Shown one piece after another: positions 1 to 33,522 of a stretch of 33,522 nucleotides of DNA. The notes under the pieces are model-generated. The model had not been told where the DNA came from. It worked only from the letters and a program-made list of their open reading frames with translations, and searched no databases. The position numbers were made by a program, and so were the translations under genes. Source of the DNA: Candidatus Nitrosocosmicus sp. (GTDB taxonomy: Archaea; Thermoproteota; Nitrososphaeria; Nitrososphaerales; Nitrososphaeraceae); the NCBI GenBank assembly GCA_025934495.1, contig JAICXY010000030.1:1-33522 (forward strand), written 5' to 3'. The stretch's first letter is position 1. Every line of letters starts with the position of its first letter.

Positions 1-445
1 ACCCTTTAGATAAAAAGGTCCTTTGGTGTCCATCTTCTGAACCGATTCGTTTGGATGTTTCATTTCAAAACGTTTGTATTTTCTTTTTATCTTGATAGAC
101 ATCAAATTTAGATTGTATCTCTTTAGAAGATTGTAAATGGTTTTTGTGCCCAAGCTAACTCCATACTTTCTCTTTAATCTATCTTATTCTCATTGGACCA
201 AATCTATTGTCAAGTCTCATATTAAGAATAATCTTTTCCAGTTCCTTGGTTACCTTTACATTCTTGATATTGTGTGGCCTTTTTGATTGGTTTTTTAATC
301 CATCTATGCCATATACATTATAGCGTCTCTTCCATTTGTACCATGTTTGCCTTGAAACTCCAGAAACAGTACAAGTATCTGAAATGCTCTTAGCCGAACG
401 TTCGGGTTCAATTATCATTCTGTATCTGTTTTCTATCATATACAT
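1..445 (-). pseudogene. IS481-type transposase, frameshifted and cut by the window edge
   Basis: The first 88 codons (start at 445) encode a helix-turn-helix front end typical of IS481/IS3-like transposases, with GVSRQTWYKWKRRY, then DGLKNQSKRPH and a RFGPMRIR block. The frame stops at 179. In another frame the protein carries on without gap from about 178 to 1 (RLKRKYGVSLGTKTIYNLLK, later VQKMDTKGPFY). The aspartate in MDTKGPF matches the first catalytic Asp of the DDE core. One extra base, or two missing ones, at about 179-182 therefore kills the gene. The rest of the catalytic core lies outside the window. The family is firm; whether the element is complete beyond the edge cannot be seen. 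Confidence 0.85.
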
Positions 446-453
446 TTGTTATT

Positions 454-473
454 ACACTCTAAGACTAGAGTGT
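454..473. repeat. Perfect hairpin at the probable end of the IS481-type element
   Basis: acactcta - agac - tagagtgt is a perfect 8-bp inverted repeat with a 4-nt loop, 9 bases upstream of the transposase start. Its outer edge reads TGACACTCTA inward, which would suit an IS481-type terminal repeat starting with TG. The other end is outside the window, so the assignment as the element's end is inference. Confidence 0.5.
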
Positions 474-1161
474 CAACTATGTTAAGAAGCTAAAATGCCA
501 ACAATGTGTGGAACTAGTACAATCAGTAAATGTTTGATAACGAAGGGCTTATCATTCCTATTGTAGTTTCAATATCAATTGTTATCCTCAAGGCTAACCA
601 AGGATAAAAGTTCATGGCGAATGGTTACACGGGAATATAAATATCCATATTTGGATGAAAGAAAAAGAAAATTATAATGATAAATTAATAGGTCCATTAT
701 ACATGCAAGAATCACAACCTATCAGGAATATGATCAACCTTTAAATGTATTAGATTTGATCCAAAGAAAGTGGTTATAACAAAACATATGAATTCATTTA
801 CCTATAGATATTAAATCCAGCTATTCTTATAATATACAAGATCCATTACACGCTATAATACAATCCTTGTTTGTCATCATAGTATAATATGTAAATCCAT
901 TAAAAGCAGAACCCCCATTTTAAAAACAAGGGTTCAAGTTACATTCCCGACGGTTTAGATGTTGATTTTTTTATCGATAAATGTTTGAAAATTAAATTGT
1001 AATAGTTGAATCATGAAACAGTATTGATGATAATTTAAATGAAATAGAAAAATAATGAATTCATTTTGGATGTGTTTAAAATTTGGAATTTTGTATATGT
1101 ATCTACATCTTATGACCTAATAGTCTTTATTGATCATTTTCATCTTGACCATAAATCAACT
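474..1161. other. Gene-free stretch, possible decayed coding sequence
   Basis: No intact gene. A short open run around 640-745 on the + strand reads like protein (NDKLIGPLYMQESQP) but is bounded by stops and matches nothing I recognise. No RNA gene or repeat array is seen. Confidence 0.4.
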
Positions 1162-1701
1162 TTATTGTATTAACCAAAGAGTTCTATGTATTTCAGGAGA
1201 TTCTTTATAAATGCCAATTTTATTATTCAGAAATGCCAATTTTTGGTTATTTGTACTATTAAACAAAACTATTCCTTCAAAAGTATAACCTTTGTTCTTG
1301 AATGTTCCTATATCAGAGGATATCCAATTGATCATTTGACCATCTTTGGTTTTAATCACACCATTTCCCTTAGCTTGAATAGAGCCATCAGGGAAATAGG
1401 TGTTAATAAAAGTCATATTATTAGTTACGTTTCCTATGTTTTTCATAACTCCTTTTTCTAAGACGAATTCTTTTGTAACGGTAAATGGTTTGGACGATAT
1501 ATTCTGGCTGGTAAAAAATGAAGATATAATGGCTTGATATACAGGTTTAGATAAATTTAAGGAATTAGTCGGCACTTTTATATCAAAATCGCTGCTGTTC
1601 GATTTGGAGGTTTGACTGTATGATAGTCCAATATTTTCAATAATCACTAAATTAATTGCCAGAACAAGTATAACAATATACAATTGTTTTATTTGAATCA
1701 T
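1162..1701 (-). CDS. Secreted hypothetical protein
   Basis: A 179-residue protein that starts with a classical signal peptide: a short basic start (MIQIKQ), a hydrophobic stretch over about residues 8-27, then a Ser/Asn-rich linker. The mature part contains several N-x-S/T sequons and a beta-rich C-terminal half (IKTKDGQMINWISSDIGTF, then GYTFEGIVLF) that suggests a small beta-barrel or lipocalin-like fold. I recognise the general type as a secreted protein common in Nitrososphaerales but cannot name a family. It stands alone, with decayed sequence on both sides. No function is assigned. Confidence 0.7.
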   Translation of the reverse strand: MIQIKQLYIVILVLAINLVIIENIGLSYSQTSKSNSSDFDIKVPTNSLNLSKPVYQAIISSFFTSQNISSKPFTVTKEFVLEKGVMKNIGNVTNNMTFINTYFPDGSIQAKGNGVIKTKDGQMINWISSDIGTFKNKGYTFEGIVLFNSTNNQKLAFLNNKIGIYKESPEIHRTLWLIQ

Positions 1702-2108
1702 ATCTGAAAGTAATTATAAATCATACATTTATTTTTTTTCTGTCGTACTCAATTTCTATGAGATAACATTATCAATAAACATAGATTATGTAAACAGGGA
1801 TCAAATTTGTTTACCAAATATTAGTTTATAATCTTATTACTGAACACTAGTTTTGATATTTTACTGAAATAAATATTTTTGAAACAACTACTGCTGGTTA
1901 TTTATTAAATAGATTTAAGAATAATATTTGAAATTATATCTAAAATCATCTAACATTCTATATAAATCCTTTCAATTTATTAGTCATGCTAACTTGATTT
2001 CCTAAAATATTTTTATTTATTCAAATACTTGTTTTAATTCACATCCAACAGAATCACACTATTTTGAGTATGATAAAATCTAAAATTTAGAAAAATTTTA
2101 AAACATTA
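1702..2108. other. AT-rich intergenic region
   Basis: No gene, RNA or repeat array recognised. The first bases hold the promoter of the secreted protein on the minus strand, but no TATA box stands out from the AT-rich background. Confidence 0.4.
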
Positions 2109-2253
2109 GATCTCTTGCATAATTATACTCCTATCAAAATTTTGCAGCCTATCGATGAAATTGTATTATATTTACATTTTAATCTGTGGGTTATAATTAA
2201 GAAGTATTCTATTATTAGAAATTTTTCTAATGGTCCTAATTATGCAAGAGATC
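2109..2253. mobile_element. MITE-like element with 17-bp perfect inverted ends
   Basis: GATCTCTTGCATAATTA at 2109-2125 is repeated exactly, in inverse orientation, at 2237-2253, giving a 145-bp unit with no credible gene inside. Near-copies of the same end occur at 23196-23212 (one mismatch) and just before a dead transposase at 17158-17173 (core cttgcataatta). This suggests the ends belong to that transposase's family and that this unit is a non-autonomous derivative. No convincing target-site duplication is seen. Confidence 0.5.
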
Positions 2254-2695
2254 AATTATGTAGTATTAGTGTCATATTCGATAGAAAAATTCCTTAAGTA
2301 AGTTAACAGCTCTTTAAAAACATTGGTAATGTGTATATAAAATATTTGTGATTGTTTTCACAAAATAAAATAATGGAATAAGGTTTTATTTAATGGCACT
2401 TATTTAAAAAATATCTCAAGTAAAACAACTACAAATATTTTACAAATACAATTAGTTAATTGTTTACCTAACTGTTATTAGAGCCGTCATAGATGTAAAA
2501 TACATTTATAATGGTTTGTTGCATATCGAAAATCGGTTAAAACAACAATTTATGTATAACAATAACAATTGAATTTAACTAAACTCGTTGTAAATCCATC
2601 AGCAAAACGTTAACAAATAATGATTAAGATAATCATCCAACGAAGTATTCTTATAGTAACAATGTTTTAATTTATGTAAATATCCTTGTAGAAAA
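2254..2695. other. Gene-free stretch before the DUF72 gene
   Basis: No gene recognised. At about 2292-2311 the sequence ccttaagtaagttaacagct resembles the right end of the IS6/MITE family seen elsewhere in the window (ccttaagttaacagagcc) with a 3-base insertion. No matching left end is visible. Confidence 0.35.
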
Positions 2696-3610
2696 TTGAT
2701 AATTAATTTAATTTATAATTTTGTTGATTCTTTTAATATCTTAATTACTATATATAATCAATTGAATCTCTACGTTGGATGCTCGGGTTGGAGTTACAAG
2801 GGTTGGATGGGAACGTTTTATCCTTCTAATTTAGAAAATAAGAATTGGCTATCATATTACTCTAAATTCTTCAGGTTCGTAGAAGTTGATTCAACTTTCT
2901 ATAGCATTCCTTCTCGATTTATTGTAAGAGGATGGAAGGAAAAGACACCTGATGATTTTAAATTTATTTTAAAATTTCCTAAGAAGATAACACATGATAA
3001 TAAGATGCAGGATGTTTCAAAGGATTTATACGTATTTTTTAAAAATTTAGAACCATTAGTAGATAAAACAATACTTCTATTAATTCAGTTACCTCATTAT
3101 TTAACTGCTAGCAAAAGTTTCGAAGCGTTTGAAAACATGGTAAAAAAATTAGATAGTAGGTTTAAATATGCTTTAGAAGTAAGAGATGAGTCATGGTTTA
3201 ATGGCAATTTGTATGATTTTTTAAGATCTAACAACATAGCATTAACGTGGAGCATAAGAGATGAATTGAAAACTCCTCCTATAATAACATCGGATCAAGT
3301 TTACATTCGTTTTATAGGAGATAGGAGTATAAATGAAAAGGATTTTGGCAAGATTGTAAAGGATAGAAATAAAGAGATGGCCGAATATATAGATATTATA
3401 AATGACAAAGCCGTATTGGAAAATCAAAATGTATCTATTGCCTTTAATAATCATTTTGCTGGGTTTGGTCCAGAATCAGCTAGCACTTTTCTAAAATTAA
3501 TGGATAAACCTGCACCAGAGTGGTCAAAAGAGATAGAACAGAACAAAAATAATAAGACATCAAGTATAGAAAACAGATACCAAACAAGTATGTCTGATTT
3601 TTCCAAATAA
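2696..3610 (+). CDS. DUF72 family protein (TIM-barrel-like, YecE type)
   Basis: Conserved DUF72 landmarks run in order: LYVGCSGWSYKGWMGTFYP near the N-terminus, VEVDSTFYSIPS, LEVRDESWF in the middle, and the terminal INxFNNHFAGFGPESA-type block (here IAFNNHFAGFGPESA). The family is a predicted TIM barrel of unknown biochemical role. The longest frame starts at a TTG at 2696, but the 22 residues before NQLNLYVG are not family-like. The TTG at 2762, right before the conserved LYVG motif, is a likelier start and gives about 282 residues. There is no in-frame ATG upstream. A decayed paralogue fragment lies at 26346-26591. Confidence 0.85.
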   Translation: MIINLIYNFVDSFNILITIYNQLNLYVGCSGWSYKGWMGTFYPSNLENKNWLSYYSKFFRFVEVDSTFYSIPSRFIVRGWKEKTPDDFKFILKFPKKITHDNKMQDVSKDLYVFFKNLEPLVDKTILLLIQLPHYLTASKSFEAFENMVKKLDSRFKYALEVRDESWFNGNLYDFLRSNNIALTWSIRDELKTPPIITSDQVYIRFIGDRSINEKDFGKIVKDRNKEMAEYIDIINDKAVLENQNVSIAFNNHFAGFGPESASTFLKLMDKPAPEWSKEIEQNKNNKTSSIENRYQTSMSDFSK

Positions 3611-3733
3611 TTAACATAATCATTTAAAAATTCTAATTTATCAAGAATATAAATACAGTTTTACATAGAGTAACTCCTAAATAGTTATTCTTTTAATAGC
3701 TATAGGATTTATAGAAATATAACTAAATTAAGA

Positions 3734-3741
3734 CAATTGAG
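3734..3741. repeat. Left 8-bp target-site duplication of the IS6 element
   Basis: CAATTGAG immediately left of the element is repeated exactly at 4432-4439 on its right. IS6-family elements generate 8-bp duplications, so this proves transposition into this site and marks the element's limits. Confidence 0.9.
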
Positions 3742-4431
3742 GGCTCGGTTAACTTAAGGAAATGATATAGCTTAAGATGTTCTATTTAATGTATGTCAAG
3801 TACAAGAAACAGAACACCTTCGGAGTACATTGGCTATGGGCTATATTTGTACTTTCTCTGTTTGTCATTAAGGAACGTTGTAAAGGCATTGTCATTTTTA
3901 CACATTGTCAAGAGAAGTCACGTTGCAATCTGGAATTGGATTCAGAAATATCATCCTCTAAGGATATCCTCACAAAGAAAGAGAATTTCAGAGTTAATAG
4001 TTGACGAGACAGTAATCAAGGTTGGTTCATCAGATTTCATCTGGTTATGGGTTACTATAGAGCCTAAAAACAGGGAAATTCTCACTCTAACTATATCCAA
4101 GGAAAGAAACATGTTTGTTGCTGAAAGATTCCTATCGGGACTGGTTAGTATATATGGAAAGCATCTTACTGTTTCCACAGATGGAGGTACCTGGTATCCC
4201 CAAGCCTGTAGGTTTCTGATGCAAAAACGTCATATCCATTCTTCATTCGAGAAAAGTCTGATAGAAAGAACCATCCAGTACATAAAGGATAGAACTAATG
4301 AATGTTTCGATGACTACTTTCCTTGCAAGAGAAAAGATAAGAAATGTAATCTCTTTCATGTTAAAAATTGGCTCAACCTGTTCGTAAATATACACAACAA
4401 GGAGGTGCTAAACGCCTAAGTTAACAGGACC
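3742..4431 (+). mobile_element. Complete IS6-family insertion sequence, 690 bp
   Basis: Imperfect terminal repeats ggctcggttaacttaagg (3742 on) and, read from the right end, ggtcctgttaacttagg border a single transposase gene. A perfect 8-bp target duplication flanks the unit (3734-3741 and 4432-4439). Intact ends, gene and duplication point to a recent insertion. The two MITEs at 9810 and 23242 and the element at the right window edge share these ends. Confidence 0.92.
3793..4419 (+). CDS. IS6-family transposase (DDE type)
   Basis: 208 residues, the usual size for archaeal IS6-family transposases. The DDE triad can be placed at Asp71 (LIVDETVIKVG), Asp130 (STDGGTWYP) and Glu158 (KSLIERTIQYIKDR), followed by the typical FDDYFPCKRK block and a C-terminal helix. 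The frame is uninterrupted from the ATG at 3793 to the stop 12 bases inside the right end. It cuts and joins its own element's ends by the replicative IS6 route known for the family. It is the only full-length transposase in the window and the plausible source of mobility for the MITEs with matching ends. Confidence 0.93.
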   Translation: MSSTRNRTPSEYIGYGLYLYFLCLSLRNVVKALSFLHIVKRSHVAIWNWIQKYHPLRISSQRKRISELIVDETVIKVGSSDFIWLWVTIEPKNREILTLTISKERNMFVAERFLSGLVSIYGKHLTVSTDGGTWYPQACRFLMQKRHIHSSFEKSLIERTIQYIKDRTNECFDDYFPCKRKDKKCNLFHVKNWLNLFVNIHNKEVLNA

Positions 4432-4570
4432 CAATTGAGATACTATAGAAAATTCTTTTAGAAAAGATAGTGATCGTTTAGTGATATTCGAAAATTTGAT
4501 AAAATAGGCTGAAATACAAGATGTATACTCACGTTAATTCAAAAGAATATCCAATTTCTGTTGTTAATGC

Positions 4571-5225
4571 ATAGATAGCTTAAAAGAGCAAAGAAGAAAA
4601 TTGTTTGATATATCAGAGATTGACGTATTTCTTTCTTTTGAAAATAGAAAAAATCTTTATATTGTTAGTAATGGAGAATTTTATTGTTTAAATAATCGTG
4701 GAATTTTTTATCCCAAAGATTCATGTGTCTCGTGGATTCAACTGAATATCCAATGACCAAAAGAATATAATTTACAACATCCATGGGCAATCGCTATAAA
4801 GGAATAGTTTTTAAATCTCTATTTAATAGATGTCGTTTGCTTTAGGAATTATAAAACACATTAAATAAAAAGACTAAATCTATTTATATTAAATATCAAT
4901 AGGTACATGAGAAAAGGTATCAAAGATTATACTTCTCATAAAAACAAATGATGATTGCTCTGATCAAGGATTATTCTCTTTTTAGTGCCACAGGTGATGA
5001 GATGACAAGATGTTATCTAGACAACAGGCAAAGAAAACAATGAAAAAATATCTGAAACTTTTCTACCGCTTAAAGAAAGAAGCTATTAAAATAAGAGAAT
5101 AATCAAAAGAGTGGTTTGATCGATATATCTGATGCCAATTTGCAGGGTTTTTTAGGAAAAGAATAGAAGAGCTGAAATTGATTCAAAGAGAATCTGTTGA
5201 AAGTGAACTATTAGCAGTAATTTGG
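4571..5225 (+). pseudogene. Decayed coding sequence, first part RadA-paralogue-like
   Basis: At 4571-4756 an open stretch without start codon contains RRKLFDISEIDVFLSF followed by ENRKNLYIV. This lines up with KRKLFSIPEIDNLLNF/SDRKNICIV in the RadA-like pseudogene at 25332-26247, with about 14 of 25 residues identical. Further along, at about 5010-5225, two frames together read like one helical, charged protein (KKYLKLFYRLKKEAIKIRE, then DISDANLQGFFRKRIEELK and QRESVESELLAVIW). I do not recognise that second part. Several stops and frame changes make the region dead. Whether the two parts belong to one gene is unknown. Confidence 0.45.
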
Positions 5226-5426
5226 AATTAAAATCCAAAATTCGAATGCAATAATTGGTTATGGTTACCTCAATATACATTTTTTTATCCCCAATCAAAA
5301 ATTGATTATATTTGAGATTCTTTTAGTCCATATACTTTTTATAAGGATTAATAAATGTTTTAGGATTAGCATTAAAGTCCATTTTTAATTATTATGATTA
5401 TAAAAAATTAAAATTTTATGTGAATT

Positions 5427-6674
5427 TTATTTTAATTTAATTGATTTATACATCAATATAATAAAAATTATTATGGCCATTAAAATCAAAAATCCAGATA
5501 TGCTTGTTAATGATCGTAATATGGAAAATCCATTACCATAAAAATAAGAGATATAAACCATTCCCATAGTTCTTGTTAATAGTGAAACTATTATTAGTAT
5601 CAATGGTATTTTATTGATTTTTTTTACAATAATCGGTTTTCCTAAAATTGGTGCAATCATCATAGGAAAGTAAGAGGCAATAGTGATTCCTATAAACCCT
5701 ATTGCAATAAAATGAATTGATAAATCATAAAACATAATTTTTTTATCAAACATATAGAACAACAATCCTAAAAATAATCCCAAATATAAAAAATAAAAAG
5801 AAATTCTAGTATGATGTAATGTGTAAAGATATCGTTCTTTTTTATCTATTGCAGATTGAAGGATATATTTTTTATTTTCATAATTGTTATACAAGTAAAT
5901 AGAAATGCTAAACATTATAGAAGAAAATATCAAAAATAGATTAAATAAAATAGGCAATACAGTATTATCATTAATAAAAAGTTTTGTGATGCCTAAAATA
6001 AAAGCGATGATCAAAAATAATAAAGACAATATACCAAAGTTTTTCCGCGGTTTGATAAATCCCAAAAATGATGGCAACGTTTTATATTCTATTCCAAATA
6101 TCATAATTATTGGAAACAATAACTGGATTTCTATACCTGTTAATGAATTATCATATAATCTAAATAAATTTAATACAGATATTATCAATAAACATATAGA
6201 AGAAAATCCCACAAAATAATCCGCAGTCCTCAATAATTTTGGTTTGATTTTTAATGTATCAATTATTTTTCCAACAAACAACAATACACCAAAAATTCTA
6301 AAGATCTCAGAAATGAATATGATTCTTTGATTTATTACTGATTCATATATATTGATTGTAGAAACAATGACTAAAAAAGTAGATAGAATGATTGATAAAA
6401 AAGAAATTTTTATTATTGTAATTGAGCCAATAGAAACATTTCTAAATCGGGGTACTATCATAAATCCTATTCCCATGATTAATAAAGTTAGACCACTTTC
6501 TAGTTGAAATATTCCATGTAGGTTAAAAACTGATCCATTAAATACAGGGATATTTACATTTAAAATAAATGCAAACCATATAGTTCCAACAAATGATCCA
6601 ATAAGAATAAAAATTATCGCAGCTATAATAATTGGTAAAAATATATAATTATTTTTAACCAAATCTTTTGACAT
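5427..6674 (-). CDS. NnrS-like polytopic membrane protein
   Basis: 415 residues, almost entirely hydrophobic, with roughly 11-12 membrane segments. Two blocks recall the NnrS family: an early LHGIFQLESGLTLLIMGIGF followed by MIVPRF, and a late LSIHFIAIGFIGITIASYFP followed by MMIAPILGKP, which corresponds to the family's H-A-x4-G motif. NnrS proteins are haem- and copper-containing membrane proteins linked to nitric oxide stress, so such a role would suit a nitrifier, but that is inference. The two conserved histidines (early LHG and late SIHF) are present. The gene is alone on its strand; the start is the ATG at 6674. A different multi-pass family remains possible. Confidence 0.65.
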   Translation of the reverse strand: MSKDLVKNNYIFLPIIIAAIIFILIGSFVGTIWFAFILNVNIPVFNGSVFNLHGIFQLESGLTLLIMGIGFMIVPRFRNVSIGSITIIKISFLSIILSTFLVIVSTINIYESVINQRIIFISEIFRIFGVLLFVGKIIDTLKIKPKLLRTADYFVGFSSICLLIISVLNLFRLYDNSLTGIEIQLLFPIIMIFGIEYKTLPSFLGFIKPRKNFGILSLLFLIIAFILGITKLFINDNTVLPILFNLFLIFSSIMFSISIYLYNNYENKKYILQSAIDKKERYLYTLHHTRISFYFLYLGLFLGLLFYMFDKKIMFYDLSIHFIAIGFIGITIASYFPMMIAPILGKPIIVKKINKIPLILIIVSLLTRTMGMVYISYFYGNGFSILRSLTSISGFLILMAIIIFIILMYKSIKLK

Positions 6675-7277
6675 TTTATTCTATTTGTTAAACTTTTATT
6701 TTTTCCTTCTCTTTAAAAAAATGTATTTTGGGATTCTAAGCAGGTTTTAGATATTACTATTTAGTGAAATATTCTATAATATATCAAAAGATTTATTTTG
6801 AAAAATATACTTTATATTAAAAGTCAAAATATAGTGCATATTATAAGTGAGAATAAATTGAGAGGATATGGATCTCAAGAAAAAAGCATGTTGCTTAAAG
6901 ATTCCATATTAACCTACGATCAAGGGATCAAATATCTTTACAGTTTACTGGTTATGATTGTATCTTACTTTTTATAATTATCATTTAGAAACGATATAAA
7001 CGAGTAATAGGTTACTAAATTAAGTCATTTTCTATTTGCAACTGGATACAAAAATTAAACCCAAAGAAGATATCAAACAAGCAAAAGAAAACTCGATTAT
7101 TATTTGATGGTATTTTCTCTGTTACTTACTATTACTTTTCATGTTTTCACAATGTATTTACGCGCTACCACTAGTTTAAGAAAATTGTTTAGATATTCCC
7201 GATAAAACTCAAGAGAAGAAGACAATTATTGGACACAGCAAAGAGTTTATCAATAATCTTGATATAGAATTAGAGAA
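6675..7277. other. Intergenic, with a possible IS6 transposase fragment
   Basis: At about 7031-7113 the + strand reads ICNWIQKLNPKKIS followed by a lysine-rich stretch, similar to IWNWIQKYHPLRIS in the intact IS6 transposase at 3793. The match covers only about 15 residues, so it is a weak call. Around 6847-6976 another open stretch (LRGYGSQEKSMLLKDSILTY) looks coding but is unrecognised. Confidence 0.35.
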
Positions 7278-7502
7278 ATGAAAAAATGTGAAATTTGCGG
7301 TGGTTCAGGATTATCGGAATCATCTAACACGATATGCCCATTTTGTAATGGTATTAGAGAACCTTCAATGGCTTCAAAAGATTCTATCGCACATCATATT
7401 TGTGGTTGCAATAATACAGATAGAAAGAATTGCCCCTGGTGCAAGAAACCATGTCATCATGATACATCCTTGAGTCCTAGGATATTAATTTCTCCAATGT
7501 AA
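7278..7502 (+). CDS. Small cysteine-rich (zinc-finger-like) protein
   Basis: 74 residues with Cys pairs CEIC-GGSG and CPFC-NG, then CGC, CPWCKKPCHH. The first two pairs, each followed by Gly, resemble the CxxCxGxG knuckles of the DnaJ central domain, so one or two zinc sites are likely. The ATG at 7278 opens directly on the motif. I cannot name a family. It sits between decayed mobile sequences, which lowers confidence that it is expressed, but the regular Cys spacing argues that it is real. Confidence 0.6.
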   Translation: MKKCEICGGSGLSESSNTICPFCNGIREPSMASKDSIAHHICGCNNTDRKNCPWCKKPCHHDTSLSPRILISPM

Positions 7503-7752
7503 TATTCGATCAATAACTACTACAGTTCTAATAAGAAATGGTGGGAAAATGAAGATGTTTGTATAATTTATGTAAAGAATAATAGATTTGATATATAGAA
7601 GGCATGGAAATAATTCAAACAATCTTTTAATACATCTACATAATATTCTAAAGATAACTCTCAATATCATTTTGGATTTAGATGTCCTAAAGATTAGATC
7701 TTGATAAATTAAAGGATTTATCCTCTTTAACATTTTTGGATCATAATCTTAT

Positions 7753-8813
7753 GTTCTTTGTTGCATGATTCCCTTTTTTCAAATGCATTTAGCTAACATT
7801 AACCAAAAAATTGTATAAACCGGCCTGCTGTCGTCTACAACCAATCTTTAGTTAGAAGAGGCGATGAAATATTGCTAGGCTTTGATGTCATTAACAACTG
7901 GGATATTGAACTAAAAGAGATGAACAAAAATAATGTTGGATTAAGAGCCATTTCATTATCCTAATACTTTTCTCCTTCTTCTTCTTCTTGGATATGTCAA
8001 GGCATACTTTCATCTTCCATATAGACAAACTAAAGAAGTATAGCACAAGAGGACATGCTAAAGGAAAAGTAGTACCATCGATCCCCGGATTTTACAATAA
8101 TAAACATAGAAGAATAAACAGATTGGACATCAAAACAAAAGAGGATGATAACAAAAATAAGCAATTCAAAGACGAATATATCGTCATTGCAATAGACAGT
8201 AATGGTATCAAGATAACAAACAGAGGCCAATGGATGGATGAGAGATAAATGGAATGTGAAAAACAACAATAAGAAAGGATATTTGAAAATACATAGCCGT
8301 TAATGTAAAGACAAAGAAGATTCTATCTATGATGAAAGTAACTATTGATGACGAGCATGTACATGATAGCAAGGCGTTATCCGAATTGGTTGATGAGGCC
8401 ATAAAATCAGATAAAAAAATGACAATTGGTAAACTATTTGCAGATGATGGCGCTTATGATGGTAATGAGATTTTTAGGAATCTAGCAGACAATGGATATG
8501 CCTTGCATTAAAATAGAAAGAATTCCAGAATCGAGGGGTGGAAAAAAGGAAAAAACATTCTTAGGAGTTATCAGTGTTAGCTCAAAGAAATGATTTACAA
8601 AAGTGGAAAGAGGATAGCATTAAGCTATGGACAAAGATGGATTGTAGATAGAAACGGTGTTCTCGTCAAAAGAAAGTTTGGAGTATGTATACTCGGTTAA
8701 GCTGAATACATGATACAAGAAATGATGTTAAAGGTGTTATTGTACAAAGTTAATATCTGTTTAAACAAATCAGATAGTAAATTATTGGATTTTAATAATC
8801 ATGCAACAGAGCA
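7753..8813 (+). mobile_element. IS5-family element, degenerate
   Basis: A terminal repeat pair brackets the dead transposase. On the left the bases around 7755-7770 read tctttgttgcatgatt. On the right, read inward from about 8813, they read tgctctgttgcatgatt; the 12 inner bases (tgttgcatgatt) are identical. The unit is about 1.06 kb, the usual size for this family. No clear target duplication was found, so the outermost bases are approximate. Confidence 0.7.
7826..8790 (+). pseudogene. IS5-family transposase with multiple frameshifts
   Basis: The protein can be followed across at least five frame changes: YNQSLVRRGDEILLGFDVIN, then LGYVKAYFHLPYRQTK, RRINRLDIKTKEDDNK, the YIVIAIDSNGIKITNRGQW block with a first catalytic Asp, GYLKIHIAVNVKTKKILSM, then KLFADDGAYDGNEIFRNLA with the second Asp. 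Last comes a C-terminal piece, MIQEMMLKVLLYK. These are hallmarks of IS5-type DDE transposases. Several indels and stops make it non-functional. The longest surviving open pieces are 7988-8248 and 8329-8511. Confidence 0.85.
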
Positions 8814-9009
8814 TTGATAGAGTATACCGCCATATGTCGATTGAAAAAATATAGGATACATGCAGTTCAATCGTAGGTAAAGATAGATTATGAGATTCTC
8901 TTTTTCCTTTCTGATAACCGGTTAATTTATTGATATTTCATATTAATATACCGCGATTAGGGCATAAATAATTAAGATATTCTTGACCTAAGAAGAATTT
9001 CGTCTATAT

Positions 9010-9456
9010 TTATTCTGCAAGTTCAAATAGCATTTTTTTAATAATGGATCTATGACAATGATTTTCATCTATACAATGACAAAGCAGTGTAACAACAGAA
9101 TGTTTTTGAATTAAATCATACTTATGTTGTTGTTCTTGTTCTTGTTGGAGGTGGTTATTCTTTCTATTCTCATGGTCATTTACAAAAAAAGATAAAGTAT
9201 GTAGTAACTGCATAGCTTTGGGATTATTTTTGATTTCACTAATATATCGTTTAGAATATTCGGGCCAGTCTATTTCTTTATCTTTAACGTATTCTTTCCA
9301 CAAATCTTTGCTTGGAGCCAGATCTTTCCACCACTGCTCCCAGTTCTCTTTATATTTTGGAAGATATCTCGGTCTATAGCGAGCTATTAGTACTCTTAAA
9401 CCATCTAAATCTTCTGTAGGTTCCTTCAATGATTTGAGTTTTATCTGGAGTGTCAT
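9010..9456 (-). CDS. DUF488 (YeaO-type) family protein
   Basis: 148 residues matching the DUF488 layout: R-x-R-P-x-Y-L-P near the front, WWKDLAPSKDLWKEY in the first half, W-x-E-Y-x-x-R-Y-x-x-E in the middle and VTLLCHCIDENHCHR near the end. The CHC...HCHR segment is richer in Cys and His than most relatives and could bind a metal. The function of DUF488 proteins is not established. A Gln/Asn/His-rich insertion (about residues 96-112, KNNHLQQEQEQQHKYD) sits before the last strand and looks like a low-complexity expansion. No operon partner; the ATG is at 9456. Confidence 0.8.
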   Translation of the reverse strand: MTLQIKLKSLKEPTEDLDGLRVLIARYRPRYLPKYKENWEQWWKDLAPSKDLWKEYVKDKEIDWPEYSKRYISEIKNNPKAMQLLHTLSFFVNDHENRKNNHLQQEQEQQHKYDLIQKHSVVTLLCHCIDENHCHRSIIKKMLFELAE

Positions 9457-9801
9457 GGAGACCCACTATATAGATCTATTACAACAACTATTGTATTAAA
9501 AGGATTAGGTTTTGTTTATTCCTTTCAAAGGCGGTTTAGAGTACGAAGTATGAAGTCGCTCGTTAAATAATAACCGTTTAGATTCCTATTTATCCATTCA
9601 AGTTTGTTATTTTCTTTATCTAAAAGATTTGGACAGCCATCATGCAGAAATTTACCGAGACAATAATTGCGATATAATTAACAGTCAAGTTTCAAATGGT
9701 GGAGTTCGCTTTTGAATCACAGTCCACTGGTCGCTAAAATAATAAATGCTTTTCTAGACCATATCTTGATCAGGCATGGTGTCATAATTCCAGGTTCGTA
9801 T
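9457..9801. other. Intergenic region
   Basis: No gene seen. A short stretch at about 9690-9800 looked like a possible tRNA end (ccaggttcgt) but no cloverleaf can be formed. The MITE begins right after it. Confidence 0.4.
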
Positions 9802-9809
9802 TTTTTTCC
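9802..9809. repeat. Target-site duplication of MITE copy 1 (left)
   Basis: ttttttcc here matches atttttcc at 9995-10002 in 7 of 8 bases, the 8-bp size made by IS6-family transposases. One mismatch suggests an older insertion. Confidence 0.7.
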
Positions 9810-9994
9810 GTCTCTGTTAACTTAAGGAATTTTTCTGTCGGACGTTGTAATAATGATATACAACTTTTCTACAATTTTCAAATAAAGATTGATTTTATTA
9901 TGTTCAAAATAATGTAATTTATGAAAATTGAGTTAAAGCAAGTATTTTGATTAAATTAAAAACGATTTTAGGAAAAACTTAAGTTAACAAAGGC
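9810..9994. mobile_element. MITE copy 1 with IS6-type ends, 185 bp
   Basis: The left end gtctctgttaacttaagg and the right end (read inward) gcctttgttaacttaag match the terminal repeats of the intact IS6 element at 3742. There is no gene inside. The interior matches the second copy at 23242-23422, for example tgttcaaaataatgtaattt and attttgattaaattaaa against tgctcaaaatatcattattt and attttgaataaattaaa. It is best read as a non-autonomous element moved in trans by the IS6 transposase. Confidence 0.85.
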
Positions 9995-10067
9995 ATTTTT
10001 CCTATTACTACCATGTTAAAGTTCCAAGCATATATTTTATTGATTTTGCATCAGATTCATTCTTTAT

Positions 10068-10235
10068 GCACAAAAGAGACATGAATTTAAAACAGATTAT
10101 GGATTCCATAAATTCTTTAATACAGACAAACAACTCATGAAGGCTTCAGTAAATGTAGAATTGTTAATGAGTCATGATTTAGGTTTTTGAAAAGTACTAT
10201 AAATCTCAATAAAAAAGGCTCCTGTGATATACTTT
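10068..10235 (+). pseudogene. Tyrosine recombinase (integrase) C-terminal remnant
   Basis: The reading RHEFKTDYGFHKFFNT, then MKASVNVELLMSHDLGF, then in another frame EKYYKSQ-x-KRLL matches the end of archaeal phage/plasmid-type integrases. In these the catalytic Arg-His-x-x-His/Tyr residues lie in a block like HEFKTxHGFRKFF...LMGHDxGVSxxYYKPTE. The expected catalytic Arg in GFRKFF is His here, Gly in LMGH is Ser, and a stop plus a frameshift break the end. Only the last ~55 residues remain. It marks an old integration event. Confidence 0.65.
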
Positions 10236-10604
10236 ATTGCATACTTTATACATCCAAATAATTATTTCAATAGGATAAACTGCATATATCAATTGGATAC
10301 CAATAAAGTAATAGGATTACAACAGAGTTTGTTTCCGTCGTTGTTGTTGTATCGATAATGAAGGTGTTGTAACGAGTTTGCTATAAGAAATACTCATTTA
10401 TTATAAGAGTGAGCGGATCAGATCATAATAGACATAGATAATACTGTACCATACAAGCCTATCAAGATACCTGCGGCGAATGATAGTTTTGTGCTCACAA
10501 TAGTTTTTGGTATTTATTCTCCAGCATAAGATCATATAAGGTAAGCATATTCTAACCTGCTTTTTATTTTGTACTTTGTTTAATTTACCTTTGGTTGTGT
10601 TAAA
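10236..10604. other. Intergenic region upstream of the HxlR gene
   Basis: No gene can be supported. A short + strand run (about 10480-10530, reading ANDSFVLTIVFGIYSPA) resembles a membrane-protein fragment but is too short to name. Confidence 0.35.
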
Positions 10605-10621
10605 ACTATACAAAGTATAGT
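10605..10621. promoter_or_regulatory. Palindromic operator in front of the HxlR gene
   Basis: actatac-aaa-gtatagt is a perfect 7-bp inverted repeat with a 3-bp centre. It lies just upstream of a TATA box and about 30-46 bp before the HxlR start. HxlR-family proteins bind such short palindromes as dimers and often regulate their own gene, so this is a likely operator; the binding itself is inference. Confidence 0.6.
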
Positions 10622-10628
10622 ATAAAAG
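10621..10628 (+). promoter_or_regulatory. TATA box of the HxlR gene
   Basis: tataaaag is centred about 26 bp upstream of the TTG at 10651, the standard archaeal TATA-to-start distance. That implies transcription begins at or next to the TTG (leaderless mRNA) and supports this codon as the translation start. The operator palindrome abuts the box, so a bound regulator would block TBP/TFB. Confidence 0.6.
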
Positions 10629-10650
10629 TAAGCAAGGTAGTAAAAAGATA

Positions 10651-11121
10651 TTGCAATTTACTAATAGTTATAAAGAGGAATCAGTTATACCAGACGATTC
10701 TGTGGTGCGTCCAAAAGTAAAGATCATCAATTGTCCAATCAAGACCAGTTTAGGAATATTGGGCAAAAAGTGGACCTTGTTGATAATAAGAGATATTGGC
10801 TTTCTCAAAATTCAACGCTTTAATCGGATCCTAGATTCTATCCATGGTCTTACACCAAGAGTTCTTTCAATGCGTCTTAAGGAGCTTGAGAAGGAAGGAC
10901 TCATAGAATGCATAGAAGAAACGAAATCTCCGACTAGGGTATTATGGAGGTTGACCGACAAAGGGAAAGATACGCTACCGATATTGATAATGCTTACAGC
11001 ATTTGGTTCCAAATGGTATTCAAGTATCGTTTTTGAAGATAAAATGCCCAGAAAGTTAAATGAAATATTTCCTCAATTAGAGACCAAAAAGATATTTAAT
11101 ACATATATAAATAACTCTTAA
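10651..11121 (+). CDS. HxlR-family winged-helix transcriptional regulator
   Basis: 156 residues. The HxlR core starts with NCPIKTSLGILGKKWTLLII (about residues 30-49), followed by the helix-turn-helix and wing: RFNRILDSIHGLTPRVLSMR, LKELEKEGLIE, TRVLWRLTDKGKDTLPIL. These match the family's C-P-x12-G-KW-T-LLI-R and GI-x5-L-x-x-RL-x-x-LE-x-x-GL patterns. The single conserved N-terminal Cys, used for redox sensing in some members, is present (INCPI). The TTG start is chosen because a TATA box lies 26 bp upstream. It stands alone, so its targets cannot be read from context apart from probable self-control through the palindrome at 10605. Confidence 0.88.
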   Translation: MQFTNSYKEESVIPDDSVVRPKVKIINCPIKTSLGILGKKWTLLIIRDIGFLKIQRFNRILDSIHGLTPRVLSMRLKELEKEGLIECIEETKSPTRVLWRLTDKGKDTLPILIMLTAFGSKWYSSIVFEDKMPRKLNEIFPQLETKKIFNTYINNS

Positions 11122-11309
11122 ATATCACTTTATTATATCGCGCTAATGCTAAATTCAAGCATTTAAAAGAGTTATAGAATTATTTCCTTCTTTTGCAGTA
11201 AATAGGGATTTCTTTTCTTTTTATAGAGTAAAGATGATTTTTATTCTTGATAACTCTTTTTCCTCTTATATCCAAGGTCAATCATGTTTGCAAACTTTTA
11301 AGGTTTTAT

Positions 11310-11830
11310 AGAATAGATCTTCTTATAAATATACAATTATGTTTATGTTCTTTCTCATGGAATAATTTATGAATAATTATTCTATGACTGTTATCACCAC
11401 AAGGTCGATTATTAACTACATATTTTTATTCTTGAGAAATACACATTAAGTCTCATCGTATTATTTGGTCTTGATATCTGATGCCCAGTACAATATATAA
11501 AGGCCATAAAGCCGAGAAAATATTTTTCAAACCCCTCGGGGGTTTTGAGCATCTTATTATGTATACTTTTATGGCATTGATAAAATTGTATTATTATATT
11601 CAATATCCAATCTTTTACACATCTCTCCGTAGATGTACTCTAACTAAATCAAAGAGAAAGATAGTCAGGTATAATCCATGTAAAGATGACAATATACTAA
11701 AAGCTTTGAGCGTTCTCCTTTATTTATCTCAAAGTGTCTGCCAGCACTCTAAATTATTCTATATATTTTTATCAGATAAATATTGTATCACGTATTATAA
11801 TATTTTCGTTCCGTTTCTAAAATAATAACT
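11310..11830 (-). pseudogene. Remnant of an IS5-like (DDE_Tnp_4 type) transposase
   Basis: Reading leftwards from about 11830, pieces in several frames give FLFDLVRVHLRRDV, then an open piece (11412-11603) with FEKYFLGFMAFIYCTGHQI, then SRPNNTMRLNVYFS, and beyond its stop VVNNRPCG and IIIHKLFHEKE. This matches piece by piece the remnant at 17160-17818 (VEKYFSGFMAFIDYTEQ, NKRHETSYSGKKKRHTVKT, LIVNNKGIIIHKLRYKEGR). The catalytic Asp expected in FIDxTE is Tyr here. The element is dead and its ends are not recognisable. Confidence 0.75.
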
Positions 11831-12050
11831 TTTGAAACATATACATATAGAACAAGAAGGACAAACATGCCCAAAAAATGGCATCAGATCTGTTTAGGAT
11901 TAAAGATCAAGTTCTATACTTACAATAAACAATAATATAATATCAATTATTTTCAAATTTTGAATAATCTGTTTTTATTTGTTATCAATATCAAGTCATA
12001 GTAAACGTAATTTAGATTATGTCAGACGAGAATCTAAGAAAATAAATATA
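11831..12050. other. Intergenic region
   Basis: Nothing recognised between the transposase remnant and the small membrane protein gene. Confidence 0.4.
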
Positions 12051-12191
12051 TTATTTTTTTTTTATTCGCGATGATGATTTTTTATCCTTAATAATCCACC
12101 ATGTCACCAAAATAATTCCAAAAATAGGAAATGAAGAAATAAAAATATAAGGAAATACCGCAAGTAAATTAGAGGGTTCAAAAATTGTCAT
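12051..12191 (-). CDS. 46-residue single-pass membrane protein
   Basis: The ATG at 12191 opens a 46-codon frame: MTIFEPSNLLAVFPY, a hydrophobic stretch of about 24 residues (FIFISSFPIFGIILVTWWII type), then a strongly basic tail (KDKKSSSRIKKK). The positive-inside rule places the tail in the cytoplasm. It follows the acetyltransferase gene on the same strand with an 83-bp gap. The clean hydropathy pattern argues for a real gene; no family is recognised and the function is unknown. Confidence 0.55.
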   Translation of the reverse strand: MTIFEPSNLLAVFPYIFISSFPIFGIILVTWWIIKDKKSSSRIKKK

Positions 12192-12274
12192 TAATCGTAT
12201 ACTACAAAAACAATAATAACAACCAAATATTAATTATTATTTATTTACTAAATAGAATTTAGAGAAAATTGAAA

Positions 12275-12772
12275 TCAAGAAAGATCCAATGCCATCAAAT
12301 TAGCATCTTCACCGTCTCTATAATATGACTTTAATATTGATTTTGTTTGGAAACCAAGCTTTTCATATAAAGATATTGCAGGCAAATTGCTTGTTCTAAC
12401 TTCCAAGTAAATTTCATCACCTTTTCTTGATACTACACCATTAATACCTTCAATCATTAATGCTTTACCTATGTATTTCCCCCTATGATTTTCCAAAAGA
12501 GAGATTGAAACAACATGTCCTTTTTTTACAAATCCCAATTTTCTAAAATTGGAGAATCCAAACTCCAACTTGCACATAATATAACCAACAATTTCATTTT
12601 GAAATTCAGCTACAATGAACGCTTCAGGTATTTCCCGAAGCAAAGATTCAAAAAAGTATTCGGTATAATGTTCAGGGAGAGTTTTTTCATTAATTTCAAT
12701 AACAGATTTTAAATCATCAACACTGCATCTTCTAAGTAAATATCCGTTTACATTTCTTAAGGCTATTTGCAA
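12275..12772 (-). CDS. rimI: Ard1/RimI-type N-terminal protein acetyltransferase (GNAT)
   Basis: 165 residues, the size of the archaeal N-alpha-acetyltransferase typified by Sulfolobus Ard1, which acetylates the N-termini of proteins using acetyl-CoA. Family landmarks: LPEHYTEYFF near residue 32 (peptide-binding loop), IVGYIMCKLEFGFSN, the VVSISLLENHRGKYIG strand-helix that holds acetyl-CoA (about 87-102), EIYLEVRTSNLPAISLYEKLGF and the closing YYRDGEDANLMALDL. In the acyl-CoA loop the usual R-x-x-G-x-G/A has Tyr100 in place of the first Gly (RGKYIG), an oddity. It is divergent from HflX over a 132-bp gap. The symbol is by family, not by proven orthology. Confidence 0.85.
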   Translation of the reverse strand: MQIALRNVNGYLLRRCSVDDLKSVIEINEKTLPEHYTEYFFESLLREIPEAFIVAEFQNEIVGYIMCKLEFGFSNFRKLGFVKKGHVVSISLLENHRGKYIGKALMIEGINGVVSRKGDEIYLEVRTSNLPAISLYEKLGFQTKSILKSYYRDGEDANLMALDLS

Positions 12773-12904
12773 ACAATCTATAGTGATTAAAACAAATTAT
12801 TTAACTTTACCACAAAACTTTATATTAATAATACCCTATAAAATAATTTTTTTGATCAATAAAGAGTATTTAAATTACTATAAGCTTTATATAAAGTAAA
12901 GTTA

Positions 12905-13993
12905 ATGCAATTATCTGAAAAAAAAGCTCTTTTGATTACATATCCTAATCAATTTGCAGTTACAGAGGCAAAATCTCTTGCGGAATCAACAGGATATTCG
13001 ATATTAGATACCATTTGTCAAAAACATATAACGGCATCAAAGTTCGGCATTGGGAAGGGCAAAGCCGAATTTGTTAAAGAAAAAATCATGGAACTAAAAC
13101 CCGATGTAATAATTTTTGATGAAGTCTTAAAACCAAGTCAACAATATAATCTTTCAAAATTATGTAAAATTGAAGTTATAGACAGAGAGAAATTAATTTT
13201 AGAGATCTTTTTAAATAGAGCAGTAACAAATGAATCAAAAATTCAAGTAAAATTAGCTCAATTAAAATATGACATTGTAAGGGTAAAAGAAAAAGTACGT
13301 CTTTCAAAAGGTGGTGGAGAAGAGCAACCAGGCTTCCTTGGTGTTGGAAAATATGATGCAGATATTGAAATTTTAAATATTAAAAGAAGGACAGTTGTTC
13401 TTAAAAAGAAATTAATGGTGGAAGAGAAAAAAAGAAATTTACACAGAAATCAAAGAATGCATGAAAAAATACCACTAATATCTTTAACAGGCTATACTTC
13501 TGCAGGAAAAACTTCATTATTTAATTTAATAACAAATGAAAAAAAAGAAACAAATAAACAATTGTTTACCACTTTAACTACATATACACGATCATCTACT
13601 ATTAATGAAAAAAAAGTCTTATTCACCGATACAATAGGCTTTATAAGCAAATTGCCGCCGTATATGATTGAGGCTTTCAAATCAACACTATCTGAAATAA
13701 ATTACGCAGATGTAGTTTTGCTGGTTCTAGATTTTAGTGATAACATTATATCGATTAAAGAGAAACTAAAAAGTTCAATGGAAACACTATCCAAATTAGA
13801 GGTTCCAAATAACAAGTTAATACTAGTTTTAAATAAAATTGATTTAGTAAAACCTACAGAAATTGAAGATAAATTACGAGAATTAAACATTCACCCAGAT
13901 ATGGATCAAATAGTTTCAATTTCTTCAAAAACAGGATTGAATGTTAATTTATTATTAAATAAAATCGATTCCATGATAATGGTTCCTGAATAA
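12905..13993 (+). CDS. hflX: GTPase HflX
   Basis: 362 residues. The N-terminal HflX domain (about 1-130) ends in a glycine-rich linker GGGEEQPGFLGVGKYD, followed by a coiled segment and the G domain: G1 GYTSAGKTS (196-204), switch FTTLTTYTR, G3 DTIGF (242-246), G4 NKID (310-313) and G5 SSKTG (340-344). HflX binds and splits stalled or damaged ribosomes in bacteria; archaeal versions bind the large subunit. The sequence ends right after the G domain, without the bacterial C-terminal extension. It heads a probable operon with the zinc-ribbon protein (gap 73) and CorA (gap 78). A 12-bp palindrome ctttatataaag (12885-12896) lies just before the ATG and could be a promoter element. Confidence 0.92.
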   Translation: MQLSEKKALLITYPNQFAVTEAKSLAESTGYSILDTICQKHITASKFGIGKGKAEFVKEKIMELKPDVIIFDEVLKPSQQYNLSKLCKIEVIDREKLILEIFLNRAVTNESKIQVKLAQLKYDIVRVKEKVRLSKGGGEEQPGFLGVGKYDADIEILNIKRRTVVLKKKLMVEEKKRNLHRNQRMHEKIPLISLTGYTSAGKTSLFNLITNEKKETNKQLFTTLTTYTRSSTINEKKVLFTDTIGFISKLPPYMIEAFKSTLSEINYADVVLLVLDFSDNIISIKEKLKSSMETLSKLEVPNNKLILVLNKIDLVKPTEIEDKLRELNIHPDMDQIVSISSKTGLNVNLLLNKIDSMIMVPE

Positions 13994-14066
13994 TTTAAGA
14001 ACAAAGAATTAATATAAACAAAAGAAATGATTAAAAAGATAACAAATTCAGTGGATTACAAATAAT

Positions 14067-14456
14067 ATGTATCCAGAAATAAAAGTAAAAGAGTTTGAAT
14101 GGTACCTAAGAGATCTTTTTTTTAGAATCAACAAAAATAATAATAATGATAAAGAATTAATAAAGGATTTTAGAAAGGATGAAATTGCCAATTTTTTAAT
14201 AAAAAATTATTTAAGATATCGAGATTACGAATTTGACGAGATTTCGAACCTTTTAAATATTGTTTTGGAAGATATGCAAAAAAATAATATTTTAATCATA
14301 GATAATGAATTGATAAAAATTCATTCAAAATTCAATAGAAAACAGTGCACTAAATGTTATTATATAAATTATTTATCTTTAAATGAAGGTATTTGTTGTA
14401 GAAGGTGTCATTCAAACAATTTGCAAGAATTTCCTAAAAAGAAAAACATGCAATAA
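14067..14456 (+). CDS. Zinc-ribbon protein between hflX and corA
   Basis: 129 residues. The first 90 form a helical, charged domain that looks like a winged-helix (FRKDEIANFLIKNYLRYRDY, EFDEISNLLNIVLEDMQKNN, ILIIDNELIKIH). The C-terminus is a zinc ribbon: C-x2-C (CTKC), 13 residues, C-x2-C (CRRC). This combination is typical of archaeal nucleic-acid-binding or transcription-factor-like proteins. It sits 73 bp after hflX and 78 bp before corA, on the same strand, so it is likely cotranscribed. A link to ribosome or RNA work with HflX is only suggested by context. No family name is certain. Confidence 0.75.
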   Translation: MYPEIKVKEFEWYLRDLFFRINKNNNNDKELIKDFRKDEIANFLIKNYLRYRDYEFDEISNLLNIVLEDMQKNNILIIDNELIKIHSKFNRKQCTKCYYINYLSLNEGICCRRCHSNNLQEFPKKKNMQ

Positions 14457-14534
14457 TGACAATATAAAAGGTCAATAAGCTAGATTAATAAATACACCTT
14501 TATCCATATAAAATTTATAAAAAGGTCATGATCA

Positions 14535-15518
14535 ATGCTTATACCAAATCATATAAGAGGAATTGAAAAAGTCCATAACGATAATTTATTGTGGGTAAAT
14601 ATCGAAAAACCTACAAGAGAAAAAATGGATATTATAGCCAACAGGTTTGGTCTCCATGAATTGAATATTGAAGATTGTTTATCAAAAAATCAACTACCAA
14701 AAATTGATAGGTATGACGACCATATCTTTATAATTCTTCAATTTCCTACAACACAAAAAGAAAAATCATTCCAAAGATTCAGTCAACTATCATTATTTGT
14801 TGGAAGAAATTTTCTTATAACTATCCATCAGGGAGATTTAAAACCTTTAGTGGAACTTTTTACCTCATGTAAAATAGATAGTAGCAATAAACAAAATATA
14901 ATGGGTAATTCGGCAGGTTACCTTTTACACACTATTCTTGATAGCCTTGTTGATGACTTGCTTCATATTCTCATGAAAATAATAGGAAATATAGATGATA
15001 TAGAAGATGCAGTTTTTGATGACAAGATCGCAGTTGTAAAAGAAATTGCAATCCTAAGAAGAGAAATAACAACATTGCGTAGAGTAATGCTACCACTAAA
15101 AAGAATCATGGTAGAAATAACTTCGAGAGATGTTAAAAAATTTTCAAGTACAGCAGAAGAAGAAGATTTGATATCTTATTTTGATGATGTCAACGATCAT
15201 ATTTTCAAAGTTATCGAAGCGTTAGAAGAAGCAAAAGAAACTATTGAAATTTATAAAGATTCTGATTTTATGCTAAGTACAGAAAAAACTAACAAAATAT
15301 TGAGCTTTTTAACTATATTATTTACATTATCAATTCCACTTACAGTTATAGGCACGTTTTTTGGAATGAATGTACGGATTCCTTTTAGTACAAATTCAAG
15401 TAATGTAATTACAGACTATATTCCCGTGACCATTATATTAATAGTATCTATAGGGTTAGTCATTGGAATGATATGGCTTTTTAAAAAATTAGGATGGATG
15501 GATAAATTGACAGATTAA
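14535..15518 (+). CDS. corA: CorA-family magnesium/cobalt transporter
   Basis: 327 residues with the complete CorA layout: a long cytoplasmic N-terminal domain (1-250) with an extended helix (about 165-240), two membrane helices (about 257-276 and 296-316), the signature GMN at 277-279 (TFFGMNVRIPF) between them, and a lysine-rich C-terminal tail (FKKLGWMDKL). It works as a homopentameric Mg2+ channel in the cytoplasmic membrane. The acidic loop expected between the helices is reduced (only one Asp in TNSSNVITDY). Last gene of the hflX operon. The ATG at 14535 is used; no better start is seen. Confidence 0.93.
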   Translation: MLIPNHIRGIEKVHNDNLLWVNIEKPTREKMDIIANRFGLHELNIEDCLSKNQLPKIDRYDDHIFIILQFPTTQKEKSFQRFSQLSLFVGRNFLITIHQGDLKPLVELFTSCKIDSSNKQNIMGNSAGYLLHTILDSLVDDLLHILMKIIGNIDDIEDAVFDDKIAVVKEIAILRREITTLRRVMLPLKRIMVEITSRDVKKFSSTAEEEDLISYFDDVNDHIFKVIEALEEAKETIEIYKDSDFMLSTEKTNKILSFLTILFTLSIPLTVIGTFFGMNVRIPFSTNSSNVITDYIPVTIILIVSIGLVIGMIWLFKKLGWMDKLTD

Positions 15519-15947
15519 TGTTAAATAAAGGTTTTGAATATCATTTAGAATTAATAAAAAAAATGAAGAATAGAAAAACATCACCGGTTATTAATTATAC
15601 CCCTATTGTTTATGCGATATATAAAATGTAGGATGCTAGATACCTGTATATTTTAAAATATATATTTTACATTCTATAAATAATATTAATATATGCAATA
15701 AAAATATTTTATATAATCTGTTAAAATAGCCCTATCACTTTAATGAAGATCAATTGATGTTATTTGATTGAATAAAGCAATAATCAATCAATCAGGATAA
15801 GGAAATAAAAGTAGATTTAATTGTCAAAGAAGACTATTAACAAACATAATGAGAATAAAGGGATTCAACTAAACGTGATATCCCATCTCCTAAAACAATA
15901 ATATCATTAAATATCTCTAAAAATAAATTTTTTTAATTGAAGTATTA
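15519..15947. other. Intergenic region after the hflX-corA operon
   Basis: No gene. Around 15620-15680 the sequence tataaaatgta and, further on, tattttacattctata form an imperfect inverted repeat that could fold in RNA; no function is proposed. Confidence 0.35.
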
Positions 15948-16246
15948 TTAAATTAATTTTAAGAAAATTAAATCGCCCAAAAAAAATTTATCAATAGATT
16001 GGCTAACATTATTTGAAATTTTCTGTAATTCAACATTTATTAAATTTAAATCATTAATACCATGATCATCTAATATAAAATCATAGATCCCGTCTGGCTC
16101 GTGTAGGGTATAAAGTTTTCTCACCATTGTACTATCACAATCAAACAGTTTTCCAAAGACAAAATGGGAAGTTTTATTTCGGTCAGTAAGGCACTATGAA
16201 AGTGTAAAATATTTGAAGAAATAGAAACACGTTCTACTCTTGTCAT
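15948..16246 (-). pseudogene. Small hypothetical gene broken by one frameshift
   Basis: From the ATG at 16246 the frame reads TRVERVSISSNILHFHSA. After a one-base shift at about 16186-16197 it continues as LTDRNKTSHFVFGKLFDCDS, TMVRKLYTLHEPDGIYDFIL, DDHGINDLN and ends FFLGDLIFLKLI with a stop at 15948. Together this is a compact protein of about 98 residues with a clear alternating pattern. I do not recognise it. It could be a pseudogene, a sequencing error, or a gene starting at the internal ATG around 16124. It precedes hsp20 on the same strand order. Confidence 0.5.
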
Positions 16247-16306
16247 TATATATCAATATTTTAAAAAGATATAGAAATAAGTAAGAAATAGGGCAATTGT
16301 TATACT

Positions 16307-16972
16307 TTACTCAATTTTTATTTCTCTTCCCTTTGGTTTCACCGTCTTCTTTTTGTTAAAGATCACTTCCAGTACTCCATTATTGTAGGTAGAGCGCGAA
16401 GTTTCAATATCTGCATCTTTTGGTAGTTCTATAGTTTTATGGTATTTTCTTTGAGGATTATCTGCTATAACTTCAACAGATCCTTCATATGCATTTATTT
16501 TTATGTCTTCTTTTTTTATACCCGGCATCTCAAGTATTACCTTGACTTCATTATCTGTTGTATTTACATCCGCTAAGGGTTCTCTTTCTGGCGATATCTG
16601 CGGTTTTATTCCACCCAAACCAGCACCACCAAGAGATTTAACATTACCAAATTCCCTTACATGGGGTTTGCCATCCGGTCCAATAGTCATCGAATAACCA
16701 TATACTATCGGTCCTACTTCTCGAACTTTTTCACCCTCAGGTGTTTGGTACTCTCTTACCAATTCTTTTGGGGCTTTTGACTGGATATCTCCAAACTGCT
16801 CCTCAAACATTCTCTCCATTTCTCTTTGCATATCATCAAATTCCCTAAAAAAATCTCGTCTACTCCATTCGGCTTGTCTTGCTCCGCTACTATCTATCTT
16901 CCCAATGTTACCTCTACTTGAACCAAAGAATCGTCTAAAGAAATCATATGGATCTATATTAGAAAAACTCAT
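16307..16972 (-). CDS. Small heat-shock protein, Hsp20/alpha-crystallin family
   Basis: 221 residues. The long N-terminal arm begins with a Phe-rich helix (PYDFFRRFFGSSRG) and a Met/Glu-rich helix (RDFFREFDDMQREMERMFEE), then a conserved linker with YGYSMTIGPDGKPHVREFGN found in thaumarchaeal Hsp20 proteins. The alpha-crystallin domain covers about 129-215, with EVKVILEMPGIKKEDIKINA, HKTIELP and the GVLEV motif (199-203). The C-terminal tail has IKI (218-220), the I-x-I anchor used for oligomer assembly. It acts as an ATP-independent holdase in the cytoplasm. A TATA-like cttatattg lies about 20 bp upstream of the ATG (16988-16996), so the mRNA is probably leaderless or nearly so. Confidence 0.9.
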   Translation of the reverse strand: MSFSNIDPYDFFRRFFGSSRGNIGKIDSSGARQAEWSRRDFFREFDDMQREMERMFEEQFGDIQSKAPKELVREYQTPEGEKVREVGPIVYGYSMTIGPDGKPHVREFGNVKSLGGAGLGGIKPQISPEREPLADVNTTDNEVKVILEMPGIKKEDIKINAYEGSVEVIADNPQRKYHKTIELPKDADIETSRSTYNNGVLEVIFNKKKTVKPKGREIKIE

Positions 16973-17159
16973 TCTAATTTAAACTCCCAATATAAGTATA
17001 CTCTTTAATCTATTTAATCATTTAAAAATCTTACAAAAATTATAGAAAATAGTAAGAAATGTATAAGTTTTTAAAAATTTTCAATTGTTTAAATTATATT
17101 TAATTTTTTTAGGGTAAAAAAGCTATTCATTAAACCGAATTTTATTATAAAAGAATAAA

Positions 17160-17818
17160 TCGCTTGCATAATTAGATTAAACAGCTATATGATCAAAAAT
17201 TGATAAATTTCTTGTCCTTTCTTTGCTTTCATATGATAGGATCTTCAAAAAAAACCACTACGGCTTTTCAAATCGTTCACTGGCCTTACAGTACAAGATT
17301 TCGATGTTATTTTCGATAAAGAAATAACAAAAAATATGCTAAACATGAGACACAACGTTTATCAAAAAGAAAGAACAGAATGCGATCTATAGGAGCAGAT
17401 AGACCTTTCAAACTTGATATTAAAGATAGATTTGTAATGCTTTTAGTTTATTATCGCCTGTACATAACCTACACCTTAGCAGAATGTCTCTTTGATCTAG
17501 ATCAAAAGAGCAACATCTGCGTAGAGATATACAAAAGATTGAATATTGAAGATGATTAGAAAATGCGTACCAAATCCACAGAAATTATACAACATAACAA
17601 AGAGGCTAAAAACACCAGCAGAGGAAGTTGAGAAATACTTTTCTGGATTTATGGCTTTCATCGATTACACAGAGCAGTAGATACAATCAAGGCCCATAGA
17701 CAACAAAAGGCATGAGACATCTTATTCTGGCAAAAAGAAAAGGCATACCGTAAAGACATAATTGATTGTCAATAATAAAGGCATTATCATCCATAAATTA
17801 AGATATAAGGAAGGAAGG
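17160..17818 (+). pseudogene. IS5-like (DDE_Tnp_4 type) transposase remnant, truncating the next gene
   Basis: Several frames together give LNIEDD, then TKRLKTPAEVEKYFSGFMAF, IDYTEQ, NKRHETSYSGKKKRHTVKT and LIVNNKGIIIHKLRYKEGR, the middle of a DDE_Tnp_4 type transposase. FIDYTEQ keeps the Asp expected in the catalytic block. Internal stops and frame changes are frequent, and the C-terminal third is missing. The left edge carries cttgcataattag at 17161-17174, which resembles the end of the MITE-like unit at 2109. The coding trace stops inside the minus-strand deacetylase-like gene, so the two meet at about 17815-17825. A sister remnant is at 11310-11830. Confidence 0.75.
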
Positions 17819-18176
17819 AATCAGCAAATTCGCCTTTTCTATTTATAATGGTGTGAGAAAAACCGTGCCGTAATATCTCTATTAATTCATTGGATAATTT
17901 CTTTTTTATAAACTCTATAAGTTGATTATTGCCGATAATAGAATATGATCTTCCCGTCTTTCGTTCTGAAGGAGGCACCAGAATATCATCTATAGATTTC
18001 TGAAAGGATATCACTGAAAGACTTACCTTGAATCTTCTTTTCCATGCATTAGAATAAACACAATCAAGCATATTGGTGGCGGTAAAAAAATTTGTATCAT
18101 CATCACGTAACAAAAATGGAGCTTTTCCCTTTGGACCCAAAAGTATCTCGATAACCATTTCTTTCAATTTATACAA
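17787..18176 (-). pseudogene. Polysaccharide deacetylase-like gene, 5' part only
   Basis: Starting at the ATG at 18176, about 118 native residues remain: APFLLRDDDTNFFTATNM carries the Asp-Asp pair expected at the metal site, and EILRHGFSHTIINRKGEFAD carries the H-x3-H-type motif (HGFSH). This matches DUF2334/NodB-type polysaccharide deacetylases, which remove acyl groups from glycans. The last ~12 codons are antisense transposase sequence (see 17160-17818), so the catalytic C-terminal half has been lost through the insertion or a later deletion. It lies next to sugar-modifying genes, which supports a former glycan role. Confidence 0.7.
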
Positions 18177-18277
18177 TATAACAGATTAATTTTTATAAAA
18201 TGATTTAATTGAAACATTGAAAAGTTAGTAATTATTTGTATAATATCTCTGTTAAAGATTTTGGAATTTTGAGGATG

Positions 18278-19684
18278 TTAATATATTTTATTTTCATATT
18301 TATTAATAATACTTTTTGTTGCATTTACCCCCATTTCAATTGACTGATCTTGGCTGGTATATTCAAAACGTCCGGGTCGACCAATATAATAAAGATTTTC
18401 AAAAGCATCAAGATATCTCTTTATAGTTTCCAGATTCGATTGATATGTTAAATCATAAATTGGATAATCTTTATATCCTTTAAATTTATAATATTTTCTA
18501 ACGTCTTTTCTTTTAAAAAAACCATACCTCTCAAGATAAGGTAAAACTAATTCAAATAACTCTTCTTTTCCTAAATTATACATTTTATCCTCCCTATTAC
18601 AAAAAAATTCAACTAATAATGATGTTTTATTTAAAGGAGACATACTACAACTAAAGTTTTTCATTTCACTTATGCGTGCAAAAGGTACATCTTTATCTGG
18701 AAAATAAATCCATTGATCTTCCGTAATTTTAGGAAGGTCTATTGTAAGAAAGAGATAAACTTGACTTCTATAATGTAATTTTGAAGCTGCCTCTAGAATG
18801 TGTTTTGGGGGTGAAGGATATAAAAGATTCAAAAAATCCGTTATAGTAATTGATTCAATTAGGTATTCTAATCCAATACTAACCTCACTATCTCCATTCA
18901 CATTCAATTGGATTGCTTTTATTTGATAATTATCATGTATTATTTTGGTAGGGTATCTATTCAAAAGTATATCATAACCTCCTCTTTCAATATTATTTCT
19001 AATTTGCTCATAGATAAAACCGGCCCCAATTTCAGGGTAAAAAAAAGTTTCTACGAATGTTTTAATTTCGCTTTTGGATTTAATAAACAAATTATCCTCT
19101 ACTATTTTCTTTATTACTGATAAGAGGCTAAGACCCTTGATTCTGTGTTTTGCCCAGTCTGCACTAAGACTATTTGTCGGCATACCCCAGATTTTTTCAG
19201 TATAGTTTATTATATTAAAATTAGCTAAGGTTTTACCAAAATTTGCAACTGCATAATCATAAAATGTGATAATGGGTTTTTTAAGTAAACGATATTTAAT
19301 TACTGATAAAAAATAATCGACAATTATATGCGTTACCATCATAATACCAAGGTTTTTTAAAATTTGTTTCGAATTAATTGGATAATCAAAGAATTTTCCA
19401 TCTATAAATTGTCTTGTAGATCTCTTTACTACAAGCAATTTCTCTTGGGTTAAACCCTTTACTAATTTATCTATATGATCATTCTTTGTATAAAATCTAT
19501 GAGGTCCAATATCAGTTCGAAATTCTAGTTCTTTTTCTTTAAAAATAAGAGTTTTAGACAATCCTCCAATAGCCGAACATTTTTCAATAAGTATAAAATC
19601 TTTTTTTGCTCTATAAAGCTCTAATGCAGCAGCCATTCCTGAAGGTCCTCCACCAACGATAATTGTCCAATATTTCTTTTTCAT
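18278..19684 (-). CDS. FAD-dependent oxidoreductase, UDP-galactopyranose mutase/HemY-like
   Basis: 468 residues. The Rossmann FAD site opens the protein: IIVGGGPSGMAAALEL (9-24) with the ribose-binding Glu in LIEK (about 34) and the GGLSKT loop. Further blocks DIGPHRFYT, FDYPINSKQILKNLG, EKIWGMPTNSLSADWAKHRI and a C-terminal GRPGRFEY...QDQSIEMG match the COG1232-type amine-oxidase/protoporphyrinogen-oxidase fold common in archaeal polysaccharide clusters, near UDP-galactopyranose mutase. Given neighbours (epimerase, dead glycosyltransferase, deacetylase), a sugar-nucleotide or glycolipid role is likelier than haem synthesis. A previously complete cluster now decays around it. The gene itself looks intact. 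Confidence 0.8.
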   Translation of the reverse strand: MKKKYWTIIVGGGPSGMAAALELYRAKKDFILIEKCSAIGGLSKTLIFKEKELEFRTDIGPHRFYTKNDHIDKLVKGLTQEKLLVVKRSTRQFIDGKFFDYPINSKQILKNLGIMMVTHIIVDYFLSVIKYRLLKKPIITFYDYAVANFGKTLANFNIINYTEKIWGMPTNSLSADWAKHRIKGLSLLSVIKKIVEDNLFIKSKSEIKTFVETFFYPEIGAGFIYEQIRNNIERGGYDILLNRYPTKIIHDNYQIKAIQLNVNGDSEVSIGLEYLIESITITDFLNLLYPSPPKHILEAASKLHYRSQVYLFLTIDLPKITEDQWIYFPDKDVPFARISEMKNFSCSMSPLNKTSLLVEFFCNREDKMYNLGKEELFELVLPYLERYGFFKRKDVRKYYKFKGYKDYPIYDLTYQSNLETIKRYLDAFENLYYIGRPGRFEYTSQDQSIEMGVNATKSIINKYENKIY

Positions 19685-19789
19685 TTTCTATTTCTTTGAT
19701 AACGTTATAATTATAATTGTGTTCAATTAAATAATATCACAGATAAAAAGGTGACTGATATAATTATAATAAGGTCAATTCAATAATAT

Positions 19790-20850
19790 ATGACTCTCAT
19801 CTTCTCAATATTGCCAGGTCACGGGATAAGAAATATTCAATCATAGTACTTGGTTGGAATAGACAGAAAATTTCATTTGAAGACTTAGATAAAGATGATA
19901 TTAATATCAAATTACTCAATTTAAATGCGCCTTATGGGATTATCCGCTTGAATATTTTCTCATGCTTGTCTAATTTCTAATATTTTGGATATATATTTTT
20001 TTCAATCTAACAATATTAAAACCAAAAATTATTCTTGCATGTGACTTAAACTGTTCTACCATGTTTTCTTTATAAATTATTATTTAGAAAGAGATTGATA
20101 TTTGATGTGCGTGATAGATACGCCATGGCATTTATCCCTACAAGATTTGAAAACCTATATGCTTTAACTAATTATTTTTAGGAATTGTTAGCCCAAAAAT
20201 CAGATTTATTGGTAACGGTTTCAGAAGATTTTTTAAATATATTTAGCAAACTTTCAAAAAATTTTGCGATAATAATGAATGTTCCTAATGATCGTATTAT
20301 CAATAAGAAATGTGATTAAAAAAATATTATTAAAATTTCTTTCACATGGCATATAAGAAGAGGAAAGGCATTGGAAATATTGCCCAAGTTAATAAGCGAT
20401 ATCGACTGTGCTGAACTTGTTGTTGCTGGCGAGGTTCGTGATAAGGAATTGCTAAATCAAATATTAAAGATTCAAAATGTGAAATATGCAGATTTTAAAT
20501 CCCCACGATGCTTTGAATTTAGAAGCAAATTTTGATGTAATTATTGCTCTCTATGATCAGTCAGTTGCTATTAATAATTATGCAAAACCTAATAAACTAT
20601 TTGAATCTATGCTTTGTGGGTACCTATAATTACAAATATATCAAATAAGATGGTTAACGAAATCAGTAACGGTATAATCGTAATATGATAATAAAAAACA
20701 AATAAGAGATGCAATAGTCAGATTGATGAATGATCCTGATTTACGTCAACATTAGGCAATAATGGCCGATATGTTTTCTTAAAAAAATATAACTGGACTT
20801 TAATGGAACAAAAATTATTTGACGCTTATAAATTTTTATTAAATAAATAA
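19790..20850 (+). pseudogene. Family 4-type glycosyltransferase, dead
   Basis: A glycosyltransferase of about 350 residues can be followed through several stops and frameshifts: MTLIFSILPGHGIRN at the start, LIFDVRDRYAMAFI, LLAQKSDLLVTVSEDFLNIF, MNVPNDRIINKK, SFTWHIRRGKALEILPKLIS, NKLFESMLCGVPI with the conserved E-x7-E-like donor-site region, and NWTLMEQKLFDAYKFLL before the stop at 20850. These are GT-B, family 4 landmarks. At least six defects rule out function. It ran opposite to the epimerase and oxidoreductase genes that flank it. Confidence 0.8.
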
Positions 20851-20920
20851 TATATTATACAAAATTGTTTATATAAAATATCTTATTGATAAATACTAAT
20901 TTAGAAATGCTCAAATTAAT

Positions 20921-21844
20921 CTAATATTTTTTATTTTTTAGATACCAATCAATAGTTTTACAAATACCTTCTCTTATACTTGTTTTTGGATTATAGTTCA
21001 GAACAGTTTTTGCTTTAGAAATATCTGCTATATATTTTAATAATTCACCAGTTCTATTCTCCATAACTAATATTTTAGAATCCGAATTAAAGTATGATAT
21101 TATTTGTTCTGCAATACTAATAATAGAAACACCTTGACCATATGCAATATTGAAACTAGTATTCTGAGATTTATGATATTTTTCTACAGACATAATTATT
21201 CCATCAATAGTATCATCAATATAAGTAAAGTCTGCAATTTTATCTCCAAAAACTATCAAGTTTTTATTCTGATATGCTTGTCTAATGAAATTTGGAATGA
21301 CTCGGTCAGTTTCATCATACATTCCGTATACGTTTGAAAGCCGGAGTATGGTAAAATCAATTCCATAGCATTTGTGATATGATATAATTAAGCTTTCGCA
21401 GGATAATTTAGAAGCAGCATAGGGACTTTCACAATTATCAATATCTATAAATTTTTCTGCATGAGGATTTCCACATGAATTGCCATAGATTTCTCTAGAG
21501 GAAGAAAAAATTATTCTCTTAATCTTATTTATCCGTGCAAATTCTAAAATATTAAATGTTGTTTGAATATTCTCTTGTGCTTGCAATGGATCAATGACCA
21601 AATTATACACGCGGGCATTTGCAGCCAAATGAATAATAAGATCAATATCATCCAACTTTAAATCCAAAACTTTATCCCTATCAAGAAGATTGATTTTTAT
21701 TGTTGATTTGTTAATTTGGCTATTCCATGAATTATTTCTCCGGTCTATACAAATTATGTCATATTTTTTCTCAATTAGTTTTTCACATAACCTCGTGCCT
21801 ATCATTCCGCTGCTACCAGTGATCATTATTCTTTTTGATTTCAC
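20921..21844 (-). CDS. NAD-dependent epimerase/dehydratase (sugar-nucleotide type)
   Basis: 307 residues of an extended short-chain dehydrogenase. NAD-binding GSSGMIG at 10-16, the Asp-Arg pair CIDRRNN after the second strand, HLAANARVY (72-80), the serine strand IIFSSSREIYG (111-121), and the catalytic Tyr142-x3-Lys146 (PYAASKLSCE). The acceptor end has ILRLSNVYGM and FTYIDDTIDGI, as in UDP-glucose 4-epimerases and dTDP-glucose dehydratases. It is intact and sits with a methyltransferase (divergent, 88 bp away) in a surface-polysaccharide setting. The exact sugar cannot be told from sequence. Confidence 0.88.
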   Translation of the reverse strand: MKSKRIMITGSSGMIGTRLCEKLIEKKYDIICIDRRNNSWNSQINKSTIKINLLDRDKVLDLKLDDIDLIIHLAANARVYNLVIDPLQAQENIQTTFNILEFARINKIKRIIFSSSREIYGNSCGNPHAEKFIDIDNCESPYAASKLSCESLIISYHKCYGIDFTILRLSNVYGMYDETDRVIPNFIRQAYQNKNLIVFGDKIADFTYIDDTIDGIIMSVEKYHKSQNTSFNIAYGQGVSIISIAEQIISYFNSDSKILVMENRTGELLKYIADISKAKTVLNYNPKTSIREGICKTIDWYLKNKKY

Positions 21845-21932
21845 TTTTAAAATAGGATAAAAATTGTTAATTTATTAATATTACCAAAAAAATAACACTA
21901 ATACTTTAAGTAATCTTTAATACATATCTGCG

Positions 21933-22718
21933 ATGTTTTCATCTTTTGTGGAAGAAAAGAGTAATTATGAAAATATCAATTCAGTTAAACAGCGAGCTGA
22001 ACTTAATGATAAAGGATCATTATATAATCTAGAAAAATGGATAATTGAGAATGCAAAACCATTTAATGGAATGGATATATTAGATGTTGGTTGCGGATCG
22101 GGTAAACAAATATTTGCTTTTGCTAATATACCTTATAAGATAAATTCTATTTTAGGTATTGATATTTCAGCTAAAGGGGTTTGCGATATCAATAGTAGAG
22201 CAATGGCAGACAAGCACTTTCATATTAAAGCTATTAATGTAGATATGGATAAATGCTTTGATCTTATCCAATCCAAAAAATTCGACTTAATAATATCTTC
22301 TTATGCTATCTATTATTCTAAGGACATGGTTTATCTACTAAAGAATATCAGGCAATTATTGAAAAATAAAGGACAAATCTTCGTTTGTGGTCCTGGAGAC
22401 GGAACTAATATCGAAATGAATGTTATAATAGATAAGGTTGGTAAGCCTATAGGCATAAAATCATCCCCTATTACAGATTTCATTGATGATTCATCGATAA
22501 AGGAAGTCTCGAATAACTTTAATCTATTTAAAAAAATTCGTTTATTCAATAAGATTTATTTTTATTCTACAGATGATGTTTTACTTTGGTGGAAAAACCA
22601 TATTTCATATAATCAATTGATTTTTGATGATACCAAAGATATAATCATGGATCATTTTAGAAAAAATAAATATTTTGAAATATCAAAAAACGTTTTAGGT
22701 ATACAATATTATATTTAA
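21933..22718 (+). CDS. Class I SAM-dependent methyltransferase
   Basis: 261 residues. Motif I MDILDVGCGSGKQI (48-60) binds S-adenosylmethionine; ILGIDISAKGVCDIN follows as motif Post-I with the acidic ribose-binding Asp, and FDLIISSYAIYYSKDM is motif IV/post-IV as in the Methyltransf_11 group, with GQIFVCGPGDGTN after it. The front part NINSVKQRAELNDKGSLYNLEKWI is typical of methyltransferases in glycan and lipid gene clusters. The substrate is unknown; context suggests a sugar or surface-lipid substrate. The ATG at 21933 has a short divergent promoter region shared with the epimerase. Confidence 0.88.
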   Translation: MFSSFVEEKSNYENINSVKQRAELNDKGSLYNLEKWIIENAKPFNGMDILDVGCGSGKQIFAFANIPYKINSILGIDISAKGVCDINSRAMADKHFHIKAINVDMDKCFDLIQSKKFDLIISSYAIYYSKDMVYLLKNIRQLLKNKGQIFVCGPGDGTNIEMNVIIDKVGKPIGIKSSPITDFIDDSSIKEVSNNFNLFKKIRLFNKIYFYSTDDVLLWWKNHISYNQLIFDDTKDIIMDHFRKNKYFEISKNVLGIQYYI

Positions 22719-23195
22719 AATATCCATAATGTGAATATCGGAATTATTTTGTTAACGAATTAATCTTTAATATAATAATTAATCATTTATAGATATTCGC
22801 ACAGATTTCTTATAATAATATCATCAAGTGTTTTTAGAAGTGGATTTAATGGTCATTGATTTATGCACATTCATAAAATTAATTATATATTTGGTAGGTA
22901 TATTATATAATTTCTATATAAATCCTTATTAAAAATGATTATATGCTATTAGATCAATTTTAAACAAAAGACCTTAACCTTGTAATAACTTTTGCTTTTA
23001 TACTTTTTTTTATAAGTTGTTTTAAAAAGAAATTGTATTATGTTATTTGCAGGTTTAAATGCCGTAAATTTGTTTTGATTTTTAGATTGTTTTGTAAAAA
23101 GATACCAATAATATCGAAGTAACCATAGTATCCTTGTTTATGATTATGAAGAGGTTAATTACAAAAAGTGTTATTGTTTTCTTTTCGCAGTATGA
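22719..23195. other. AT-rich intergenic region
   Basis: No gene, RNA or repeat array recognised. Confidence 0.4.
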
Positions 23196-23212
23196 TAGAT
23201 CTATTGCATAAT
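23196..23212. repeat. Solo copy of the GATCTCTTGCATAATTA end
   Basis: gatctattgcataatta differs by one base from the 17-bp inverted repeat of the unit at 2109-2253. No partner end is seen nearby; the second MITE begins 30 bp further on. It may be the left stub of an element broken by later events. Confidence 0.5.
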
Positions 23213-23233
23213 TACTTATAAATAGTTATATAA

Positions 23234-23241
23234 GTATTAGT
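23234..23241. repeat. Target-site duplication of MITE copy 2 (left)
   Basis: gtattagt matches gcattagt at 23423-23430 in 7 of 8 bases, again the IS6-type length. Confidence 0.7.
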
Positions 23242-23422
23242 GGCTTTGTTAACTTAAGGATTTTTTCCATCATACTTGCTATCAATGATAAAATTCATTT
23301 CTACAAATTTTTGTAAATTAGATTATATTGTGCTCAAAATATCATTATTTTATCGAAATTGAGTGGAAATAGATATTTTGAATAAATTAAACTATTCTGG
23401 AAAACCTTAAGTTAACAGAGCC
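23242..23422. mobile_element. MITE copy 2 with IS6-type ends, 181 bp
   Basis: Ends ggctttgttaacttaagg and, read inward from the right, ggctctgttaacttaagg are nearly identical to each other and to the IS6 element's ends. The interior is homologous to copy 1 at 9810-9994. It contains no coding capacity and is flanked by the near-perfect 8-bp duplication. Confidence 0.88.
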
Positions 23423-23744
23423 GCATTAGTTTATCAAGAATCTAACCTTTAGTTGTTCTCATAAGCCCAGCTACCCAAAAACCATTGCTCATATAATTTA
23501 CTATCATTTTTGTTAAACAAGCGTCCTTTTACTATTTTTTATAATACTAATTACGATGGGATAATATTTGATGGTAAGCTAACCTCATAACTTTAATTAT
23601 CAATTGCATATTCACTATATAACTATTCTTAATACAAACACAAAAATCAATAAACAATAAACTCAATTGATACAATAATAACATTTACTGTAAAGATTCA
23701 TTCGGATGGAGAAGGATTTTAACTTCGTAGTAACATCTAAGGAG

Positions 23745-23937
23745 ACAAAGAAAATTACCATATGGTTCTATTCATAGGCTAAAACAATTAATATATTCAC
23801 AATTACTCGATTGGGGATGGAATTTAAAGCCGCAAATTGCATTAAAGGGTTTATCATGGTGAAATATTATAAATAACATTATAATTCGTATATTGGGTAT
23901 AAAGATTGATATAGTAAAATACAAATATAAAAAATAG
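23745..23937 (+). pseudogene. Unidentified coding remnant
   Basis: One frame reads RKLPYGSIHRLKQLIYSQLL, DWGWNLKPQIALKGLSW, then a stop, then NIINNIIIRILGIKIDIVKY to the end at 23937. The continuous protein-like sequence across a single stop suggests the C-terminus of a lost gene, perhaps of the nearby polysaccharide cluster. No family is recognised. Confidence 0.35.
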
Positions 23938-23975
23938 TAAAAAATAATATAATACATTATAATTGAAATGGATTA

Positions 23976-24956
23976 TTGCAAACAAATCACGATTTTGACT
24001 TGGTTTTTAAAAGTTTTGATGTAATAAATAGAGGATCATTTAACCTTAAAATTAATTATAATATAATAAAAAAAGGAGATTCAAATCAAAATGATGAATT
24101 TGTAAAGATTATTAAAATTAAATATATCTTTAATTTACAGTTAATCGATAAAAATAAACTTATTTCATATAAAGAATTCACTTTAGAAGACATAAGTTCC
24201 TTTGAATTAGATTTTGTTAATGTAAATAAAATGAATGTTCATAAATCAATTCTATTAGATATTCCTGATGATATTAGGGACAAGATTATTGAAGCCCACT
24301 TTAAGAAGAACTTTTTAATTTTAAAAATCAACACTTGGATCAATTATGAATTATATACAAAAATACAAAATCATTTTATATTAATTAATCCTTCTGAGAT
24401 AATCAACAAATTTATCCATGACGACAATTCTGAATATGGAATAAAGATTAATTGTGATAAAATTACCGAATTAATAGAGAAGAACAACATTTCAAAAAAA
24501 ATGAGAATTGAAATTCCTATACCGATTGATAGTAAGATTAAAAACCCTCTAACAGAAGCTATGGAAAACTTAAAATCCGCAATTAATTCTTATATTCACG
24601 GTAATATCGAAGGATTCACAAATAGTTTAAGAAATGCTGTCACCAATGATTTAACAGAATATGATAATCCTAAGTCACCTAATAGAAAGAGAGTTTTGAA
24701 AAAAAATATTATAGATTTTTGTTTAAATAATATTCCTAAAAGCGAGGAAAAATATTATAGAGATATTTTAAGAAATCTAGGAAGTATGATTTCTTCACTT
24801 CTAAAAATAATCAATATATTTATCCATGAAGACGCTCAAAAAATTGATAAATGGCCGTTTGCTGGAGATCTTGAATTGATGTATCTGTCTATATCTATTA
24901 TTTATCGATATCTTCATCGAATAACTATCAATAAACTTCACGAAATAAATTTATAA
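23976..24956 (+). CDS. Unrecognised protein with HEPN-like helical C-terminus
   Basis: 326 residues, cytoplasmic. The first 180 are beta-rich (FDLVFKSFDVINRGSFNLKI and similar) and unfamiliar. Residues about 195-326 are helical: NPLTEAMENLKSAINSYIHG, FTNSLRNAVTNDLTEY, LRNLGSMISSLLKIINIFIHEDAQ, FAGDLELMYLSISIIYRYLHR. The order (a helix pair, a basic loop, then IHED and a final long helix with YRYL) recalls DUF4145/HEPN/abortive-infection-type C-terminal domains, but the classic R-x4-6-H motif is not obvious, so this is a hint only. Start TTG at 23976: a TATA-like run lies about 27 bp upstream (23944-23954), suggesting a leaderless transcript. No operon partner. Confidence 0.65.
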   Translation: MQTNHDFDLVFKSFDVINRGSFNLKINYNIIKKGDSNQNDEFVKIIKIKYIFNLQLIDKNKLISYKEFTLEDISSFELDFVNVNKMNVHKSILLDIPDDIRDKIIEAHFKKNFLILKINTWINYELYTKIQNHFILINPSEIINKFIHDDNSEYGIKINCDKITELIEKNNISKKMRIEIPIPIDSKIKNPLTEAMENLKSAINSYIHGNIEGFTNSLRNAVTNDLTEYDNPKSPNRKRVLKKNIIDFCLNNIPKSEEKYYRDILRNLGSMISSLLKIINIFIHEDAQKIDKWPFAGDLELMYLSISIIYRYLHRITINKLHEINL

Positions 24957-25331
24957 TTAATTCCTTTTTGTTTGTGGATTTACATAGTGACTGAGCATTC
25001 TACGAATCTAGGCTAGTATTTCAAATAATATGTTATTTTCCATATATTTTAAAAAGATAAAATTTATTTCATTTCATCTTCGTATATATTGAAAGAGCAC
25101 TACTTTATTTATTGTGGATGTCCTCTATCCTTTCTATGACTTATGTTTATAGTCTATATTACAATGGAAAATTATCTGTCAATATGGTATGACTTAAATT
25201 TTAATCGTTTTATTTGTCTTATTGATTAAAACATAACTCTTCCATATAGCTGTTTAATCATGCGGGAAAAGAGTGCTCTAGCTGTTTAATTGTCTTTTCT
25301 TACAAGATTATTTTAAATAGATTAAATACAT
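24957..25331. other. Intergenic region with a direct repeat
   Basis: tagctgtttaat occurs twice, at about 25242 and 25276, 34 bp apart. The first copy, extended to catatagctgtttaat, is the exact reverse complement of attaaacagctatatg at about 17175-17190, next to a dead transposase. This may be an IS end fragment. No gene. Confidence 0.4.
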
Positions 25332-26247
25332 TTACTCATTAATACTAATTCCGTCAATAAGATTATCAGATATTAAATCAATTTTCATTTGTAAATCTAT
25401 ATCCTTGTATTGCTTCGTTACTTTAATTATCTCATTTACTTTGTCTATCTCCAATACATTTTTGAATTTGAAGAATATTGTTCCTTTTACCCAATTGTTA
25501 AAATCGTCATAAGAAACAATTACAAAATGTTTATCGGAAAGATGAATTAGATTGTCTATTATCTCATTTAACAATTTTTCATTTTCATAAAAATCTTTCA
25601 TATCTTTATCTTTTTTGTTATTTCAAATTGTTGAGGATGAAAATAAAGTTTCCAGTAAATCAATAACAATTATCTGAACTTTACAATTTAAACTATCAAT
25701 CAACTGTGGGAATTCGTTAATTATGATGTTAGCAAGCTGGTAAAAAGTAAATGCTTTTGCTATGATTATATTATCTAAAACTTTGTGGATGTTAAATTCC
25801 TCTTTTAATGACTTGTTCACCAAATGAAGATAGATGGACGCTAGATTATTTCCACTTCCCGCATCTATTAAAATTGTTTTATTGTTTTGGTTATTTCCTT
25901 TTTCTATATCCGTATCAAAACAAAAATCAACATAGAATTTTGTTATAAAAGAATATAATAAACTGTTATTATTTCCTGATCTATTAACTATGCAAATATT
26001 TTTTCTATCTGAAAAGTTTAACAGATTATCAATCTCTGGAATACTAAATAGTTTTCTTTTTTGTTTATGTAGTTCATCAAATGCACTTAATTGGATATTC
26101 TTTTGTTGATTCTTTTGTGGAAGAACACATACAAACTCGCGGTTATTTTATATAACCTAATTCTGAGAGAGATTCTATTTTTATATGTCTTGGAGGAAGA
26201 GAATTTCTAGTTACTTTTAATCTAAAACGATTTTGTATAATTTTCAT
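25332..26247 (-). pseudogene. RadA/RecA-like paralogue, inactivated
   Basis: The frame starts at an ATG at 26247 with RFRLKVTRNSLPPRHIKIES and LSELGYI. After a frameshift at about 26148 come REFVCVLP, AFDELHKQKRKLFSIPEIDN, ILIDAGSGNNLASIYLHLV and the RadA-like run FNIHKVLDNIIIAKAFTFYQ, LANIIINEFPQLID, CKVQIIVIDLLETLF. A single in-frame TGA at 25623 interrupts it; the same frame then continues from 25622 to 25332. The order and motifs match archaeal RadA-type recombinase paralogues, but the Walker A region reads IVNRSGNNNSLL instead of a G-x4-GK-T/S loop. Three separate losses make function very unlikely. A second trace of the family is at 4571. Confidence 0.65.
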
Positions 26248-26345
26248 AAAATCTAATTGAATATTATGTTAATTTGAGTTACGCAGTGTAAAACTGTTTA
26301 AAGTAAAAGATATGCTACATTTTCTATAATAATATAGAGACTTTA

Positions 26346-26591
26346 TTTCGTAGTGCCTTTATAATTAGGAAAATCAAATATACTAGTTTGATGTTTGTTT
26401 TCTTTAGAGCAATCAATATATTCATTCTGTTTTAATTCTTCTGTCCAATCCGGAGAAGGTTTATCCATCATCTTTAAAAAGGTGCTAGCTGATGCAGGGT
26501 CAAAACCGGCAAAATGATTGTTGAAAGCAATAGAAATAGTTTGATTTTCTCCTAATATTTTTTCTTTTAAAATATTATAAAAAGTTCAGAG
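26346..26591 (-). pseudogene. C-terminal fragment of a DUF72 gene
   Basis: The minus strand reads ILGENQTISIAFNNHFAGFD, PASASTFLKMMDKPSPDWTE and a tail ending SIFDFPNYKGTTK before the stop at 26346. It aligns over its whole length with the end of the DUF72 protein at 2696-3610 (IAFNNHFAGFGPESASTFLK, LMDKPAPEWS). Only the last ~80 residues survive, with no start codon; the 5' part has been deleted or has decayed beyond recognition. Confidence 0.8.
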
Positions 26592-26801
26592 CGTTAATTC
26601 AATGCTTTACTAATGTTTAAATTAATATATCGGTGATGCCTAATTTCAAAGTGTCTCAAATCGGGTTCGAATAAATCTCTTATACTCCGGTTTCATGCAT
26701 AAAAATTATTTTATACTTTATTTAAATTAGCTATTAAGTAATAATAAAATAAATTTAGTTACAATTTATAATACCGATGAATAAACCATTTTAATATTGC
26801 A
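26592..26801. other. Intergenic region
   Basis: On the minus strand about 26603-26690 reads RDLFEPDLRHFEIRHHRYIN, protein-like but unrecognised. It ends in a stop just upstream of the DUF72 fragment. Confidence 0.3.
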
Positions 26802-27287
26802 ATGACAGATAGAGAAGATCTTCTTGATTACACTGACAAAGAAAATTCTCATATGGTCAGCACGGTTATTAAAGAAACACGTGATCTTTTGAAGAAATCG
26901 ATTGATGAATTAGAGAAAATTAGCCAACGATCTTTAGAATCCGGGGTCAGCAATTTGGCAAATATTTATATTAATAACGTCAGAACTATGATGGATTGGA
27001 TAATTAAATCGATTGATGAATTAGAGAAAATTAGCCAACGATCTTTAGAATCCGGGGTCAGCAATTTGGCAAATATTTATATTAATAACGTCAGAAATAC
27101 GGCTGATTGGATAATTGATATATATTCTTCGAATGGTGATAAATTTATGAAGAGTTATCTCAGGATGGGGAAACAATATATTAATGTTTATTCCGAACTA
27201 GCAAATTCGTTTTCAAAAAAAGTTATTGATTTTGCAACACGAACATATGAACCCCCGATTGAACAAGCCTGGGAAATTATTAAATAA
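26802..27287 (+). CDS. Helical protein with a fresh 37-residue tandem duplication
   Basis: 161 residues, predicted all-helical and amphipathic, with no signal peptide or membrane segment. Bases 26895-26985 recur exactly at 27006-27096, an offset of 111 bp, so residues KSIDELEKISQRSLESGVSN through NIYINNVR occur twice and the frame is kept. The duplicated unit ends DWII in both copies. Without it the protein would be about 124 residues. The C-terminus (SELANSFSKKVIDFATRTYE) and overall character recall phasin-like or coiled-coil scaffold proteins; no family is certain. It converges with the large protease-NTPase gene. Confidence 0.7.
   Translation: MTDREDLLDYTDKENSHMVSTVIKETRDLLKKSIDELEKISQRSLESGVSNLANIYINNVRTMMDWIIKSIDELEKISQRSLESGVSNLANIYINNVRNTADWIIDIYSSNGDKFMKSYLRMGKQYINVYSELANSFSKKVIDFATRTYEPPIEQAWEIIK
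26895..27116 (+). repeat. 111-bp tandem duplication inside the gene at 26802
   Basis: Units 26895-27005 and 27006-27116; the first 91 bases are identical, the rest is close (both include gattggataatt). Identity at the DNA level points to a very recent event. Confidence 0.92.
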
Positions 27288-27354
27288 ATGTAATTTGGTA
27301 TAACATTTAGGAAATTAATTTTTTATTTATCTTCAATCAATATTTTTCATGTCT

Positions 27355-30300
27355 TCAAAATTCTCTAATTTTTTTATTTATCTCTTGAACTATTTTTTCA
27401 TTATCCGCATCTATCTCGAATGATGCAAGAAGTAAATCATTTTTTAATGGGATAGTTATCCTTTTTACCTTTTCGTATACTGCATATGCGTATTCACCTC
27501 TACCTATCTTGGGAGCAAATTTCTTTCGCAATTTCCATCTAGTCCAGTGAATGTATATTGATTCGTCACTTTCTGATGCCGATATTAGAGGTGTTAATCC
27601 CTGACGTATGTATCTGGCTTGGACTTTACCAAAGGTATCACATACAGTAGCACTTCGTATCCCTTCAATTTTTGTAATTTCTTTACAAAGTTGGTATTTG
27701 ATCGAATCTATTTCTAAATTAAAGTTTTTAATGTCGGTTTGGAAGGACATATTCGTATTATTTTTAAATTCTAATACATTGGGTTTAAATAATGGGTCAA
27801 GAATCTCGGTTAGAATTGTATGAGATACAAAATTACTTTCACATGTTATAAAAAGTAATAATGGATCATTTCTATAATCTAACCGAATAGTTATCCTCTT
27901 TAATTTTTCATGTTTTTCAACACTGTAAATCATTTTACCTATTTTGTTTTCAAGATTTGTGCGATGTATTGAACCCTTCCACAATAATTGAAGCATCATA
28001 GTCTTCTCTTTTTGAGCCAAAAGTAATTTAACTCCTTTTCTATGGTAACTCGTTTTAAATTCGCAACTCACAGGATCAAATATTCCAACAAAACGAATTT
28101 CATCATTTGGATCACCTATGTGCAGTTCTAATATATTTTTACACCATTTGTCTATTTTCTCATCCAGAAATAATTTATCGTTTATAATAGCATTGTCTAA
28201 ACTTACATTTAACGTGTCTGCCATTAATTTATTTATACCTTTGGTAATAGGGTCATAAAGATCAGTGCCAAATAGGTTTACATCTAGAATTATAGAACCG
28301 GACATATTTACACCATTAAAAATAGCATTTGAAAAATCAGCTCCTGAAAGTAAAGTTCCAGAAAAATCAGTTGCATGTAATGTGGATCCAGATAAATCAG
28401 CTCCTGAAAGTATACTTCCAGAAAAATCAGTATTACTTACGTCGGCTACAGAGAGATTGGAATTAAAAAGCACTCCATCACGAATATTAGTATGAATAAG
28501 TTTTCCAAACATTAAGTTTGAACTAGAAAGATCTCCGCCATCAATCTGTGCATCAGACAAGTCTGCTCCAGTTAAATTAGCACCTTGAAGATTGACCTCG
28601 TATAATATCGCACCATTAAGTTTAGCATAAGATAGATCAGCATAAGATAGATCAGCATAAGATAGATCAACCTCAGAAAGATCTGCATGAGAAAAATTAG
28701 TTCGACTTAAATAACTAGAGTTAAAATCACATCCTGCTAGATTGGAATAAGAAAAGTCAATGCCCTGTAAATCTGCATTTGATAATTCTGCCAACTTAAA
28801 TTCTTTAAGATATTGTGGAATTAGATTACCAGAATATTTTATCATCTCTATAAAATTTTCCTTAGATCCATCCTGCGCCAATTCTTTCCATTCTTTTTTA
28901 TCTATTTCTAATTTACTAAGGACAAATAATGATATCCATCTATATAACCACAGATCTTTGAATTTCGTATTGGTTGCAATAGGGATATTTATTCTTTTAC
29001 CTACATCATGCTTTATGCTCGTAGAAATAGAAAATACGTTACTATTATGAATTGCTTTGGATGCAAAGTATTTTAGTTGCTCTAAAAAATTCTTTCTCTT
29101 ATCAATAACATGAATTTTTATGTTATTGTAAATAAAAGAATTCAATAAACTACACTCATCTTCGAGCATAAATTTCTCGAGATTAAGATCATGTGTTTTT
29201 AACAGATCTATTAATCCATCCAAATATTGAATAGTTATTTGGCTAATTTTGCCTAAGTTTAGTCTATGAATATTACCTTCAAGAATACTTTGTATAATAT
29301 ATTCAGCTACTAAATATTCATCAGGAATTTCTGATTTGTCCATTTTATTTGGTCTTTGATTTGATCCTGATTCCCTCTGTGAAAACTTATATTGCAAACC
29401 AAAAAAATCGTATAGTTTCTTTCTTTCATCAAATGTCAGCGTCTTGTCATCTATAATTTTCAGAATTGCTTTTTGTCGTAGCTTATCTCTTTTATTTATA
29501 TTATATTGTTTTCGTCTGGTTTCTATCATTATATTTGGATTTTGTGTATCAATAAAAATTCTATAAAAAGCCAGAAAAGCTTTCAACATATTACTACTAT
29601 ATTGTCGTGAAGGCATGAAATTAAATGGAGAATTAAAATAAAAATATTGAAGACTCCATGCTACACCAGGTTCTATTAATTCTTTGTCATAATATTTAGA
29701 TAAGAGTCTATCAATGTAATTTTCATTCATGCCGTATTTAATTAAAAATGCTTTGAACTTTTCAATATTAAATGACAGTAATCTGATATATTTGTTATAT
29801 TGAACAATATAATTAAATTTGCCTTCTTTCGTTGAGGTTGTTATAACTATTTTTATTTTGATACTTGTGCTCTCTTTTAAATTTCTTAAATTCTTAAATA
29901 ATTTGTTTTTTTCTTCGTCGCAATAATTCAAACCATCTAATATTAGTATAATTCTTTCTACAGGATCTCTTTTGCTTGATTGAATCTTGTCTACAACATA
30001 GTCTAGATTATCCTCTCTATATGCATTATTAAAACAATTTTCTAAAAAGCATATTATAGGGAACCATTTCAAGTCTTTAGCAGTATTATATATAGAAGAA
30101 TAATGGGAGGCTATCATTTTTGCCATTGTAGTTTTACCTACTTTATTTATTCCTCCAATCAATATGATCCATTGATCATCATCTTTGAGAAAGTCTTCTA
30201 ACAAGTTTTTTACATCTTTTATCTCATCATGTTTAATTTTGTAGATTTTATCATCCTTGAGATTCCAAGTATCTCCTTCTGCTATAACTGCATCATGAGG

Positions 30301-31017
30301 AATATAATAATTTAAGATAGGTTTATTATCGAATTTGTTTATATTATTCCTTAATTCCTTTACATAGTTTAGGTAATTTAACTTGTATTCTGATTTTATT
30401 ATATCTAGTATAATTTTATTAATAGGATTTGCAAAAGAAACAACATTGTTATTTTGGTTATTATGAGGATCTATCCAACGATCAGAAATTATTCCAATTA
30501 TTTTGTTATTCATTGAATTTATAATAGGTGCACCACTCATTCCTGGAATAATATCTGGTGAGTCTAATTGAATGCGCTCTTGAAATTTATCATTTAACTT
30601 TACTTTAACTTTTCCTCTAATTTCACCGCTAGCATGTAATCCTCCTTGTAAAGTATCATACATATTGAATCCAAAACTATTAAACGGATGGCCATTTTGG
30701 ATGTCTTCATCAAACTCTTTTGGGATTGTGAATTTACCTGTTGGAAATTTTATTCCTTTCTTAAGCCTTAAAAATGCAATATCTATATCAGGATAGCAGT
30801 AATCTTTTTCTACATGGACTGAAAGATTATCTTCAGAATCTGAAAAAGATACCAAAAGTGAGTTATAATATAGTTTATCTTTTGCTAAGATTACATGATG
30901 ACAAGTTAAAATTAGATCCTCTTCTACAATTAATCCCGATCCAATGATTTTGCAATTCTTATCTTTGATTGCAACAACGCATCTTTGGGGATCCAGGAGT
31001 TTATTTGGTTGGATCAT
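27355..31017 (-). CDS. Trypsin-like protease - STAND NTPase - pentapeptide repeat - DUF6659-like fusion
   Basis: 1220 residues, no signal peptide, cytoplasmic. Domains: trypsin/HtrA-like protease about 10-205 with the triad His41 (LTCHHVI), Asp79 (DIDIAFLRL) and Ser161 (PGMSGAP); STAND/NACHT-type NTPase from about 265, Walker A GINKVGKT (289-296), Walker B RIILILDG (355-362, Asp361), sensor strand KIVITTST; a helical stretch to about 740; pentapeptide repeats about 745-922 (A/S-D/N-L/F-x-x); then two copies of a domain resembling DUF6659 (about 953-1078 and 1103-1217), each with a R-x-G-I/x and a VKRITI-type strand. All catalytic residues are present. STAND proteases of this kind act as switches: a sensor domain triggers NTP-driven assembly that turns on the protease. 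A minus-strand TATA-like tatataat lies at 31051-31058. Divergent, 486 bp away, is a Trypco1-like gene. Confidence 0.88.
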   Translation of the reverse strand: MIQPNKLLDPQRCVVAIKDKNCKIIGSGLIVEEDLILTCHHVILAKDKLYYNSLLVSFSDSEDNLSVHVEKDYCYPDIDIAFLRLKKGIKFPTGKFTIPKEFDEDIQNGHPFNSFGFNMYDTLQGGLHASGEIRGKVKVKLNDKFQERIQLDSPDIIPGMSGAPIINSMNNKIIGIISDRWIDPHNNQNNNVVSFANPINKIILDIIKSEYKLNYLNYVKELRNNINKFDNKPILNYYIPHDAVIAEGDTWNLKDDKIYKIKHDEIKDVKNLLEDFLKDDDQWIILIGGINKVGKTTMAKMIASHYSSIYNTAKDLKWFPIICFLENCFNNAYREDNLDYVVDKIQSSKRDPVERIILILDGLNYCDEEKNKLFKNLRNLKESTSIKIKIVITTSTKEGKFNYIVQYNKYIRLLSFNIEKFKAFLIKYGMNENYIDRLLSKYYDKELIEPGVAWSLQYFYFNSPFNFMPSRQYSSNMLKAFLAFYRIFIDTQNPNIMIETRRKQYNINKRDKLRQKAILKIIDDKTLTFDERKKLYDFFGLQYKFSQRESGSNQRPNKMDKSEIPDEYLVAEYIIQSILEGNIHRLNLGKISQITIQYLDGLIDLLKTHDLNLEKFMLEDECSLLNSFIYNNIKIHVIDKRKNFLEQLKYFASKAIHNSNVFSISTSIKHDVGKRINIPIATNTKFKDLWLYRWISLFVLSKLEIDKKEWKELAQDGSKENFIEMIKYSGNLIPQYLKEFKLAELSNADLQGIDFSYSNLAGCDFNSSYLSRTNFSHADLSEVDLSYADLSYADLSYAKLNGAILYEVNLQGANLTGADLSDAQIDGGDLSSSNLMFGKLIHTNIRDGVLFNSNLSVADVSNTDFSGSILSGADLSGSTLHATDFSGTLLSGADFSNAIFNGVNMSGSIILDVNLFGTDLYDPITKGINKLMADTLNVSLDNAIINDKLFLDEKIDKWCKNILELHIGDPNDEIRFVGIFDPVSCEFKTSYHRKGVKLLLAQKEKTMMLQLLWKGSIHRTNLENKIGKMIYSVEKHEKLKRITIRLDYRNDPLLLFITCESNFVSHTILTEILDPLFKPNVLEFKNNTNMSFQTDIKNFNLEIDSIKYQLCKEITKIEGIRSATVCDTFGKVQARYIRQGLTPLISASESDESIYIHWTRWKLRKKFAPKIGRGEYAYAVYEKVKRITIPLKNDLLLASFEIDADNEKIVQEINKKIREF
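28334..28431 (-). repeat. 60-bp duplicated unit in the pentapeptide region
   Basis: Bases 28334-28371 recur at 28394-28431 with 3 differences, an offset of 60 bp (20 residues, one full turn of four pentapeptide rungs). It shows growth of the solenoid by duplication of whole turns. Confidence 0.85.
28624..28668 (-). repeat. Three perfect 15-bp tandem repeats in the pentapeptide region
   Basis: agcataagatagatc is repeated three times without any difference (28624-28638, 28639-28653, 28654-28668). Each unit is one pentapeptide (DLSYA in the protein, residues about 784-799). Perfect DNA identity shows recent expansion and a chance of slippage-driven length change. Confidence 0.95.
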
Positions 31018-31503
31018 TCAATTATCTACAATTAATTTTTATGATAACTGTATTATATATCCATCTTGTTTGCTAAAGTCTTTTCATATGTATTTTATAT
31101 TTAACTTTAGAATTAATAATTTAAAAAGAATTTAACAGTCTAAAAATTATAAAGAAAACTTTATCATGAGGTATTCAAATTATTATTCTTATCTTAACTT
31201 AAATATTTCGTAATTAAGTGTTCCAATTGATCTCAGATTTTTTAATCGATTACAAATGAGGAGTATTATTTAAAGTTATAGAAACATTCCAAGAGTAGAT
31301 CTATATTTTCCTTTGTATGATTGGTTCTTTAGGATTAATAAGAACTATATTAGTATTCACATTTACCTTTAATTAACAGTTGTATGCCTTTTTCTTAATA
31401 TTATCTAAATACTTCAGCTAAAAATAATATAGGAATATTTTTGGTCTTGTTTATAATACATTGGAAAAAAATTATTAAATAATTACTAATTTAAATAGTC
31501 AAA
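31018..31503. other. Divergent promoter region
   Basis: Holds the start regions of the protease-NTPase gene (minus; TATA-like box at 31051-31058) and of the 102-residue gene (plus). No gene or strong repeat seen in the middle. Confidence 0.4.
31051..31058 (-). promoter_or_regulatory. TATA-like box of the protease-NTPase gene
   Basis: On the minus strand gatatataat is centred about 38 bp upstream of the ATG at 31017, implying a leader of roughly 10-12 nt. AT-rich surroundings make it only moderately distinctive. Confidence 0.4.
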
Positions 31504-31812
31504 ATGATTTATAAAGAAGAAAATGAAGAAGTCCAGTTATCGTTTTTATCAAATTCTCATATAGAAAAAGGGCTTCAACAACTAGGAATAAAAGATGATT
31601 TAACAAAATTTGTTATAAGAATAGATGACTTAAAAAAATGGTTTAGCGGATATAAAATAGAATCTATCGAACTATATATAGAAGGCGTAGTCAAAGATGG
31701 CAATATTACAAAGTTATTTGTTTCATTTGAAGGAAAAGGAGGTTGTAAAATTACTTTAAAACCAGATCAAACTCACATAACAAATGTTGCTAATGAATCT
31801 AACTCTAATTAA
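31504..31812 (+). CDS. Small protein resembling Trypco1-type (trypsin-co-occurring) domains
   Basis: 102 residues: a charged helical front, then a beta-rich second half KIESIELYIEGVVKDGNITK, LFVSFEGKGGCKITLKP (about 54-88), and a polar Asn-rich tail. The pattern of a strand ending in an acidic/hydrophobic run, a turn, and a closing strand of the type F-x-V/I-x-L resembles the Trypco1 family, small proteins found beside trypsin-containing conflict systems. The neighbour is a trypsin-STAND protein, which supports this reading, but the sequence match is by eye and short. It might serve as the sensor, inhibitor or substrate of the large protein. The family call is tentative; the gene itself is likely. 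Confidence 0.55.
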   Translation: MIYKEENEEVQLSFLSNSHIEKGLQQLGIKDDLTKFVIRIDDLKKWFSGYKIESIELYIEGVVKDGNITKLFVSFEGKGGCKITLKPDQTHITNVANESNSN

Positions 31813-32305
31813 AGTATATTGCATTAATCAGTTCAATTTAGATATAAAAAATAGTGTTAGTTTTTGGCTTCAATTAAAGGATCGAATATTTTTATTGGAC
31901 CTAAGGTTATTGTAATTCAAAATTAAAGATAACATAATCTATCCATATAACCAAATCATAATTTTTGAAATTTGGGGTTACCCCTTCCATATATGATACA
32001 ACATTGTAGGGACTTGAATACATACCTTATACTCGGATTCATATATAAAAAATAATATCCATAATACAATAAATAATGTCTTTCTTGTCTTCTTTGGGAT
32101 TCAAGCAAATGAGTAAATAGTTTAAACCGAGTTGACTTGTTAAATATATATCATAGCCATAATATTTGATCTTATAGTCTCTACATATAAACACAATTAT
32201 TAACCTTTTATTTCAGTTTAATGTAATGTATCAATAAAATTCGATTGAATCTATCTAGTAATGCAATATATATAATTAATGATTTTGTCTTGATATTATC
32301 TATTA
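31813..32305. other. Intergenic region before the cyclase gene
   Basis: No gene seen. A TATA-like tatatataa at 32267-32275 lies about 35 bp upstream of the cyclase ATG and is a likely promoter element. Confidence 0.4.
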
Positions 32306-33376
32306 ATGGAGCATGAAGTAATTATTTATAATGGAATAAGTAAATCTTCAACAAAACAACACTTTGATCCTCCATTTACAGAAATTATGATAAATGATAC
32401 CATTAGATGGACTAACAGAGATACTGAATCACATAACATAGTTTCAGGCGAGGCTTCAACTGCAAAACCCGATTATATATTTTCGACAGGAGTAATAGAA
32501 CCTGGAAAAGATCTCACTTTTGAATTTAAACATTTCTTTACATATATCCCCTATTTTTGTGTTATACACCCTCAAGAACGAGGCATAATTACAATGACTC
32601 TAAAGGACAGTCATGATATGACTTTTAGAGAGACAAAAGAATATTTTCATAAGGTATTTGAGTTTAAAGATACCGATGGAATTCCTATCGGACCTAACGT
32701 TGGACCATACCTTGATCCAGCTATACTATCAGAAATTATTGAAACTGCTGATCCTGTTATGTATAGTCGAAAAGTTGCAATTGTGTTTTGGGATATTAGT
32801 CGATTTTCTTTATTATCAGAAAATCTTAAAATGGCTCCTCATTTAATAATGGGTTTTTTATCAGAATATTTTTCATTGGCCATAAAAATCATCCACAATC
32901 ACAATGGCATTGTTGATAAATTTATAGGAGGAGGAATAATGGCTTTCTTTGGCAAAAATTATGATGATGATGGTATTAAAGGTTCTATAGACGCAATAAA
33001 CGCTGCCATAGAGTTAAGAAAATCTTTTGATACTTTGAAATTAAGATGGATAAGCATATGGAAAACTCAAATCGAATATCCTACTATTATAGATCTTAAA
33101 TGTGGAATAAATACAGGGGACGTATTGATGGGTGAAATTACCACAGAAGGAAGAAAACAATTTTCATTATTTGGGTCTACTGTTAATTTGGCAAGCAGAT
33201 TAGAAGGAGAAGGTGACAATGACCAAATAATTATATCGCATTATACGTATGGTTTAATCAACAGTATTTTTGAAACAACAATAAAAAAAATAACTAATAA
33301 AATTAAGGCTTTTGAATACATTACGGAATACTATGAAATAACAAATAATAATTCAATAACGGCTCTGTTCACTTAG
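32306..33376 (+). CDS. Cupredoxin - class III nucleotide cyclase fusion
   Basis: 356 residues. N-terminal plastocyanin-like domain (about 1-98) with copper ligands His43 (SHNIV), Cys85 and His88 (YFCVIHPQ); the usual axial Met six residues after the Cys is Glu91. There is no signal peptide, so unlike most cupredoxins it is cytoplasmic. A class III adenylate/guanylate cyclase domain follows (about 152-345): AIVFWDISRFS with metal Asp163, KFIGGGIMAFFG with the substrate Lys205, CGINTGDVLMGE, and GSTVNLASRLE with Asn294 and Arg298. The second metal Asp, in the usual GDG, is Gly209 (GGG), so catalysis may be lost or altered. The last codons (ALFT and stop) come from an IS6-type element that starts at 33361. 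Confidence 0.85.
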   Translation: MEHEVIIYNGISKSSTKQHFDPPFTEIMINDTIRWTNRDTESHNIVSGEASTAKPDYIFSTGVIEPGKDLTFEFKHFFTYIPYFCVIHPQERGIITMTLKDSHDMTFRETKEYFHKVFEFKDTDGIPIGPNVGPYLDPAILSEIIETADPVMYSRKVAIVFWDISRFSLLSENLKMAPHLIMGFLSEYFSLAIKIIHNHNGIVDKFIGGGIMAFFGKNYDDDGIKGSIDAINAAIELRKSFDTLKLRWISIWKTQIEYPTIIDLKCGINTGDVLMGEITTEGRKQFSLFGSTVNLASRLEGEGDNDQIIISHYTYGLINSIFETTIKKITNKIKAFEYITEYYEITNNNSITALFT

Positions 33377-33522
33377 GACCTTTTTTCTTTATTGTGATAA
33401 TCTGCAAACAGTTTCAACCAGTTCGTTACATGTTTTAATTTACAATTCTTTCGTTTGCAAGGAAAGTAATCATCGAAACTTTCTATGGTTCTATCTTTTA
33501 TGTATTGTATAGTTCTTTCAAT
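33361..33522 (-). mobile_element. IS6-family element inserted at the end of the cyclase gene (partial)
   Basis: It begins with ggctctgttcacttagg, the family's terminal repeat, and carries on the minus strand the C-terminus of a transposase: IERTIQYIKDRT, SFDDYFPCKRKNCKLKHV, TNWLKLFADYHNKEKRS and a stop. This equals the end of the intact IS6 transposase at 3793-4419 with many substitutions, so it is a related but different copy. It runs off the window. The target duplication on this side would be tcaataac (33353-33360). Confidence 0.9.

What the first reader, a model, noticed from the sequence alone, without database searches (positions are those of the whole stretch)
27355..31017. Trypsin - STAND NTPase - pentapeptide - twin DUF6659 fusion in an archaeon
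Seen: one uninterrupted 1220-codon frame with an intact Ser protease triad (His41, Asp79, Ser161), an intact Walker A (GINKVGKT) and Walker B, about 35 pentapeptide repeats, and two C-terminal copies of a DUF6659-like domain. Known: STAND/NACHT NTPases with a protease effector at one end and a repeat sensor at the other act in programmed cell death and antiviral conflict in bacteria. Inference: the pentapeptide solenoid and the DUF6659-like pair form the sensor, and the protease is the effector, giving an archaeal protease-armed switch. DUF6659 is to my knowledge described only as a stand-alone thaumarchaeal protein, so its use as a sensor module would be new.
Basis: partly seen in the sequence, partly recalled or inferred. 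Interest (0 to 1): 0.85.

Follow-up and report, generated by a model that had tools for sequence, protein, structure and literature searches.

The report
Archaeal protease-armed NLR-like immune switch
A soil archaeon carries a single giant protein that looks like an immune alarm: a protease 'weapon', a nucleotide-driven switch and a sensor end. The sensor end carries two domains borrowed from the archaeon's own Roadblock-type protein family, and in the same genome a second alarm with a different weapon (TIR) carries the same sensor end.

Summary
The reading frame is real and lies on the minus strand (27355-31017, 1220 aa). It encodes an intracellular trypsin-like protease (intact His41/Asp79/Ser161), a NACHT-like STAND NTPase, 37 in-register pentapeptide repeats and two DUF6659-family domains. 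Relatives show NLR-style modularity. The STAND-pentapeptide chassis recurs in two other Nitrososphaeria and one broken copy, each with a different N-terminus. The pentapeptide plus twin-DUF6659 tail recurs once more in this genome, on a TIR-STAND protein beside a SLOG-SLATT gene and two further STAND-TPR genes. None of 14 congeners has the window gene. AlphaFold2 and Foldseek show that DUF6659 is a Roadblock/LC7-fold family, which had not been annotated as such. Best reading: an archaeal NLR-like, probably antiviral, protease switch. Its tail integrates host-lineage Roadblock domains, as bait or partner for infection sensing, comparable to plant NLR integrated domains. The mechanism and the defence role are inferred. 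It is a new variant of a known kind (STAND/Avs/bNACHT-like).

The parts
27355..31017 (-). whole gene, 1220 aa, ATG start
30403..30987 (-). trypsin-like (S1, Trypsin_2) protease domain, residues 11-205; no signal peptide seen; putative effector
   Evidence: Pfam E=8e-14; PADLOC PDC-M35A E=1.4e-5
30895..30897 (-). catalytic His41 (Asp79 at 30781-30783, Ser161 at 30535-30537)
28813..30360 (-). STAND/NACHT-like NTPase with helical C-part, residues 220-735
   Evidence: Pfam NPHP3_N/AAA_14/NACHT; aligns over its full length with L038/L039, E about 1e-45 and 1e-41
30130..30153 (-). Walker A GINKVGKT, residues 289-296
29923..29955 (-). Walker B ILILDGLNYCD; D361 kept, DGLDE acidic pair lost (DGLNY)
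29821..29841 (-). sensor-1 region TTSTKEG (relatives have TTR)
28252..28806 (-). 37 in-register pentapeptide repeats, residues 738-922
   Evidence: PF00805 E=1e-33; run of 37 against at most 11 in shuffles
27808..28146 (-). DUF6659/Roadblock-fold domain copy 1, residues 958-1070 (diverged)
   Evidence: clean HMM 2.5e-14; Roadblock order of elements in the AF2 twin model
27385..27690 (-). DUF6659/Roadblock-fold domain copy 2, residues 1110-1211 (about 45% identical to stand-alone DUF6659)
   Evidence: clean HMM 1.9e-28; AF2 pLDDT 93.5, Foldseek Roadblock

Best explanation
The protein is an archaeal NLR-like (STAND) conflict switch with a protease effector. Shown: the domain order trypsin - NACHT-like NTPase - pentapeptide solenoid - two Roadblock/LC7-fold (DUF6659) domains; exchange of N-terminal effectors on the chassis; and exchange of chassis under the same tail. 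Inferred: at rest the tail holds the NTPase closed. During infection a viral or mobile-element factor, or a change in a host DUF6659/Roadblock partner, engages the pentapeptide-Roadblock tail. The NTPase, which binds nucleotide but is probably weak in hydrolysis, then oligomerises and brings the protease domains together, and these cut cellular proteins or a partner proenzyme, causing dormancy or death. The two Roadblock domains come from a thaumarchaeal family with several stand-alone paralogues per genome, so they most plausibly act as an integrated bait for, or docking site on, that host family.
For: Protease, STAND and pentapeptide HMM matches and intact triad. Chassis relatives: L038 and L039 with other N-termini, and a broken relative in G659 with a PNP_UDP_1 phosphorylase N-terminus (E=4.8e-7) and NACHT over cut-off, beside a type II restriction endonuclease and methyltransferase. 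Same tail on a TIR-STAND paralogue whose NTPase is not detectably a close relative, in a cluster with an LSDAT-SLATT gene (E=8e-42 and 5e-23) and two STAND-TPR genes. Absent from all 14 congeners. NACHT matches: 4 in this genome, 0-1 weak ones in each congener. DUF6659 = Roadblock/LC7 fold: AF2 pLDDT 93.5, all 50 best PDB matches Roadblock, best E=6e-8; copy 1 shows the same order of elements. Precedents: Avs STAND tails bind phage proteins, bNACHT25 guards a host process via DnaJ (PMC12169576), and trypsin fused to Avs activates a pro-nuclease (PMC12799240).
Against: No experiment. No recognisable defence genes next to the window gene and no MBL pro-nuclease or Trypco partner. Walker B extension and sensor 1 are degenerate, so the switch may be slow or partly decayed. 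The twin-DUF6659 tail was found in one genome only (two genes), so recurrence is thin. Neither domain 1 nor the relative placement of the two domains is confidently modelled (twin pTM 0.51).
Confidence: 0.66

Rival explanations
1. It is an NLR-like switch, but the twin Roadblock domains are not the sensor. They are an oligomerisation or docking scaffold, or a cis-acting regulator of the NTPase (as Roadblock proteins regulate NTPases), while the pentapeptide solenoid alone senses.
For: Roadblock proteins are dimerisation modules implicated in NTPase regulation (literature quoted in PMC4316618); chassis relatives L038 and L039 have long pentapeptide solenoids and no DUF6659, so sensing can work without it.
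Against: The tail sits at the C-terminal position used for variable sensors and is shared by two otherwise different STAND proteins.
Confidence: 0.25
2. A non-immune regulated protease, for example in stress or developmental signalling of an aggregating soil archaeon.
For: Neighbouring window genes are polysaccharide, stress and transport genes, not defence genes.
Against: Patchy presence, effector exchange, and relatives beside restriction-modification and SLOG-SLATT genes.
Confidence: 0.12
3. A decaying copy: the ORF is intact but the switch is dead (Walker B and sensor-1 changes).
For: DGLNY and TTS replace DGLDE and TTR of the relatives.
Against: 1220 codons without a stop in about 28% G+C DNA, intact triad and Walker A.
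Confidence: 0.1
4. The Roadblock pair senses a Ras-like small GTPase, as MglB and Ragulator do.
For: Fold match to MglB, MP1/p14 and Ragulator.
Against: The Roc model finds no small GTPase over cut-off in this genome, only a weak match in a 594-aa frame; no small GTPase gene was seen within 1.5 kb of 94 DUF6659 genes.
Confidence: 0.05

Closest known systems
Avs / AVAST (antiviral STAND NTPases), incl. Avs1 with trypsin
   Same: N-terminal effector, central STAND, C-terminal sensor; a trypsin effector exists in Avs1
   Different: No MBL pro-nuclease upstream, pentapeptide-Roadblock tail instead of TPR-type sensor, archaeal; not detected by the PADLOC Avs models
bNACHT (bacterial NLR-related proteins, e.g. 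bNACHT25)
   Same: NACHT-like NTPase with exchangeable N-terminal effector; guard-type sensing has a precedent
   Different: Different C-terminal modules; trypsin effector; no NCH1/SNaCT domain was identified
Trypsin-nSTAND1-WD40 with Trypco1 (Kaur/Aravind conflict systems; e.g. Streptomyces coeruleorubidus plasmid NZ_CP137525)
   Same: Trypsin at the N-terminus of a STAND protein (tblastn E=5e-8 over residues 13-361)
   Different: nSTAND1 and WD40 instead of NACHT-like and pentapeptide; Trypco1 neighbour absent in the window
Plant NLRs with integrated domains (NLR-ID / integrated decoy)
   Same: A copy of a host protein family fused to the receptor tail
   Different: Analogy only; different kingdom, decoy function untested
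DUF6659 (PF20364) stand-alone thaumarchaeal proteins; Roadblock/LC7 superfamily
   Same: Both tail domains belong to it; fold is Roadblock
   Different: Here duplicated and fused to a STAND protein

Membership tests
STAND/NACHT NTPase (NLR-like) | P-loop NTPase region scoring to NACHT/STAND models | tested here: met
   NPHP3_N 7e-7 over cut-off; NACHT 5e-4 below cut-off; close relatives over NACHT cut-off
STAND/NACHT NTPase (NLR-like) | Walker A | tested here: met
   GINKVGKT at 289
STAND/NACHT NTPase (NLR-like) | Walker B with NACHT acidic extension (DGLDE) and sensor-1 Arg | tested here: not met
   DGLNY, TTS; relatives keep DGLDEY, TTR; hhhhD core is kept
STAND/NACHT NTPase (NLR-like) | tripartite effector - NTPase - C-terminal repeats/sensor | tested here: met
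AVAST type with trypsin (Avs1) | upstream MBL-fold pro-nuclease gene | tested here: not met
   no MBL gene among the window ORFs scanned
Trypco-type trypsin conflict system | adjacent Trypco1/Trypco2 gene | tested here: not met
   neighbour 31504-31812 has no Trypco match; its relatives sit beside non-protease genes in the two loci whose neighbours could be read
Anti-phage defence system | demonstrated protection | not testable with these tools
   needs experiment
Roadblock/LC7 fold | a-b-b-a-b-b-b-a fold superposing on Roadblock structures | tested here: met
   AF2 pLDDT 93.5; Foldseek top 50 Roadblock, TM up to 0.84
Roadblock/LC7 fold | match to Pfam Robl_LC7 by sequence | tested here: not met
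   no Robl_LC7 match in the genome or in any of the 49 aligned members
DUF6659 (PF20364) | over Pfam gathering cut-off | tested here: not met
   copy 2 E=0.008, 16.8 bits against 27; homology shown instead through an HMM of stand-alone relatives
Plant-type integrated decoy | domain targeted by a pathogen factor in the host paralogue | not testable with these tools
   no virus data

The most novel reading that the evidence does not exclude
This archaeon built two NLR-like immune receptors (protease-armed and TIR-armed) on different STAND chassis by giving both the same 'integrated decoy' tail: a pair of Roadblock-fold domains copied from its lineage's own DUF6659 family, used as bait for viral factors that target that family.
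Probability: 0.3. Interest if true: 0.87.

Novelty: new variant of a known kind. Interest (0 to 1): 0.64.

Why it matters
NLR-like STAND immunity is well studied in bacteria, plants, animals and fungi but poorly documented in ammonia-oxidising archaea. Here one genome shows effector exchange (protease, TIR) under a shared sensor tail, and that tail is made from a host-lineage family never annotated as Roadblock. If the tail is bait, archaea use the integrated-decoy strategy known from plant NLRs, which becomes testable with two genes and the stand-alone DUF6659 paralogues. Assigning DUF6659 to the Roadblock fold also gives a handle on a family with several copies in most Nitrososphaeria surveyed.

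Tried and rejected
Trypco identity of the 102-aa neighbour 31504-31812: no Pfam match, no hhalign signal (E 0.6), and relatives of it in G100 and G306 sit beside SRPBCC, SnoaL-like or MarR-type genes, not proteases. Ras-like GTPase partner: no good candidate in the genome or beside DUF6659 genes. Sequence search of DUF6659 against PDB: nothing, which is why a fold comparison was needed. Genome-contig scan with the whole protein: no relative. Viral-contig scan with DUF6659: none, so no sign that DUF6659 is common on viruses. Plasmid tblastn with the STAND-pentapeptide region: only pentapeptide matches among the rows read. DUF6659 tree: domain 1 and both domains of the TIR paralogue are too long-branched to place; only copy 2 falls inside the stand-alone radiation, also on a long branch, so one or two captures cannot be told apart. 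Effector identity of G136 (looks like a Cap4/DUF4297-type nuclease by eye, D..QxK) and G264 could not be confirmed.

Full report
Observation. The frame lies on the minus strand, 31017 down to 27355, and is open for 1220 codons in DNA of about 28% G+C. Pfam places Trypsin_2 at 26-176 (E=8e-14 on the isolated domain), NPHP3_N/AAA_14/ATPase_2/NACHT over the 265-520 region (NPHP3_N 7e-7, over its cut-off; the others below theirs), pentapeptides (1e-33) and a weak DUF6659 at the C-terminus (0.008). The pentapeptide register runs unbroken for 37 units, 738-922; shuffles of the same residues never exceed 11.

Nucleotide site. Walker A (GINKVGKT, 289) is canonical. Walker B keeps hhhhD, but the acidic extension reads DGLNY, and sensor 1 reads TTS. 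The two closest chassis relatives keep DGLDEY and TTR. So nucleotide binding is likely; hydrolysis may be weak. This is a correction to 'intact Walker B'.

The two tail domains. An HMM built only from stand-alone DUF6659 proteins of other genomes (window and paralogue rows removed) finds both copies: 968-1067 at 2.5e-14 and 1110-1210 at 1.9e-28 (Z=1e5). 33 of the 49 aligned relatives match PF20364 itself, best 6e-40. AlphaFold2 of copy 2 with 48 relatives gives pLDDT 93.5, pTM 0.85 and the order a-b-b-a-b-b-b-a. Foldseek against PDB returns Roadblock/LC7 proteins in all of the 50 best rows (Asgard Roadblock 7yh1, E=6e-8, TM 0.84; MglB; MP1/p14; Ragulator). A twin model shows the same order of elements for copy 1, at moderate confidence and with uncertain domain placement (pTM 0.51). 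The Pfam Roadblock model sees nothing in this genome, and no paper in the held library mentions DUF6659. Hence DUF6659 is a Roadblock-fold family not annotated as such.

Relatives and modularity. In 400 genomes of the class, the STAND part is matched over its length only in G136 (29%) and G264 (32%). Both have the same NTPase-pentapeptide chassis with different N-termini and no DUF6659. A phylum-wide profile search adds one broken relative, G659, whose N-terminal piece is a PNP_UDP_1 phosphorylase; it lies beside a BsaWI-type restriction enzyme and a methyltransferase. In the window's own genome a second gene, L040:5410-8865 (1151 aa), reads TIR (8e-19) - STAND (nSTAND3/NACHT) - pentapeptides - twin DUF6659. 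Its tail aligns collinearly with the window protein's tail (E=4e-10), while its NTPase is not a close relative. It sits 97 bp behind an LSDAT-SLATT gene and next to TIR-NB-ARC-TPR and DUF4062-NB-ARC-TPR genes, a typical conflict cluster. In the class survey with the twin profile only these two genes carry the twin tail; all other listed matches are single DUF6659 domains.

Distribution. None of 14 congeners has the gene, and at DNA level only the Hsp20 gene, repeats and a short stretch near window 25.6 kb are shared around it. This genome has four NACHT-model matches; congeners have none or one weak one. So it is accessory, not housekeeping. However, its immediate neighbours in the window are sugar, methylation, stress and unknown genes, so a 'defence island' is shown for the paralogue and, by its restriction-modification neighbours, for the G659 relative, not for the window gene itself.

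Mechanism. Shown: parts, order, exchange of effectors and of chassis. From known families: STAND proteins with N-terminal effector and C-terminal sensor sense phage proteins directly (Avs) or guard host processes (bNACHT25 through DnaJ; PMC12169576); trypsin domains fused to Avs act by cutting a partner pro-nuclease (PMC12799240), a partner not found here. Inferred: the pentapeptide-Roadblock tail detects infection and releases the protease. The two Roadblock domains belong to a family with several stand-alone copies per genome; copy 2 is still about 45% identical to them and falls inside their tree, though on a long branch with uncertain placement. That fits a captured host domain used as bait or docking partner. 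A small-GTPase ligand is unlikely because no clear small GTPase was found.

Verdict. The interpretation as a protease-armed STAND switch is well supported by anatomy and comparison, and the sensor role of the twin domain is supported but unproven. It is a new variant of a known kind; the integrated-decoy reading is the most interesting one not excluded.

Noticed in passing
L040:1083-12908 (G000:C138): Cluster of three STAND genes (DUF4062-NB-ARC + separate TPR frame, TIR-STAND-pentapeptide-DUF6659, TIR-NB-ARC-TPR) with an LSDAT-SLATT gene: an archaeal conflict island absent from congeners at the NACHT-model level.
   Followed up: partly
L042:5962-6903 and similar frames of about 313-350 aa (G329, G328, G184, G248, G201, G353): DUF6659 fused behind a hydrophobic, apparently multi-helix membrane region; recurs in several Nitrososphaeraceae. 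The membrane part was read in L042 only.
   Followed up: no
L101:3322-3864, L121:1987-2499: DUF6659 fused to an N-terminal cysteine-rich zinc-finger-like (MYND-like by eye) segment; no Pfam match for the finger.
   Followed up: no
L089, L093, L096, L099, L108, L112, L113, L114: DUF6659 genes often come in adjacent pairs (tandem or convergent), suggesting heterodimers.
   Followed up: no
window 33355-33522: About 165-bp stretch at the contig end that recurs in many copies (75-80% identity) in nearly all congeners; probably a mobile or repeated element that broke the assembly.
   Followed up: no
window 17149-17823: Stretch of about 670 bp with about 20 copies (72-79% identity) on other contigs of the genome; probably an IS or other dispersed repeat.
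   Followed up: no
L039:4139-6972: Two adjacent genes before the G264 relative that look by eye like GHKL-ATPase and Toprim/Topo VI-type proteins; no Pfam match.
   Followed up: partly
L128:2021-6322, L129:1965-5819: Nitrosopumilaceae-type surface proteins with a very long pentapeptide tail next to a glycosyltransferase; conserved neighbourhood, two genomes. The N-terminal part looks deacetylase-like by eye only.
   Followed up: no
window 31504-31812: Small protein family (about 100-125 aa, C-terminal '..ESIEL..G....KL.V....GG.K.TLKP') scattered in Nitrososphaeraceae, unknown function.
   Followed up: partly
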